Shown: positions 1 through 64,000 of the stretch, one piece after another
Layout: every line of letters begins with the position of its first letter
How positions within the stretch are numbered: the stretch's first letter is position 1
Assembly (NCBI GenBank): GCA_040221175.1
Contig: JAVJVK010000013.1
Location: 1 to 64,000 of the forward strand
Direction: 5' to 3'
Length of the DNA stretch: 64,000 bases
Source: Phycisphaerales bacterium
Lineage (GTDB): Bacteria > Planctomycetota > Phycisphaerae > Phycisphaerales > UBA1924
Made by a program: the position numbers and the translations under genes
The notes under the pieces: generated by a model
What the model was told of the DNA's origin: nothing
The model's input: only the letters and a program-made list of their open reading frames with translations
Databases searched by the model: none

Positions 1-377
1 CCGGCCCCTGGCGGGCCTCGCCCCCCCCTGCGCACTTCGCTCGCGGACGCGCTCGGCGGCGGCGGCGGCGCGGGGCACCCGGCGCGCGTGGGCGTGCCCG
101 GTGGCGCCGCAGCAGCCGCCGAGCCCCGTCTTCGGGGCGAAAGCGCCTGCGGCGGCGCGGCGGCCCCCGGCCGCCCGGGCGCAGCCCGCAAGCGAGTCTT
201 CGAGCGCCTCAAGAACACCAACATTGGTCGAGCCCCGGCGCAGCGTCCCGTCTTCGGGGCGCTCCGCCGGGGCGTCGAACTTCGGCGTACCTCGAGAGCA
301 GGGTGCGTCCGGACCACCGTGCAGATCCAGAGCACGGTGCGCCCCGCACCCCGGCGCGCGTCCGAGCCGAGGCGTCC
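1..377. other. gene-free left edge, very GC-rich
   Basis: No coding region can be supported here. The frames that stay open are explained by extreme GC content. The stretch holds two GC hairpins with a TCTT loop (123-138 and 245-260) and a longer stem-loop at 315-339 described separately. No recognisable promoter or RNA gene was seen. Confidence 0.4.
315..339 (-). terminator. stem-loop downstream of the alanine-rich gene
   Basis: A perfect 8-bp inverted repeat, CACCGTGC and GCACGGTG, encloses a 9-base loop. It lies about 40 bases past the stop of the minus-strand gene at 378. No T-run follows, so it is a factor-independent terminator only by position; it may simply be an RNA 3-prime stem. 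Confidence 0.35.
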
Positions 378-1025
378 CTACGCCACCTGCTCCCCCTGCG
401 CCCCGTTGCCCACGCCCATGCGGACGAGCGTGATGGGGCCCTCGACGGTCTTGTCGGTCTGCCGGGCGATGATCTGGTAGAGCACCTGGTCGGTCCCGTA
501 GGGCACCGAGTTGTCGGTGTAGCTCTTGTCGGTCGCCGTGGCGATGGTCGTAAAGTTACTTTCGCCGGGCAGCTGCCGCGTGATGACGTAGAAGGTGCCC
601 TGCGGCCCCTTGCCCTTCCAGCGCAGCTCGATCTTGCCGCTGGGCAGCAGGAGATAGCGAACGTCGCTGGGCGCCTCGGGCGGCGGCGTCTCGCTAGGGT
701 TGGCCTTGGGGCTGAGCCCGCTGAGCACGTACACCTGCGGGTCGTCGCTGCTGGCGGCGAAGGCCTTGATCTGCAAGATAAGATCGCGGGCGCCGTCGAG
801 CGCGACGTCGGCCTTGTCGTAGTAATTTTGTGTTGCGTTTTTCGCGGCCGCGCGTGCCGCGCCGGCGGCGGCCCGTGCGTTGGCCGCCTGGCTCGTGGCG
901 GTGGCCACGGCCGAGACGTCAAGGGGATCCACGCCGATCGCCGCGGCGTTTTCGGTCCACAGGCCGATGCGTTCGCCCAGCCAGTCCAGTGCGGGCCCTC
1001 GTTGCGAGGGCATGTTGCGTCCCAT
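378..1025 (-). CDS. alanine-rich protein with fibronectin-III-like C-terminal domain, unknown function
   Basis: About 215 residues starting MGRNMPSQRG. The start was chosen because GGAG lies 9 bases upstream; a longer reading frame to 1202 runs through repeats and looks noncoding. Residues about 35-90 are an Ala-rich helical stretch. The C-terminal part from about residue 110 reads like a single beta-sandwich (RYLLLPSGKIELRWKG, then SYTDNSVPYG, then YQIIARQ), the spacing of a fibronectin type III fold. There is no signal peptide or membrane segment. I do not recognise a named family; the domain assignment is inference from strand pattern. It stands alone on its strand, with three short direct repeats about 90 bp upstream that could be its operator. 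Confidence 0.65.
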   Translation of the reverse strand: MGRNMPSQRGPALDWLGERIGLWTENAAAIGVDPLDVSAVATATSQAANARAAAGAARAAAKNATQNYYDKADVALDGARDLILQIKAFAASSDDPQVYVLSGLSPKANPSETPPPEAPSDVRYLLLPSGKIELRWKGKGPQGTFYVITRQLPGESNFTTIATATDKSYTDNSVPYGTDQVLYQIIARQTDKTVEGPITLVRMGVGNGAQGEQVA

Positions 1026-1110
1026 GGTGGAACTCCGTTTCTGTGCGGGCGGCCCGGCGTGCGCCGCGGCCCCCTGGTTGTTGCTCGGCCGGGCACACGC
1101 CCGGGCCGCT

Positions 1111-1146
1111 TGTCTGACACGCTTGTCTGACACATCTGTCTGACAC
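1111..1146. repeat. three direct copies of TGTCTGACAC at 13-bp spacing
   Basis: Identical decamers occupy 1111-1120, 1124-1133 and 1137-1146. The core TGTC-T-GACA is nearly palindromic, as expected of a dimeric DNA-binding site. It lies 86-121 bp upstream of the minus-strand start at 1025, so an operator for that gene is the simplest reading (inference). Confidence 0.6.
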
Positions 1147-1311
1147 CCCATGGATCGACGGAGCGGGCAGGCGACTTTGGTCCGAGTTGGATGTTTTCGC
1201 AAAGTTTTTTGGAAGTCTCGCAGGGACAGGAACTTACGAACTCTCAGAAATCCGGAGTGCCGCCCCGGATCGCCCCCGCCGGGCCCGAGAACCCGAAGAA
1301 CCGGTCCCGTT

Positions 1312-1521
1312 CATCGCGATGACGCGGCCGCTCACCGCGATGCACGGGCCGATCACCGCGATGAACGGAGCAATCACCGCGATGACGGGGCCGATCACCG
1401 CGATGAACGGCCGCGTCACCGCGATGCATGGTGGGTTCACCGCGATGACGGGGCCAATCACCGCGATGCACGGGCCGGTCACCGCGATGGACTGGGCCCT
1501 CACCGTGGTGTCTGGTCCCGG
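1312..1521. repeat. tandem array of ten 21-bp units
   Basis: Units begin at 1312 and repeat every 21 bp without indels. A 10-base core CACCGCGATG is invariant in units 2 to 9, while the remaining 11 bases vary (for example GACGGGGCCGAT against GAACGGAGCAAT endings). Units 1 and 10 are degenerate. The array ends 98 bp before the start of the dockerin-anchored protein at 1620. It could be read as seven-residue repeats on either strand, but the core never shows synonymous changes and the variable part changes at all codon positions, which argues for a DNA-level rather than protein-level role. Confidence 0.85.
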
Positions 1522-1619
1522 CGACGCGATGCCGCGAGCCGCGCACGCCGTGGCGCGAGCCAAATGCCCTTGCATCGCCCGCGCATTTCTGGTAACCTGC
1601 GTTCGGAAGGAGCGAGAAC

Positions 1620-2375
1620 ATGCCATCGACCCGATTTCCCGAGGCCGCGGCGACCGTCCTTGCCATGGCTCCCGCGATCGCCCTGGCCCAGCCCCTGAAC
1701 ACCAACCTCGTCGTCAACGGCGACGCGGAGACGGGCGACGTCTCCGGTTGGATCGACGGCGGCTTGCAACCGCGCGAGACGTCGGTGTCCGGCTCGCTCG
1801 GGGTGCCCGATTGCCTGGACATCGGCGCCTTCTGCTTCACGGGCCGGACGGGCGCGAGCGTCGAAACGCTGGAGCAGCGCATCGACGTGTCGGCGCGTGC
1901 CGCGCAGATCGACGCGGGCGAACTGACGTCGGTGTTCTCGATCCTCATGCAGTCGCGGATCGTGGGCGGTGCGCGCGATATCGCCCGGACCGAACTGGAG
2001 TTCGTCGATGCGGGCGGCATGATCCTGGAGAGCGCCGGCTTCGAGGATGCCGGGGCGTCGGGCGTCTTCGATTGGTCCCGGTCGTCCGACCGCCGCACGC
2101 CGCCCGCGGGCACCAGGACCATCGTGGTGCGGCTGGTCGCGACGCGGTCCAGCGGCTCGTCGACGGACGCCTACTTCGATCTTGCATCCCTGGCGCTCAC
2201 CGACGAGTGCCGCCCGGACGTGGACGGCGACGGCGTCCTCACGATCTTCGACTTCCTTGCTTACCAGAACCTCTTTGCCGCCGGCGACCTGGGCGCGGAC
2301 TTCGACGGTGATTGCGAGCTGACCCTGTTCGACTTCCTGGCCTTCCAGAACGCCTTCGACGCCGGCTGCCCGTAA
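1620..2375 (+). CDS. secreted GC-type dockerin-anchored protein
   Basis: A 251-residue exported protein. The start has GGAAGGAGCG just upstream. Residues 1-24 form a signal peptide ending ALAQP. The middle (NLVVNGDAETGDVSGW onward, residues about 28-195) has the look of a carbohydrate-binding-module-type beta-sandwich common in extracellular planctomycete proteins. The last 55 residues are two calcium-loop repeats (DVDGDGVLTIFDF and DFDGDCELTLFDF) followed by the terminal GCP of GC-type dockerins. The second loop has Cys where Gly is usual, which may weaken calcium binding. Its cargo function is unknown; surface or extracellular-complex attachment is inferred from the tail. It is preceded by the 21-bp tandem array. 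Confidence 0.85.
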   Translation: MPSTRFPEAAATVLAMAPAIALAQPLNTNLVVNGDAETGDVSGWIDGGLQPRETSVSGSLGVPDCLDIGAFCFTGRTGASVETLEQRIDVSARAAQIDAGELTSVFSILMQSRIVGGARDIARTELEFVDAGGMILESAGFEDAGASGVFDWSRSSDRRTPPAGTRTIVVRLVATRSSGSSTDAYFDLASLALTDECRPDVDGDGVLTIFDFLAYQNLFAAGDLGADFDGDCELTLFDFLAFQNAFDAGCP

Positions 2376-2396
2376 GCGCCCCGCGTACCGTGGGCC

Positions 2397-3635
2397 ATGG
2401 CCCCCGCCCGCCGCAATCTGCTCCTGCTCATCGGCCCGGGCGTGCTCGTCGCCGCGACGGGCGTGGGGGCGGGCGACCTGGCGACCGCCGCCTTCGCGGG
2501 CAGCAAGCTGGGCCTGGCCGTGCTGTGGGCGGTCGTGCTGGGGGCGCTGGTGAAGTTCGTCCTCAACGAGCAGCTCGCGCGGTGGCAGCTCGCCACGGGC
2601 ACGACGATCTTGGAAGGGGCCATCTCGAAGCTGGGCCCGATCGTGTGGGCCGTGTTCGGCGCGTACCTGCTCTTGTGGAGCCCCTTCGTCGCCGTCGCGC
2701 TCATGAAGGCGTGCGGGGCGGTGCTCGGGGCGATGGTCCCCGGCCTGTCGGCGTGGGCGGGGGCCATCGGCTGCTCGCTGGCCGGGCTGGCGATGGTCTG
2801 GCTGGGCGGCTTCGGGCTTTTCCAGAGGGTCATGGCCGCGTGCATCGGCGTCATGGTCGTGGTGGTCGTCGCCAGCGCGGCGATGACCGCGCCCGCGTTG
2901 CTGGAGGTGGCCGGCGGCTTCGTCCCGCGCGTGCCCGAGGGCGGACAGGCGCTGGGCTGGACGATCGCCTTGATCGGCGGCGTGGGCGGCACGCTGACGA
3001 TTATTTGTTATAACTACTGGATGCGCGAGGCCGGCCGCGAAGGGCCCGAGGACCTGAAGGTCTGCCGCATCGACCTGGCCGTGGGCTATTCGATGACGGC
3101 GCTCTTCGGCGTGGGCATGATCGTGCTGGCCGCGGGCGTGGCCGGCGGGGGCGAGCTGGAGGGCCGCGGGGCGTCGATCATCGTGCAGGTGGCCGACCGC
3201 ATCGGCGGCGCGACGCATCCGTTCATGCGATGGGCGTTCCTGATCGGCGCGTTCGGGGCGGTCTTCTCCAGCGTGCTGGGCGTGTGGCAGGCGGTGCCCT
3301 ACGTCTTCGCCGACTGGTGGGCGATGCGGCCGGGGTCGGGCAAGAGGGCGCCGGTCTCGACGAATTCATGGCCCTACCGCGGGTTCCTCATCGCGCTGGC
3401 GACGGTCCCGATGGTGCTGCTGGTGGTGCGCTTCGAGACGGCCCAGAAGGCGTATGCCATCGTGGGCGCGGCGTTCATCCCGCTGCTGGCCGTGGCGCTG
3501 CTGCTGTTGATGAACCGCCGCGCGTGGGTGGGCCGGATGCTGGCCAACCGCTGGTGGGCCAACGCGGCGCTGGTGCTGGCCCTGGCGGTGTGCGCCCTGG
3601 CGGCGTGGCAGTCGATCGCCGGCCGGCTGGGGTAG
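2397..3635 (+). CDS. NRAMP-related divalent metal transporter
   Basis: 412 residues with about 11 hydrophobic segments and the NRAMP layout. It begins with the family opening (LLLIGPGVLVAATGVGAGDL) in TM1. The metal-binding DPGN of true NRAMP proteins is replaced by GAGD, and TM6 reads GGVGGTLTIICYNYW in place of the methionine-containing A/CMPH motif. Both metal-coordinating elements therefore differ from Mn/Fe transporters. The family is known to include diverged branches (magnesium- and aluminium-handling relatives), so substrate cannot be assigned. The gene follows the dockerin protein by 21 bp without an obvious Shine-Dalgarno and converges on the potassium channel gene. Confidence 0.85.
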   Translation: MAPARRNLLLLIGPGVLVAATGVGAGDLATAAFAGSKLGLAVLWAVVLGALVKFVLNEQLARWQLATGTTILEGAISKLGPIVWAVFGAYLLLWSPFVAVALMKACGAVLGAMVPGLSAWAGAIGCSLAGLAMVWLGGFGLFQRVMAACIGVMVVVVVASAAMTAPALLEVAGGFVPRVPEGGQALGWTIALIGGVGGTLTIICYNYWMREAGREGPEDLKVCRIDLAVGYSMTALFGVGMIVLAAGVAGGGELEGRGASIIVQVADRIGGATHPFMRWAFLIGAFGAVFSSVLGVWQAVPYVFADWWAMRPGSGKRAPVSTNSWPYRGFLIALATVPMVLLVVRFETAQKAYAIVGAAFIPLLAVALLLLMNRRAWVGRMLANRWWANAALVLALAVCALAAWQSIAGRLG

Positions 3636-3671
3636 AGGGCTGGGGTAAAGGCCGGGAGTAGAGGGGCGGGG
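3629..3671 (+). other. G-run cluster in a convergent gap
   Basis: Six runs of three or four G on the plus strand sit within 43 bases, starting in the last codons of the transporter gene and filling the gap to the convergent potassium-channel gene. Loops are one to eight bases, so G-quadruplex formation is possible. It might act in transcription termination between the convergent genes (inference). Confidence 0.4.
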
Positions 3672-3680
3672 TGAGCCAAG

Positions 3681-5375
3681 CTAGCCCTCGTTGAACTTCT
3701 CGCGGAAGGCCTCGTGGGCTTCGACGTCGCCGATCAGCACCAGCTCGTTGCCCGCCTGGAGCACGGTGGTGGCCGGGGGGTTGGCCGTCAGGCCGTTCTT
3801 GTCGCGGTAGCCCACGATGGTGCAGCCGGTCGCCTCGCGCAGGCCGCTGTCCATGATCTTCTTGCCCACGACCGACCTGGGCACCTTGGCGTCGAAGACC
3901 TCCAGCCCCTGGGCGACGGTGACCAGCCGCCCCTGGTGCAGCAGGTTGTAGAAGGCCGATGCGCCCGTGCTGGCGTAGCTCTGCACGAAGTCGGCCCCCG
4001 CGCGGTGCAGCGCCGCCACGTGCTTGTCCAGCGTGCATCGGGCGATGACCTCGATGTCCGGCCGCAGCTTGCGGCAGAGCAGCGTGAGGTAGAGGTTCAC
4101 GTCGTCGTTGTTGCTGGTGATGACCACGGTGGGGGCCTTGGCCAGGCCCGCCGCCTCGAGGATGCGCGGCTCGGCGGCGTCGCCCACGATGGTCTTGTCG
4201 GGATTGGTCACCCGCCGCTGGGCCCGCTCGATGACGCGGTAGTCGACCTCGCGCAGCTCGAGCGCCTCGGCCGTCGCCCGCCCGATGCGGCCGTTGCCGA
4301 TGACGATCACCGGGTCGGCGCTGACGTTGTAGATGGCAAAGTGCTCGTCGTAAGCCTCCAGCTGCTCGGCCGAGCCGGCCACCAGCAGCACGGTGCGCTC
4401 GTTGACCACGGTGTCGGGCCGGGCCGGGCGGAAGACGCCGCGGTCCCACAGGCCCACGACGTTCACGCCCAGGTCGGTCAGGCGGTTCTCGCGCAGGCTC
4501 TTGCCGATCAGGGGCGTGCGGGCCGCGCTGGCCTCGGCGATGATGAGGTTGTCGAAGCGGGCCACCTCGTGCGTCACGGCGTCGCCGCCCGAGATGCACC
4601 GCGCCAGGGCCTGGCCCATGACGCGATCCAGGCGGATCACGCCCGTGGCGCCGGCCATCTCCATGATGGGCACCGACGCGCCCAGGTCGGCCGTCGCGAA
4701 CACCGGCACCGTCTCGCTCACGGCGCGCACGGCGAAGGCCACGGCGGTGTCCTGCGCGTCGTTGCGCGTCGTGACCACCATGGCGGCGCTCGAGACCCGG
4801 GCCGCCCGGTACGTATCGGGGTCGTCCAGGTCGCCCACCATCACGCGGACGTCCTGGTCGTGCAGCTTGCGGGCGTGCTCCACGTCGGGCACCAGCACCA
4901 CGTACGACTGGCCGACCTGCTGGAGCTTGGCGATCAGCGACTCGGTCACCGCGTCCAGGTGGGTCAGCACGACGTGGTCGCGCGTGGTCGCGGGCAGCTC
5001 GCGCGGGGTCCTGGCGGCGGTCTGGGCCTCCATCCATGGCGCGTAGAAGAACTGGATGAACATGAACGGCAGCAGCGCGAGCAGGAAGATCGTGCCGCTG
5101 ATCACCACGAAGATGGAAAACAGACGCCCCAGGTCGCTCTCGAAGGTGATGTCGCCGAAGCCCAGCGTGCTCATCGTGACCAGCACCCAGTACAGGCCGC
5201 TGAGCCAGGAGTGCTCCTGCCCCTCGTACTCCATAATGACGTGAAAGAGCACCGTGTTGACCGCCATCAGGCCGACGAGCACCGCCATGAACCACCCCAG
5301 CACCTTCAGGTTGCGCTGGGTCCGGCGCTGGCGGGTCAGGATCATGATCTGCGCGGCGATCGACTTCATGGCCAA
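3681..5375 (-). CDS. potassium channel protein with two RCK (TrkA) modules
   Basis: 564 residues. A short 2-TM pore module carries the selectivity filter TLGFGD at residues 70-75, flanked by TM helices at about 25-45 and 85-110. Two cytoplasmic RCK units follow. The first Rossmann unit (from about residue 130) lacks the nucleotide-binding glycines; the second (VIVIGNGRIGRA, about residue 344) keeps GxGxxG. A TrkA-C domain ends the protein (about 480-562). This is the MthK-like ligand-gated K+ channel architecture with RCK domains sensing nucleotides or ions. A c-di-AMP cyclase gene (cdaA) lies elsewhere in the window; c-di-AMP is a known RCK_C ligand in other bacteria, so a link is possible but not shown. 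Confidence 0.93.
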   Translation of the reverse strand: MAMKSIAAQIMILTRQRRTQRNLKVLGWFMAVLVGLMAVNTVLFHVIMEYEGQEHSWLSGLYWVLVTMSTLGFGDITFESDLGRLFSIFVVISGTIFLLALLPFMFIQFFYAPWMEAQTAARTPRELPATTRDHVVLTHLDAVTESLIAKLQQVGQSYVVLVPDVEHARKLHDQDVRVMVGDLDDPDTYRAARVSSAAMVVTTRNDAQDTAVAFAVRAVSETVPVFATADLGASVPIMEMAGATGVIRLDRVMGQALARCISGGDAVTHEVARFDNLIIAEASAARTPLIGKSLRENRLTDLGVNVVGLWDRGVFRPARPDTVVNERTVLLVAGSAEQLEAYDEHFAIYNVSADPVIVIGNGRIGRATAEALELREVDYRVIERAQRRVTNPDKTIVGDAAEPRILEAAGLAKAPTVVITSNNDDVNLYLTLLCRKLRPDIEVIARCTLDKHVAALHRAGADFVQSYASTGASAFYNLLHQGRLVTVAQGLEVFDAKVPRSVVGKKIMDSGLREATGCTIVGYRDKNGLTANPPATTVLQAGNELVLIGDVEAHEAFREKFNEG

Positions 5376-5669
5376 CGGTAGGGGGCCGAAAAAATGGCGA
5401 TCACCATTCTGAAACGAGGGAGTCGCTGCCTCACTGTGACCCCGGCCGGAGCTGGGCGACCCAAAATCGAAAAGTGGGGTGCAACCGAGTGTCGCCGGCC
5501 CGGTACAAGCTCGCGGGGAACATCAGCCAGCCGGCTGGAGCACATCGCCGAGCGCGACCGAACCCTGGGTTTGCCCGGCCGGCGTTGCCAACACGCCCAT
5601 GGATCTATCCAAGTCCACATCCGAGATCCCAGCGAAAGGCTTGGATCCTTCAGAATCGAGGAATCACCA
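5376..5669. other. 294-bp divergent intergenic region
   Basis: This separates the minus-strand K+ channel gene from the plus-strand LVIVD protein. An open frame continues through it upstream of 5670 but has no signal peptide or Shine-Dalgarno. Promoters for both genes must lie here; no confident -35/-10 pair was found. Confidence 0.4.
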
Positions 5670-7709
5670 ATGAAGTTCAAGATCGCAAGCCTGATCCTTC
5701 TCGGCGGCATCGCCGCCAGCGCAGCCGCACAAACCACGGGCATCCGCTGCGCCGAGCGGGACTTCCTGGGGGCGGCCGACTTCGGCCTCACCGCCGAGCA
5801 CGTCGAGTTTGATGGAGGCTACGCGTTCGTCGCGTCCTCCTCACGCTTCAGGAACGGCGTGATCGTCTTCGATGTCCGCGACGCGGCCCAGCCGGAGATG
5901 GTGGCCTCATTCGGTTCGGGAAACACCCGCCGGTTCACCATCCGCGACTCGAAGATGTATGTCGCCTCGGACACGAGGGTGTTGGGCATCTATGACATCG
6001 AGGACCCGCTCAACGCCAGCGGGGTGGGGGGGCTCATTGGCAGCGGCGACGGGTATGCGGTGCAACTCGTTGGAGACATCGCGATCGTGGCCGCGGGACA
6101 GGCCGGCCTCGAGACGATCGACATCTCTGGCGTCGCGCCCCAGGCTCTGGGCATCGTCGATACACCCGGGCACGCCCGGGATGTCGCCGTACGCGATGGG
6201 TACGCCTACATCGCCGATGGCGAGATGGGCCTGAGGGTCATCGACATCCGCGATCCTGCCAACCCTCAGATCGTGTCGGGGCTCGACACGCCAGGGCTGG
6301 CGCGCCGCGTCGTGCTCAGCGACGACTACGCGTTCATCGCCGACGGTGTTGAGTTTCCCGATCGCGGTGGTGGCGTGCAGATTATCGACATCAGCGATCC
6401 TGCTGCGCCGACGCTTGCCGCGTCCTATGAGCCCCCGCAAACCGCCGTTGACCTGCGTGTGCAAGGGCACGAACTGTTCGTCGCTTTTCGCAGCGGCCGC
6501 ATCGACATCCTCGACATCACCGATCCGACTTCGCCGGAGCTGACAAGCCAGTACAGCACGTACGGCAGTGTCGGAGCGTTGGCCGTCCGTGACGGTCTCG
6601 TCTCGATCGGGCAGTCCGTCGAGGGCCTGCGTCTGCTGGAGAGCTCCGACCCAGTCGAGCCGCCGGTCGTCGGCGAGTCGCTGGTCGAACTCGTACCCTT
6701 CGCACTCACCGTGCACGAGGGATTTGGCTACGTGGGCGACCGCGACGCCGGCCTGCACGTCTTTGATCTGGCCGATCCCGCGGCTCCCGCGCTCATCGCA
6801 ACCTTGCCCATCGACGACGTGTCGACCCGGGTTGCTGTCGCGGGCCAGACGCTCTATCTGCCGACGCTCGGGTCCGAGCCGGCGATTCTGACGATCGATA
6901 TCTCGTCCCCGGCAGAACCACAAGTCATCGGCAGCACGCCGGCGGCCGGCCCCGTGCTCGACCTCAGCATCCGCGACGACACCCTGTTCGCCCCGAGCGC
7001 GGATGCCGGACTGGTCGTCTACGACGCAGCCAACCCAGCATCTCTCCAGCAGATCGCCGCTCTGCCCGTTGGGACCGCGACACGCACCATCCTGGATGGC
7101 GACAGGCTCTTCCTCAAGGTTGGAGACACCTTCGATGATGCACGCATCGTTGTGGTCGATGTCGCCAACCCGGCCGATCCCATGATCCTTGGTGAAGCGA
7201 CGGTGGCTGGATTCGCCAATGACATCGAGTACCTGGGCGGCGACGCTGTTGCGGTGGTAGGAGAACGTTTCTCGATCGTCAGCGTCGAGGATCCCGCCAT
7301 GCCCTTCGTTGCTCGCGAAATCGATCAGCCTAGCGGCGCCCTTCAGTCTCTCCGACGGAGCGGAAACGTGCTGCTGGCCAGTGGTTCGGGGGCGTTCGTG
7401 TACGATGTCAGGAATCCCTTTGCTCCCACATATGCCGGTCGTACGGCTCTGGATAGCGGAGACACCGGCTTGGACTTCCTGGGCGGACTCGCGGTAGCCG
7501 TCTCTCATGACGGCCTGCACGTGTTCGACATCTCCGATTGTTGCCCAGCCGATCTGGACGGCGACGATGCCACCACGATCTTCGATTTCCTGACCTTCCA
7601 GAATCTCTTCCAGGACCGAGATCCGAGGGCAGACTTCGACGACGATGGCGATCTCACGCTGTTCGACTTCCTTGCCTTCCAGGACGCCTTCGCGGCCGGC
7701 TGTCCGTAG
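5670..7709 (+). CDS. secreted LVIVD-repeat propeller with GC-type dockerin tail
   Basis: 679 residues from the ATG preceded by GAGGA. Signal peptide MKFKIASLILLGGIAASAAAQ. The body is a long series of about 45-residue LVIVD-type repeats (for example YIADGEMGLRVIDIRDPANP, repeated with variations such as VHVFDLADPAAP), which fold as beta-propeller blades. The C-terminal dockerin repeats are DLDGDDATTIFDF and DFDDDGDLTLFDF, ending GCP; the first loop has Asp where Gly is usual. Role: extracellular or envelope-associated, ligand unknown. LVIVD proteins are widespread and functionally uncharacterised. It stands alone between a divergent promoter region and the tricorn gene. Confidence 0.88.
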   Translation: MKFKIASLILLGGIAASAAAQTTGIRCAERDFLGAADFGLTAEHVEFDGGYAFVASSSRFRNGVIVFDVRDAAQPEMVASFGSGNTRRFTIRDSKMYVASDTRVLGIYDIEDPLNASGVGGLIGSGDGYAVQLVGDIAIVAAGQAGLETIDISGVAPQALGIVDTPGHARDVAVRDGYAYIADGEMGLRVIDIRDPANPQIVSGLDTPGLARRVVLSDDYAFIADGVEFPDRGGGVQIIDISDPAAPTLAASYEPPQTAVDLRVQGHELFVAFRSGRIDILDITDPTSPELTSQYSTYGSVGALAVRDGLVSIGQSVEGLRLLESSDPVEPPVVGESLVELVPFALTVHEGFGYVGDRDAGLHVFDLADPAAPALIATLPIDDVSTRVAVAGQTLYLPTLGSEPAILTIDISSPAEPQVIGSTPAAGPVLDLSIRDDTLFAPSADAGLVVYDAANPASLQQIAALPVGTATRTILDGDRLFLKVGDTFDDARIVVVDVANPADPMILGEATVAGFANDIEYLGGDAVAVVGERFSIVSVEDPAMPFVAREIDQPSGALQSLRRSGNVLLASGSGAFVYDVRNPFAPTYAGRTALDSGDTGLDFLGGLAVAVSHDGLHVFDISDCCPADLDGDDATTIFDFLTFQNLFQDRDPRADFDDDGDLTLFDFLAFQDAFAAGCP

Positions 7710-7846
7710 GCCAGACGTAAGTCCAGCCCCCACCTTCCGAATGACCCTGCCGGACCGCCGCTTCCGGCGCGTCCCCGCGAGCCCGGCCCTTGCCCTCCGA
7801 TCGGTGGGCCGGTGCCGTACACTGCCCGATCTGGAGGTGTTTCTAC

Positions 7847-10800
7847 ATGGATAAGCGTCTAACCGTCGTTCCCGTTCTGGCCGCCCAGGCCATGCTCGTC
7901 TCGTGTGCCGGCTCGGCTGAGACCAGCACCGCCGAGCCCGCTCGCATTGTCGCGGCATCGGGACAACCCTTGTCCGCCCGCCAGGCAGGCGACCAGCAGG
8001 ACGGCGATTACGCCGGCATGCTCCGCTTCCCCGCCGTCAGCGATGAACACATCGTGTTCTCTTACGGCAACGACCTGTGGCTCGTCTCGCGCGATGGCGG
8101 TCGGGCCGAGCCGCTGGCCAGCCCGCCCGGGCAGGAGCTCTTCCCCCGCTTCAGCCCCGACGGCCAGCACGTGGTCTTCCAGGGCAACTACGACGGCGAT
8201 CGCGACCTGTACACCCTGCCCATCGAGGGTGGCGTGCCCGAGCGCGTGACCCACCATCCGTCCAACGAGACGCCCACACAGTGGCACGACTCGGGCGTCA
8301 TGTTCTTCATGAGCGGCACCGCCGGCCTGGGGCGCCAGCAAGAGGTCTTCCGCGTGCCGGCTGATGGCGGCCTGCCCGAGCGCATGCCCGTGCCCTACGG
8401 CGCCAACGGCGTGCTGAACGACGACGGCACCTGGCTTGCCTACACGCCCATCCAACGCGATGCACGCACCTGGAAGCGATACCGCGGCGGCATGGCCAGC
8501 GACGTCTGGCTGTTCAACATCAACACCAACGAGAGCCGCCAGATCACCGATTGGGAGGGCACCGACAGCCTGCCCATGTGGCACGGCGACTCGGTGTATT
8601 ACGTCTCGGACGCCGGCGATGACCACCGCCTGAACATCTGGCGCTACGACGTGGACAGCGGCGAGCGCGCCCAGGTCACCAACTTCACTGACAACGACGT
8701 GAAGTTCCCATCGATCACCGGCGGCGACAACGCGGCCATCGTCTTCAGCCTGGGCACCAAGCTGCACTTGCTCGACCTGGACGCCAACGAAGTGAGCGAA
8801 GTCAACGTCACCATCCCAGGCGCTAAGCCTGCGGTGCGTCCGCGCACCGTCGACGCGGCCGACCACATCCAGGCCGGCGGCATCAGCTCCACCGGCAAGC
8901 GCGTGGTCGTCGAGGCCCGTGGCGACATCTGGACCATCCCCGCCGAGAACGGCCCGCCCCGCCAGCTCACCGACACCAGCCGCTGGGCCGAGCGCAACCC
9001 CGCCTGGAGCCCCAGCGGCCGGTGGATTGCCTACGCCAGCGACGAGAGCGGCGAGTACAACATCCACCTGGTGCAGAGCGACGGCAAGGGCGAAACCCGC
9101 CAACTGACCGACATGGACGGCAAGTATTGGATGTCCATGGCCTGGTCGCCCGACAGCAAGACCCTGCTGGCGATCGACAAGTCGGGCGAGATGTACCTCA
9201 TCGACGTTGAGAGCGGCGAAGCCAACCAATTCGACAAGGAGCCGATGGCAAATGTGCCCAGCGTGAGCTGGAGCCCCGACAGCCGCTACGTCACTTACGC
9301 CAAGACCGAAGGCAACATGCTCACGGCGGCCATCTTCATCCACGACACCGAAGACGGCACGACCCACCAGGTCACCAGCGGATACTTCGGCGATGGCTCG
9401 CCCGTCTTCGGACGCGACGGCAAGTACCTGTTCTACACGTCCAACCGCGAGTTCACCAGCCCGCAGTACGAGACCGTGGGCGCCAGCTTCATCTACGCCA
9501 ACGCCGGCCGCCTCATCGCGGTGCCGTTGACCGAAGAAGTCGAGAACCCGCGTCTGGTCGAGGTCGATGAAGAGACCTGGGAAGAAGACAAGCCCGAAGA
9601 CGAAGACGCGGAGGAATCAAGCGACGAAGCCGACGAGTCCGCCGACGAGGGCGAAGGCGATGAAGGCGACGAGGCCGCCGCCGATTTGAGCCCCATCGAG
9701 GGCACCTGGGCCGGCACCGCCACGGGCCTGGCCGCCCTGGGCCTGCCCATGGACGAGCTCGAGGTCACGATGTACTTCAAGAAGCTCGACGACGGCACCT
9801 TCGTGGGCGCCAGCGAGAGCCAGGGCGAGACCTCCGACTACGACAGCGTTACCTTCGACGAGGCCACCGGCAAGCTGGTCACCACCAGCAGCGAGGGCCC
9901 CATGACCTCCAAGACCGAGGCAACCCTCAGCGGCGACACCCTCACCGGCACATGGAGCATCTCGGGCCCGCTCGAGGGCAGCGGCCCATTCACCGCCACC
10001 CGCCAGAGCACCGAGGTCCCCGACGGCATCATTTCCGACGAGGCCGGCAGCGGCGGCGACGACGGTGAGGTCGAGCCCACCGAGATCACCTTCGAGGGCT
10101 TCGAGGCCCGGAGCTTCGCTCTGCCCGTCGCCGCCGGCAGCTTCAACGGCCTGGTCAGCAACAACCAGGGCCACCTGCTCTACAACAGCTTTGGCGGCGG
10201 CGCGCCCACCGTCAAGATCATCGATATGTCGGGTGACGAGATCGAAGAGAAGACCGTCGTCGCCGGGGCGCAGATGGTCGACGTTTCGGGCGACGGCAAG
10301 AAAATCCTGCTGGCCGGGGCCGGCAACCGCTGGAAGATCGCCGACGCCCGCGCGGGCCAGTCGATGTCAGGCGCGCTGAGCCCCAACGACCTGCGCAAGC
10401 AGCTCGACCCGCGCGAAGAGTGGCGTCAACTCGTGCAGGACGCATGGCGTCGCCATCGCGATTTCTTCTACGTCGAAAACATGCACGGCGTCGACTGGGA
10501 CGCGGTCTATGACCACTACTCGCAGATGGTCGACCACGCCGCCAGCCGCGAAGACGTGAGCTTCATCATCGGCGAGATGATCGCCGAGCTCAACGTGGGC
10601 CACGCCTACTACTGGGGCGGCGACGTCGAAGGCCAGCCCAGCGAGAACGTCGGTTTGCTGGGCGTCGACTTCGAGGCCGTCACCGAGAACGGCGAAGACG
10701 GAGAAGCGTCCGGCTTCCGCATCACCAAGATGTACGGCGGCGCCCCTTGGGACACCGACGCGCGCAACCCGCTGGACACCCTCGGCGTCGACGTCGAAGA

Positions 10801-11668
10801 GGGCGACATCATCACCCACGTCAACGGCAAGCCCGTCGACGCATCGAAGGACCCCTGGGCCGCCTTCATCGGCACCGTCGGCCAGCAGACGACCATCACC
10901 GTCGTCGACAGCCTGACCGGCGACGAAGAGGCCATCAACGAGCGTACCTACACCATCGAGCCCATCGGCAACGACCAGGCCCTGCGCTACCGCGACTGGG
11001 TCGAGTCCAACCGCCAGTACGTCGAGGAAGCCTCGGACGGCAAGATCGGCTACATCCACGTGCCCGATACCGGCGTCAACGGCCAGAACGAGCTCTTCCG
11101 CCAGTTCTACGCCCAGATCCAGAAGGATGCCCTGATCATCGACGACCGCTGGAACGGCGGCGGCCAGATCCCCACGCGATTCATCGAGTTGCTCAACCGG
11201 CCGCGCACCAACTACTGGTACCGCCGCGACGGGAAGGACTGGCCCTGGCCCTACGACAGCCACCAGGGCCCCAAGGCCATGCTGATCAACGGCTCGGCCG
11301 GCTCGGGCGGCGACATGTTCCCCTGGCTCTTCAAGCACAACGATCTGGGCCCGCTGATCGGCCGGCGCACCTGGGGCGGCCTGGTGGGCATCAGCGGCGT
11401 GCCCCCGCTCATCGACGGCGGCTACACCGCCGTGCCCAACTTCGGCTTCTATCGCGCTGATGGCACCTGGGGCATCGAGGGCCACGGCGTCGATCCGGAC
11501 ATCGACGTCATGGATGATCCCACGAAGCTTGCCGGCGGCGAAGATCCGCAGATCGACGCGGCCGTGGACTACCTGCTCGAGGCCATCGAGCGCGAGGGTT
11601 ACCAGCCCCCGCAGCGGCCGGAAGAACCCGACCGCAGCGGCTTCGGCATCGATCCCGCCGATCGCTGA
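7847..11668 (+). CDS. tricorn-type protease, predicted lipoprotein
   Basis: 1273 residues; start chosen by GGAGGT 8 bases upstream. The N-terminus has a lipobox (LVSC, Cys at about residue 20), predicting membrane anchoring. Residues about 50-330 are a TolB/tricorn propeller, and about 340-575 a second propeller (AWSPSGRWIAYASDE, SWSPDSRYVTYAK). A strongly acidic linker (about 578-614) leads into a beta-rich insert (about 615-723, IEGTWAGTATG) not typical of tricorn. Then come the C1 helical domain (EEWRQLVQDAWRRHRDFFYV), the GHAY region that holds the catalytic His, a PDZ domain (about 975-1050) and the S41 peptidase core with GSAGSGGD at 1149-1156 carrying the candidate nucleophile. Tricorn enzymes degrade peptides; envelope location here is inferred from the lipobox. 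A terminator follows. Confidence 0.93.
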   Translation: MDKRLTVVPVLAAQAMLVSCAGSAETSTAEPARIVAASGQPLSARQAGDQQDGDYAGMLRFPAVSDEHIVFSYGNDLWLVSRDGGRAEPLASPPGQELFPRFSPDGQHVVFQGNYDGDRDLYTLPIEGGVPERVTHHPSNETPTQWHDSGVMFFMSGTAGLGRQQEVFRVPADGGLPERMPVPYGANGVLNDDGTWLAYTPIQRDARTWKRYRGGMASDVWLFNINTNESRQITDWEGTDSLPMWHGDSVYYVSDAGDDHRLNIWRYDVDSGERAQVTNFTDNDVKFPSITGGDNAAIVFSLGTKLHLLDLDANEVSEVNVTIPGAKPAVRPRTVDAADHIQAGGISSTGKRVVVEARGDIWTIPAENGPPRQLTDTSRWAERNPAWSPSGRWIAYASDESGEYNIHLVQSDGKGETRQLTDMDGKYWMSMAWSPDSKTLLAIDKSGEMYLIDVESGEANQFDKEPMANVPSVSWSPDSRYVTYAKTEGNMLTAAIFIHDTEDGTTHQVTSGYFGDGSPVFGRDGKYLFYTSNREFTSPQYETVGASFIYANAGRLIAVPLTEEVENPRLVEVDEETWEEDKPEDEDAEESSDEADESADEGEGDEGDEAAADLSPIEGTWAGTATGLAALGLPMDELEVTMYFKKLDDGTFVGASESQGETSDYDSVTFDEATGKLVTTSSEGPMTSKTEATLSGDTLTGTWSISGPLEGSGPFTATRQSTEVPDGIISDEAGSGGDDGEVEPTEITFEGFEARSFALPVAAGSFNGLVSNNQGHLLYNSFGGGAPTVKIIDMSGDEIEEKTVVAGAQMVDVSGDGKKILLAGAGNRWKIADARAGQSMSGALSPNDLRKQLDPREEWRQLVQDAWRRHRDFFYVENMHGVDWDAVYDHYSQMVDHAASREDVSFIIGEMIAELNVGHAYYWGGDVEGQPSENVGLLGVDFEAVTENGEDGEASGFRITKMYGGAPWDTDARNPLDTLGVDVEEGDIITHVNGKPVDASKDPWAAFIGTVGQQTTITVVDSLTGDEEAINERTYTIEPIGNDQALRYRDWVESNRQYVEEASDGKIGYIHVPDTGVNGQNELFRQFYAQIQKDALIIDDRWNGGGQIPTRFIELLNRPRTNYWYRRDGKDWPWPYDSHQGPKAMLINGSAGSGGDMFPWLFKHNDLGPLIGRRTWGGLVGISGVPPLIDGGYTAVPNFGFYRADGTWGIEGHGVDPDIDVMDDPTKLAGGEDPQIDAAVDYLLEAIEREGYQPPQRPEEPDRSGFGIDPADR

Positions 11669-11690
11669 ACCAGCCAAGTATTCACGCAAG

Positions 11691-11714
11691 GCCCGGTCGA
11701 TTGACCGGGCTTTC
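11691..11714 (+). terminator. rho-independent terminator after the tricorn gene
   Basis: An 8-bp perfect stem, GCCCGGTC and GACCGGGC with a GATT loop, is followed by TTTCT. It starts 23 bases after the tricorn stop and separates it from the rimB-rimK operon. Confidence 0.85.
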
Positions 11715-11741
11715 TCGTGCGCTCGCTACAATGGAACGCCG

Positions 11742-12209
11742 ATGGCCGATCAAGACGACAGGCTGTACATCGTGGGCTGGCGCGAGCGTGTCGCGTTGCC
11801 CGAGTGGCGCATTCGCGGCGTGCGCGCCAAGATCGACACGGGCGCCCGCACCAGCGCCATCCACGTCCAGACGTTCGAGCAACTGCCCAACGCCCGCGTC
11901 CGCTTCGAGGTCGTCATGCGTGAACGACCCGAGCGTCGCACCAAGTGGGTCGAGGCCGACGTGGTCCGAGAGTCGATCGTCAAGCCCAGCAATGGTCAAG
12001 TGCAGGTCCGGCCGGTCGTCAAGACGACGCTGGTCATTGGCCCCCTCTCGATGGAGGCCGAGGTCGGGCTGGTCTGCCGAAAGGGCATGCTCTGCCGGAT
12101 GCTGGTCGGTCGCCGCGCCATCGCGGGCCTTGCCCTGGTCGATCCGTCCGCCCGCAACCTGCTCTCTTCGACCTCTTCCGATCCTGAACGCAGAAAGGCA
12201 ACCCCGTGA
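11742..12209 (+). CDS. rimB: RimB-like retropepsin-fold (ATP-dependent zinc protease family) protein
   Basis: 155 residues of the PF05618 family. The fold-defining segment is VRAKIDTGARTSAIHV near residue 27, with the D-T-G aspartic-protease-like motif, and the C-terminal GRRAIAGLALVDPS matches the family end. In Pseudomonas and E. coli relatives this protein works with RimK, the ligase that adds poly-glutamate to proteins, probably trimming the tails. Here the stop overlaps the GTG start of rimK by four bases, indicating translational coupling and supporting a shared role. The start ATG at 11742 was chosen over longer frames because it follows the terminator and gives a family-length protein; only a weak GGAA precedes it. 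Confidence 0.88.
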   Translation: MADQDDRLYIVGWRERVALPEWRIRGVRAKIDTGARTSAIHVQTFEQLPNARVRFEVVMRERPERRTKWVEADVVRESIVKPSNGQVQVRPVVKTTLVIGPLSMEAEVGLVCRKGMLCRMLVGRRAIAGLALVDPSARNLLSSTSSDPERRKATP

Positions 12210-13414
12210 AGCTCGCGATTCTCTCCACCGCACCCAAGTGCTACAGCACGCGCCGATTCAAGCAGGCCGCCGAGAAACGCGGCCACAAGGTCAAGGTGCT
12301 CAACACCCTGCGCTTTTCCATCGATCTCGAACACGGCGACCCGGACCTGTTCTACCGCGGCAAGCAACTTGGCGACTATGACGCCATCCTGCCCCGCATC
12401 GGCGCTTCGATCACCTACTTCGGCACCGCCGTCGTGCGTCAGTTCGAGCAGCTGGACGTCTACACGCCCAATACGGCCAACGGCATCCTCAACTCGCGCG
12501 ATAAGCTCCGCAGCATGCAGATCCTGAGCCGCCACGACATCGGCATCCCGCACTCGTGCTACGTGCGGGACCGCAACGACGTGCTGCCCGCCATCGATCG
12601 CATCGGCGGCGCGCCGGTCATCATTAAGCTCATCGAGGGAACCCAGGGCGTGGGCGTGATCCTGGCTGAGTCCAACAAGGTCGCCGAGGCCATCATCGAG
12701 ACGCTCCAGGGTGCCAAGCAGAACGTGCTGGTCCAGAAGTTCGTGGCCGAGAGCAAGGGCAAGGACATCCGCGCCCTGGTGGTCGGCGACCGCGTCGTCG
12801 CCGCGATGCGCCGCGTGGCGCAGGGCACGGAGTTTCGAAGCAACGTGCATCGCGGCGGGCGAACCGAGCCCGTCACGCTCGATGCCGCCTACGAAGAAGC
12901 GGCCGTTCGGGCGGCGCAGATCATGGGGCTCCGCGTGGCTGGCGTCGACCTGCTGGAAAGCAACGAGGGTCCGCAGGTCATGGAGGTGAACTCTTCGCCG
13001 GGCATGGAGGGCATCGAGGGCGCGACCGATCTCGACGTCGCGGGCTCGATCATCGACTACATCGCCAACCAGGTCGACTTCCCGGAAATCGACATCCGTC
13101 AGCGCCTCACCGTCAGCACGGGCTACGGCGTCGCCGAACTCCACATCCCCGAGGGTTCGGAGTTCGTCGGCAAGACCATCGAGGCCTCGGGCCTGCGAGA
13201 GCGAGACCTTACCGTGCTGACCGTCAATCGGGGGACGGCGGTGTTCTCCAATCCCAAGGGCTCACGCGTGCTCGAGTCGGGCGACCGCCTGCTCTGCTAC
13301 GGCAAGCTCGAGACCATGCGAGACCTCGTCCCAGGGCGGAAGAAGCGCACGAAGAAGGCCCGCATCGGCAAGCTCGACAAGCAACTCGTCGAGGCGCTGG
13401 AGGCTGACAAGTGA
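12206..13414 (+). CDS. rimK: RimK-family alpha-L-glutamate ligase fused to an RCK_C domain
   Basis: 402 residues with a GTG start overlapping rimB. Residues 1-300 are a full RimK ATP-grasp enzyme: N-terminal LAILSTAPKCYSTRR, ATP-binding VIIKLIEGTQGVGV, and the metal-binding EVNSSPGMEGIEG near residue 260. RimK ligates glutamate to the C-terminus of ribosomal protein S6 in E. coli; the target here is unknown. Residues about 310-378 (ELHIPEGSEFVGKTIEASGL, then VLESGDRLLCYGKLE) are a TrkA-C/RCK_C domain, a ligand-sensing module usually found on K+ channels and transporters. A basic tail follows. The fusion suggests allosteric control of the ligase by a small ligand such as a nucleotide (inference). 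Confidence 0.93.
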   Translation: MKLAILSTAPKCYSTRRFKQAAEKRGHKVKVLNTLRFSIDLEHGDPDLFYRGKQLGDYDAILPRIGASITYFGTAVVRQFEQLDVYTPNTANGILNSRDKLRSMQILSRHDIGIPHSCYVRDRNDVLPAIDRIGGAPVIIKLIEGTQGVGVILAESNKVAEAIIETLQGAKQNVLVQKFVAESKGKDIRALVVGDRVVAAMRRVAQGTEFRSNVHRGGRTEPVTLDAAYEEAAVRAAQIMGLRVAGVDLLESNEGPQVMEVNSSPGMEGIEGATDLDVAGSIIDYIANQVDFPEIDIRQRLTVSTGYGVAELHIPEGSEFVGKTIEASGLRERDLTVLTVNRGTAVFSNPKGSRVLESGDRLLCYGKLETMRDLVPGRKKRTKKARIGKLDKQLVEALEADK

Positions 13415-14490
13415 CCCAGCGGATCGGCGTGCTCTCGTGGACGGACCTGGACGTCAAGCCCGGGCAGCACAAGGAAGGCCGGCTCGTGGTCTCCGAGAGT
13501 TACGCCGGCGTGGACATCGCCATCCCATTCAGCGTCTGGCGCGGCAAGGCCGACGGACCGGCCGTGTTCATCACGGCCGCGGTCCATGGCGATGAGATCA
13601 ACGGTACCGGCGCGATCCGCCACATCCTGATGAACTGGCCCTTCACGCTCTCGGCCGGCACGCTCGTGCTCGTTCCGGTCGTCAACCTCATGGGCTTCGA
13701 GCGCAACAGCCGCTACCTGCCCGATCGTCGCGACCTCAACCGCAGCTTCCCCGGCTCGCCCACGGGCAGCCTGGCCGCCCGGCTTGCGCACGCCGTCTTT
13801 GAAGGTCTCGTCAAGCCATGCCAGTTCGGCATCGACCTGCACACGGCTGCCGTCCGCCGAACCAACTTTCCAAATGTTCGTGCGAACCTGAAAGACCCGG
13901 CCATCGCCGAGTTCGCCCGCGCCTTCGGCGCCGAATTGACCATGCACGGCGCTGGGCCGGATGGCTCGCTCCGAGCCGCGGCGTGCGATGCGGGCGTGCC
14001 CACGCTCATCCTCGAGGCCGGCGAGGTCTGGAAGGTCGAACCAACGTACGTAGAACATGCGGTGCGCGGCATCCGCAACTGCCTCATCCACCTGGGGATG
14101 GTCGAAGGCGAGCCCGAGAAGCCCGCGTACCGCATCGAGGCCGATTCATCCAAGTGGGTTCGGGCCGATCGCGGCGGCTTCCTGAGTTTCCACGTCTCTC
14201 CCGGCGAATTCATCGCCAAGGGCGACCCGATCGCCACCAATACCGATCTGCTGGGCAACGAACAGAACGTCATCGAAGCGCCGCAGGCCGGCGTCATCCT
14301 GGGCATGACCACCATCCCCAGCGTGGCGCCGGGCGATCCCATCTGTCACATTGCCGTCCCCAGCCGCGGAGCATTGCAGAAGGCAGAGGCCGCCCAGGAC
14401 AAGCTGGCCGACCATCACCTCCACGAGCGAACCCGCGAAGACCTCGCGCGCAACGTTCACCTCAGCGATGCGCCCGACTCGGGCGACTGA
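13411..14490 (+). CDS. succinylglutamate desuccinylase/aspartoacylase-family (M14) deacylase
   Basis: 359 residues; the GTG start overlaps the rimK stop by four bases. The zinc site is visible: AAVHGDEINGTGAI (His and Glu ligands, about residue 57) and the third ligand His in GIDLHTAAVRRTNFP. The substrate-binding DLNRSFPG sits between them. The catalytic Glu probably lies in LILEAGE. The C-terminal third has the beta-barrel cap of the AstE/ASPA family (APQAGVILGMTTIPSVAPGD). Such proteins commonly sit beside rimK-like ligases, and a role in removing glutamate or acyl groups from the RimK product is plausible but unproven. It converges on the DUF6159 gene with a 6-bp gap. Confidence 0.88.
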   Translation: MTQRIGVLSWTDLDVKPGQHKEGRLVVSESYAGVDIAIPFSVWRGKADGPAVFITAAVHGDEINGTGAIRHILMNWPFTLSAGTLVLVPVVNLMGFERNSRYLPDRRDLNRSFPGSPTGSLAARLAHAVFEGLVKPCQFGIDLHTAAVRRTNFPNVRANLKDPAIAEFARAFGAELTMHGAGPDGSLRAAACDAGVPTLILEAGEVWKVEPTYVEHAVRGIRNCLIHLGMVEGEPEKPAYRIEADSSKWVRADRGGFLSFHVSPGEFIAKGDPIATNTDLLGNEQNVIEAPQAGVILGMTTIPSVAPGDPICHIAVPSRGALQKAEAAQDKLADHHLHERTREDLARNVHLSDAPDSGD

Positions 14491-14496
14491 CCTGCG

Positions 14497-15501
14497 TCAG
14501 GCGGCATCGCCCTCGGCCGCCTTCTTGCGCATGTCCGCAAGCGACGGTCCGGAGGGTCGCTCGGGCAGGGTTGCGGGCATGCCTCCGAACGAGGGCTTGG
14601 CCGCAACCGGCTCTTCCTCAGCCTCTGGCCGTTCATTGCCGATGCGGATGCCGGCGCTGCCGCCCTTGCCCGCGAATGCCATGTCGAGCAGTTGATCGTC
14701 GAAGCCGTCGGAAGAACTACCCGTGCGGGCGTATACGTAGAGCACGGCGTTGGTGATCGACTCGAGCGTCATCGACACCAGCACCATCAGCCCCATCCAC
14801 GCCAGGCCCAGCACGATGCCGAGCCCGCCGATGATCGGATCGCCAGTCATCATCGCCAGGAACATCACCGAGAAGCCGGCCACGACGCCCAGTCCCACGA
14901 ACAACCCATTGGCCCAGTTGGCGACCAGCCCCTCGCCCCACGTCTGCTTCACGAGCGAGAACGAGCGACCGATGGCCTTGTGGGCCGGCGCCCGCTCCAC
15001 GATCAGCACCGGCACGACGAAGTACGTCATCGCCGTCCACGCCGAGCCGAGAAGCAGCGCAATGATCTTGCCCACAAGCTTCGATCGCTGCTCGATCATC
15101 TTGAGTGCAAAGCCCACCGAGGCCGCGATGACCGCCCACATGAGTATCAAGCTGAGCCGATCCCACGCGATCCGAAGCCCGTCGCTGAGCTTGTAGGGCC
15201 GCCCGTCCAGGTGCATCATCGTGACGCCGACCAGCGCCGAATTGAAGAACAGCGTCACGAAATAGCAGCAGAAGTACAGCAGGAACATCACCAGCATCGG
15301 TCCGGCGTCCGACGTCTGTTCCTCGCTCATGAAGATGTTCCGTCCCGTCGTCGTACCGACGATGGGCGCCACGAAGCTCGCCACGACCATCAGCGAGGCG
15401 ATCGAGCTGAGCAAGGGAAACACGATGAGCTTCTTGTTTTCCTTGAGCAGCCCCAAGCTCGCCATCGACAGAGCCCAGCCATTGCGCATGCGTGTGAACA
15501 T
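14497..15501 (-). CDS. DUF6159-type integral membrane protein
   Basis: 334 residues. Start supported by GGAGG 6 bases upstream. About six hydrophobic segments lie between residues 25 and 250 (for example LIVFPLLSSIASLMVVASFV, MLVMFLLYFCCYFVTLFF). Conserved-looking features are the opening WALSMASLGLLKENKKLIVFP and FVVPVLIVERAPAHKAIGRS. A Pro/Glu-rich cytoplasmic tail of about 65 residues ends the protein. The family has no assigned function. It is a single gene, 145 bp from the DUF1501 gene on the same strand, so probably its own unit. Confidence 0.8.
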   Translation of the reverse strand: MFTRMRNGWALSMASLGLLKENKKLIVFPLLSSIASLMVVASFVAPIVGTTTGRNIFMSEEQTSDAGPMLVMFLLYFCCYFVTLFFNSALVGVTMMHLDGRPYKLSDGLRIAWDRLSLILMWAVIAASVGFALKMIEQRSKLVGKIIALLLGSAWTAMTYFVVPVLIVERAPAHKAIGRSFSLVKQTWGEGLVANWANGLFVGLGVVAGFSVMFLAMMTGDPIIGGLGIVLGLAWMGLMVLVSMTLESITNAVLYVYARTGSSSDGFDDQLLDMAFAGKGGSAGIRIGNERPEAEEEPVAAKPSFGGMPATLPERPSGPSLADMRKKAAEGDAA

Positions 15502-15646
15502 CCACCGCCTCCAACGGGGCTCGCATCATCGAGAGCCCGTCTGTGCGATGGATCGGCTTCGTCACGCGGCTTGCTGTGGCCAAAAGCGGCCCTGCGACTG
15601 TTGGGGAACGCCGACTGTCACGGTTGGGCAATTCCGAACGTCCGCA

Positions 15647-16957
15647 TCACGACTTACCGAGCACCAGTGCCGGCCGATAACGCCGGTTCAGGATCGCCTC
15701 CGCATCGGCGCCCATCCAGCTGTCCAGCACGCCGGCATACACGTGCCGGAAGTCAAGCGTGTGCTTCAGGTCGCCGCCGTCCAGGTCGTTCATCGAAGGA
15801 TGCGTGCCATGCACGCCCGGCCGCACCATCGGGCCGAACAGGAACATCGGCGCCGCCGTGCCGTGGTCGGTGCCACCGCTGGCGTTCTGCGACACGCGCC
15901 GCCCGAACTCGCTGAAGGTCAGCGTCATGACGCGGCCATCGTTGCCCTGTTCCTTCAGGTCCTGATAGAACGCCCGGATCGACTGCGCCATCTGGCCCAG
16001 CAGCTGCGCGTGGCGCCCGTTGGCGCCACCCTGGCCCGCGTGCGTATCGAAGCCACCAAGCGTGGCGTAGTAGATGCGCGTCTTCAGCCCGGCCCGGATC
16101 ATCTGCGAGATCATCGACAGTTGGCGTGCAAGCCCGTTGCCGGGGTATCGCACCAGGGGCTGGGCGGAGACGGCCTGACGGATCAGGTCGCTGCTGACCT
16201 GCGCATCCAGTGCCGTCTTGGTCAGGAAAGCCTCGTTGGTGTCGGCCGATGCCACCTCGCGCCGGTTCAGGCGGTCGTATTCACCCTTGAGCGTGCGATC
16301 ATGGTCTTCACCCAACCAGCGGAACACGTCGGCGCTCTCGAACGAAACCGGATTTACCTTCCGACCCTGCATCGCGAGCGGAGCCGTACGTCCCATCGCG
16401 ACGGCTGGCGGGCCCGCGTTCGCGCCCTCGAGCGATCCGCTCTCGCCCTTGCCGAAGCCCACGCACTCGCTGTCAAGATATCGGCCAATCCAGCCGTCAC
16501 CCGTGCCGCTGGTGTCGGCGGTGTGCCAGATGTCCATGCTCTTGAAGTGGGAGCGATTCGGATTTGGGTAGCCCACGCCCTGGAAGACCGAGCAGAGCCC
16601 CGCGTCGTACATCTCCTTCATCGGCGCGAGCGCGGGGTGCAGGCCCAAACCCTGGCGGCTGTCGAGTTGCAGCACGCGGTCCTTGGCGATGCCGATGCCC
16701 CGCCGTGCACGGTAGTACTCATCCATGTCGTAGGGCACCACGGTGTTCAGCCCGTCGTTGCCGCCCGAAAGCTGCACGACGACCAGCACGCGGTCTTCGG
16801 GCACGCCCGCGAGGCTGCTGAGCAAGGCGCTGGGCGAGGGAAGCCCCCATGCCGCCGATTGCACGAACCCCGGCGCGGCAATGGAAGCCGAAGCCAGCAT
16901 CATCCCTCGTCCCAGGAACGCGCGCCGCGTAAAGGCCTTCGAATCGTGCAGGTCCAT
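15647..16957 (-). CDS. DUF1501 secreted protein with Tat signal
   Basis: 436 residues. A twin-arginine signal (TRRAFLGRGMML, residues 10-21) leads to a hydrophobic core ending near residue 40, and GGGAGGAG precedes the ATG. The body has the alkaline-phosphatase-superfamily look of DUF1501 (VVVQLSGGNDGLNTVVPY, LTFSEFGRRVSQNASGGTDHGTAAPMF with the metal-type TDHG, MNDLDGGDLKHTLDFRHVYAGVL). Export folded through Tat suggests a cofactor or metal. The protein is encoded directly after the DUF1800 gene (32-bp gap), the arrangement seen across planctomycetes, where the two probably act together; the substrate is unknown. Confidence 0.93.
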   Translation of the reverse strand: MDLHDSKAFTRRAFLGRGMMLASASIAAPGFVQSAAWGLPSPSALLSSLAGVPEDRVLVVVQLSGGNDGLNTVVPYDMDEYYRARRGIGIAKDRVLQLDSRQGLGLHPALAPMKEMYDAGLCSVFQGVGYPNPNRSHFKSMDIWHTADTSGTGDGWIGRYLDSECVGFGKGESGSLEGANAGPPAVAMGRTAPLAMQGRKVNPVSFESADVFRWLGEDHDRTLKGEYDRLNRREVASADTNEAFLTKTALDAQVSSDLIRQAVSAQPLVRYPGNGLARQLSMISQMIRAGLKTRIYYATLGGFDTHAGQGGANGRHAQLLGQMAQSIRAFYQDLKEQGNDGRVMTLTFSEFGRRVSQNASGGTDHGTAAPMFLFGPMVRPGVHGTHPSMNDLDGGDLKHTLDFRHVYAGVLDSWMGADAEAILNRRYRPALVLGKS

Positions 16958-16989
16958 GCTGAAACTCCTCCCGGGTCTTCCAGAGCCGC

Positions 16990-18567
16990 CTAGCAGAGCT
17001 GGTATTCGGGCATCGCCGCCACCAGCAGCAGCATATCACGCAGTGCCTCACCATCGCGAGCGCCGCCGCGACGCTCGAGCACGTCCTTCAGCGACGAGAT
17101 CGCATGGGAAGGCGTCCGGCCGAGCGTGTACCGAAGCACGCTCCGAACCGTGTGCTCGTCGTCGCCCGCGCCCAAAGCCTCGCGAAGCTCGGCCATGATC
17201 GCCTCGGGCTCGTAGGGCTGCATGTCGGCCAGGGCGTCGGGGCCGTTGGGCTTACGGCCGGTCAATAGGAACGCCATGGTGTTCTGCCGAACGAACATGG
17301 TGGAGGTGTTGATCCACGCACGACCGCCCGCCCAGCCCGCAACCGAAGGCGGGAAGAACAGGCTCTGCCCCATCAACTCCATCGCGTCCAGCAGGGCCGA
17401 AAGATCCCGCACCGGCGTCCGAAGCTCGCGCACGCCGCCAACGACCAACTCAGCCGGGCTCTTGATCCGCTGTCCGCGCACCGCTTCGCTGTAGAAGTGG
17501 CGGCTGATCAAGAGCTCTCGGAGCAGCGGCTTTACTTCGTACCTCTTTTGCACGAACGTGGATTGCATCTCGTCGAGTACCGCGCCCTGCGCAGGCGAGT
17601 ACTCGCGAGGTTCTTCGGGCAGGCCACCGACGAAGAACTCGTACAGCTTGCGGGTCATGTACACGCTCGTCGCCCGCTGAGCGAGAATAGCCGTGACGAA
17701 CCCGTCGCCGTCGTACTCGCCCGTGCGGCCGAAGATGCGCTTGCGGCCATCGTCGTGGTTCTCGCGGTTCAGCACGAATTCATCGTCGACGAACGTGTAG
17801 CCCGTCAGCGCCCGGGCGCCTTCCTTGATGTCGCTTTCGGAGTAGTTGCCCACGCCCATGGAGAACAACTCCATGAGCTCGCGGGCCAGGTTCTCGTTGG
17901 GCCGGCCCTTGCGGCTGTCGTTATTGTCCAGGTACGCCAGCATGGCCGGATCGCGGATGATCTCGTGCATCAACTGGCCGTAGTTACCCAGCGCATGCTT
18001 GCGGAAGCGCTGGTTCTGCAGGAACATGTGGTAGCTGTCTTCGATCGTGCGGTAGCTCGTGGGGAAGTGCCCATGCCAGAACAGCGTCATCTTCTCTTCC
18101 AGCGGCCGCGGTGTTTCGATCATCCGCGTCAGCCACCACCGCTGGATCTCGCGCATCTGCCGGCGATCCCACACCTGGGCCTGCTGACGCATCGCGCGAA
18201 GGTTGGCCAATGCATCCTCGTCGCGGGCGCGGCGGGCCTGGGCGGCGATGCGCCGCTCTTCCTCGGTGTACGGTCGCATGATGTTGCGGTCGAACAGGTC
18301 GGCCTCGACCGCCGCATCGGGCGCGTCGGGCGTTTCCAGAAGATAGTCCACCGCGCGCTCGGGACCCATGCTTGCAATGGCCGAGATCTGTCCGGGCGTC
18401 CCTCCGAATCCCGCGCGCCACAAGAGATGCCTCGCCTGGTCGAAGCCGAACTCCGAAGCTTCAATCGGCTCCCACACACGGCGAAGGTCCACACGCTCAC
18501 GCCGCTGCCGCTCGGCGAGCGTCTCGGCCCGCGTGTCCTGCTGGGTTCCCTGGTTCTGGCCGGGCAT
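16990..18567 (-). CDS. DUF1800 family protein
   Basis: 525 residues from MPGQNQGTQQ, chosen because GGAG lies 7 bases upstream; an in-frame ATG at 18627 has no good Shine-Dalgarno. Family features include QARHLLWRAGFGGTPGQI, ARELMELFSMGVGNYSESDIKEGARALTG (DUF1800 hallmark with ELFSMG), and RAWINTSTMFVRQNTM near the C-terminus. Many DUF1800 proteins are exported, yet no classical signal peptide is visible from this start. Function is unknown; partner of the DUF1501 protein encoded 32 bp downstream, with which it forms a two-gene operon. Confidence 0.9.
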   Translation of the reverse strand: MPGQNQGTQQDTRAETLAERQRRERVDLRRVWEPIEASEFGFDQARHLLWRAGFGGTPGQISAIASMGPERAVDYLLETPDAPDAAVEADLFDRNIMRPYTEEERRIAAQARRARDEDALANLRAMRQQAQVWDRRQMREIQRWWLTRMIETPRPLEEKMTLFWHGHFPTSYRTIEDSYHMFLQNQRFRKHALGNYGQLMHEIIRDPAMLAYLDNNDSRKGRPNENLARELMELFSMGVGNYSESDIKEGARALTGYTFVDDEFVLNRENHDDGRKRIFGRTGEYDGDGFVTAILAQRATSVYMTRKLYEFFVGGLPEEPREYSPAQGAVLDEMQSTFVQKRYEVKPLLRELLISRHFYSEAVRGQRIKSPAELVVGGVRELRTPVRDLSALLDAMELMGQSLFFPPSVAGWAGGRAWINTSTMFVRQNTMAFLLTGRKPNGPDALADMQPYEPEAIMAELREALGAGDDEHTVRSVLRYTLGRTPSHAISSLKDVLERRGGARDGEALRDMLLLVAAMPEYQLC

Positions 18568-18710
18568 GGTTGTGCTCCACCGTGTGCACGCCGCGCGAAC
18601 GAACCCGTAGCGCCCCACGCCACTCATCGGCCGTCCGCATCAGCCCAACGCAACAACCGGCCCGAGCATTGCACGCCGCCCGACGATACGTAGTCATGCT
18701 GTTGGTGGGT

Positions 18711-20384
18711 TCAGACCGCCGCGGGTTCCACCGCCGGGGACTTCCGCGATGCCAGCACGAGCCCGCCCCACACGATCGCCGCGCTGGTCGTGGCCAGCAG
18801 CAGGGCCCCATTGGCCTGGTGGGCGAACGTGACCAATGCCGTGGCCGCCGGCACGCTCGCAGCGTCCGCTAACTGTTCGGCCGTGGGAACCACTCGCCGC
18901 TCGCCGCCGGTCACCAGGGCAAAAGCCGCCCAGCCCAGGATGAACTGGAGAATCACCGCGGCAAAGAGCAACTTGCCAAGCCGGCCGCACACCCGAGCGC
19001 CGCGGGCATCGCCAGGCTCGCCGCTCTCGCGCGACGGTCCGGAGCCCTGCCCCATCAGCGCAAAGCCCACGACGGCCGCCAGCACGACCACCACGATGGA
19101 GAATCCCATATGCCCGTGCAGCGCCGGGCCCGACCACGACGTGGGCTCGGCGGCCATGCTCCCGTGCCGGTACATCGCCCCCATGATCAACTGCAAGACC
19201 AGCGACACCAGCAGCGCCCACGCGCCCACGCGCACCCAGGCCCGCGGACGATCGATCGATCGCAACGCACGAGCCGCCGGCGAGAGCCAGGCCGCGAACA
19301 TCACCATGGAAGCGAAGTACGCCTGACCGAGCACGCCGTGGATGGTGCCCAGCAGTGGGTTCGCTTCGGTCACTCGGGTGCCGCCAAGCACGCCTTGAGC
19401 GCTCACCATCAGGATGAGCGCCGCGGCCGCCTGTGCAGGCCGATCGGCCCGCAGAGCCAGGAGGAACCACGCCACGCTGGCCACGGCCACCGCCACTGCG
19501 ATGCCTCCGAAGGCCATGCCGCCCAGGTCCTCGGCCATGTGCAGACGAAGCCCCACGACCAGCACCGCCCCCACGAGCACCACCACGGCCACGGACACAG
19601 GCACGTCGAACCGACGCCGGAGCGCCGCGGTCGACCACACAAACACCGCCAGTGCGATGGTGGTGATGCCCACCAGCGAACCAAACAGCCGGTGCGTGTG
19701 TTCGAGGAAGATGCGCGGATCGGCCATGAGCGCAATGGGATACAGGAACATGTTCGCGCCGTACGTGCCCGGCCAGTCCGGCACCGCAAGGCCCGACCCC
19801 GTGCTGGTCACCAGGCCGCCCAGCAGCAGCAGGGGCGCGACGGCCGCGAAGGCCACGATCGCGAATCGCGATGCCCAGTACGCCGCCGGCCGCGTCGGCA
19901 ACGGCCCCTTGATCAGGCTGCCGATGAGCCCGCACACCGCCCCGCCCACCGCGCTCGCCGCCAGGAAGCCCAGCATCGCCACGCCGGCCGAGGGCGTCAG
20001 CCCGGCTGATCCCTGAGCCGGCTCGGCGCCGTCGATGGTCTCGGAAACAAGCGAGCCCATGATCAACAGATTCAGGAGGGCAGCCAGCAAGGCAGTCGCT
20101 CCGCCGGAAGCCCAGCCCAGCCGTCGGCCGCCAAACGCCCCGGCAAGTGCGGACCCGGCCACGATGACCAGCCCCATGCCAGGGCCGGCGATGCTCGCGG
20201 GGAGATCGAGCCATGGCTGATGTCCTATAAGCCATACCAACCACATCGTGATCGCGGTCGCAAAGCCGAGCACGACCGTCGGCCCGACGATCGATCGCGT
20301 CGAAACGCCGGCCGTTTGGTTTTCGATAGCATCGACCGCGGCTGCGGCTGATCCAGTGGCGATGGCGGGCTGGTTGGCGGTCAT
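18711..20384 (-). CDS. ctaA: haem A synthase (COX15/CtaA) with N-terminal membrane extension
   Basis: 557 residues, longer than the usual 300-400. Start backed by GGAG 6 bases upstream. The first about 175 residues add some four TM helices and a loop with no motif I recognise. The CtaA core follows: GGLVTSTGSGLAVPDWP, then FLEHTHRLFGSLVG with the haem-ligating and catalytic EHTHR, and a second helical bundle with GTIHGVLGQAYFA, LHGHMGFSIVV and FAHQANGALLL supplying further His ligands. It oxidises haem O to haem A for the caa3 oxidase encoded 9 kb away. No haem O synthase (CtaB) lies in the window. It is divergent from the act operon and shares its regulatory region. Confidence 0.92.
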   Translation of the reverse strand: MTANQPAIATGSAAAAVDAIENQTAGVSTRSIVGPTVVLGFATAITMWLVWLIGHQPWLDLPASIAGPGMGLVIVAGSALAGAFGGRRLGWASGGATALLAALLNLLIMGSLVSETIDGAEPAQGSAGLTPSAGVAMLGFLAASAVGGAVCGLIGSLIKGPLPTRPAAYWASRFAIVAFAAVAPLLLLGGLVTSTGSGLAVPDWPGTYGANMFLYPIALMADPRIFLEHTHRLFGSLVGITTIALAVFVWSTAALRRRFDVPVSVAVVVLVGAVLVVGLRLHMAEDLGGMAFGGIAVAVAVASVAWFLLALRADRPAQAAAALILMVSAQGVLGGTRVTEANPLLGTIHGVLGQAYFASMVMFAAWLSPAARALRSIDRPRAWVRVGAWALLVSLVLQLIMGAMYRHGSMAAEPTSWSGPALHGHMGFSIVVVVLAAVVGFALMGQGSGPSRESGEPGDARGARVCGRLGKLLFAAVILQFILGWAAFALVTGGERRVVPTAEQLADAASVPAATALVTFAHQANGALLLATTSAAIVWGGLVLASRKSPAVEPAAV

Positions 20385-20399
20385 TGAGACTCCGTCTCA
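20385..20399 (-). promoter_or_regulatory. inverted repeat overlapping the haem A synthase ribosome binding site
   Basis: TGAGAC-TCC-GTCTCA is a perfect 6-bp dyad ending directly at the haem A synthase start codon. On the coding strand the loop and adjoining stem contain the GGAG Shine-Dalgarno. Folded in mRNA it would hide the site; as DNA it could be an operator. Direct from sequence; role inferred. Confidence 0.5.
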
Positions 20400-20410
20400 C
20401 TTTCCGTAAA

Positions 20411-20427
20411 ACAGTACTTTTTTCTGT
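20411..20427. promoter_or_regulatory. 17-bp dyad ACAG-N9-CTGT between haem A synthase and act operon
   Basis: ACAGTACTTTTTTCTGT lies 26 bp from the haem A synthase start and 149 bp before actA. It matches 14 of 17 positions of the dyad at 29577-29593 in front of the cox cluster. A shared operator for terminal-oxidase biogenesis and complex III is the suggested meaning (inference). Confidence 0.5.
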
Positions 20428-20576
20428 CTAAGTGTACGCCGCCGCTGCTTTTTGGGTCGTTCGGTGGGAATATTGGGGCAACGCTGGGCCGAGAGGCCCG
20501 GCGACGCTTGTTTAGGCCCGACGCGGCCGTCCATGGGTGGGCGGGAGCCGCGTGGGGATTGCACGGGAGGCGTCCG

Positions 20577-21302
20577 GTGTCCGTTCGATTCCCCGTCTGG
20601 ATGAACGTGCTGCCCACGGTGGGCGCGATCGGTGGGGCCCTGGGCCTGATCGCCGCCATTTCCATCGTGACGTACTACTTCACGCCCAAGTACTGGGAGG
20701 TGGGTTACATGCCCACCCAGCCAGGCTCGGGCTTCAGCCACCAGATCCACGCCGGCAAGCTCGGCATGGACTGCCGCTATTGCCACACGCACGTGGAGAA
20801 GTCGGCCGAGGCAAACGTGCCCCCCGTGTCGACGTGCATGGGCTGCCACACCGATGGCATGCTCGCGCCGGCGTACGACCCCAAGGAGAAGGTCGAGTTC
20901 GTTCGGACCGCATGGACCGAGGATGCGTCGATTCCCTGGGAGCGCATCCACAAGCTGCCCGACTACGTGCGCAACTTCCCGCACCACGTGCACGTCAACG
21001 CAGGCGTGAGCTGCTACTCGTGCCACGGCCAGATCGAAGCCATGCCCGTGGTCTATCAGGCCGAGGCATTGAGCATGAGCTGGTGCTTGGACTGCCACCG
21101 CGGCATCGGCGACGCCATGGATGGGCACGACGACCCCGCGATGTATCTCGTGCCCCACGACAAGGTCACCGACCTGGAGTGGGTCGAGACCACCTGGCTC
21201 GGTGACATGGCCGGGACTCAGGCCCAGACCGCCAGCGTCCAGGCCGTTCTCGAGGGCATCCGTCAGATGCCCCCGGAGAACTGCGGCGCCTGCCACTACT
21301 AG
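20577..21302 (+). CDS. actA: alternative complex III subunit ActA, pentahaem cytochrome c
   Basis: 241 residues from a GTG start, chosen because GGGAGG sits 6 bases upstream; the earlier in-frame ATG at 20508 has none. One N-terminal TM anchor (residues 11-35) is followed by a periplasmic domain with five CxxCH haem sites (CRYCH 66-70, CMGCH 87-91, CYSCH 146-150, CLDCH 170-174, CGACH 236-240), the number known for ActA of Rhodothermus and Flavobacterium complexes. It takes electrons from the ActB Fe-S chain and hands them to the monohaem subunit or oxidase. First gene of the act operon. Confidence 0.94.
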   Translation: MSVRFPVWMNVLPTVGAIGGALGLIAAISIVTYYFTPKYWEVGYMPTQPGSGFSHQIHAGKLGMDCRYCHTHVEKSAEANVPPVSTCMGCHTDGMLAPAYDPKEKVEFVRTAWTEDASIPWERIHKLPDYVRNFPHHVHVNAGVSCYSCHGQIEAMPVVYQAEALSMSWCLDCHRGIGDAMDGHDDPAMYLVPHDKVTDLEWVETTWLGDMAGTQAQTASVQAVLEGIRQMPPENCGACHY

Positions 21303-21356
21303 TTTCGCTCGAGATCGCCCTGCCCGAATCAGGCTTGCCAGCCGGAGAACAACCGC

Positions 21357-24300
21357 ATGGCAGAGAAGACCATCGACCAGTGCCCCTCGACCCGCGGCAA
21401 GCGCGAGGTCGACCACGCACCCAGGAAGCTCGCTCAATCGTCCGGCCGCGCCGTGTGGCGCAGTGCCGACGAGTTCGTCGACAAGCCCGAGTTCCGCGAA
21501 TGGCTGCATCGCGAGTTTCCCGCGCGCGCCAGTGAACTTCTGGAAGGTTCGCGTCGAGACTTCCTGAAGGTCATGGGCGCCTCGCTGGCGCTCGCCGGCG
21601 CCGCCACCATTCCCGGCTGCCGCCGCCCCGAGCACACGATCATGCCCTACTCGCGTGAGGTGCCCGAGGATCAGGTCCCCGGCCGCGCGAAGTACTACGC
21701 CACCGCCATGCCCCTGCCCGGGGGCGGAGCCGAGGGCCTGCTGGTCGAGACGCACGAGGGCCGCCCGACCAAGATCGAGGGCAATCCGCTGCACCCGATC
21801 AACCAGGGCCGTTCGAGCGTGTGGTCGCAGGCCAGCGTGCTGGACATGTACGACCCCTATCGCCTGATGCAGGTGACCTACGACAACCCCGCCCGAGGCC
21901 CGCTGCAGGCAACGTGGGATGACTTCGGCGTCTGGGCGCGCAGCAACGATGGCTTTGCGCGGTACGACGCCACCGGCGGGCGCGGCCTGGCGTTCGTCGC
22001 CGGCAAGCAGACCAGCCCCAGCCGCGATGCGATGCGCGACGCGGTCAAGAACCGTTGGCCCAACGCCCGGTGGATCGCCTACGAGCCACTGGAGAATCCC
22101 AACGCCGTCGAGGCGACGCGCCTGGCCTTCGGCCAGCCGATGACCCAGGAATTGCGCCTCGAGAACGCCAAGCGGATGGTGTTCGTGCAGTGCGATCCGG
22201 CATACGAGGACAATGACGCCCTGCGCAGCGCTCGCGGCATGATGGCCCATCGAGCTCCGATGAAGGCCAAGGACGACAGCGGCGCCCCCATCGACATGAG
22301 CCGCATCTACGCCGTCGAGGGCTCGCTCACCGTCACGGGTGGCAAGGCCGACCATCGCATGCGGCTGGCGCCCTCGCTGCAGCCCGCGTTCGTGGTGGCC
22401 CTCGCCCGGGCGCTCATGGCCGAGCTGGGCGGCGACGCTGGCATCCGCGCCGCGCTCGACGCGGTGCCCACGCCCCAGGGCGTGACGCTCAACGACGTGT
22501 GGATCCGCGAGTGTGCCGCCGACCTGGCCGCCCACCGCAATGAATCGATCGTGCTCGTGGGCGCGTCGCTGCCCCTGGGCGTGCACGCGCTGGCTCATGC
22601 CATGAACGCCGCTCTGGGCGCCGTCGGGCCGGTCGTCCGCTATCGCCCGATGGCCGCCGACCTGGCCGCCAACGGCCATGCCGACCTGGTGTCGCTCGCC
22701 CAGGCGATGGACGCCGGGCAGATCAGCACCGTGGTGTGCCTGAACACCAACCCGGTGTACGACGCGCCCGCCGAGGCACGCTTTGCCGAGCGGTTCGCCA
22801 AGGTGCCCACCCGGGTGACCCTGAGCGTGCAGGACACCGAAACGGCCGCCGCGTCGACGTGGCGCCTCAACGGCACGCACTACCTCGAACAGTGGGGCGA
22901 CGTCGTCGCCGCCGATGGCACACTGAGCGTTGTCCAGCCCATGGTCGCGCCGCTGTACTTCGGCAAGAGCGAGATCGAGTTGCTGGCCTTCCTCGCCGGC
23001 GAGACCTTCGAAGAAGAAGCCCGACTGACGCACCTCGAAGAAACGGCGCGCAAGCATGGCGCCGTCGTGGTCGACGGACAGGACGGCCCCACGCGGATGG
23101 GCAACGCCGACGACGTCTTCCCCGAAGACGCGGCGTCGGACGAGGGCGGCAGCGACCTGCCCACGTGGCCTGATGGCCACCACATCGTGCGTGCCGTGTG
23201 GCGCAGCGTGATGCGGGAGCGCTTCGGCGTCTCGGCTCGCGGTGAGTTCGAAAAGCGCTGGCGCCGGGCTCTGCACGACGGTCTGGTTGCCAATTCGGCC
23301 ACGCCTGCGCGTACGCCCACGACCAACCTGGGCAATCTGGCCGATGCCGTTCGAACCATCCGCCTGACCGCCGCGCCCGCGGCCGAGTCGATGGACGTGC
23401 TGTTCACTCCGGGTCGAACCCTCGATGGCCGGTTTGCCAGCAACGCGTGGCTGCAGGAGCTGCCCGACATCGGCAGCATGACGACGTGGGACAACCCCGC
23501 CCTCATCAGCCCGGGCACCGCCCGCAAGATGGGCTTGGTGCCCGGCGGCGACAACCCCAAGCACGTCTACCTGCGCGAGCACACCACGGGCAAGATGGTC
23601 CGCCTGAACGTGGGCGGCCGCGAACTGGAACTGCCCGTGTGGATCTGCCCGGGCCTGGCCGACGACACCGTCGTCCTGCGGCTTGGCTATGGCCGCACTC
23701 GCGGCGGCGCGATCGCCGAGGGCGCCGGCTTCGACACCTACAAGCTTCGCGAAGCCGGGCAGTACGCGGCCATGGGCGCCGAGATGCAGCGCGTGCCGGG
23801 CGACTACTGGATCGCCAGCACCCAGAACCACTGGTCGCTCGAAGGCCGCACGGAGATCGTCCGTCGCGTCGAGCTGCCCGCGTGGCAGAAGTACGGCGAC
23901 CTGAAGATCGACTACACCGACGAGTACGAACTCGCCCAGAGCGAGCTGAACTTCGCCGAGCAGCTCGGCACGGTCAGCCACGCGCCGCCGAACCAGTCGA
24001 TCTACGAGAACCCGATGAACGAGAGCACGGGCGATCCCGCCCCGGGCTCGACGTACAGCAAGAGCCCGCAGTGGGGCATGACCATCGACATGGGCTCGTG
24101 CATCGGCTGCGGCGTGTGCACCATCGCCTGCCAGAGCGAGAACAACATCCCCGTCGTCGGCAAGCAGGAAGTGGCCAAGGGTCGCGAGATGACGTGGATC
24201 CGCGTCGACCGCTACTTCGTGGGCGATGAGCTCAACGAGCCCGAGGAGATCCTGCACCAGCCGGTGGCCTGCGTGCACTGCGAGAACGCGCCGTGCGAGA

Positions 24301-25148
24301 CGGTGTGCCCGGTGAACGCCACCGTGCACGGCCCCGAAGGCCACAACTACATGGTCTACAACCGCTGCATCGGCACGCGGTATTGTGCGAACAACTGCCC
24401 CTATAAGGTGCGCCGGTTCAATTTCTTCGATTATGCCACCAAGCGTCTTGAAGGCGGGCTGAACGAGGAGACCAGCCGAGCCACCGGCGGCATCTTCGAC
24501 GACAAGCTGCCGCCCAACCAGCACTTCATTCCGCCGCGGCTGCGTGCAAAACTCACCGAAATCGAGAAGATGGGCAAGAATCCGAACGTCACCGTCCGCT
24601 CGCGCGGCGTGATGGAGAAGTGCACCTACTGCATCCAGCGCACGAACAACGCCAAGATCGAGACCAAGCTCAAGGGCCTCGAGAACGTGCCCGAGGGCTT
24701 CGTGCAGACGGCCTGCCAGCAGGCCTGCCCCACCGGCGCCATCGTCTTCGGCGACATCCTGGATCCGGAGAGCGCCGTCACCAAGACGCGCGAGAGCGGG
24801 CGCAACTACGCGGTGCTGGGCTACCTCAACACTCGCCCACGCACGACGCACCTCATGGCGGTCTACAACCCAAACCCCGAGATCCTCAAGGAACTCGACA
24901 AGGACCGATACAAGTATCTCGACTGGCACCCGCACGACGTCAAGTGGGTCAAGAAGGGCCTGGAGCCCCACTACCAGCACATGGACGAGCACGGCCATGG
25001 CGATGGTCACGATGGCGACCACGGCGGCGAACCGCACGCACGCCGGGGCGCCAGTTTCATCGATCTCGACCGGCGTGACGAGGACGCCGGCTACGCCCTC
25101 AGCCTGAAGGTGCTCAAGGGTGCGATGCCCCAGGGAGGCCTGCTGTGA
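21357..25148 (+). CDS. actB: alternative complex III subunit ActB, fused molybdopterin-like and Fe-S protein
   Basis: 1263 residues; GGAG precedes the ATG. A Tat-like motif [19 protein letters not shown] lies at about residues 65-85, internal as usual for ActB. Residues about 100-860 are a molybdopterin-oxidoreductase fold (B1), which in ACIII carries no molybdenum. Residues about 905-1110 are the B2 ferredoxin part: [39 protein letters not shown] and CTYCIQR...CQQACP supply Cys for four clusters. A His-rich tail follows. It links quinol oxidation in ActC to the haems of ActA. The stop overlaps the actC GTG by four bases. Confidence 0.94.
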
Positions 25149-26806
25149 GCCAACTTCCTCCGGACCAACGCACGAGCGAACGACTGGCGGGCCGCGCGCC
25201 CGAGGCTTCGGGCTTCGCGCCCGAACCGGGCAGCGGCGACGGCTCGCTAACCGAGGACCCGTCCTATCGCGCTCCCCTGGTGCTGAACAACCGCTCGGTC
25301 CACGAGATCACCGAGATCGTCTGCGGGTATGCCGAGAAGGCGCCCGGCCGCTGGTGGCTGCCGCTGTTCGGCCTGGCCGCCAGCATCGCGGGCATGGGCC
25401 AGTTGATGATCCTTTACCTGATCATCACGGGCGTGGGCGTCTGGGGCCTGACCAACCAGGTCGACTGGGCGTGGGACATCACCAACTTCGTGTTCTGGAT
25501 CGGCATCGGCCACGCCGGGACGCTGATCTCGGCCATCCTCTGCCTCTTCAAGCAGCAGTGGCGTACGGCGGTGAACCGCTCTGCCGAGGCCATGACCATC
25601 TTCGCGGTAATCTGCGCGGGCATCTTCCCGGGCATCCACGTCGGCCGGGCCTGGATGGCCTGGTTCCTGGCCCCGGTGCCCAACAGCAACTGGATCTGGC
25701 CCAACTTCCGTAGTCCGCTGCTGTGGGACGTGTTCGCGGTGAGCACCTACGCCACCGTGTCGCTGCTCTTCTGGTTCATGGGCATGATTCCCGACCTGGC
25801 CACCCTGCGTGACCGGGCCGACCTTCGACTCTTGAAGGACCCGCACCAGCCTCGCCTTCCCTTCACGCCCTTTAAGCCCGACACGCTGCGGTCGTTCATC
25901 TACGGCTTCCTCTCGCTTGGCTGGCGCAACTCGAGCCGGCATTGGATGCGGTACGAGAAGGCCTACATCCTGCTGGCCGGCCTGTCGACGCCGCTGGTGC
26001 TCAGCGTGCACTCGATCGTGTCGTTCGACTTTGCGACCTCGATCCTGCCTGGATGGCACACGACGATCTTCCCGCCTTACTTCGTGGCTGGCGCCGTGTT
26101 CGGCGGGTTCGCCATGGTGCTGTTCCTGCTGATCCCCGCTCGCGAGTTGTTCCCCAACATGAAGGACCTGCTCACCCTCCGCCACCTGGAGAACATGAGC
26201 AAGATCCTGCTGCTTACGGGCATGCTGGTGGGCTTTGCCTACGCGATGGAGTTCTTCATCGCCTGGTACGGCGGCAACGACTTCGAGTACTCGGTCTTTG
26301 CCTTCAACCGCGCGTTGCCCCTCTGGCTGCACGAAGATGGCGCTCCGTACTGGTGGGCCTACTGGACCATGATCTCCTGCAACGTGCTCAGCCCTCAGCT
26401 CTTCTGGGTCAAGGCGTTGCGTCGCAACCCGATCGTGATCTGGATCGTCGCGCTGCTGGTGACCATCGGCATGTGGTTCGAGCGCTTCGTGATCATCGTC
26501 ACCAGCCTCCACCGGGCCTTCATTCCCGGCGAGTGGCACATGTTCTACCCCACCTGGGTCGACATCCTCACCTTCGTGGGCTCGTGCGGTATCTTCATGA
26601 CGCTCTTCCTGCTCTTCCTGCGATTCCTTCCGATCTTCCCGATCGCCGAGATCAAGGCCATCCTGCCCGAGGCCGACCCGCATGGGCACGGCCATGGGCA
26701 CGGCCACGGACACAACCAGGCGCACGGCCCGGGCTCGGGCGGCGTGGGCCACGGCACGAACGAACCCGACACTTCCGCCCCCAGCACCGAAGGGGAGGGA
26801 CACTGA
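25145..26806 (+). CDS. actC: alternative complex III subunit ActC, NrfD/PsrC-type quinol-binding membrane protein
   Basis: 553 residues with GTG start coupled to actB. About ten TM helices run between residues 80 and 500 (for example [36 protein letters not shown]). [11 protein letters not shown] and the following [20 protein letters not shown] are NrfD-family signatures near the quinone site. The C-terminus is His/Gly-rich (a run of HGHG repeats), an oddity that may bind metal or be a linker. ActC oxidises menaquinol or ubiquinol and is paired with ActF, its paralogue. Stop is one base before the actD ATG. Confidence 0.94.
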
Positions 26807-26807
26807 T

Positions 26808-27392
26808 ATGGGCATCCTCGGACTTCCATCCCGTCCCGATCACGGATTCCGCACGCCCGAGGGCGGCGTCGTCCACGGCATCATGGCCGAGTTCGCCTCG
26901 TCCGCCGACGTCTACCACGCCGCCGAGCAGGTCCGCGATGCGGGCTTCAAGAAGTGGGACGTGTTCGCGTCGTTCCCGATCCACGGCATCGATGAAGCCA
27001 TGGGCATGAAGCGCACCAAGCTGCCGCTCATCGTGGCAGGCGGCGCCATCACGGGCATCACCGTGGCCCTTGCCATGCAGTACTGGATGAGCGGCGTCGA
27101 TTATCCGCTCGTCGTCCAAGGCAAGCCGTACGCCGCGTGGGAGCCGTTCGTGCCCATCACCTTCGAACTGGGCGTGCTCTTCTCGGCGTTCGCGTCGCTC
27201 ATCGGCATGCTGGCGCTCAATGGCCTGCCGCGATGGAACCACCCGCTGCTCAAGAACGAGCGCTTCCTGCGCGTCAGCGACGACAAGTTCGTCATCGTCA
27301 TCGAGGCTGGCGATCCCAAGTTCCAGGGCTCCGACACCGTCGCGATGCTCGAAGAGATCGGCGCCACCCACGTCGAGTTGGTGGAGGAATAA
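26808..27392 (+). CDS. actD: alternative complex III subunit ActD (DUF3341)
   Basis: 194 residues; AGGGGAGGG precedes the ATG. The soluble N-terminal part (HGIMAEFASSADVYHAAEQVRDAGFKKWDVF cut into an alpha-beta fold) and FPIHGIDEAMG are DUF3341 signatures. Two TM helices follow at about residues 72-92 and 118-140, and the tail DDKFVIVIEAGDPKF...LEEIGA completes the family. ActD caps the complex at the membrane without a cofactor. It sits between actC and actE as in Rhodothermus-type operons. Confidence 0.93.
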   Translation: MGILGLPSRPDHGFRTPEGGVVHGIMAEFASSADVYHAAEQVRDAGFKKWDVFASFPIHGIDEAMGMKRTKLPLIVAGGAITGITVALAMQYWMSGVDYPLVVQGKPYAAWEPFVPITFELGVLFSAFASLIGMLALNGLPRWNHPLLKNERFLRVSDDKFVIVIEAGDPKFQGSDTVAMLEEIGATHVELVEE

Positions 27393-27396
27393 GCAC

Positions 27397-28179
27397 ATGC
27401 AACGCCGAACCACCAGGCTGACCATGATCCTGACGCTGTCCGCGGCAGCGATTGTCTCCACGGCGACGCTCGCGGGCTGCCGCGGCGATCGCTCGGAAGA
27501 GAATCCGCGGCAATTCTTCCCGGACATGGACGACAACCCGAACTTCAGCCCGCAGGCTGCCACGCCCCTGTTTGCCGATGGCCGGCAGATGCGACCGCCG
27601 GTGGGGGGCACCGTTGCATTCGGTGCGTTTACCTTCACCGAGTCCACGCTGGGCGAACAGTCCGAGTGGGCCGACGCGTTCATCAGCGAGCGGCAGGACC
27701 TGCTCGCGGAGGGCGCGAGCGTCTACGCCGGCCTGAACGAGGACGGCACGTTCATCGAACGCATGCCCACCGAGCTGACCAGTGAACTGCTCGCTCGCGG
27801 CGAGGAACGCTTCAACATCTACTGCGCCGCCTGTCACGGCTACGCCGGCGACGGCAACGGCATGGTCGGGCGTCGCTGGTCGGCCCCGGTTCCCAGCTTC
27901 CACGACGCCAAGTACAAGGACCTGAGCGAGCCCACGGCCGGCGATGGCTACCTGTTCCACATCGCACGCAACGGGCTGAAGCACCCCGATGGCCGCTACC
28001 GCATGCCCGGCTACGGACACGCCCTGAGCATCGAAGACACCTGGGCAGTCGTGGCCCATATCCGCGTCTTGCAGCAGGCCTTCGACAACGACCCGCAGTC
28101 CCTGCCCGCCGAGGCCAGAGACCAACTCGATCCTCGCGGTCGATCGACGCGTTCGACCGAGCAAGGGGGTGGTCAGTGA
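27397..28179 (+). CDS. actE: alternative complex III subunit ActE, monohaem cytochrome c lipoprotein
   Basis: 260 residues starting 4 bases after actD. Signal peptide with lipobox LAGC (Cys about residue 28) predicts lipid anchoring. One haem site, CAACH at about residue 148, with the distal Met in RYRMPGYGHALS. The upstream segment DMDDNPNFSPQ...MRPPVGGTVAFG is the conserved ActE linker that wraps the complex. It carries electrons from ActA toward the oxidase. The stop overlaps the GTG of actF by four bases. Confidence 0.94.
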   Translation: MQRRTTRLTMILTLSAAAIVSTATLAGCRGDRSEENPRQFFPDMDDNPNFSPQAATPLFADGRQMRPPVGGTVAFGAFTFTESTLGEQSEWADAFISERQDLLAEGASVYAGLNEDGTFIERMPTELTSELLARGEERFNIYCAACHGYAGDGNGMVGRRWSAPVPSFHDAKYKDLSEPTAGDGYLFHIARNGLKHPDGRYRMPGYGHALSIEDTWAVVAHIRVLQQAFDNDPQSLPAEARDQLDPRGRSTRSTEQGGGQ

Positions 28180-29501
28180 GCAGCATCTCCGCCAACCAAC
28201 CCGTGGCCGAGCACCAGCCCGCCCACCTGCAGGATCCGGCTCTGCGCGAAGAGAACATCACGCTGGAGCCCGCCCGCGTCGGCCTGGTCTGGAAGGGCCT
28301 GGCCGGGCTGGGCGTGCTGGGCATCGTGATCGCGATCATCGGCGCGTTCGTGCTCGCCGGCCCCACCAGCACCCACGCGGCAATCCTCCACGTCAAGGGC
28401 ATCCTGCTCATCGGAACGCTCAGCGTCCTGGGCTTCAGCCTGGGCTCGCTGTTCTTCATCATGATCAACGCCGTCGGCGCCGCCGGCTGGCACGTGACCA
28501 TGAAGCGCGTGCTCGAGCAGGCCGCCGCCCTGATCTGGCTGCCGGTCCTGGGCGTCGTTCTGTTTGCCATCTCCGAGATCATCTCGGTGTCCAGCGATCA
28601 CGTGGGCGTGGTCTCCAGTTGGCTAACGCCCGACATCATCGACGAAGAGTACTTCATCACCAAGAAGGGGGCCTACTTCGACCCCATCTTCGTGGGCGCC
28701 CGCATGGCGTTCTACGTGCTCGTCTGGGTCGGGATGAGCCGGCTGGTCTGGAGCATCTCGCGGAAGCAGGAGCGCACGGGCGACCGCTGGCTGACCAACA
28801 AGCTGGCCTTCCACTCGGCCTGGGGCCTGGTGGTCATGGCGCTGGCGACCGCCTTCTTCAGCTTCGACTGGCTCATGGCGCTGACCGACTACAAGTTCTT
28901 CAGCACCATGTGGGGCGTCTACTTCTTCGCCGGCACCCTGTTCGTGACCTTCCCCGCCATGGCCCTGCTGCTCACCTTCCTGCGGTCCAAGGGCAAGATG
29001 CAGGGCCTCATTACCGAAGAGCATCATCACGACCTGAGCAAGTTCATGTTCGGGTTCATCGTGTTCTGGGGCTACATCGCCTACAGCCAGTACTTCCTCA
29101 TCTGGTACAGCCAGATCCCCGAGGAAACCACCTGGTTCATGTTCCGCAAGACCGAGTGGCCCGGCCTGACCATGTTCCTGGTCTTTGGCCACTTCCTCGT
29201 GCCCCTCGTGCTCATGTTCCCGCGTGCGATGCGGCGCACGGCGCTGGGATATGGCACCGTCGCCACGTGGCTGCTGTTCATGCACGTCGTCGATCTCTAC
29301 TGGATCATCCGTCCGTCGCTCGGGGTCACCCTCGAGAACCCGGTGGGCTTCATGCAAGGCTTGTGGGTGGACATCGCGGGCATCGGTGGCGTGGCTGCGT
29401 TGTACACCGGCGTGCTGATCTGGAGGCTTACCAAGGCTCCCCTCGTGAATCGCATGGAACCCCGTATGCCCGAAGCGTTGGGCCACAAGAACTACATCTG
29501 A
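28176..29501 (+). CDS. actF: alternative complex III subunit ActF, NrfD-like membrane protein
   Basis: 441 residues with GTG start coupled to actE. About ten TM helices from residue 45 on. It resembles ActC without the PsrC quinone signature, the known relation of ActF to ActC. Features include SLFFIMINAVGAAGWHVTMKR and FGFIVFWGYIAYSQYFLIWY. Last gene of the act operon; a stem-loop lies 14 bases downstream. Confidence 0.93.
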   Translation: MSSISANQPVAEHQPAHLQDPALREENITLEPARVGLVWKGLAGLGVLGIVIAIIGAFVLAGPTSTHAAILHVKGILLIGTLSVLGFSLGSLFFIMINAVGAAGWHVTMKRVLEQAAALIWLPVLGVVLFAISEIISVSSDHVGVVSSWLTPDIIDEEYFITKKGAYFDPIFVGARMAFYVLVWVGMSRLVWSISRKQERTGDRWLTNKLAFHSAWGLVVMALATAFFSFDWLMALTDYKFFSTMWGVYFFAGTLFVTFPAMALLLTFLRSKGKMQGLITEEHHHDLSKFMFGFIVFWGYIAYSQYFLIWYSQIPEETTWFMFRKTEWPGLTMFLVFGHFLVPLVLMFPRAMRRTALGYGTVATWLLFMHVVDLYWIIRPSLGVTLENPVGFMQGLWVDIAGIGGVAALYTGVLIWRLTKAPLVNRMEPRMPEALGHKNYI

Positions 29502-29514
29502 GCCGTCAACACTG

Positions 29515-29540
29515 GGAGCCATAGGGGTTCCCGTGGCTCC
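29515..29540 (+). terminator. stem-loop after the act operon
   Basis: GGAGCCA and TGGCTCC form a 7-bp stem with an inner GGG-GTT-CCC hairpin. No T-run follows, so it may be an attenuating or 3-prime protecting structure between act and cox rather than a full terminator. Confidence 0.4.
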
Positions 29541-29576
29541 GGCCCGGAGATTCAAGCTCGGAACAAGATCAGCCGT

Positions 29577-29593
29577 ACAGTAATTTGTACTGT
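29577..29593. promoter_or_regulatory. 17-bp palindromic operator candidate before the cox cluster
   Basis: ACAGTA-ATTTG-TACTGT is a perfect 6-bp dyad with a 5-base spacer, 18 bp before the first gene of the cox cluster. A/T-rich in a GC-rich neighbourhood, and 14 of 17 positions match the site at 20411-20427. Likely binding site of a dimeric regulator (inference). Confidence 0.55.
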
Positions 29594-29611
29594 TCCACAG
29601 GAACCAAGAGC

Positions 29612-29971
29612 ATGAGCGCCAACCACAATCACGACGACTGGTTCGCACACACGCGCGAAGAGGGCCTGCCCCAGCAGGAGCATGCCGGGCACGTCGACAC
29701 CCGCGCTCTGCTCATCTTCTACATGGGCATGCTGGCCTTCGTGGTGATCTCGATCATCGGCGTGGCCCTCTTCTTCAAGAGCTACGTCCAGAACGCCCGC
29801 GTCAAGAACATCGAGACGCTCCAACTGGCCGTCGACGCCAACGCGTACAAGGCCGAGACGCTCGAAGAACTCACCCAGTACGGCTGGTCGGGCCAGATCG
29901 TCGAGGGTGCCGCACGCATCCCCATCGACGAAGCCCGGCAGAAGGTCCTCCAGGACTATCGGCAGCGATAA
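29612..29971 (+). CDS. small single-TM protein heading the cox cluster, unknown function
   Basis: 119 residues, start MSANHNHDDW. A His-containing N-terminus (residues 1-28), one TM helix (about 31-54, ALLIFYMGMLAFVVISIIGV) and a periplasmic helix-rich tail. No cofactor motif or known family is recognised. Its position, first in the cluster with SCO1 and oxidase subunits and directly behind the palindrome, suggests a role in oxidase assembly or as an accessory subunit (inference). The gap to the SCO gene is 16 bp. Confidence 0.75.
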   Translation: MSANHNHDDWFAHTREEGLPQQEHAGHVDTRALLIFYMGMLAFVVISIIGVALFFKSYVQNARVKNIETLQLAVDANAYKAETLEELTQYGWSGQIVEGAARIPIDEARQKVLQDYRQR

Positions 29972-29987
29972 GGAACACCGCAACGCC

Positions 29988-30923
29988 ATGAACTCGATCC
30001 TGCGCACACTCTCGATTACGTCGGCGGCCCTCGGGCTGTCCGTGACGGCGTGCGCCCAGATCATCGAGGAGGAAGTCCCCGTCCAGGCTCGCGGGCTGGA
30101 CATCGAGGAGAAGCTCGGCAGCCAGGTTCCGCTGGACGCCCAGTTGACCACCAGCGATGGTGAGTCGGTTCGCCTGGGTGACTTCTTCGACAGTGACGAT
30201 GCCCCCGAGCGAGGCAAGCCCACCATCCTGCTGATGGTCTATTACGACTGCCCGGTGGCCTGCCCGGCGATGCTCGGCAACCTCAACAAGGCCTTCAACG
30301 GCATCGAAGACTGGACCATCGGCGACGAGTACAACGTCTTGGCGGTGTCATTCGATCCGACGAATACACAAGAGCAGGCCCAGCAGTACGCGATGCTGTA
30401 CCGCTCGGGCTACGAGAAGAACCAGGGCGAGACCGACACCGTCGCCGAGGGCTACCGGTTTTTCCGCGCCAGCGGCGACACCTCGCGAGCCATTGCCGAT
30501 TCGGTTGGCTTCGGGTACCGCTACCTCCCCGACGTGGACGAGTATGCCCATGCCACCGGCGCGGTCGTGCTGGCGCCCGATGGCACCGTCTCTCGGTATT
30601 TTTATGGGTTTGACTATCCATCCCGGCAGGTTCGGCTGGCACTGCTCGACGCGGCCGATGGTCGCGTCGGCGCCAGCTTTGGCGACCGGGTGTTGCTGTT
30701 CTGCTATACCTACGACCCCAACAGCAACTCGTACAGCCTGGCGGCCTTCCGCGTGATGCGGGCGGGCGCCGGTCTGACGATCCTGCTCGTGCTCGGCCTG
30801 CTCATCGCCCTCAAGTTGAGCGAGCGCGTGGCCAAGGGTCGGCGGGCGTCTGCGCACACCAACGAAGATTCAGGACTTGACGGCGGCGCCCCGGCTGGGC
30901 GTGCCGCGGGAGCCCACGCATGA
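29988..30923 (+). CDS. SCO1/SenC copper chaperone for CuA assembly
   Basis: 311 residues. N-terminal signal with a possible lipobox (SVTAC, Cys 22). The copper site is complete: CPVAC at 88-92 and His188 in EYAHATGAV. The thioredoxin fold lies at about 50-230 (AVSFDPTNTQEQA is the SCO-family segment). An extra C-terminal TM helix at about 266-288 and a hydrophilic tail are less usual. It delivers copper to the CuA site of the oxidase subunit II whose ATG overlaps its stop by four bases. Confidence 0.92.
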   Translation: MNSILRTLSITSAALGLSVTACAQIIEEEVPVQARGLDIEEKLGSQVPLDAQLTTSDGESVRLGDFFDSDDAPERGKPTILLMVYYDCPVACPAMLGNLNKAFNGIEDWTIGDEYNVLAVSFDPTNTQEQAQQYAMLYRSGYEKNQGETDTVAEGYRFFRASGDTSRAIADSVGFGYRYLPDVDEYAHATGAVVLAPDGTVSRYFYGFDYPSRQVRLALLDAADGRVGASFGDRVLLFCYTYDPNSNSYSLAAFRVMRAGAGLTILLVLGLLIALKLSERVAKGRRASAHTNEDSGLDGGAPAGRAAGAHA

Positions 30924-32173
30924 ACGTGATGAACGCCGCTGTGGCGAACTTCTCGGCCGCCCTAGCCTCGGCCAATCTCCAGGATCTCTTCTGGTTCGGG
31001 GGCAAGAGCTATACCAGTGCCGGTCGGCAAGCAGACTGGATGTTCATGTTCATCTGGTGGCTCTCGGTCGCCTTCTTCGTCGTTCTGATGGTGCTGATGG
31101 TCTATTTCGCCATCCGCTATCGCCGGCGGAAGGGCCAGGCCGCCCCCGCCAGCCCCGGCCACAACACGCCGCTGGAGATCACCTGGACGATCATCCCCAC
31201 GATCTTCTTTTTCGTGATGTTCTTCGAGGGCTTCCGCGGGTACATCAACCTGAACTACAACAAGGTCGGCGCCATCGAGGCCAACCTCATGGCCTTCCAG
31301 TGGAGTTGGACGCTGGAGTACCCCGGCGGCCAGATCACGACCGAAACCGCCACCGAGACCGAAGGCGCCAGCGCCGAGGATGGACGCCAGACGTTCACCA
31401 GCCAGGCCGCGCCGGTCTGGTACTTTCCCGAGAACACGCCCGTGCTGCTGCGCATGACCAGCCGCGACGTGATCCACAGCTTCTGGATTCCCGACTTCCG
31501 CGTGAAGCAGGACATCTTCCCCAACCGCTACACCAGCTACACGTTCGTGCCCGATCCGCTCGACGACGCCTCGCTGATCATGGAGGACCCCGAGCTCGGC
31601 GCCTATCCCTATCGCGACCACATCCTGATGTGCGCCGAGTACTGCGGCGACAACCACTCGGAGATGGCCGGCCTGATCCGCATCGTGCCCCAGGAGATCT
31701 ACGAAGCCAAGCTCGAAATCTTCGGCTCGCCCCGCGGCACCCTGGCCGAGCGCGGACGCATCGTGGCCCAGCAGAACGGCTGCTTCTCGTGCCACTCCGT
31801 CGATGGCTCGGCCGGCACCGGCCCGACGTGGCAGAACCTCTACAACACCGAGCACCAGTACGCCGACGGCAGCACAATCCTTGCCGACGACAACCACATC
31901 CGTGAATCCATCTACGTCCCGGCGGCCAAGATTCGTGCCGGTTACCCGAACCAGATGGTGAGCTACCAGGGGGCCATCAGCCCCGAGCAGCTTGGCTGGA
32001 TCATCTCGTATATGAAGACGCTGAGCGAAGCCACACCCGAGGCCGAGCTTGCCGCCACCCAGGTCGACCCCGACGCCGACGGCGCCGAGGGCGAAGCCGG
32101 GGAGGGCGCCGACGCTGCGGGCGACGCCGGCGCGTCGGATGGATCGATGGAAGGAACCCCCAGCGGTGGCTGA
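30920..32173 (+). CDS. coxB: caa3-type cytochrome c oxidase subunit II with fused cytochrome c
   Basis: 417 residues. Two TM helices (about 42-65 and 88-108), then the cupredoxin domain with a complete CuA site: His186, Cys238, Cys242, His246, Met249 (CAEYCGDNHSEM). A fused class I cytochrome c follows with CFSCH at 288-292 and a Met in PNQMVSYQG. The last about 45 residues are an acidic Ala/Gly/Asp-rich tail. The fused haem c lets ACIII donate electrons directly, as in Rhodothermus. ATG overlaps the SCO gene stop. Confidence 0.95.
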   Translation: MNVMNAAVANFSAALASANLQDLFWFGGKSYTSAGRQADWMFMFIWWLSVAFFVVLMVLMVYFAIRYRRRKGQAAPASPGHNTPLEITWTIIPTIFFFVMFFEGFRGYINLNYNKVGAIEANLMAFQWSWTLEYPGGQITTETATETEGASAEDGRQTFTSQAAPVWYFPENTPVLLRMTSRDVIHSFWIPDFRVKQDIFPNRYTSYTFVPDPLDDASLIMEDPELGAYPYRDHILMCAEYCGDNHSEMAGLIRIVPQEIYEAKLEIFGSPRGTLAERGRIVAQQNGCFSCHSVDGSAGTGPTWQNLYNTEHQYADGSTILADDNHIRESIYVPAAKIRAGYPNQMVSYQGAISPEQLGWIISYMKTLSEATPEAELAATQVDPDADGAEGEAGEGADAAGDAGASDGSMEGTPSGG

Positions 32174-32209
32174 TGCCGCTGCTGTGCAGATTGACTTTGG
32201 AGGCGCACG

Positions 32210-33979
<1,770 letters not shown>

Positions 33980-34033
33980 GTTGCCGACGATCGGGACGGT
34001 TCGTCCCGCCGTGATTGCCAAAGAGAGCCTCGT

Positions 34034-34726
34034 ATGAGCACGATGAATCCACCCTCAGGCCGTGACATGCCCGCCGGGCCCAAGCCGCTGCACGAAACCG
34101 TCGAAAAGGGCCACCACTGGCGGACCAGGGACGACGAGTTCGACGCCGGCAAGCTGGGCATGTGGCTCTTCCTGGGCACCGAGGTGCTGCTGTTTGCCGG
34201 CCTGTTCTGCGGCTATGCGATCATGCGCATGCTGTACCCCGAGGCCTTCGCCAACGGGTCGCACTACCTCAACTGGGTCTACGGTGGCGCCAACACGCTC
34301 ATTCTGCTGTGGTCCAGCTACACCATGGCCGCCGCGATCCGCCATACCCAGCTGGGCGACAAGGCCCGGGCGCAGATCTGCCTGGTCATCACCTGGCTGT
34401 GTGCGCTTGCGTTCCTCCTGATCAAGTTCATCTTCGAGTACGGGCCCAAGTGGGCCGAGGGCAAGCGGCCCGGCGTCCTGTTCAACTATCCCTACGCCGA
34501 GAACCCCATGGAGCCCATGTGGTGGTCGCTCTACTACGCCGCCACGGGCATCCACGCGTCGCACGTGGTCATCGGCATGGGCCTGATCGGCTACCTCATC
34601 TACCGCAACGCCAAGGGCTGGTACGGACCCAAGAACTACCTGGCGATGGAGAACATCGGGCTGTACTGGCACATCGTCGACCTCATCTGGATCTTCCTCT
34701 TCCCCCTGCTGTACCTCATCCACTGA
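34034..34726 (+). CDS. coxC: cytochrome c oxidase subunit III
   Basis: 230 residues, about five to six TM helices from residue 40. Family signatures: GKLGMWLFLGTEVLLFAGLF, and near the C-terminus YWHIVDLIWIFLFPLLYLIH (YWHFVDxxW motif). Slightly larger than five-helix bacterial forms because of an about 35-residue hydrophilic N-terminus. Located 54 bp after coxA and 50 bp before coxD. Confidence 0.95.
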   Translation: MSTMNPPSGRDMPAGPKPLHETVEKGHHWRTRDDEFDAGKLGMWLFLGTEVLLFAGLFCGYAIMRMLYPEAFANGSHYLNWVYGGANTLILLWSSYTMAAAIRHTQLGDKARAQICLVITWLCALAFLLIKFIFEYGPKWAEGKRPGVLFNYPYAENPMEPMWWSLYYAATGIHASHVVIGMGLIGYLIYRNAKGWYGPKNYLAMENIGLYWHIVDLIWIFLFPLLYLIH

Positions 34727-34776
34727 CGCGCCGCGGGACACGACGGACGACCTCGAGACCACTTTCGGAGCCAGAC

Positions 34777-35529
34777 ATGAGCAGCGACGCCCAGCACGAA
34801 CATCCCCGGCCCGACCCCTCGCAGATGACCGACGCGCAGTACGCCGACTACATGGCCGATCCGCACGCGTTCCACCCCGAGCACCACGGGGTGGGCGAGC
34901 ACGGCCACGACGGCGAAGACCACCACGTGACCAGCAAGTTCATGCTGCGTGCGGTGCTGGGCGTCCTCGTGTTCTTCACGATCCTCACCGTCGCAGCCTC
35001 GCGAGCGGAGATCTGGGTGGCCGAGGTGTTCGCGCTCGAGATTCCCACGCTGGTCAACGTGTTCATCGCCATGAGCATCGCGACCATCAAGGCCATCTTC
35101 GTCGTGGCGATCTTCATGCACCTCAAGTGGGATAACCGCCTGAACCTGCTCGTCTTCCTCTTCACCCTCATGGGCGTGGGGCTGTTCATCGGCCTGACCG
35201 CCATGGACCTTGGCAACCGCACCGAGATCTACGACTGGAAGGCCAAGCAGATCCAGGCGGGCGGTTTGGGCAACCTGACGCGTGGCGAGGACGAGACCAT
35301 CAGCGTCGCAATGTACCAGTACGCCAAGGACAAGAAGATCCAGGAAATCGGCGAGGCTGCCTACGAGAAGGAAGCCGCTAAGAAGCACCCGCACCACGGG
35401 CACGACGAGCCCATGCGCTCGCCCGATCGCACGCGCGCCATGCACGGCCTCACGGCGGGCCTGTTCAGCGCCGATGCGGCTACCGAGGGCGCTCACGGCA
35501 AGGACCAGTCCCACGGCGGGGAGCACTGA
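34777..35529 (+). CDS. cytochrome c oxidase subunit IV (CtaF/CyoD-like), His-rich extensions
   Basis: 250 residues, about twice the usual subunit IV. Core TM helices at about 50-68, 84-110 and 120-142, with the signature IKAIFVVAIFMHLKWDNRLN. The N-terminal 50 residues are rich in His/Asp/Glu, and the C-terminal about 100 residues are a charged, His-containing extension (KKHPHHGHDEP) of unknown role, possibly copper binding. Start ATG preceded by GGAG. Confidence 0.85.
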   Translation: MSSDAQHEHPRPDPSQMTDAQYADYMADPHAFHPEHHGVGEHGHDGEDHHVTSKFMLRAVLGVLVFFTILTVAASRAEIWVAEVFALEIPTLVNVFIAMSIATIKAIFVVAIFMHLKWDNRLNLLVFLFTLMGVGLFIGLTAMDLGNRTEIYDWKAKQIQAGGLGNLTRGEDETISVAMYQYAKDKKIQEIGEAAYEKEAAKKHPHHGHDEPMRSPDRTRAMHGLTAGLFSADAATEGAHGKDQSHGGEH

Positions 35530-35552
35530 GCCACACCAACCGAACGGAGACC

Positions 35553-36425
35553 ATGGACACGACCGGGAACGAGATCACGCGCAAGCCATTTGCATGGCAC
35601 CGCGGACGCACCCTCTGGCTTACGACCGCACTCCTCAGCCTCGCGGCGGTCGTCGTTCTTGGATACTTCATGGCCCAGCGGCTCGACCGCTACAACCGCG
35701 ACTCCGGCCGCGAGCTCTACGTCTTCCAGCCCATCACCGCTCGCGAGTTCCTGTGGAACGACACGCCCGTCAGCTTCACCGACGAGGTGGACGCCGACGG
35801 AGCCGACGTCGTCGTCCTGCGGTACGGCCAGGACACCATCCGCCTTCGCTCCGGGCTGACCTCCCTGCCCACCGAGGTGCCCGGCCTGCAGCGACACGAC
35901 GCGTGGCTCAAGGTCCTCCGGTTCGCGCCGCGCAGCGGCAAGTCGATCGAGGAACTCATGGCCGAGATCGACGCGGGCACCGCCGATGAGCGACTCGCCG
36001 CGGTCGTTCGCCTGCAGAGGCCGGGCGTCGATCAGGACAGCTTCGGCCAGGTCATGCGCGGCGACTGGCGTTTCCAGTTCGTCGAACTGCTTCCCGAGGG
36101 CGGCTTCCGAGAGCAAGTCCTCCGCTTTCCCGAGAGCGAGCGAGCTTTTAACCGCCGCGTCAGCGAGGCCCGGCGCGCCGGTGAGCCCGCGCCCGAGCGA
36201 CGCGATGACGAACTCCAGTTCGGTACCTGGCAGTTCGACGCGTCGCTGATGGTCATGCCAAAGAGCGGCCCCCCTGCGCCGCAGTTCGGTCGCGGGGCCA
36301 TGGACGCCTTGGGCTGGACGCTGCCGGTTGCAACGCTGCTCTTCTTCGTGTCGACGATCTCGATTGCCATGGCCTTTGCGCCCGAGCGTGTGCGGCCCGA
36401 AGATCTCGAGGCTGCGTCAAACTGA
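35553..36425 (+). CDS. two-TM protein at the end of the cox cluster, SURF1-like topology
   Basis: 290 residues. TM helices lie at about 22-42 and 258-280 and enclose an about 215-residue extracytoplasmic domain of mixed alpha/beta character. That is the topology of SURF1, the haem A insertion factor, but I see none of SURF1's conserved sequence signatures, so only the layout and the gene position (24 bp after subunit IV) support an assembly role. It otherwise matches no family I recognise. It converges with the DUF389 gene, 11-bp gap. Confidence 0.75.
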   Translation: MDTTGNEITRKPFAWHRGRTLWLTTALLSLAAVVVLGYFMAQRLDRYNRDSGRELYVFQPITAREFLWNDTPVSFTDEVDADGADVVVLRYGQDTIRLRSGLTSLPTEVPGLQRHDAWLKVLRFAPRSGKSIEELMAEIDAGTADERLAAVVRLQRPGVDQDSFGQVMRGDWRFQFVELLPEGGFREQVLRFPESERAFNRRVSEARRAGEPAPERRDDELQFGTWQFDASLMVMPKSGPPAPQFGRGAMDALGWTLPVATLLFFVSTISIAMAFAPERVRPEDLEAASN

Positions 36426-36436
36426 ACCCGCCCGCG

Positions 36437-37558
36437 TCAGCCTGATCCGTCCGGTGTCGCCTGGGACGATTCGGCCGCGTCGAGGAACTGCGCGCCGCCC
36501 GGCAAGCGATCGATCACGGCCGGCCACGCGATGATGATCGCCACCAGCGCCGCCAGCAAGAGCGCCCAGAACAGCATCGCGTACGTGCTCCCCGCGCGGG
36601 CGCGGCGGCTCTCGAGCATCGTGGCCGGCCGAACGCCTTGCAGCCGGAACATTGCCATCGCGCTCAGGTTGATGCAGATCACGTTGGTCGCCGTCAGGAG
36701 CAAGGCGCCGGCCGCCTGCGCCATCGTCGCGTTGGGGCTCACCAGCAGCAGCCCGAAGGTCACCAGCGGCGGCAGGAGCGCGACGGCCACCATGACGCCC
36801 ACCAGCGTGGCCGGTACACCCGTCGTCGATGCCAGCGTGCCCGCGGCCCCCGCACCCAGCGCAATAGCGATGTCGCTGACGCGCGGCACGGTGCGGGCGA
36901 AGAGTTCGCTCGTCTGAGGATCGTCTGCGCCCGCGCTGGCCTGCGCGTAAAGCCCGACGCCCATCGCAAGCGTCACGGCTACGCCCACGCCCATGATGTT
37001 CGTCATGAGCGAACGCCTGGCCAGCCGCAGGTCGCCCAGCGTCAGCGAGAGCGACAGGGCGAGGTTCGGCCCCAGCAGGGGCGCGATCACCATCGCGCCG
37101 ATGATCACCGCGGCACTGTTCTGCACCAGGCCGGCCGCGGCGACCACCGTCGAGAGCACCACCATCGCAAAGAACACGCGCGACGGCTTGGCGCCCGCGA
37201 GCATCTCGTCGACCAATTCATCGCCCGCGACCCGCCCGCCAAAGAACGCGCGCAGCTTCGATGTCCCGTCGTCGTCGGACGGGTCCGGCTCGGGTGGGGG
37301 CTTGGGTTCTTCGATCTGCGGCCGCGTCGCCTCAATGGCCTCGAGGATCAGGCGGAAGCCATCGACCGAGGAATACTGCGCGTCCAGTTTGCGAACCAGA
37401 TCATCGCATTCTTCCTTGGGCAGGACGATGCTCACCCGAACGCGATCCTCGCTGGCAGGCTCGCTCCACATCGTGCTGGAAGGCCGGCGGCCAACCACCT
37501 CGCGGACCTCAAGGTCGTGCCGCCTGGGAAGGATGATCTGGAGCAGCCGGAGCGCCAT
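36437..37558 (-). CDS. DUF389/TIGR00341 membrane protein
   Basis: 373 residues starting MALRLLQIILPRR, the usual opening of this family; the longer frame to 37618 would overlap thyX. A ferredoxin-like N-terminal domain of about 90 residues is followed by a Pro-rich linker and eight or so TM helices. The hallmark AAVIIGAMVIAPLLGPNLALSLSL is present at about 150-175. Function unknown (often annotated as uncharacterised hydrophobic domain). It begins 7 bp after the thyX stop, so the two are co-transcribed. Confidence 0.88.
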   Translation of the reverse strand: MALRLLQIILPRRHDLEVREVVGRRPSSTMWSEPASEDRVRVSIVLPKEECDDLVRKLDAQYSSVDGFRLILEAIEATRPQIEEPKPPPEPDPSDDDGTSKLRAFFGGRVAGDELVDEMLAGAKPSRVFFAMVVLSTVVAAAGLVQNSAAVIIGAMVIAPLLGPNLALSLSLTLGDLRLARRSLMTNIMGVGVAVTLAMGVGLYAQASAGADDPQTSELFARTVPRVSDIAIALGAGAAGTLASTTGVPATLVGVMVAVALLPPLVTFGLLLVSPNATMAQAAGALLLTATNVICINLSAMAMFRLQGVRPATMLESRRARAGSTYAMLFWALLLAALVAIIIAWPAVIDRLPGGAQFLDAAESSQATPDGSG

Positions 37559-37565
37559 GGCTGGC

Positions 37566-38540
37566 CTATCGCTTGGCTTCCAGGCCCAGTTGCTCTCGCT
37601 TGGCCTGCCACTCGGCATTCTCTCGCTTGTTGTCGCTGTTCAACTCGCCCGAACCACCGCTGGCCAGGCCGGCGATGGCCTCGATCTCAAGCCGCGTCAG
37701 CCGCATGCTCTGGAGGTGATAGTCGCGCCATGCCTCCATCGTCACCGGCACGATGGGCGCGATCAGGTCGTGCATCGCCTGCGCGTAGTCGCGAATCTCC
37801 TGCTGCGCGTGCGGATCGAGCCGAAGCTTCAGGAACCGCAGGATGTTGTGCAGGTCGCACTTCCAGTACCATTGCGTGAACTGGCTTGTTGGCAGCCCCA
37901 CGCGCGCCAGCTCGCGGCTCACGCCCTGCTCGATGAGCTTCTCGTACTTTTTGTACAGCCCCTCGACGTGGTCGAGGTATTCGACGAACTCGTGCGCGGT
38001 CTTCAGTTCCTCGGCGTCGCCCGTGTTCAGCACGTCCTCGCCGCCCTGCCGGTTGCTCGTGCTCTGCTTGCGCACGTGCTCCAGGTCGACGCGGTAGAAG
38101 CGATCGGGCATGACCGAGTACCTGCCCGAGTACTCGTTCACGTTGGCGGTACGATGGCGGATCCACTGCCGCGCCACGAAGATCGGCATCGACACGTGGA
38201 ACTTGAACTCCACCATCTCGAAGGGCGTGGTGTGCTCGTGCCGAAGCAGGTAGCGGATGAGCCCGCGGTCCTCGTTCACCTTCTTGGTGCCCGCCCCATA
38301 GCTCACCCGGGCCGCCTGCACCACGGCCTGGTCGGCCGTCTGTCCCTCGGGCACCAGCCGCGGCATGGCGTCCACCAGCGCGACGAACCCGTGCTCGTGA
38401 AGCGGGATCGTCCACCGGCTGGCCCCGCCCATCACGTCGACCATCGCCCCCTCGGGCTCGGCCCGCTGGGCCCCCGCGGGCGGGGCAAACACCGGCTCGG
38501 GCTTGTTCTCGACGCTGACGGCAGAGTGGGGGTGGCTCAT
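37566..38540 (-). CDS. thyX: FAD-dependent thymidylate synthase ThyX
   Basis: 324 residues from MSHPHSAV. The earlier ATG at 38561 falls three bases from a terminator T-run and was rejected. ThyX signature RHRTANVNEYSGR at 128-140 binds dUMP and FAD. It makes dTMP using methylene-tetrahydrofolate and NAD(P)H in place of ThyA. There is a long N-terminal extension of about 30 residues before the fold. No Shine-Dalgarno is evident, so the start is uncertain. Upstream of the DUF389 gene in a two-gene unit. Confidence 0.95.
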   Translation of the reverse strand: MSHPHSAVSVENKPEPVFAPPAGAQRAEPEGAMVDVMGGASRWTIPLHEHGFVALVDAMPRLVPEGQTADQAVVQAARVSYGAGTKKVNEDRGLIRYLLRHEHTTPFEMVEFKFHVSMPIFVARQWIRHRTANVNEYSGRYSVMPDRFYRVDLEHVRKQSTSNRQGGEDVLNTGDAEELKTAHEFVEYLDHVEGLYKKYEKLIEQGVSRELARVGLPTSQFTQWYWKCDLHNILRFLKLRLDPHAQQEIRDYAQAMHDLIAPIVPVTMEAWRDYHLQSMRLTRLEIEAIAGLASGGSGELNSDNKRENAEWQAKREQLGLEAKR

Positions 38541-38563
38541 GGAAGAAATGTATGCAACCAACG

Positions 38564-38586
38564 AAAAAGCCCGCCGTTTGGCGGGC
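38564..38586 (-). terminator. rho-independent terminator after the TlpA-like gene
   Basis: On the minus strand GCCCGCC-AAAC-GGCGGGC is followed by TTTTT. The perfect 7-bp stem and T-run lie 48 bases beyond the thioredoxin-like gene stop and just before thyX, isolating the two. Confidence 0.9.
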
Positions 38587-38633
38587 CTCTTGGACGAATT
38601 TGAGCGACGTCTCAGGCGACACCAAGCGCCAGG

Positions 38634-39800
38634 TCAGCCCTCCTGCTCTTCACCCTCGAGCTCGATCGGCTCGATGCCCAGAAGCTCGGGGATCATCTCG
38701 TCGAGCTTGCCGCGGGCGTTGGGGGTCACCAGGCGGCCCTGCTGGTCGACCAGGAAGACGCACGGAATCGAGCGGACCTTCCAGCCGCTGGAGAACTCGC
38801 TGCTCCAGCCGTTGCCCTGGTAGTACTGCGGCCAGGTGACGTTGTTGTCCTTCACCCAATTGCGCAGCTTCACGAGGCCGTCCTTGCTGGGGTCTTCCTC
38901 GTTGCGCGGCTGGTCGAGGCTGACGCCGATGAACTCCACGCCCTTGTCCTTGTAGGCGGCGTAGAGCTTCTTCATGTGGGGCATCTCGGCGATGCACGGC
39001 CCGCACCAGGTCGCCCAGAAGTCGACCACCACGACCTTGCCACGCAGCTTGCTCATGTCGATGGGCTCGCCGCTGGTGGCCTCCTCGAAGCTCAACTCGA
39101 AGGGCTTGCCGATCTGGTCGAGCTGGTAGACCTTTGCCGCCGCCTGCTTGCCCTCGCGGGTCTCGGGAAAGTCGGCCGCCAGCGTCCGGTAGGTCTGTTC
39201 GACCTTATCCGAGTCGGTCTGGTAGTAGGTCGTCATCATCATCAGCGTGGCGTTGCGCGGGTCCTCGGGGGCCACCGCGGCGAACAGCTCGGCCGCCTCG
39301 CCAACCTGTGCGGGGTCGTACTGCGTGGTGCGGGCCACCGCGTTGGCGTGGGCGAACAGCGCCTCGGCCTTCAGGGCCTTGCTGTCGGTCTTGCCGGCCA
39401 GCGCCTTTGACTCTTCGAGCACGCGCTCGGCCTCGCCCATCCCCATCAGGGCGTTCCAGCGAACGGGCATGAGTTCGACGAGACGATCATGGGCCGGATG
39501 GCTGCGGTACAGCTCGCCGATCAGTTCGGCCTGCTTGCGCATCGCCTCGGTCCGTGCTTCCATGTACTCGGCCCGGTAGCCCTCTTCGGCCCGGCGGCTC
39601 GCGTCGTAGGCGGGCATCTCCACCGCCTCGTAGTCGGCGATGATTTTCTCGGCCGCGCGGTGCGCGCCCACCATCTGGCTTGCCGCCTGGCCCTCGTTCT
39701 GGTTGCCGTCCTGCGCCAGTGCCGGGGCGCACACGCCCGCCGCAACGAGGGAAGCGCCGGCCAGGCCGGCCAGGGTGCGAAGTCGATCACGCTTGGTCAT
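38634..39800 (-). CDS. exported TlpA-like thioredoxin-domain protein
   Basis: 388 residues with Sec signal peptide (cleavage after APALA, about residue 29). An N-terminal helical, TPR-like region covers about 45-225. A C-terminal thioredoxin/TlpA domain from about 232 carries the redox motif WCGPC (265-269, ATWCGPCIAEMPHM) and the cis-Pro region VRSIPCVFLVD, where an extra Cys follows the cis-Pro. The helical plus TlpA layout is common in planctomycete exported proteins. Likely a periplasmic disulphide reductase; substrate unknown. Single gene with its own terminator. Confidence 0.9.
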   Translation of the reverse strand: MTKRDRLRTLAGLAGASLVAAGVCAPALAQDGNQNEGQAASQMVGAHRAAEKIIADYEAVEMPAYDASRRAEEGYRAEYMEARTEAMRKQAELIGELYRSHPAHDRLVELMPVRWNALMGMGEAERVLEESKALAGKTDSKALKAEALFAHANAVARTTQYDPAQVGEAAELFAAVAPEDPRNATLMMMTTYYQTDSDKVEQTYRTLAADFPETREGKQAAAKVYQLDQIGKPFELSFEEATSGEPIDMSKLRGKVVVVDFWATWCGPCIAEMPHMKKLYAAYKDKGVEFIGVSLDQPRNEEDPSKDGLVKLRNWVKDNNVTWPQYYQGNGWSSEFSSGWKVRSIPCVFLVDQQGRLVTPNARGKLDEMIPELLGIEPIELEGEEQEG

Positions 39801-39927
39801 GGTCTGCTCCTGCCGCCCGGCGATGGGCCGGACAATGCCGCCGCGCGCTCGCGTCGCGGCGTGGTCGTGTGTGCGCAGTATAAGTGAATCAGCGACGCCT
39901 GCGCATAGGGGATATGCGGACTCCGTG

Positions 39928-39942
39928 CGGGCGTTACGCCCG
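39928..39942 (-). terminator. GC hairpin downstream of gpmA
   Basis: CGGGCG-TTA-CGCCCG forms a 6-bp perfect stem 14 bases after the gpmA stop. No T-run, so low confidence as an intrinsic terminator. Confidence 0.35.
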
Positions 39943-39955
39943 GCGCCGAGCGGAT

Positions 39956-40711
39956 TCAGCGTGCCTTGCCCTGTGCCGCGACGGCCGCCTGGGCCGCCTC
40001 GACCTCGTCCTGATCGCCTAAGTACCTGCTTTCAATGGGCTTAAGCGATTCGTCGAGCGTGTACACCAACGGCACGCCGGTGGGGATCTCCACGCCCATG
40101 ATGTCGCTGTCGGAAATCTGGTCCAGGTGCTTCACCAGCGCCCGGATGCTGTTGCCATGGGCCGAAATGAGCACCCGCTGGCCGGCCTTCACCTTCGCGG
40201 CGATCTCACCTTCCCAGCACGGCAGCACCCGCTCGACGGTGTCCTTCAGGCACTCGCCCGCCGGAAGCTCGTCCCGAGCCAGCCCAGCATACCGAGGGTC
40301 TCCGCCCGGCAGCCGATCGTCGCCGGCCTCCAGCAGCGGGGGCCTCACGTCGTAGCTGCGCCGCCAGATCTTGACCTGGTCCTCGCCGTGCTTCTGGGCG
40401 GTCTCGGCCTTGTTCAGGCCCTGGAGCGCCCCGTAGTGCCGCTCGTTCAATCGCCACGAGCGTTCGACGGGCAGCCACATCCGGTCCAGCCCGTCCAGCA
40501 CGATCCACAGCGTGCGGATGGCCCGCTTGAGCACGCTCGTGTAGCAATAGTCAAAGTCCAGCCCCTCGACCCGGATCAACTCGGCCGCCCTCTGCGCCTC
40601 GCTGCGTCCCTGTTCGCTCAGGTCCACGTCGGTCCACCCGGTGAACCGATTCTCGGCGTTCCAGACGCTCTGGCCGTGGCGGATGAGAACAAGCGTGTGG
40701 TTCGTGCTCAT
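39956..40711 (-). CDS. gpmA: 2,3-bisphosphoglycerate-dependent phosphoglycerate mutase
   Basis: 251 residues, family length. Catalytic RHGQSVWN at 11-18 with phospho-acceptor His12, then [28 protein letters not shown] and the second His region [17 protein letters not shown]. Interconverts 3- and 2-phosphoglycerate in glycolysis. Its 5-prime leader is strongly G-rich on the coding strand (see 40750-40793). Single gene. Confidence 0.97.
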
Positions 40712-40749
40712 GGCAACAGGTTAGGAATCGAGGGAGGCAGAGACCTCTT

Positions 40750-40793
40750 CCCCTCCCCCTCTACCACCCCCTTCAACCTACCACGCCTACCCC
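40750..40793 (-). other. G-rich (quadruplex-prone) leader between tRNA-Arg and gpmA
   Basis: On the minus strand there are four runs of four or five G within 44 bases, set in an about 60-base purine-biased tract; the first loop is long (18 bases). It would be in the gpmA 5-prime untranslated region or the tRNA trailer. Confidence 0.3.
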
Positions 40794-40843
40794 ATCTCCT
40801 ACCTCGCCGAGGGGGGCTCTGCCCGACGAGGCGAAACTCCAAG

Positions 40844-40921
<78 letters not shown>

Positions 40922-40980
40922 CGTACCAGACGCGGTGTTCACTATACGCTCGGTGGACGGCGGCCTGCCCAGGCAGATGA

Positions 40981-43296
40981 TCAGCCGCATCCGTCCTGGA
41001 ACTCGTTCAGGAAGACCAGGAAGTCGAAGAGCGTGAGCTCACCATCCGCGTCGAAGTCGGCCCGCGGATCTCCGGCATCGAAAGCGTTCTGGAAGGCCAG
41101 AAAGTCGAAGATCGTCAGCGCTCCGTCGCCGTCGAAGTCGGCGCGGCACCCCTCGCACGGCGTCTCGTTGTACAGGATGCCGAACCTGAATCGGTCACGC
41201 GCCGCCGCGATGAGGTCGGGCTTGCCATCGCCGTCCATGTCGGCGACCGCCATGCCGGTGTCGCGGCCTCCGGTCTCGTGGCTGAGCGGCGGAGAGAAGC
41301 CGCCCTCCGAATCGCCCAGCAGGATCGTGCTTGCGCCGATCACCGCGTCGGCGAAGCCGTCCAGATTGACGTCGACGATCTTCAACAGTTCGGAGGTGAC
41401 CGCCGGGTAGGTTGTCCATTCTGGAAAGCCGCCCGCGCCGTCGTTACGCGCGACCAGGAGATCGGCCTCGGAGATCGCGAACAGATCCAGGTCGCCGTCG
41501 CCGTCCGCATCGTGTAGGTCCAGCCCATACATCTCCTCCCGCCCGATGCGGACGTACTGAGGATCGGCGAAGCTCCCGCCTCCCAGATTGCGCAGCACGG
41601 CCACCTCATTGCGATCGAGCGTCAGGACCACGTCAGAATTGCCGTCCTCGTCGATGTCGCCAATGGCAATGTCGTTGGGATCATCGGTCAGAAACCACTG
41701 CGTGTATCCGCCGAAGGCCCCGCCGCCGAGGTTGAACATGACAGCCACGGTGTCGGGGCTGCTGCGTCGAAGGAACGCCAGGTCCGGCAGCCCATCGCCG
41801 TTCAGATCGCCGGCGGTAAAGCCATTCGAACCCTCATCCAGTTCGCTCACGATCGGCTCGCCAAACTGCCCTGGCTGGATCGCCGGAAGCACCCAGATCG
41901 TGGTAAGCGGGCCCCGGGTTGCGATGTCCGCCAGTCCGTCGCCGGTGAAGTCGTCCACCACGATGCCGACGGAAAAGGCGCCGCCCGCGGCGAGGGCTTG
42001 TTGGCGAAACCGCCCACCACCGTCGTTCCAGATCAGTTCGATCGTCTCATCGGTACTCCCCACCCGACCGCCGGCGACGATATCCTGGTCGCCGTCGCCG
42101 TCGAGATCGTGCGCGGCAACTTCCAGCACCTCGAATCCAACATCCACGCTCCGGCGGAATCGGAACCCGCCCGCGCCATCGCCCAGCACCACGCCCGTGC
42201 TGTTGCGTGCGATCGCCAGATCGAGCACACCGTCGCCATCGGCGTCTCCCACCGCAATCGCCGCGTCTTCGGGCGTACGCAGCGTCCTGGGCGCCTCGAA
42301 GATCCCATCGCCACGGCCCAGCAGCACGGCCACGTTGTCCTCGCGCAGGCCCGACACGACCACGTCCAGGATGCCGTCGCCCGACAGGTCGGCGATCTCC
42401 AGTTCCCGTGGTGCGACGGCGGTGGGATAGTCCAATGCGGGCGCGAACCGGCCGTTGCCCAGGCCGGGGAAGATCGTCATGCTTCGGAAGGTCTCTTCTT
42501 CGCTGCCCAGCACGATGTCGAGTGTGCCATCGCCGTTGATGTCGGCAAGTTCGATCGTGCTGACCTCGAAGCCCCCCGAATAGCTGCGGCCGGGCATCGA
42601 GAACAGGCCGTTGCCGCCGTTGAGCAGCACGCTGATGGTGTTGTCCCGCGTGTTCGCGGTGACGATGTCCGGGTGGCCGTCGCCGTCGAAATCTCCGAGG
42701 GCCACCGACGTGGGGAAGCCGCCCACCTCGCGAACGATGGCGGCGCCAAACCCGCCCTGCCCGTCGTTGGGGAAGATGCGGACCTCGCCGGGCAAGGTGA
42801 ACTCCGGCCCGCACACGACGATGTCAGGGGTCCCATCGCCATTCACGTCGGCGACGTCCAGGCCCGGCTGCCCGCCGCCCAGGTCGACCAGGATCGGCTC
42901 GCCAAACGCGCCATCTCCGAGGTTAAAGAAGATCGACGCGGGCACGTCGCTTCGCTTTCCCACAAGAATGTCAAGGTGCCCGTCGCCGTCGAAGTCCGCG
43001 GTTCGGATACGTGATGTGCCGATCCTCGCGCCATACTCAGCGGCCTCGCCGAAGTACCCATGTTCCCCTGCCAGCCGAACGTTCAGAGAAGGTAGCGAGG
43101 ACTGAAAACTCGTGATCAGGTCGTCCCGTCCGTCACCGTTCAGATCGGCCAAATGGACAACGTCGATGCCCCCTCCCGTGTAGATCGCGTGAGGGAATCG
43201 CACACCCTCGCACGTCATCTGGGCAAACGCCAGGCTCGCCGGCATCGCGGCACACACGATCATCCCACGGGTTAGGCCGCGATGCGTGTTGAACAT
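40981..43296 (-). CDS. FG-GAP/VCBS propeller protein with GC-type dockerin tail
   Basis: 771 residues; start at the ATG with GAGGTG 6 bases upstream (a GTG at 43305 is in frame but lies within the spacer). Signal peptide ends near SLAFAQ. The body is about a dozen FG-GAP repeats, each with a DxDGDGxxD calcium loop (such as ADFDGDGHLDILVG and ADINGDGTLDIVLG), the pattern of integrin-alpha-like beta-propellers. The tail has dockerin loops DFDGDGALTIFDF and DFDADGELTLFDF and ends GCG. Secreted and presumably Ca-dependent; function unknown. Downstream member of a two-gene operon. Confidence 0.9.
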   Translation of the reverse strand: MFNTHRGLTRGMIVCAAMPASLAFAQMTCEGVRFPHAIYTGGGIDVVHLADLNGDGRDDLITSFQSSLPSLNVRLAGEHGYFGEAAEYGARIGTSRIRTADFDGDGHLDILVGKRSDVPASIFFNLGDGAFGEPILVDLGGGQPGLDVADVNGDGTPDIVVCGPEFTLPGEVRIFPNDGQGGFGAAIVREVGGFPTSVALGDFDGDGHPDIVTANTRDNTISVLLNGGNGLFSMPGRSYSGGFEVSTIELADINGDGTLDIVLGSEEETFRSMTIFPGLGNGRFAPALDYPTAVAPRELEIADLSGDGILDVVVSGLREDNVAVLLGRGDGIFEAPRTLRTPEDAAIAVGDADGDGVLDLAIARNSTGVVLGDGAGGFRFRRSVDVGFEVLEVAAHDLDGDGDQDIVAGGRVGSTDETIELIWNDGGGRFRQQALAAGGAFSVGIVVDDFTGDGLADIATRGPLTTIWVLPAIQPGQFGEPIVSELDEGSNGFTAGDLNGDGLPDLAFLRRSSPDTVAVMFNLGGGAFGGYTQWFLTDDPNDIAIGDIDEDGNSDVVLTLDRNEVAVLRNLGGGSFADPQYVRIGREEMYGLDLHDADGDGDLDLFAISEADLLVARNDGAGGFPEWTTYPAVTSELLKIVDVNLDGFADAVIGASTILLGDSEGGFSPPLSHETGGRDTGMAVADMDGDGKPDLIAAARDRFRFGILYNETPCEGCRADFDGDGALTIFDFLAFQNAFDAGDPRADFDADGELTLFDFLVFLNEFQDGCG

Positions 43297-43308
43297 ATCG
43301 ATCACCTC

Positions 43309-46300
43309 TTACCCACACCCAGCCTGGAACTCGTTCAGGAACACGAGGAAGTCGAACAGCGTCAAATCGCCGTCGCCATCGAAGTCGGCCGCGAGCTTCC
43401 CCGCGTCGAAGTCGTTCTGGAACGCGAGGAAGTCGAAGATGGTCAGCGACCCATCGCCGTCGAAGTCGGCCCGGCACCGCGGAGATGTGCAGTATCCTTC
43501 GAGCACGCGCAGTTGGCCGTCGGGCGGCACGCTGACCAGAAAATCGACAACGCCATCGCCCTGCAGGTCCGCCACGAGCATGGGCCCCGGATCCTCCCCG
43601 GCCACGTACCGCTGCCCATCCAGCAGCCGGCTATCACCGGTGTTCAGCACCACGCTGATGTCGTCGCTGTTCGTGTTGAGGACGATGATGTCGTCCAGGC
43701 CGTCGGCGTTCACGTCCGCGACCTCGAGTTGACGGGGCGCGTCGCCCACCCGCGCCGCCCAGCGAATCCCGAATGTGCCGTCGCCCGCGTTGGCGTACAG
43801 CCGGACCTCGTCGTCGAACACGACGGACACGAGCAGATCCAGGTCGCCGTCGGCGTTGGCATCGGCAAAGCCGAGGTCCGCCGGCCTGCCAGCGGCGGGA
43901 TACCGCGCTTGCTCAGCGAATAAACGCCCACCGGTGTTGAGAATGATGCTGATGTCCTCGCTGGTCTCGTTCACGGTTGCCAGGTCCAGCAAGCCATCGT
44001 CGTTCACGTCGGCGGCGGCCAACGCGACCGGCCGGGTGCCCACGGGCAGGCGCAACTCGTCCTCGAACGTCCCGTCGCTGTTGCCGAAGTAGATGCTTAG
44101 CCCGCCGGTGATCGCGACCACGTCAGGTGCGCCATCGCCGTCAATGTCGGTCGCCACCACCTTCGTGGGGTTTTCGGCGGCTGGCAGCAGGGTCTGACGC
44201 TCGAACATCAGGTCCCCGTCACCCCGGATGAGGCTGACGTCGCTGTCCTGGTTGTTGACGACCACAACATCCTGGTTGCCATCGCCATCGTGGTCGAAGA
44301 ACACCGCATCGCGCGGTGCGCGACCGACGGGCAGGAGATCAAACGCACCGAAGCCGGCGCTCCCGTCGTTGAGTGCGTAGCCGATGAAGTCCTGACTGTT
44401 CAGCCTCATGACAATGTCCAGGTCGCCATCGGACTGGAGATCGGCGAGGCCGAGGAACGTGGACTGGCTGCTCGGAAACTCGACGAGTGTCGTCGGACCG
44501 AAGAGCCCGCCGCCAAGGTTCATGCGAACGTACAAGCCCGACGCGAGCGAGTGGACCATGTCCTGGTCGCCGTCGCCGTCGAGATCGCCCAGGCGGACGC
44601 GATCGATGGGAAAGCCGAACAGGAACGATGACTGCTGGCCGAAGCCGCCCGCGCCGTCGTTGTAGAGCGTTCGAATATCCTCGGTTCTCCGGCAGGCCAC
44701 GACCAGGTCGAGGTCTCCATCCCCGTCAACGTCGCCCGCGTCCGTGTCGACCGGAAAGTCGCCAACCGCGTAGCCCACCGGTGCGACGAAGCCCGTGGGC
44801 GATCCCGCCAGGACGTACACCATGTCCGCGTCCCGGCTCATGACGGCCAGATCCAGGTTCGCGTCCGCGTCGGCGTGCAACGCGATCACCTTGTTGGCAG
44901 AGGCCGGCAGGTTGATCCGCCGCTCGACGGCGAACACGCCGCCGCCCAGGTTTTCCAGGATGCTCAGGTCCTCGCTGTTCTCGTTGGCCGTCACGATGTC
45001 CAGGTCGCCGTCGCCGTCCAGGTCAGCAACGTCGATGCCCTCGACGACATCGCCAACGGGATACTCCACGCGCGGCTCGAAGCCAGATCCACTGGTGCCT
45101 AGCAGCACGTTCACGGCGACCCGGTTCGCGACGATCAGGTCGGTCATGCCATCGGCGTTGACGTCGGCCTGCCGGGCAATCGTCGGCGACGATCCCGCCC
45201 AGTATCGCCGCTGGCCCACGAAGGTCCCGTCGCCCCGATTGAACATCACCGACAGCGCGCGGTCCTCCCCGTGGCTGGTCACGAAGTCAAGGTCGCCATC
45301 GCCATCGAAGTCGGCCGTGGCCACTCCCCGCGATTCCGCCGAAGCGCCATAACGCTCGGCCGGGGCAAACGTTCCGTCGCCACGGCCCAGGCGAATGCCC
45401 GTAGCCGCGGGGTCCCGCAGCGCCATCACCAGGTCGTCCACCCCGTCGCCGTTCATGTCCGCCAGCGTCATGTCCTGGGGCAGCACGTCCGCGTCGATGA
45501 CGGTCTGCGTCCGCAATCGGTCGCCCGATGGTTGGAACGTATTCACGCTCGTATTGGCGGCGATGATGACACCCGGACGGCCCGAGCCGTCCAGCACGAA
45601 GATTTCCGGCTGGCCCACCAGCTGGCCGGCGTAGAACGAGTATGGATCTTCCAGGAAAGAGTCGCCGCGGTTGTGCCACACCGTCAGGCTGCGGGCGGCG
45701 GGATCGGACACGACCACGTCCACGTGGCCGTCCAGGTCGATGTCGCCCAGGGCCACGCGCAACGGCGCGATGAGCCCGGGGTACCGGCGGTTGATCGGGA
45801 AGCCCCCCGCGCCGTCGTTGAGCAGCACCGTGATGTCGGCGCTGTCGGAGTTGGGCACCACCAGGTCCAGGTCGCCGTCGCCGTCCATATCTGCCGCCCG
45901 GGGCTGCTGGGGTCGATCGCCCGAAGCCACCGACATCGCCTCGGAGAGCGTGCCATCGCCCATGCTGAAGAAGATGTGCACCACGTCGTTGGTCCGTGAA
46001 GCCACGATCACGTCATCGAGCCCGTCCCCGTCCAGGTCCGCGATCTCGAGCTGGTTGGGCAACCCCATAGCCGTGTACCGCACCGGATCGGCGAACGCGC
46101 CCCCGCCCTGGCCCAGGTGCACGCTGACGTCCTGCGACGTCCCATTGGAGACCACCAGGTCCTGCACGCCGTCGGCGTCCAGGTCGACCAGCCGCAGGTC
46201 GGCCGCTCCCGAGCCCAGGGGGAACTCTCCGATGAAATCGAACCGCCCGTCGCCGGTGTTGAGCAGGATCGACCCGACCGTGCCCAGGCCCAGCAGGTCG

Positions 46301-46626
46301 CTGTTCCCGTCGCCGTCGATGTCGCCCAGGATGATCTTGCCCAAAACGCCCGTGGACGGCTCCCCCGGCCGCGCCTCGAACCGCCCGTCGCCCAGGTTCA
46401 GCAGCACGTGATACTCGTTGGGGCCAACCGTCGTGGCCACCACGTCCACCAGCCCGTCGCCGTTCAGGTCGGCATAGGCCGCCGAGTCGATCGTGTCGGT
46501 CGAGTCGATGGCATACCCCGGGCCCGGCCACCAGGGGTCGCCGCAGGGCTGGGCCATAGCAGCGCCGCCCACCACGCCCACCACCAGCCCGAAGAGCGCG
46601 CACCCACGCCGGTTCACCGTTCTCAT
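43309..46626 (-). CDS. large FG-GAP/VCBS propeller protein with GC-type dockerin tail
   Basis: 1105 residues, start chosen by GGGAGC 6 bases upstream (a longer frame to 46686 adds an unlikely Gly-rich leader). Signal peptide MRTVNRRGCALFGLVVGVVG to about AMAQ. About 18 FG-GAP blades with DxDGDGxxD loops probably form two or more propellers. Dockerin tail DFDGDGSLTIFDF and DFDGDGDLTLFDF, ending GCG. It shares architecture with the gene 12 bp downstream, so the pair likely arose by duplication. Exported; binding partner unknown. Confidence 0.9.
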   Translation of the reverse strand: MRTVNRRGCALFGLVVGVVGGAAMAQPCGDPWWPGPGYAIDSTDTIDSAAYADLNGDGLVDVVATTVGPNEYHVLLNLGDGRFEARPGEPSTGVLGKIILGDIDGDGNSDLLGLGTVGSILLNTGDGRFDFIGEFPLGSGAADLRLVDLDADGVQDLVVSNGTSQDVSVHLGQGGGAFADPVRYTAMGLPNQLEIADLDGDGLDDVIVASRTNDVVHIFFSMGDGTLSEAMSVASGDRPQQPRAADMDGDGDLDLVVPNSDSADITVLLNDGAGGFPINRRYPGLIAPLRVALGDIDLDGHVDVVVSDPAARSLTVWHNRGDSFLEDPYSFYAGQLVGQPEIFVLDGSGRPGVIIAANTSVNTFQPSGDRLRTQTVIDADVLPQDMTLADMNGDGVDDLVMALRDPAATGIRLGRGDGTFAPAERYGASAESRGVATADFDGDGDLDFVTSHGEDRALSVMFNRGDGTFVGQRRYWAGSSPTIARQADVNADGMTDLIVANRVAVNVLLGTSGSGFEPRVEYPVGDVVEGIDVADLDGDGDLDIVTANENSEDLSILENLGGGVFAVERRINLPASANKVIALHADADANLDLAVMSRDADMVYVLAGSPTGFVAPVGYAVGDFPVDTDAGDVDGDGDLDLVVACRRTEDIRTLYNDGAGGFGQQSSFLFGFPIDRVRLGDLDGDGDQDMVHSLASGLYVRMNLGGGLFGPTTLVEFPSSQSTFLGLADLQSDGDLDIVMRLNSQDFIGYALNDGSAGFGAFDLLPVGRAPRDAVFFDHDGDGNQDVVVVNNQDSDVSLIRGDGDLMFERQTLLPAAENPTKVVATDIDGDGAPDVVAITGGLSIYFGNSDGTFEDELRLPVGTRPVALAAADVNDDGLLDLATVNETSEDISIILNTGGRLFAEQARYPAAGRPADLGFADANADGDLDLLVSVVFDDEVRLYANAGDGTFGIRWAARVGDAPRQLEVADVNADGLDDIIVLNTNSDDISVVLNTGDSRLLDGQRYVAGEDPGPMLVADLQGDGVVDFLVSVPPDGQLRVLEGYCTSPRCRADFDGDGSLTIFDFLAFQNDFDAGKLAADFDGDGDLTLFDFLVFLNEFQAGCG

Positions 46627-46893
46627 GCAGCTCCCTTTCCCACTCCCACCCCGCGCACCGCACGCCGGCCACGCCGCCGCCCGCACGCTCCGATCTCTTC
46701 ACCCGTTATCCAGCGGCCACTCGGCAACGCCCGCACGCCTCGCGCGCCCACCAAGCCGGCCAAACATGGTACTGCATGCCGATCCGGGGGGCCAAGATAC
46801 GCCCGACGAATCCGGCCAATGCGGCCCGACGCCGTCCTATAAGCCACGAGCCACCCCGGGCTCGGCCGCGACGCCCCTCCCCTATCCTCCACC
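46627..46893. other. 267-bp divergent intergenic region
   Basis: Between the FG-GAP operon (minus) and the conserved unknown (plus). It must hold both promoters; I see no confident promoter, repeat or RNA. Confidence 0.35.
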
Positions 46894-47874
46894 ATGGCCC
46901 AATCCACCACCAGCACCGCCCTCCCCGAAGCCGCAAAGGCCCTGACCAAGGGCCTCATCGACTACGCCGGGCTCTTCCCGCCCTCGAAGCTCGGCATGGG
47001 CCCGGCCGTCGAGAACTTCGCGCGATACCACCGCAGTGCCCGGGCCCCCATGCTCGGCCGCTTCGTCTGCCCGGCGGCGCGATTGAACGAGTTCACAAAG
47101 GCCGGCCAGATGCTCATGCCCGGCACGTTCGCGACCAGCGGCTACCCCGAGATGGCCGGCGACGGTGAGCCCTGGCGCCTCAGCGCCATCGTGCCCCACG
47201 ACAGCGCCACGCCGCTGGCCGAGAGCCTCGAGCACATCCGCGAATTCAACCACCGCCACGAGGACGCCAGCCAGGGCCTGGCCGTCGTCGACGCCATCGA
47301 GACGCCGCTCAAGGCCGTCGCCGACGTCGACGCCCTGCTCGACGCCGTGCCCGAGCAGCTGGCCATCGCGATGGAGGTGCCGGTCGCGCAGAACGAAGAC
47401 ATCCGCGGCTACATCGCCGCGCTCGCCGGCACGGGCGCGGCCGCCAAGATCCGCTGCGGGGGCGTCACGGCCGACGCCATGCTCCCCGCCGGGCCGATCG
47501 TCGGCTTCATGCAGGCCTGCCGCACCGCGGGCGTCGCGTTCAAGTGCACCGCCGGCCTGCACCACGCGCTGCCGGGCGAGTACCGGCTGACCTACGAGGA
47601 CAACCCGCCGATGGGCCCGATGCAGGGCTTCGTCAACACCTTCGTCGCGGCGATCCTGATCGGCGCGAGGGCCATCGACGAAGACACGGCGCTCCAGCTC
47701 ATGGCCGAGACCAACGGCCGCAACTTCGTCCTCTCCGACCAGCACATCGGCTGGAAGCAGCACACCGTCCCCGTCGCCACCGCCGTCGAGCAGCGCACCC
47801 GCTTCGCCCTCAGTTATGGGAGCTGCTCGTTCGAGGAGCCGACCGGAGAGCTGGCCGAGCTGCTCAAGGGCTGA
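46894..47874 (+). CDS. conserved protein of unknown function, probable TIM-barrel-like fold
   Basis: 326 residues, no signal peptide or TM helix. Recurrent features seen in related unknown proteins from other bacteria: IDYAGLFPPSKLGM near the N-terminus, AKIRCGGVTADAMLP at about 188-202 and FKCTAGLHHALPG at about 214-226. The alternation of strands and helices suggests an alpha/beta barrel, and the conserved Lys/Arg/Cys/His residues suggest an enzyme, but I cannot name a reaction. No Shine-Dalgarno before the ATG. Followed by the second 21-bp array. Confidence 0.8.
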   Translation: MAQSTTSTALPEAAKALTKGLIDYAGLFPPSKLGMGPAVENFARYHRSARAPMLGRFVCPAARLNEFTKAGQMLMPGTFATSGYPEMAGDGEPWRLSAIVPHDSATPLAESLEHIREFNHRHEDASQGLAVVDAIETPLKAVADVDALLDAVPEQLAIAMEVPVAQNEDIRGYIAALAGTGAAAKIRCGGVTADAMLPAGPIVGFMQACRTAGVAFKCTAGLHHALPGEYRLTYEDNPPMGPMQGFVNTFVAAILIGARAIDEDTALQLMAETNGRNFVLSDQHIGWKQHTVPVATAVEQRTRFALSYGSCSFEEPTGELAELLKG

Positions 47875-47909
47875 CCGACGGCCCATCACGCGCTGGAGCC
47901 GTCGTTCCC

Positions 47910-48077
47910 GACGCGCTCGGAGGAGTTCCGGACGCGTCAGGAGGAATTCCTCGGACGTCAGCAGGAGCTCCTGACGCGTGCGGAGGAGTTCCTGACGCGT
48001 GAGGAGGAGTTCCGGACGCGTCAGGAGGAATTCTTGACGCGTCAGGAGGAGCTCATGACGCGTCAGGAACTCCTCCG
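47910..48077. repeat. tandem array of eight 21-bp units, internally palindromic
   Basis: Units start every 21 bp from 47910 to 48057 without indels. The first half is GACGCGTCAG-like, containing ACGCGT or TGACGCGTCA palindromes; the second half is AGGAGTTCCT-like, containing AGGAATTCCT or CAGGAGCTCCTG palindromes. One unit (47952) is diverged. The array ends 120 bp before the dockerin gene at 48198, sits in a 323-bp gene-free gap and can be read on the minus strand as Glu/Leu-rich heptads, but that frame otherwise runs antisense to the upstream gene. Unrelated in sequence to the 1312-1521 array, yet identical in period and position. Confidence 0.85.
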
Positions 48078-48197
48078 ACACGTGTAGAAACTCTTCTCGG
48101 GGGCGCCAGGGCGGTTTCTCTATCGGACGTGCCATCTGTTTGGTGAACGCCGAACATCTCGCTGCAACCGGTGACGATCGGTCGCGGAAGAATGGGC

Positions 48198-50588
48198 ATG
48201 CGAGCCCGATCCTGTTCGATTCTTGCCTGCCTCCTGTCCGCCGTCGCCACGATGGCCCAGCCGTGCGAGATGGGCTGGACGCCCGACCTCTTCGGCCTGC
48301 CGGGCACGGGGTACGCCCAGGCGGTGGCCACCTTCGACGATGGCCGGGGCGAGGCGGTCTACGTCGCCGGCCAGTACGGCGTGGCCGGCTTCGCCGTGGT
48401 CGGCAACATCGCCCGATGGGACGGGCACGCGTGGGAGCCGCTGGGCGAGGGGATCAACGGGCGCGTCTACGCGCTGACCGTCTTCGACGATGGGCGCGGT
48501 CCGGCGCTGTATGCGGGCGGCTGGTTCTCGCTCGCCGGTGGCGTCGAGGCCGCCAACGTCGCCCGGTGGGACGGCCACGCGTGGACCGCGGTTGGTGGTG
48601 GCATCGACGATGCGGTCGCCGCGCTGCACGCCTTCGAGGGGCCGGACGGCCCCATGCTCGTGGCGGGCGGCTACTTCCAGCGGGCCGGCGAGGTCGAGGC
48701 CAGCCGCATCGCATACTGGGACGGCACGCAATGGTCGGCGTTCGGCTCGGGCGCTCGGGGGCCCGTGAAGGCATTCGAGACGTGGCGCGATGATCAAGGC
48801 GATCTGCTCATCGCCGGTGGCCAGTTCAGCGAGATCGACGACGTCGCGGTGCAGTCGATTGCCGCGTGGGACGGCGAGTCCTGGTCGCCGCTCGGATCAC
48901 CGGGAGACCGCTTCAGCCCCGACGTCGCCACAATGGAGATCTACGACGACGGCTCGGGCCCGGAGCTCTACGTGGGCGGCTGGTTCTCGATCATCTATGG
49001 GCAAGATGCATCGCACATGGCACGCTGGGACGGGACTCGATGGGCGGCCGTCGAAGGGCTTGCGTTCGAGCAGTACACCCCGGCCGTCATGTTTGCGGCC
49101 GACCTGGGCGATGGACCGAGCCTGTTCGTGGGCGGCGACTTCGACATGATCGGGGCCATGCGTTGCGGCGGCCTCGCGCGATGGGACGGCCAGGCATGGC
49201 ACGCGCTCGGCGGCTACGTGGACGGATCGATCGGCGGTCTGACGATCTTCGAGCACGATGGTCGGCCCGCCCTCGTGGCTGGTGGAGGCCTCGCTTCGGC
49301 TGGGGGGACGCCCCTGGCCGGGACTGCCGCCTGGGACGGCGCCCGATGGCACGCCCTCGGCACGGGCATGAACGGCCCAGTCGCGGCGCTCGAGTGGTTT
49401 GACGACGGGTCCGGGGCTGCGCTCTACGCCGGCGGTGGGTTCACCCGTGCCAGCGTCGACGAAACGGCATTCATCGCTCGCTGGGGCGGGAACGCGTGGG
49501 CACCACTGGGCGACGGCGTCGATGCCCAAGTCACCAGCCTAGCGGTGCACGACGACGGAGGCGGACCTTCGCTCTACGCTGCCGGTGACTTCACCCGGGC
49601 GGGTTCGACCGATGCGGGATCGATCGCCCGCTGGGACGGTACCCGCTGGTCGCCGGTCGGCGTTGGACCCACGAATGGTTTTTCGACGATCAACGCGATG
49701 AAGAGCTTCGACGACGGCCGTGGTCACTCGCTCTTCGTAGCCGGCGCCTTCGGTCCAGTTCCCGGCGAGCGGTCATCCGGCGTGGCCCGCTGGGACGGTA
49801 CGCAATGGAGCCCTGCAGGTGATCATGAGTTCGCCTGGGTAAAAGCCCTGGAAGTATTCGACGACGGGAACGGTCCGGCCCTTTATGCCGCCGGGTCATT
49901 TCGTTTCGACGGCGGGAGGCGCTACGCCGGCGTGTGCCGTTGGGCGGGCGAGCAATGGATTCCGCTGGGCCAAGGGATCACGAGCGTCGATCCGTTGATT
50001 ACCTCCCTGCACGCACACGACGACGGTTCGGGCTCTCGGCTCTATCTCGCGGGCCATTTCCGAGACATCGAGGGTCGCTTTACCAGAAACCTTGCGGCGT
50101 GGGATGGGGCCACGTGGCACGCGCTCGACGGGCCGACGCGTGGAATCGCCGATTCGCTCGAAGTGTTCGACGATGGCTCGGGTCCGGCCCTGTACGTGGG
50201 CGGTCGCTTCTACGACTCCGTGCTCTCGGAGTTTTGGACTTTCGCCCGATGGGACGGCGTGGCCTGGACGCGACGCGGGGGACAGCTAGACGGCGCCGTT
50301 GTGTCGCTCCGCTCCATTCCAGAAGCCGGCGGATCCGCCCTGTACGCCGGCGGCGGCTTCTCGCAGCTCGACGGCGTCGCCAGCGCCTACGTCGGGAGGT
50401 ACGCCTGCCAGGCGCCGCCCTGCGCGGCCGATCTCGATGGCGACGGCGCCCTCACGATCTTCGACTATCTCATGTATCTCAACCTCTTCCAGGACGGCGA
50501 CGCTCAGGCCGACTTCGACGGCGACGGCGAGCTGACGATCTTCGACTTCCTGGCGTTCCAGGACGCCTTCGACGCGGGGTGCGACTGA
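48198..50588 (+). CDS. secreted repeat (propeller-like) protein with GC-type dockerin tail
   Basis: 796 residues from MRARSCSILAC, chosen because GGAAGA lies 7 bases upstream; an ATG at 48192 is also in frame. Signal peptide ends near TMAQ. The body contains about 13 repeats of about 50 residues of the form ARWDG-W-PLG-G, then FDDGxGPALYAGGxF, typical of planctomycete WD/Kelch-like propellers. Dockerin tail DLDGDGALTIFDY and DFDGDGELTIFDF, ending GCD (not GCP or GCG). Exported; ligand unknown. Preceded by the second 21-bp array and followed by a stem-loop. Confidence 0.88.
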   Translation: MRARSCSILACLLSAVATMAQPCEMGWTPDLFGLPGTGYAQAVATFDDGRGEAVYVAGQYGVAGFAVVGNIARWDGHAWEPLGEGINGRVYALTVFDDGRGPALYAGGWFSLAGGVEAANVARWDGHAWTAVGGGIDDAVAALHAFEGPDGPMLVAGGYFQRAGEVEASRIAYWDGTQWSAFGSGARGPVKAFETWRDDQGDLLIAGGQFSEIDDVAVQSIAAWDGESWSPLGSPGDRFSPDVATMEIYDDGSGPELYVGGWFSIIYGQDASHMARWDGTRWAAVEGLAFEQYTPAVMFAADLGDGPSLFVGGDFDMIGAMRCGGLARWDGQAWHALGGYVDGSIGGLTIFEHDGRPALVAGGGLASAGGTPLAGTAAWDGARWHALGTGMNGPVAALEWFDDGSGAALYAGGGFTRASVDETAFIARWGGNAWAPLGDGVDAQVTSLAVHDDGGGPSLYAAGDFTRAGSTDAGSIARWDGTRWSPVGVGPTNGFSTINAMKSFDDGRGHSLFVAGAFGPVPGERSSGVARWDGTQWSPAGDHEFAWVKALEVFDDGNGPALYAAGSFRFDGGRRYAGVCRWAGEQWIPLGQGITSVDPLITSLHAHDDGSGSRLYLAGHFRDIEGRFTRNLAAWDGATWHALDGPTRGIADSLEVFDDGSGPALYVGGRFYDSVLSEFWTFARWDGVAWTRRGGQLDGAVVSLRSIPEAGGSALYAGGGFSQLDGVASAYVGRYACQAPPCAADLDGDGALTIFDYLMYLNLFQDGDAQADFDGDGELTIFDFLAFQDAFDAGCD

Positions 50589-50601
50589 GCCGATGGCAGC
50601 G

Positions 50602-50625
50602 GTGGGGGCCGGCTCTGGCCCCTAC
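50602..50625 (+). terminator. 9-bp GC stem-loop after the dockerin gene
   Basis: GTGGGGGCC and GGCCCCTAC pair over nine positions (one wobble) around a 6-base loop, 13 bases past the stop and 8 bases before the rlmN GTG. No T-run; terminator or leader structure. Confidence 0.45.
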
Positions 50626-50633
50626 CCTCCCCC

Positions 50634-51836
50634 GTGCGCCACCCCGAGCACCACATCTTCCAGTTCACGCCGCAGACCCTCGCCGACTGGTGCCGCGAGC
50701 GGTCGATGCCGGCGTTCCGGGCCAAGCAGATCCTCACCTGGGTCTACGAGCGCGGCGTGGTCGATCCGGGCCAGATGACCGACCTGAGCAAGCGCGACCG
50801 CGAGACGCTCGCGCGCGAGATGGCGTTCCTGAGCGGGCCGACCGTCGCCCACCAGCTGGCCACCGACGGCACGCAGAAGCTGCTCATCGAGTGGCCCGAC
50901 GACCTGAGCACGACCTCGGCCGAGCACGCGACGGTCGATACCGGCAACCGCCTGCCGATCCTCGGACAGGATGGTCGGGCCGGTGGGATGCCCTACAGCA
51001 ACACCGCCCGCCAGACCGAGTGCGTCATGATCCCCTGGCCGCCCAAGGGCGAGCTCAAGCCCCGCACCGACACGCGAGAGCGCCGCACGGCGTGCATCTC
51101 CAGCCAGGTCGGCTGCCCCGTGGGCTGCAAGTTCTGCGCGAGCGGGCTGGGCGGGCTCGATGGAAATCTATCCGCCGGTCGCATCGTCGAGCAGGTCTGG
51201 CGATTGAACCAGCTTCAGGGCGTCGGCCGCATCAGCAACATCGTCTTCATGGGCATGGGCGAGCCGCTGGCCAACTTCAGGAGCGTCACCCACGCCGTGC
51301 GCACCATCGCGGCGCCCTGGGGCATGGGCATCGGCGCGCGCCGCATCACGATTTCGACCGTCGGCCTGCCCCAAGCGATCGAGCGCCTGGCGAGGGAGCT
51401 CGACCTGCCCGTCACCCTCGCCCTGAGCCTGCACGCGCCCACCGACGAGCTGCGCCGCCAATTGATCCCCTGGGCCGAGCACGCGACGGTCGATCAGTTG
51501 CTCACGGCCTGCCAGACCTGGTTCGACAAGACCGGCCGCGAGATCACGCTCGAGTACATCCTGCTCCGCGGCGTCAACGACCGCCCCGAGCACGCGCGTC
51601 TCCTGGCCGACCTCGCCCGCGCCATGCGCGCCAACATCAACCTCATCCGCTACAACGAGGTGCAGGGGCTCGAGTTCCAGCGGCCGCGCACCGAGGACGT
51701 GCGCGCGTTCCAGGACATCCTGACCGACGCCCGCATCACCACCCACGTGCGCGCCAGCCGCGGGCGAGACATCGCTGCCGCCTGCGGCCAGCTCCGCCAC
51801 GAGCACAAGGCCGTCGGTGGGGGGGCGGGTGCGTGA
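50634..51836 (+). CDS. rlmN: 23S rRNA (adenine2503-C2)/tRNA methyltransferase RlmN
   Basis: 400 residues, GTG start with no Shine-Dalgarno (the upstream hairpin fills the space). Radical-SAM motif CPVGCKFC (CxxxCxxC) near residue 165, GMGEPLANF, and the second-half catalytic Cys expected in the C-terminal region. N-terminal helix-hairpin TPQTLADWCRERSMPAFRAKQ matches RlmN. Methylates A2503 of 23S rRNA and A37 of some tRNAs. Contains a stretch of about 40 residues (GNRLPILGQDGRAGG) longer than in E. coli before the SAM site. The stop overlaps the next gene by four bases. Confidence 0.93.
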   Translation: MRHPEHHIFQFTPQTLADWCRERSMPAFRAKQILTWVYERGVVDPGQMTDLSKRDRETLAREMAFLSGPTVAHQLATDGTQKLLIEWPDDLSTTSAEHATVDTGNRLPILGQDGRAGGMPYSNTARQTECVMIPWPPKGELKPRTDTRERRTACISSQVGCPVGCKFCASGLGGLDGNLSAGRIVEQVWRLNQLQGVGRISNIVFMGMGEPLANFRSVTHAVRTIAAPWGMGIGARRITISTVGLPQAIERLARELDLPVTLALSLHAPTDELRRQLIPWAEHATVDQLLTACQTWFDKTGREITLEYILLRGVNDRPEHARLLADLARAMRANINLIRYNEVQGLEFQRPRTEDVRAFQDILTDARITTHVRASRGRDIAAACGQLRHEHKAVGGGAGA

Positions 51837-52555
51837 CGGCCCTGCCGGCTTTTGCGCCCTTCACGCCCACGCACTACCTTGCCGCCGGCGCGGGCGTCGC
51901 CTGCATCGTCGCCTTCGTCGCCCTTGGCCGCGCTTCGACGACCGCCGGCGAGCGGCGCGTCGCGCACGCCTGGGCCATCCTCTGGCTGGTGCAGCAGGCC
52001 ATCACGACCGTCTACTGGCTGCTGCCGGCGCACTTCGACGTCGGCAAGAGCCTGCCGCTGCACCTGTGCGACGTCGTCGGCTGGCTGGGGCCCTTCGCGT
52101 TGCTCGTCGCGCACACGCGTCGCACGCGCTGGCTGCGCACCGTGCTCTACTTCTGGGGCATCGGCCTGAGCACGCAGGCGTTCTTTACGCCCACCGTCGT
52201 GCAGGGGCCGGGCGACCCGCGCTTCTGGCTCTTCTGGATCAGCCACACGCAGATCGTCGGCGGGGCCATCTACGACATCATCGTCCGCGGCTATCGCCCG
52301 CAGCTGCGCGACCTGAGGACCGCCATTTTCGCCTCGCTCTGCTGGATGGTCCCGCTCGTCGTGCTCAACTGGATCACCGGGCTCAACTACGGCTACCTCG
52401 GGCCAGAGCTGGAGGGCCAGACCGTGCTGAACCTGCTGCCGCCCTGGCCCTGGCGCGTGCTCACGATGGCGGGCATCGTGCTCGTGCTGTTCACGCTGCT
52501 CTGGGTGGTCTGGCCGATCGCCGGGCGCTTGTCGGGCGACGGCGATGATGACTGA
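51833..52555 (+). CDS. TIGR02206 family (YwaF-like) integral membrane protein
   Basis: 240 residues, GTG start coupled to rlmN (four-base overlap). Seven predicted TM helices; family signatures are LPLHLCDVVGWLGPFALL, LYFWGIGLSTQAFFTPTV and WISHTQIVGGAIYD. Function not established. An open frame runs far upstream in the same phase, but is antisense- and out-of-frame-explained by the genes there. Converges on cdaR with a 24-bp gap. Confidence 0.85.
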   Translation: MTALPAFAPFTPTHYLAAGAGVACIVAFVALGRASTTAGERRVAHAWAILWLVQQAITTVYWLLPAHFDVGKSLPLHLCDVVGWLGPFALLVAHTRRTRWLRTVLYFWGIGLSTQAFFTPTVVQGPGDPRFWLFWISHTQIVGGAIYDIIVRGYRPQLRDLRTAIFASLCWMVPLVVLNWITGLNYGYLGPELEGQTVLNLLPPWPWRVLTMAGIVLVLFTLLWVVWPIAGRLSGDGDDD

Positions 52556-52579
52556 ACGAGTCAACGAAAAATCAAATGA

Positions 52580-53629
52580 CTAGTTCTCGCCGCCCTCGCC
52601 CTCCGGCTCGATGGCCGTGACCTGCACGGGCACGTTGTTGTCGGCCACCTCGAACTGCAGCCCTTCGACCTCGCCCGACAGGCGTGCGGCAAACTCCGCC
52701 GAGCCCGGCGACAGTTCCACGCCCTCGAGGAACAGCGTGGCGACCACGCGGGCCCGGCCCGCGGCGATGGCCTGCACCGCTTCGCTGGGCCCGCTCACGC
52801 GTACGTCGCGCAGGTAGGCCTCTTCGGGCGCGATGCGCACCGACCACTGGCGCAGTTGCGTGGGCGAGAGGCGGATCATCACCGGAACGCTCGAGAGCGT
52901 GTGGCTCTCGATGGTGTCGCGCAGGGCCAGCGTCGCCGTCACCGTCGCGGGCTCGACGCGCACCAGGTCGCTGCGCCACGGCTCGGGGATGGTCAGCGGC
53001 ACGTTGGGCACCCGGGCCGTGCTGCCCGATCCGATCGATTCGATGTCGTCCTGGGGCACGGTGGCCTCCAGGGTGTCCAGGCCTGCGCCGCCGAGCATCG
53101 ACGATGGACCCGTGACGGTCGCGGTTGCCGGCTCGGCCACCGGCGGGCCGTTCAGCTCGGCCCCGGGCGCCAGCACGCGGATGGGCACGCTGCGCTGCAC
53201 CAGTTCGTCCACGCGCACGTCGATGGAGGGCGGGCTTACGCTCACCAGGCTCACCGCCAACCGGTCGAACACGGCGTGGTCGCGGAGCGTGTCGCGAAGC
53301 GAGACCGTCTGCCGGCCCGTCTCGGCCGAGAGCCCGTCGCCGATGAGCAGTTCGATGGGCTGGTCGAATCGCTGGCCCGCGCGCTGCAGCGCAGCGCGCG
53401 AGCCCTCCAGGCGGAGGGCCACGGTCACGCGCCGGGCTTGTTCTGGGTCGGCCCACGCCGTCAGGGGCGAGCCCGTGGGCGCCGTCAGCACCAGCGTGAC
53501 GGTGCGCGTCGCGCTGGTCAGGCTGCGCGCCTCGGCAAACGTCCAGATGGCGATGCTCAGCACGACCACCAGCACCAGGCGAAGGATGCGGGCGCGGAGC
53601 GTGACATCGCGGGGCGCACTCTCAGCCAC
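52580..53629 (-). CDS. cdaR: YbbR-domain protein CdaR, CdaA regulator
   Basis: 349 residues. One N-terminal TM helix (about 16-34), then extracytoplasmic YbbR repeats of about 80 residues (for example RVEPATVTATLALRDTIE and ATVTGPSSML). In Firmicutes CdaR binds and modulates the membrane diadenylate cyclase CdaA. Its start lies 8 bases inside the end of cdaA, so they are co-transcribed and likely coupled. Confidence 0.9.
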   Translation of the reverse strand: MAESAPRDVTLRARILRLVLVVVLSIAIWTFAEARSLTSATRTVTLVLTAPTGSPLTAWADPEQARRVTVALRLEGSRAALQRAGQRFDQPIELLIGDGLSAETGRQTVSLRDTLRDHAVFDRLAVSLVSVSPPSIDVRVDELVQRSVPIRVLAPGAELNGPPVAEPATATVTGPSSMLGGAGLDTLEATVPQDDIESIGSGSTARVPNVPLTIPEPWRSDLVRVEPATVTATLALRDTIESHTLSSVPVMIRLSPTQLRQWSVRIAPEEAYLRDVRVSGPSEAVQAIAAGRARVVATLFLEGVELSPGSAEFAARLSGEVEGLQFEVADNNVPVQVTAIEPEGEGGEN

Positions 53630-54566
53630 GGCCGTCTCCCTTGCCGTCGTCGGCGTCGGACGCCCGATCGGATCGCGCCTCCTCGGCGGTCGAGGGTCGT
53701 TCGGGCACGTCCTTGTGCAGGCCGGCCTGCAGGGCGCGGCGCAGCTCTTCGGGCGTCATCGGGTCGCTCAGCTTGCCGCGTTCGGCGATGCGGATGCCCC
53801 CGGTTTCCTCGCTCACCACGACGACCAGCGCATCGCATTCGCGGGTGATGCCCACCGCCGCGCGGTGGCGGGCGCCAAAGCCCGCATCGGGCATCTCGCC
53901 CGCGCTGGCCAGCGGAAGCTGCACCCCCGCCGCGTGCAAGATGGGGCCCTTGATGATGACCGCCAGATCGTGCAATGCCGTACCGGGAAAGAACAGGCTC
54001 TGGAGCAGCCGGGCGCTGACCTCGGCGCCCAGGCGCGTGCCGCCCTCGGCCAGCCCGCCCAGAGCGGTGCGCCGCTCCATCACAATGAGCGCACCGAACT
54101 TTGCCTTCTGGAAGTAGCTGCACGCCTCGACGACCGAATCGACCACGTGGGCGATCTCGCCGGGCGTGCTTCGGAAGATCGGCGCCTCGCCCAGCCGCGT
54201 GAGCGCCCGGCGGAGCTCTGGCTGGAACACCACGACCAGGCCGATGGCCACGACCACGCCCGCGCGGTCCAGCAGGTATCCCAGCCGCTCGAAGGCTTCC
54301 TCGCGACCGACCAGCGAAAGAAAGATCCGCGCCGCCAGCCCGATCAGCAGCACGGCCACGAGGCCCTTCATCACGCCCGCGGCCCGCGTGCCCTCGATAA
54401 AACGCAGGATGCCCCATACCACCAGGGCGATCAGCGCAAGCTCAAACCCGACTTCCCACCAGGGATAGCCCGCCATGCGCTTGAGCGCGTCACCGATGGC
54501 AATTGCCAGGTCCACCGCTGCCGTAACCCCTTCCAGAGCCCGGCCTCCGGGGGCCAGGTCGGTCAC
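53622..54566 (-). CDS. cdaA: membrane diadenylate cyclase CdaA (DAC domain)
   Basis: 314 residues from a GTG with no strong Shine-Dalgarno; a later ATG (residue 31) is a fallback. Three TM helices at about 38-58, 62-84 and 100-115 precede the DAC domain at about 125-265. The RHR motif is intact (GARHRAAVGI, 233-235) and the SEETGGIRI end is normal. The first catalytic motif, usually DGA, reads HDLA (Asp200-Leu201-Ala202), with Gly replaced by Leu. The catalytic Asp is kept, so activity is possible but not certain. Product: c-di-AMP, controlling K+ and osmotic balance. The C-terminal about 50 residues are charged. Confidence 0.9.
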   Translation of the reverse strand: MTDLAPGGRALEGVTAAVDLAIAIGDALKRMAGYPWWEVGFELALIALVVWGILRFIEGTRAAGVMKGLVAVLLIGLAARIFLSLVGREEAFERLGYLLDRAGVVVAIGLVVVFQPELRRALTRLGEAPIFRSTPGEIAHVVDSVVEACSYFQKAKFGALIVMERRTALGGLAEGGTRLGAEVSARLLQSLFFPGTALHDLAVIIKGPILHAAGVQLPLASAGEMPDAGFGARHRAAVGITRECDALVVVVSEETGGIRIAERGKLSDPMTPEELRRALQAGLHKDVPERPSTAEEARSDRASDADDGKGDGRG

Positions 54567-54601
54567 TGTACGCCCGTCGAGGTCCTACGCTGAGGCCCAC
54601 C

Positions 54602-54889
54602 ATGCCCCGCGTCACCGGCTTCGAGTCCACGCCTAACCCAAACGCCGTCAAGGTGCTGGTCGAGGGCGCTCTCGCCGACGCGCCTCGGAGCTACCGGGAG
54701 CCGCCCGGAGACGATTGCACCGACGTTCTTGCCCGGGCGCTCTATGCCATCGAGGGCGTCCGCGTCGTGCTCATCCACCACGACTTCGTGACCGTGGGCA
54801 AGGCGCCCGATGCCAAATGGCCGACCATCAAGCGAAAGGCCAAGGCCGCCATCGAGGCCTTCGATCCCGGGCCCGACGCCGATGGCTGA
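54602..54889 (+). CDS. Nfu/NifU N-terminal-domain protein
   Basis: 95 residues matching the Nfu_N domain (FESTPNPNAVKVLVEG start; LARALYAIEGVRVVLIHHDFVTVGKAP core). The C-terminal NifU-type CxxC Fe-S domain is absent, so it cannot build a cluster by itself; such stand-alone domains may support Fe-S protein maturation. The stop overlaps mutY by 8 bases, and mutY encodes a 4Fe-4S enzyme, which makes a maturation link attractive (inference). Divergent from cdaA by 35 bp. Confidence 0.85.
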   Translation: MPRVTGFESTPNPNAVKVLVEGALADAPRSYREPPGDDCTDVLARALYAIEGVRVVLIHHDFVTVGKAPDAKWPTIKRKAKAAIEAFDPGPDADG

Positions 54890-56045
54890 TCGCGAACAGA
54901 CCAAGCTGCCCCACGGCAATCGCGTCGACGACCGGCGCATCGCCCACGCCATCGCACGCTGGTTTGCCCGCTACGCCCGCGCGCTGCCATGGCGCACCGA
55001 GCCGCGCGACCCGTGGATCTCGCTCATGAGCGAGATCATGCTCCAGCAGACCCAGGTCGCCCGCGTGGCAGAGCGCTTCGACGCCTTCGTCGCGCAGTTC
55101 CCCACGCCCTCGGCCATGGCGGATCGCTCGGTGGACGACGTCCTGGCGTTGTGGAGCGGGCTGGGCTACTACCGACGGGCGCGCCTGCTCCACGCCTGCG
55201 CCGTTGCGATCGTTGAGCGTCACGGCGGAAACGTCCCGCAGGGCCTAGACGATCTGCATGAACTTCCGGGCGTCGGGCGATACACCGCCGGCGCCGTGGC
55301 GTCCATTGCGTTTGGTGCGGCGGCGCCCATCGTGGACGGCAACGTCGCCCGGGTCCTGCTGCGAGTGCACGGCGTCGAACGCGCCCCCGATTCGCCGGGC
55401 GTACAGCGGTGGGCCTGGGAGCGCGCCCAAGCGCTGGCACAAGCCGCGGGCGACGACGTGCCGCGCACCAACGAGGGCATCATGGAACTGGGCGCCACCG
55501 TGTGCACGCCGTCGGCGCCTCGGTGTCCGCACTGCCCGCTGCGATCTCGTTGCCGCGCCTTCGAGCACGGCCTGACCGAACGCATCCCAGCGCCCAAGAC
55601 GCGGGCGGCCAGGAAGCCGCTGGCGATCTCGGCGGTCGTGGTGACCGACAGACGCGGGCGGGTGCTGCTCGAGCAGCGCCCGTCCGGCGGCCTATGGGGT
55701 GGGCTCTGGCAGCCGCCCAGCGTGGAGCGCGCTGGCAGCCGCACGATACCGCTGGCAGGCACGCTCGAGGCGCTGGGCCTCGGGTCATCCGTCGAACCGC
55801 CAGTCGATCGAGGGAAATTCGGGTTTGCCACAACCCACCGGGCGGTCCGCGTCCAAGTTTGGGTCGCTCGGGCGGTCCACGCCGGCCGGACGCGGGCCGA
55901 TCGAGGCGCCCGAGCTCGCTGGTTCGAAGCGGCCGATCTGGCGTCCTTGGGCCTCGGATCTGCCCAGAGACGCATGCTGAGTGCTGGGGGCGTAGCAACC
56001 AACGGACCATCCCCGGGGAAAGCCGCGGACTTCACGAAGGCTTAA
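54882..56045 (+). CDS. mutY: A/G-specific adenine DNA glycosylase MutY
   Basis: 387 residues. Catalytic Glu51 (SEIMLQQTQV) and Asp152 (PIVDGNVAR), helix-hairpin-helix LPGVGRYTAG at 128-137, and 4Fe-4S Cys at 208, 215, 218, 224 (C-x6-C-x2-C-x5-C). A C-terminal NUDIX-like domain (from about 245) recognises 8-oxoG and holds RRGRVLLEQRPSGGLWGGLWQPP. Removes A mispaired with 8-oxoG. ATG overlaps the Nfu-N stop. Confidence 0.96.
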   Translation: MADREQTKLPHGNRVDDRRIAHAIARWFARYARALPWRTEPRDPWISLMSEIMLQQTQVARVAERFDAFVAQFPTPSAMADRSVDDVLALWSGLGYYRRARLLHACAVAIVERHGGNVPQGLDDLHELPGVGRYTAGAVASIAFGAAAPIVDGNVARVLLRVHGVERAPDSPGVQRWAWERAQALAQAAGDDVPRTNEGIMELGATVCTPSAPRCPHCPLRSRCRAFEHGLTERIPAPKTRAARKPLAISAVVVTDRRGRVLLEQRPSGGLWGGLWQPPSVERAGSRTIPLAGTLEALGLGSSVEPPVDRGKFGFATTHRAVRVQVWVARAVHAGRTRADRGARARWFEAADLASLGLGSAQRRMLSAGGVATNGPSPGKAADFTKA

Positions 56046-56084
56046 CATCGCAAGTTTCTGATTTAGATCGACTTACGAACTCAA

Positions 56085-56098
56085 CCCCGGAATCGGGG
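56085..56098 (-). terminator. GC hairpin between mutY and tRNA-Gln
   Basis: CCCCG-GAAT-CGGGG. On the minus strand it follows tRNA-Gln by 13 bases and is trailed by TTGAGTT; on the plus strand it trails mutY by 39 bases. It could end both convergent transcripts. Confidence 0.4.
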
Positions 56099-56111
56099 CA
56101 TTGTGGATAAG

Positions 56112-56182
56112 CTGGGGATCCAGGATTCGAACCTGGACTAGATGAACCAGAATCACCGGTGCTACCATTACACCAATCCCCA
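56112..56182 (-). tRNA. tRNA-Gln (anticodon CTG)
   Basis: 71 bases. Acceptor TGGGGAT/ATCCCCA, short D-arm, anticodon stem GGTGA/TCATC (one G-U pair) with loop TTCTGGT giving CTG for CAG codons, T-arm CCAGG-TTCGAAT-CCTGG. Discriminator G. CCA is not encoded. Confidence 0.96.
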
Positions 56183-56448
56183 GACTGGCGGGCCAAGTCT
56201 ACATCGGCTCCACGTTGAGTTCAACGCCTGCCACCCGCCCAGCCGTTCGGCAAGTTGGGCGAATTCGGGAAAATACGCACGGCTCGCATGGCTTCGGGTG
56301 GCCTTCATGGCACTCTGGGCAAAATTTAGTGTGGGCGATGGCATCCATCGAGTACAATCTCAACGAACGTGTCTACGGGCCTGAGGATGCCCGTGGCGGC
56401 TCGGGTGCAGGCGGCAACCTGCGACCAGCAAAGAGCGAGGAGACAGAC
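56183..56448. other. 266-bp gene-free leader before the PEP-CTERM gene
   Basis: It holds a small hairpin (GCAGG-CGGCAA-CCTGC near 56408-56422) and must contain the promoters for tRNA-Gln (minus) and the next gene (plus). An in-frame extension upstream of 56449 lacks a Shine-Dalgarno and signal peptide. Confidence 0.35.
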
Positions 56449-57498
56449 ATGAGCAAGACGATGATTTCCGTGGCAACGCTGCTTGCCGTGGCCGGAGCCA
56501 GCTTCGCGCAGGACTCCCAGTTCCTGTTCACCAACCAGGCCGATCCCGGCATCGATGGGTACCTCGGCGGCGCGCACACGCGGGTCATCGACGTGACCAA
56601 CCCCGGCGCGTTCCTGGCCGGCATCGTGCAGGTTGGTTCGAGCTTCTACTTCAACGATGGTGCGGCCAACTTCGATCCCAGCCTGACCAGCGGCCTGTAT
56701 CGCCTCGACGGCGCGTTCGGCACGCCGTCGATCACGCCCGTGGCCACAGGGATGCCCATCGAGAACCCCATCGGTCTCCAGTGGGATGCCGGCCGTGGGA
56801 ACTTCATCACGGTGAACAACCCGTTCTCGCCCGGCGCAGGCAGCGTCGAGGGCATCCTGGGCATCACCCCGGGCGGCACCGTCAGCACCATCTTCGAGCA
56901 GGACCTGTCCATCCCCCGGCCGCGCTACCAGGGTGCGTCGCGCCTGGCGCCCGAGTTTGGCAGCGACAGCTACCTCGTCACCAGCCCCAACGGCAGCGGC
57001 GCGGTGGTCGGCCCGGGCGAACTCGGCACTGGGAGCGCGCTCTTCCGCATCAACATTGATGGCTCGCTCTCGGGCAGCCAGGAACTCGTCGTTGACTTGG
57101 CCGACACGGCCGTCACCGGCTTGGCCGATCCGCTGCTCGACACCGCCGGCCTGGCCGTCAATCCCAATAACGGCCTGGTGTACCTGACCGACCGCAACGC
57201 CGGGGCCATCTATGAGATGACGCTCGACGGTTCGGGCGCGTTCGATTCCATCCGTCTGCTGGTCGACGGCCTGAACGAGCCCGAGGAGATCCAGTACGAT
57301 CCATTCAACGACCGCCTGGTGTTCGACGAGAACTTTGGCTCGGGCCTGGGCCGCATCAGCCAGGTCGAGCTCGATGGCTCGGGCGTGACCGTGCTGGTCG
57401 ACGGCGTCGACACCCGCGGCATCGTGATCGTGCCCGCGCCGGCGTCGCTGGCACTGGTTGCTCTGGGTGGCCTGGCCGCCGTGCGTCGCCGCCGCTGA
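56449..57498 (+). CDS. secreted protein with PEP-CTERM-like sorting tail
   Basis: 349 residues, GAGGAG 6 bases upstream. Signal peptide MSKTMISVATLLAVAGASFAQ. The body is propeller-like, with repeats such as GLAVNPNNGLVYLTDRNAG. The C-terminus VPAPASLALVALGGLAAVRRRR is, with a Pro-Ala-Pro in place of PEP, a PEP-CTERM/exosortase-type signal: motif, hydrophobic helix and Arg run. It would be processed by an exosortase/archaeosortase system, which is not encoded in this window. Function unknown. A strong stem-loop follows. Confidence 0.85.
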   Translation: MSKTMISVATLLAVAGASFAQDSQFLFTNQADPGIDGYLGGAHTRVIDVTNPGAFLAGIVQVGSSFYFNDGAANFDPSLTSGLYRLDGAFGTPSITPVATGMPIENPIGLQWDAGRGNFITVNNPFSPGAGSVEGILGITPGGTVSTIFEQDLSIPRPRYQGASRLAPEFGSDSYLVTSPNGSGAVVGPGELGTGSALFRINIDGSLSGSQELVVDLADTAVTGLADPLLDTAGLAVNPNNGLVYLTDRNAGAIYEMTLDGSGAFDSIRLLVDGLNEPEEIQYDPFNDRLVFDENFGSGLGRISQVELDGSGVTVLVDGVDTRGIVIVPAPASLALVALGGLAAVRRRR

Positions 57499-57551
57499 TT
57501 CCTACCGCACGCAACGCCCCTCGGGCAACGTGCGTACATCCTGCATAAGAA

Positions 57552-57590
57552 CGATGGCCGATGGGCGGCGCCCACCGGCCATCGGTGTTT
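57552..57590 (+). terminator. strong stem-loop with T-rich trailer
   Basis: CGATGGCCG and CGGCCATCG form a 9-bp perfect stem with an inner TGGGCG/CGCCCA extension, followed by TGTTTGT. It lies 53 bases past the PEP-CTERM gene stop. Confidence 0.75.
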
Positions 57591-57643
57591 GTACGGATCG
57601 TGAGAGAGTTGTCCGCTCGGTGGGGCCGAATGGAGACGCAGAG

Positions 57644-58411
57644 ATGATTGGACCGCGCACACGCATCGCCGGCCTGGTGGCCGCAGGCCTGGCCTCGGGT
57701 CTGGCCCTCGCGGAAGAAACCGGTTTCGACAGCCTGCCCTCGGGCTTCCTGGGACGCACGTTCGAGGACGGCGGCATCACGTTTTCCGAGAATCTTTGGT
57801 TCCCCGGCGGCAACCAGGTTCAGTTTGCCGCCACCAACGGCACGGGCTCGATCAGCTCGTTCCCAGAGTTCAGTCCGGTCAACGTCATGACCACCGGCTC
57901 ATGGTCCACCGGCCCGGTCCTGGGCTTCACGCGCACCCATCAGTGGATCGGCAGCATCGGCCAGAACGCCAGCACCGCCCGGCTCGACCTCTTCTGGCTC
58001 GGCCGCTCGAACTGGGAAGGCACCGAAGTATGCCTGGAGGGCCTGGTGGGTGACGACGTAGTCGTCAGCGATTGCTTCATCCACCCTGGCGCGCTGCCCG
58101 ACGACATCCAGCACACCCGCATGGAGATCGCCGGCGTTGAGTTCGAGCGCATCCGTTTCATCGCGCGCGGTGGGACGGTGCCGGGTGAACTTGACGGCAT
58201 TCTGGCGGTCTTCGACAACGTCGCCATCGAGGTGGGCGAGCCCTGCCGCGTTGATATCGACGGCGATGGTGAATTGACCATCTTCGACTTCCTGGCCTAC
58301 CAGAACCTCTTCGACGCGGGCGATTTGCAGGCCGACTTCGATGGCGACGGCGAACTGACGCTGTTCGACTTCCTGGCCTTCCAGAACGAGTTCGACGCCG
58401 GCTGCGGCTAA
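57644..58411 (+). CDS. secreted GC-type dockerin-anchored protein
   Basis: 255 residues. GGAG sits 8 bases before the ATG. Signal peptide ends near LALAEE. Residues about 25-195 are a single beta-rich domain (FDSLPSGFLGRTFEDGGITFS) resembling exported single-domain proteins often found with PEP-CTERM tails, no named family. Dockerin repeats DIDGDGELTIFDF and DFDGDGELTLFDF, ending GCG, cover the last 55 residues. The neighbouring PEP-CTERM gene uses a different anchoring tail. Confidence 0.85.
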   Translation: MIGPRTRIAGLVAAGLASGLALAEETGFDSLPSGFLGRTFEDGGITFSENLWFPGGNQVQFAATNGTGSISSFPEFSPVNVMTTGSWSTGPVLGFTRTHQWIGSIGQNASTARLDLFWLGRSNWEGTEVCLEGLVGDDVVVSDCFIHPGALPDDIQHTRMEIAGVEFERIRFIARGGTVPGELDGILAVFDNVAIEVGEPCRVDIDGDGELTIFDFLAYQNLFDAGDLQADFDGDGELTLFDFLAFQNEFDAGCG

Positions 58412-58427
58412 TGCCGATAGCACAGGC

Positions 58428-59048
58428 ATGACCAACCCCATCACCCTGGTCGGCGGCGGCGGACACGCTAAGGTCGTGGCCGATGCCGCACGCGCGGCCG
58501 GCATGGCCATGGCCGGCTTCGTCGACGACGACCCAGCCGCCACCGCGCCCGGGCTCGATCATCTCGGGCCCGTCGAGAAGGCGGCCGAGCCATGGCACCT
58601 TTGCATCGGCGACGTCGCCACCCGCATGAAGGTGCTGGGCATGCTCGAAGGCGTGGCGGCGAGCATCATTCATCCGATGTCCATCGTCAGCGTCGACGCC
58701 GTGATCGGCGACGGCGTGTTCGTTGGCCCCGGCGCCGTGATCAACGCCGGCGCAACGATCGACGAGCACGTCATCATCAACAGCGCCGCGGTGGTGGAGC
58801 ACGATGCGCGCATCGGTCGGGCCAGCCACGTCGCGCCCGGGGCCGTGCTATGCGGCGCGGTGGTGGTGGGGCAGGGGTGCCTCATCGGCGCCAACGCCAC
58901 GCTGCTGCCGGGGGTCGAGGTGGGCGACGGGGCGATCGTTGGCGCGGGCGCGGTGGTCAGGGGCGCGGTGCCGCCTCGCTGCCTGGCGGTGGGTGTGCCG
59001 GCCGAGGTGCTCGCGCGTCGACGTGGGCGATCAGTTCGGCTTCGATAG
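58428..59048 (+). CDS. NeuD/PglB-type sugar O/N-acyltransferase (left-handed beta-helix)
   Basis: 206 residues. N-terminal Rossmann-like part GGGGHAKVVADAARAAGM with FVDDDP, then hexapeptide repeats from about residue 85 (VIGDGVFVGPGAVINAGATI and similar). This layout acetylates UDP- or nucleotide-sugars for glycan or LPS-type polymers. Lies 16 bp after the dockerin gene. Its last 92 bases overlap, tail to tail, the end of the convergent glycosyltransferase gene. Confidence 0.9.
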   Translation: MTNPITLVGGGGHAKVVADAARAAGMAMAGFVDDDPAATAPGLDHLGPVEKAAEPWHLCIGDVATRMKVLGMLEGVAASIIHPMSIVSVDAVIGDGVFVGPGAVINAGATIDEHVIINSAAVVEHDARIGRASHVAPGAVLCGAVVVGQGCLIGANATLLPGVEVGDGAIVGAGAVVRGAVPPRCLAVGVPAEVLARRRGRSVRLR

Positions 59049-60195
59049 CCGCCTCGAATCGATCCTCGCTGAATCGCTGGGCGTTCTCGACGCACGCCCG
59101 CGAACCACACGCACTCGCACGCTTCGCCGCCTCTGCCATCGCGCTCGCCGATCCATCGCACAGCACGCCCGTGGCGCCGTCCTGCACGATGTCGAGCGCC
59201 CCGCCCTCGCCCCTGGCCGCGATGGGCAGCCCGCACGCCTGGGCCTCGACGGCCGTGATACCGAAGTCTTCGACCTGCGGAAAGAGCAGCACCGCCGCCG
59301 TGCGCATCTCGTGACGCAAGGCCTCATCGCTCAGCCGTCCCATGAAACTCACGTTCGACGGCGCCGACCGCTCGAGCTCACCCCGCACGCTGCCGTCGCC
59401 GACGATGCGTAGCTCCGCCCCCGCCAGCTTCGCAGCCTCGATCGCCGTGTCGAACCGCTTGTAGGGTTCGATGGCCCCGACCGACAGCCAGTGCTCGCCG
59501 CGCAGTTCTTCGCCGGGCGTGAAGTAGTCGGTGCGGGCGGGCGGATGGATGACCGTCGATTCGCGGCCATACGCCCGCTCGATCAGCCCGGCCACGTGGG
59601 TCGAGTTGGCGATGAACGTGCTGACGTGGTCGGCGGTTGAGCGATCCCACGCGCGGAGCGAGCCGCCGAACATGCGCAGGCCCAGCCGTTGCAGCCGGCC
59701 GCCGTATTGATCGGCCTGCGACCAAAGGTACCGCGCCGGACTGTGGCAATAGCACACGTGCGGCACGCCGGGCGGCGGGCACAGCCCCTTAATGGCGGCC
59801 GAACTGGTTGACACGAGCAGATCAATCGGGCGGCGGCGATGCATCGCCGCGAGCCGATCGGTGAGCTGGCCGACGCCGGATGGATAGAGCGGCAGCATCC
59901 ACCGCCGAGCCGCCAGCGCCCCGGGCAGCGATCCGAAGGTGGACACCTGGCGCGGCAGTGCGTCGAGTTCGGGCGTGAGCGGCCGCCCATCATCGAACAT
60001 CGTCAGGATGGCCTCGACGTGCCCCAGCCGACCCGCCACGCGGGCGATATGGTGCAGCACGCGCTCGCCGCCCCGCAGGCCCACCAGCCAGTCATGGGCC
60101 AGAACGATGCGCGGGCGATCCCCAGAATTCGATGCCGGGGAATCCTCGGCCCCTTCACGGGGGTTTAGAGTGGTCGATGAGCCAGCCGCACGCAT
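58957..60195 (-). CDS. GT4-family glycosyltransferase
   Basis: 412 residues from the ATG at 60195, the closest in-frame start to the fold (RIVLAHDWLVGLRGGERVL); a longer frame to 60258 exists. A GT-B fold is indicated by FIANSTHVAGLIERAYGRES, WLSVGAIEPYKRFDTAIEA and the nucleotide-sugar site EDFGITAVEAQACGLP. Transfers a sugar from an activated donor to a glycan; acceptor unknown. Together with the acetyltransferase it suggests a cell-surface polysaccharide step. Its start overlaps that of the divergent amidohydrolase by 19 bp, and its end overlaps the acetyltransferase gene by 92 bp. Confidence 0.9.
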   Translation of the reverse strand: MRAAGSSTTLNPREGAEDSPASNSGDRPRIVLAHDWLVGLRGGERVLHHIARVAGRLGHVEAILTMFDDGRPLTPELDALPRQVSTFGSLPGALAARRWMLPLYPSGVGQLTDRLAAMHRRRPIDLLVSTSSAAIKGLCPPPGVPHVCYCHSPARYLWSQADQYGGRLQRLGLRMFGGSLRAWDRSTADHVSTFIANSTHVAGLIERAYGRESTVIHPPARTDYFTPGEELRGEHWLSVGAIEPYKRFDTAIEAAKLAGAELRIVGDGSVRGELERSAPSNVSFMGRLSDEALRHEMRTAAVLLFPQVEDFGITAVEAQACGLPIAARGEGGALDIVQDGATGVLCDGSASAMAEAAKRASACGSRACVENAQRFSEDRFEAAIEAELIAHVDARAPRPAHPPPGSEAAPRP

Positions 60196-61295
60196 CCCAG
60201 ACTGTACGGGCCACCCCGGCCAACCTGCTCGGGCTCGACTACCTGGCCGAGGCGGCACGCTTTGGCCCGCCCGTCGTTCCCATCATCGACAGCCACGCCC
60301 ACATCAACGGGTCCAAGGCCGCCCTGGTATACGAGCGTGCGATGGACGCCTACGGCGTGAAGCGGGTGTACTCGCAGACGCAGATGTCCCAGGCGGCGGC
60401 GATGCGCGACGCACTGGGCGACAAGATCCGTTTCGTCGCCATCCCCGAGTACATGAGCGACGACCGCCGGCGAGCCATGCGTGAGGGCTTCTTCGAGAAC
60501 ATGCGGCGCTTCCATGGCGAGTTCGGCTCGCGGATGCTCAAGTTCTGGGCCGCTCCGCGCTTGCGTGACATGCTCGACCCGGTGGCCGACGCCGACATCA
60601 TCCGCATCGACAGCCCGCTTCGTCGCGACCTGGCCGCCGAGGCGGTCTCGCTGGGCTACATGTTCCAGGCACACATCGCCGACCCGGACACGTGGTTCGC
60701 CACCAAGTACGCCGACGCGAGCACGTACGGCACGAAGCTGGAGCATTACGAGCCGCTGGAGCGCATGGCCGACGATTTCGGCGTGCCCTGGCTCGTGGCG
60801 CACATGGGCGGCTGGCCCGAGGACCTCACGTTCCTCGACGGCTTGCTCACGCGGCACGACAACATCTACCTGGACACCTCTGCGACCAAGTGGATGGTCC
60901 GTGAACTCAGTAAGCACCCGCGCGACGCGTTCATTGCCTTTCTCGAGAAATGGCGCGGCCGCATCCTCTTCGGGTCCGACATCGTGACGCTCGACGACCA
61001 CTTCGAGTCCAGCGACGACGCCAACAACCGCTTCGGCGCGCACCAAGCCAGCGGCGAGGCCGAGGCCTTCGACCTCTACGCCAGCCGCTACTGGGCCCTG
61101 CGCACGCTGTGGGAACGCAAGTATGAAGGACCGAGCCCTATCGCCGACCCCGACCTTGCGATGATCGACCCTGAGAACCACGATGCGATGGGCTCGCCGC
61201 CTCTTCAGGGGTTCGCGCTACCGAAGGACTTGCTCGAGGTGGTGTACGCCGGTGCGGCCGAGGCTCTGCTGGAGACGTGGTGGGCCGAGCACTAA
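60177..61295 (+). CDS. amidohydrolase-family (PF04909) metal-dependent hydrolase
   Basis: 372 residues from MSQPHASQ. The HxH zinc motif lies in IIDSHAHING (about residues 37-46), a further His in LVAHMGGWP, and the catalytic Asp in ILFGSDIVTLDD. This is the 2-amino-3-carboxymuconate-semialdehyde decarboxylase-like branch in overall shape; substrate unknown. No strong Shine-Dalgarno. Its stop lies 4 bp from the end of the PrpB-like gene on the other strand. Confidence 0.85.
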   Translation: MSQPHASQTVRATPANLLGLDYLAEAARFGPPVVPIIDSHAHINGSKAALVYERAMDAYGVKRVYSQTQMSQAAAMRDALGDKIRFVAIPEYMSDDRRRAMREGFFENMRRFHGEFGSRMLKFWAAPRLRDMLDPVADADIIRIDSPLRRDLAAEAVSLGYMFQAHIADPDTWFATKYADASTYGTKLEHYEPLERMADDFGVPWLVAHMGGWPEDLTFLDGLLTRHDNIYLDTSATKWMVRELSKHPRDAFIAFLEKWRGRILFGSDIVTLDDHFESSDDANNRFGAHQASGEAEAFDLYASRYWALRTLWERKYEGPSPIADPDLAMIDPENHDAMGSPPLQGFALPKDLLEVVYAGAAEALLETWWAEH

Positions 61296-61299
61296 TGCA

Positions 61300-62235
61300 T
61301 CAACGGAACGCCCAAGGCTCCCCGGGCGTGTAGCCGAGCAAGTCGTAAAGCTCAGCCCGCGTCTGCATGCCGTCCAGGCTCGCTTGCACGCTGCCGTCTT
61401 CGGCCAGCCCGGCCAGCAGTCGATCGACGGCCTTCATCGCCACGCGCAGGGTCGAGACCGGGAAGATCACGAAGTGGTAGCCCATCTGCGCGAAGCGGTC
61501 GCGCGGGATGATCGGCGTCTTGCCGAACTCGGTCATGTTGGCCAGCATGTAGGGTGACCGATCCGCGCCGCCGACCTCGACCTTCGACATCGCCTTGGCG
61601 AAGGCCTCGAACTCGCCTTCATCCTTGAGGCCCTCGGGGAAGATCATGCTCGCGCCGGCTTGCGCGTAGCGGGTGGCCCGCTCGATGGCGTCGTCCATGC
61701 CGCTGACACCACGCGCGTCGGTGCGCGCGCACACGATGAAGTCCGGATCGCCGCTCTCGCGCGCCGCCCGCGCGGCCCATTCGATCTTGCTCGTCGCTTG
61801 CTCGACCGGCAGCAAGGTCTTGCCGTCAAGGTGCCCGCACCGCTTGGGGAACACCTGGTCTTCCAAATGCAGGCCCGCCGCACCGGCGCGTTGGTACTCG
61901 ATGACCGTTCGGCGGGTCATCTCTTCCTCGCCAAAGCCCGTGTCGGCGTCGGCGATCACAGGCAACGCAGGGCCTCCGGCTTCCAGCCGAGACCCATCGA
62001 CCACTTCCCGCACCGTCGCCACGAACCGGTCGAGGGTCAGCAGGCCCACGTCGGGCACGCCCGCCGCCGCGCTCGTGGCCGCTCCAGAGACGTACGCCGC
62101 CTCGAAGCCGTGCCGGGCGACGGCGCGGGCGGTCAGGCCGCTGAAGGCCCCCGGAGCCATGACGCAGCCGCGTTCCATGGCAGACTTCAGGCGTTGGGCG
62201 GGTGTTTGGACGGTATTTGTCAGCGTTTCAGGCAT
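61300..62235 (-). CDS. isocitrate lyase/PEP mutase superfamily enzyme (PrpB-like)
   Basis: 311 residues from MPETLTNTVQ. TIM-barrel features include PVIADADTGFGEEEM (metal-binding Asp pair), catalytic loop KRCGH at 131-135 and CARTDARGVSGMDDAIERA. Best match by motif is methylisocitrate lyase (2-methylcitrate cycle) or an oxaloacetate decarboxylase/carboxyphosphonoenolpyruvate mutase relative. No methylcitrate synthase or dehydratase neighbours are present, so the exact substrate is open. Weak ribosome binding site. Confidence 0.85.
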   Translation of the reverse strand: MPETLTNTVQTPAQRLKSAMERGCVMAPGAFSGLTARAVARHGFEAAYVSGAATSAAAGVPDVGLLTLDRFVATVREVVDGSRLEAGGPALPVIADADTGFGEEEMTRRTVIEYQRAGAAGLHLEDQVFPKRCGHLDGKTLLPVEQATSKIEWAARAARESGDPDFIVCARTDARGVSGMDDAIERATRYAQAGASMIFPEGLKDEGEFEAFAKAMSKVEVGGADRSPYMLANMTEFGKTPIIPRDRFAQMGYHFVIFPVSTLRVAMKAVDRLLAGLAEDGSVQASLDGMQTRAELYDLLGYTPGEPWAFR

Positions 62236-62364
62236 CCTGACATCGTAGGAATGCGGCTTTTGCCGGCTGGCGCGATTTTTTCGATTCAGGCCATATTGGA
62301 CTGAATCCGCGTTTGCGGACGGTCGATGGACCTTGCAAGAGGACACGCCAGACCGGAGCAAGCC

Positions 62365-63468
62365 ATGAGCCGAATCGAAGAAATCCGCCACGCCGACGAC
62401 CAGTGCCAGGGTGCCTGCGACGGCTGCCAGTGCCAGGACGACGCCATCGCCGGACGCGTGGGCGTCACCGTCGAGGGGGAATCGGGCGACATCGAACCGG
62501 GCGGCATCGAGCCGGAAGTCGACGCCCTGACCCGCGGGCTGCTGGGCAGCTTCTCGCGGTTCATCGAGTCGGGCGAAGACCAACCAACCGACGACGAGGC
62601 CAGCAACGCGACGGCCAAGTCCAGCGCTTCCGATCACCATTCCGCCACCTCGGCGGGGTCTCCACGAGAGGAGCGGCCCGAAGGCGCGGCGCTCGACGAG
62701 GCCCTGGGACGCGTGGAATCGGCGATGGCGGCGCTGGTCTCGGCCGTGCCGAGCCTTGAAGAACGTCTGGCGTGCGTCGAGACCACCATCGGCGCGGGCG
62801 ACGGCGTGCCCGAGGGCGTCGACCGCGATGCCGTCGCGGGCAAGCTCAAGGACCAGCTCGCCCAGGTCGACCGCGAGTGCAAGCGGCTGGCCAGCGTGCC
62901 CATCGAGCGCCTCGAGGCGCGCGTCGCCTCGGCCGAACGCTCGCTGGGCGGGTTCATCGAGCGGGCCGAGGCCGTGCTGGGTGCGTGCGAGCAGGAGCGC
63001 CACGCCGCCGAGGGCGTGGCCGACCGGCTGACCGAACTGGCAGCGGCGCTCGAGCCCTGGACCGAACTGCTCGACCTGCGCCAGACCGAAGACGGCATGC
63101 CCAGGCCGCTGGCGGCGCTGCTGCGCATCGCCGGGGCCGAGCTCTCGCGCGAGATGGCGGGCGTGCGCGGCAGCCTCGAGCGATTCGCCGGCGTGCTCGA
63201 CCTGACCGGCGCCGAGCTCGAGACCGAACAGACCGCCGACGCCGATGCGGGCGACGGCGTGCAGGAGGGAGACACCGTGACGCCTCAGGAACCGGGCGAG
63301 GACGATTCGCGCAAGCGGAGCCGTCGGAAGAATGGCAAGTCGCGGGCCGTGCGCGCCAAGGGTGCCGAGGCCGAGGCCCCGCGCCGCGGCGCCTCGGAGC
63401 GTAGATTGAGCGCCGAGGCGCGACTGCGGGCGCGCAGCAGGGCCGAGGGCCGCCCGCCGCGCCGCTAG
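62365..63468 (+). CDS. unknown protein with N-terminal Cys cluster, coiled coil and basic tail
   Basis: 367 residues; GGAG 8 bases before the ATG. Residues 14-23 hold CQGACDGCQC, a compact Cys-x3-Cys-x2-Cys-x-Cys pattern that could bind Zn or Fe-S. Residues about 115-290 are Glu/Ala/Leu/Arg-rich and predicted coiled coil (KLKDQLAQVDRECKRLA). The last about 75 residues are Arg/Lys-rich (RKRSRRKNGKSRAVRAKG), like a nucleic-acid-binding tail. No TM or signal peptide. No family recognised; a structural or DNA/RNA-associated role is inference from composition. Confidence 0.75.
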   Translation: MSRIEEIRHADDQCQGACDGCQCQDDAIAGRVGVTVEGESGDIEPGGIEPEVDALTRGLLGSFSRFIESGEDQPTDDEASNATAKSSASDHHSATSAGSPREERPEGAALDEALGRVESAMAALVSAVPSLEERLACVETTIGAGDGVPEGVDRDAVAGKLKDQLAQVDRECKRLASVPIERLEARVASAERSLGGFIERAEAVLGACEQERHAAEGVADRLTELAAALEPWTELLDLRQTEDGMPRPLAALLRIAGAELSREMAGVRGSLERFAGVLDLTGAELETEQTADADAGDGVQEGDTVTPQEPGEDDSRKRSRRKNGKSRAVRAKGAEAEAPRRGASERRLSAEARLRARSRAEGRPPRR

Positions 63469-63500
63469 CCCGCGGCCGAGAGGGCGCTAGGGTTCATGCG

Positions 63501-63977
63501 ATGGACCCGATGGCCTCGCACATGCCCAGCAGCGTCGAGCCCGGCCAACACGGCTCGGACACCACCACGCGCGTGCCCACGGCCGCAGGCGACGGCTGGG
63601 TGCGCATCCGCGTGCAGCCCGAGTACCTGCCCCAGCGCAGCGACCCGAGCCAGCCCATGCACGTCTTCGCCTACCGCGTGCTGGTCGAATACGACGGGCC
63701 CGCCGATGCCCCGGCCATCCAGCTGACCGACCGCGCCTGGCGCATCATCGACGCCCACGGCGTCGAGGAGATCGTCCAGGGCGAGGGCCTCGTCGGCCAG
63801 CAGCCCGTCCTGCGCCCCGGCGGCCACTTCGAGTACGCCAGCTACTGCCCGCTGCGTTCCAGCTGGGGCACGATGGAGGGCCGCTACGGCCTGGTCATCC
63901 TCGACGACGCGGGCGAGCCCGCCGGCCGCCACGAGGTCGAGGTCGATCGGTTCTATCTGGTCGCCGGCGAGGGCTGA
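63501..63977 (+). CDS. apaG: ApaG domain protein (DUF525)
   Basis: 158 residues, longer than the usual 125 because of a 33-residue N-terminal tail. The Ig-like ApaG fold is shown by HVFAYRVLVEYDG, LTDRAWRIIDAHGVEEIVQGEGLVGQQP and the family motif YASYCPLRSSWGTMEGRYGL. ApaG domains bind nucleotides or act in Co/Mg resistance contexts; the exact role is unsettled. Lies 32 bp after the Cys/coiled-coil gene. Confidence 0.93.
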   Translation: MDPMASHMPSSVEPGQHGSDTTTRVPTAAGDGWVRIRVQPEYLPQRSDPSQPMHVFAYRVLVEYDGPADAPAIQLTDRAWRIIDAHGVEEIVQGEGLVGQQPVLRPGGHFEYASYCPLRSSWGTMEGRYGLVILDDAGEPAGRHEVEVDRFYLVAGEG

Positions 63978-64000
63978 TCAGGCGCCGGCCGGCGTCGCCA

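Follow-up and report, generated by a model that had tools for sequence, protein, structure and literature searches.

The window analysed here, a stretch of 64,000 nucleotides (64 kb) from a Phycisphaerales bacterium with a G+C content of 67%, carries the haem A synthase gene ctaA, the genes of alternative complex III (actA-F) and a cox cluster (Table 1). In those family loci that include this region, ctaA and actA are transcribed divergently, and the order ctaA (minus strand), actA-F, small gene, SCO, cox2 and cox1 is kept in related loci where covered. The start of actA was read as the GTG at 20577, which follows GGGAGG, and this start context is kept in most of the genus.

Table 1 Genes and sequence elements at the ctaA/actA and cox promoters of the window
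Feature	Position	Strand	Remarks
ctaA, haem A synthase (COX15-CtaA)	18711..20384	-	Pfam E 6.5e-12
TGAGACTCCGTCTCA, Fur-like 7-1-7 dyad, separate element	20385..20399		between ctaA start and act array
Copy 1, act/ctaA side (TTTCCGTAAAACAGTAC)	20401..20417	+	1 mismatch to TTnCnGT-N3-ACnGnAA, whole-genome scan
Dyad of the original prediction, act side	20411..20427		right half-site of copy 1 plus left half-site of copy 2
Copy 2, act/ctaA side (TTTCTGTCTAAGTGTAC)	20421..20437	+	offset from copy 1 by exactly 20 bp
actA, multihaem cytochrome subunit of alternative complex III	20577..21302	+	Pfam cytochrome C7/c3 matches
Copy 1, cox operon (GATCAGCCGTACAGTAA)	29567..29583	+	left half degenerate
Dyad of the original prediction, cox side	29577..29593		junction between the two cox copies
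Copy 2, cox operon (GTACTGTTCCACAGGAA)	29587..29603	+	20 bp after copy 1; overlaps probable ribosome-binding site
Small first cox-cluster gene (119 aa)	29612..29971	+	then SCO1, COX2, COX1, COX3

A pattern search of the window located the two 17-bp ACAG-N9-CTGT dyads of the original prediction, ACAGTACTTTTTTCTGT at 20411-20427 and ACAGTAATTTGTACTGT at 29577-29593, where they had been placed, and 14 of the 17 bases are identical when the two are compared by eye. Each had also been said to lie within 30 bp of a start codon, and the distances are indeed 26 bp to the ATG of ctaA (20384-20382, minus strand) and 18 bp to the ATG at 29612. The absence of further intergenic copies of ACAGTA or TACTGT agrees with a scan of the window, in which ACAGTA occurs in the two dyads only and TACTGT only in the dyad at 29577-29593. 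Whether the motif exceeds its background frequency depends on the stringency. With up to 3 mismatches, the 17-bp pattern was seen five times in the 64-kb window against 3.3 expected, no excess over chance, while ACAGTA-N5-TACTGT with at most 1 mismatch has just two sites in the 3.44-Mb genome, both in the act/cox cluster.

The six further genomes of the genus all keep both dyads at the same two loci, and the exact 17-mer is restricted to this genus; the best matches upstream of actA outside it mostly had 3-5 mismatches. Since the 17-mer is not conserved there, 80 loci around actC were examined, nearly all of them Phycisphaerales or other planctomycetes by title and one titled Cyanobacteria. 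Profiles anchored on the divergent promoter in these related loci revealed a repeated dyad, and conservation upstream of orthologous clusters, which fails for the exact 17-mer, is found for the unit thus redefined.

This unit (hereafter the array) is a 17-bp imperfect dyad, TTnCnGT-N3-ACnGnAA, present twice in direct orientation at a distance of exactly 20 bp, so that the conserved element spans 20401-20437 at act/ctaA and 29567-29603 at cox. The ACAG-N9-CTGT dyad, taken in the original prediction for the unit itself, is the centre of this element, that is, the junction of two such dyads. Identity within the genus alignment is 93% for the act array and 55% for the flanking intergenic DNA. Perfect TTnCnGT-N3-ACnGnAA occurs in 23 of 66 act regions compared with one for the junction form, so that the outer form is preferred as the unit. 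Single dyad copies are present family-wide in act promoters. A scan for the single dyad at 2 mismatches in the window's own genome was at background level (176 matches forward, 257 in the control), which leaves tandem pairs as the only informative form. Both arrays of the window are imperfect matches to the pattern, with 3 and 4 mismatches of 20. When up to 5 of 20 mismatches are allowed, the window has exactly two matches to the tandem pattern; with up to 4 of 20, the pattern was absent from 20 dinucleotide shuffles of the window.

Across the 80 orthologous loci (1.51 Mb), the tandem pattern at up to 4 of 20 mismatches fell into act promoters (15), cox intergenic regions (9) and elsewhere once, and at the cox loci the period of 20 alone was enriched, with 10 loci as opposed to none for a period of 19 or 21. 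This act and cox enrichment is partly circular, as the pattern was partly derived from act and cox loci, but the results for ctaB, ccoNO, resB and the genomes outside the family are free of that circularity. For the haem O synthase gene ctaB, the set of promoters was chosen by the NCBIfam model with the motif disregarded, as a held-out prediction: 18 of 50 carry an array at up to 6 of 20 mismatches (0.05 expected), again at period 20 only. The ctaB promoter of the window's genome is among the carriers, and about half of the ctaB promoters lack an array. A strict tandem scan found arrays in 35 of the 163 genomes of the window's GTDB family, leaving the majority without one at this threshold, compared with 0 of 237 genomes from other families of the order, and the reversed-pattern control gave 0 of 400 genomes of the order. 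These genomes are mostly metagenome assemblies.

Of the 43 sites from the strict family scan, at least 26 belong to act, cox, ctaB, resB or DoxX/mqnC loci: 6 at act/ctaA, 7 at cox, 4 at ctaB, 6 at ResB-like cytochrome c maturation genes and 3 at DoxX with or without mqnC (distance to actA is the basis for assigning genome G033 to cox, and genomes G110 and G126 to act). One further site is at a nuo gene. Genes in the related loci were called by a simple score of codon bias, and the starts given for ORFs are approximate. In the window's genome an array also lies in front of ccoNO, which an Rrf2 gene flanks in divergent orientation, and another is near a haem oxygenase gene. About ten arrays precede secreted dockerin or pseudopilin-like genes, a misfit to the respiratory theme.

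Two side observations concern these neighbours. In six loci (L176, L189, L202, L232, L234 and L235) the array stands between secreted dockerin/EF-hand-like and pseudopilin (N_methyl) genes; a TGAGAC-type box (see below) often accompanies such arrays, and in the window's own genome haem oxygenase is next. At two others (L320:3837-6359 and L321:231-2888), proteins of 840-885 aa starting with MSxKW match ResB weakly and are possibly divergent or fused cytochrome c maturation proteins; Pfam names the MSAKW proteins ResB on the full-length frame, and a structure search with their sequences returned no match.

Between the ctaA start and the act array lies a separate element, the TGAGAC dyad, which the original prediction missed despite its wider conservation: at up to 2 mismatches it was found in 55 of 66 ctaA/actA intergenic regions against 0.8 expected, and it is more widely kept at act loci than the array. 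It is absent at cox and ctaB, and neither set of loci shows enrichment for it. Elsewhere in the genome it is found in front of a siderophore-type ABC system (C7:114675, with a periplasmic binding protein and further ABC-type genes), iscSUA (C11:47999, in which we take two genes to be iscU and iscA) and nrfHA (C7:128831). Like a Fur-family 7-1-7 box, it is a 15-bp dyad (TGAGACTnnGTCTCA) with iron-related neighbours, in a genome that has three Fur-family genes (PF01475). The simplest reading of the TGAGAC dyad, given the 7-1-7 form and these three genes, would thus be a Fur-type box, but its core bases differ from those of the classical Fur box (TGATAATnATTATCA), and it is best called a putative site. 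With both elements present, the act/ctaA promoter would answer to iron control as well as to the regulator of the array.

A -10-like hexamer lies within -16 to +4 of the array in 16 of 35 cases against 3.5 expected, compared with 0-3 further upstream, and in act promoters one dyad copy begins about 28 bp after TTGACA, in the expected -10/start region. A pattern scan of the window found no sigma-70-like promoters beside its own arrays. We also noted a family-wide string, cTTGACAGsgTAGG, 25 bp after the TGAGAC dyad in ctaA/actA promoters (L098, L109, L130, L146 and others); the window's genus has lost this string or carries it in altered form (TGTCTAAGTGTACG).

Taken together, we consider it probable that the array is a tandem operator for two putative regulator dimers, which defines a family-specific regulon of the aerobic respiratory chain, with repression as the likeliest mode of action. 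With the exact 20-bp period, the four half-sites alternate in orientation, follow one another in steps of 10 bp and share one face of the helix, which suggests that two dimers of one regulator would bind side by side on the two dyads, probably cooperatively. Since many arrays start at a -10-like box or directly behind it, the regulator would most likely repress by covering the -10 and start region. The array marks alternative complex III together with haem A synthase, the aa3-type oxidase and haem O synthase, and likewise the cbb3 oxidase, cytochrome c maturation of the ResB type and the menaquinone (mqnC)/DoxX genes. As the element is common to these respiratory and haem genes, one regulator probably switches them together, and the signal may be haem, iron, oxygen or the quinone state. 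The original proposal of a single regulator for haem A synthesis, complex III and oxidase is therefore plausible through the common array, while the regulator types it named find no such support, as set out below.

Two known systems are informative for comparison. In Bacillus subtilis, ResD controls ctaA/ctaB and the cox genes, and the likeness lies in haem A/O synthesis and oxidase genes being placed under a common regulator and in ctaA being divergent from neighbouring respiratory genes. ResD differs in the sequence and geometry of its sites and belongs to another phylum, the array geometry here suggests repression, and the Phycisphaerales arrays also include alternative complex III and ResB. 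ArgR is a paired-operator repressor whose two 18-bp dyads lie 2-3 bp apart. The array resembles it in having, near the transcription start, two near-abutting imperfect dyads whose centres are about two helical turns apart, but the half-site and the target genes are others.

Among other readings of the arrays, the one that deserves most weight, though we regard it as unlikely, takes them for activator sites or core-promoter elements, where a regulator recruits or melts polymerase or the array is an unusual promoter part. Act promoters, with TTGACA followed by a dyad copy about 28 bp later and a poor sequence at the expected -10 position, could need an activator, and a further dyad copy often lies just upstream of TTGACA. 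However, many arrays follow a -10-like box and reach about 37 bp into the transcribed side, which is unusual for an activator, and palindromic half-sites paired at exactly 20 bp, carried by only some genes, are unlike a core promoter. The dyads could also act in RNA, folding in the 5' UTR into two tandem hairpins, each with a 7-bp stem and a 3-nt loop, that govern translation or termination; they are near start codons, often on the transcribed side, and the cox copy overlaps a probable ribosome-binding site. Compensatory stem changes, as expected of an RNA element, were absent from the variable pairs, with no covariation at dyad positions 3/15 and 5/13 (z -0.1 and -1.6), the cox array of genome G002 stands about 50 bp away from the start in place of the 18 bp seen in the window, and act copies stand both upstream and downstream of TTGACA, which together make an action in RNA very improbable. 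Similarity by chance or shared descent without function would agree with the lack of enrichment of the 17-mer at 3 mismatches in the window, but it is already contradicted by the restriction of arrays to the family with an empty reversed-pattern control, by conserved blocks within otherwise diverged intergenic DNA and by the held-out ctaB matches, and we give it next to no credence.

The tandem operator reading leads to the identity of its regulator, for which dimeric winged-helix proteins of the BlaI/CopY or Rrf2 type had been put forward. BlaI/CopY operators are of the TACA-N2-TGTA type, in contrast to the tandem TTnCnGT-N3-ACnGnAA observed here, and the window's genome has 0 matches to PF03965 (Penicillinase_R), for which control genomes were positive; a BlaI/CopY regulator is thus not supported and was rejected. 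In most of the genus an array lies between ccoNO and the divergent gene for an Rrf2-type protein (TIGR00738 above cut-off), the single homologue found, and Rrf2 proteins occur in 154 of the 163 family genomes. Arrays are nevertheless present in G002 (100% complete) and G088, in which a single-protein search at E 1e-3, able to miss a distant Rrf2, gave no Rrf2 match. Most other Rrf2 genes of the family have no array-like sequence upstream, and a separate conserved A/T-rich sequence in the ccoNO/Rrf2 promoter is the better candidate for the Rrf2 site, so that we consider Rrf2 a rather improbable regulator of the array. This divergent promoter, with its array and AAG-TATA-TCTATATTTTTAT, was observed at about 3690-3870 of locus L323 (G000:C19:209000-216500), and AAG-TATA-TCTATATTTTTAT is a candidate Rrf2 (NsrR-like) site. 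The scan of 38 neighbours of family arrays yielded no transcription factor gene, and the only regulator gene found beside arrays is this Rrf2, with its own site. Two GerE/LuxR-type response regulators in the genome showed no tie to the arrays.

A broader form of the tandem operator reading, which we put forward tentatively and hold to be possible rather than likely, is that a new type of family-specific global regulator, which would recognise the paired 17-bp dyads at their 20-bp period, represses the construction of the entire aerobic chain, with haem A/O synthesis, alternative complex III, both haem-copper oxidases, cytochrome c maturation and menaquinone, and may pair with the iron regulator at act/ctaA. 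A search of the open-access literature yielded neither an operator or regulon for alternative complex III nor a respiration regulon in Phycisphaerae. The array could serve as a concrete DNA bait in the search for its regulator. It also supplies a testable rule, a pair of dyads at a spacing of exactly 20 bp in the -10/start region, by which to predict the genes that respond to oxygen, haem or iron in this poorly culturable lineage.
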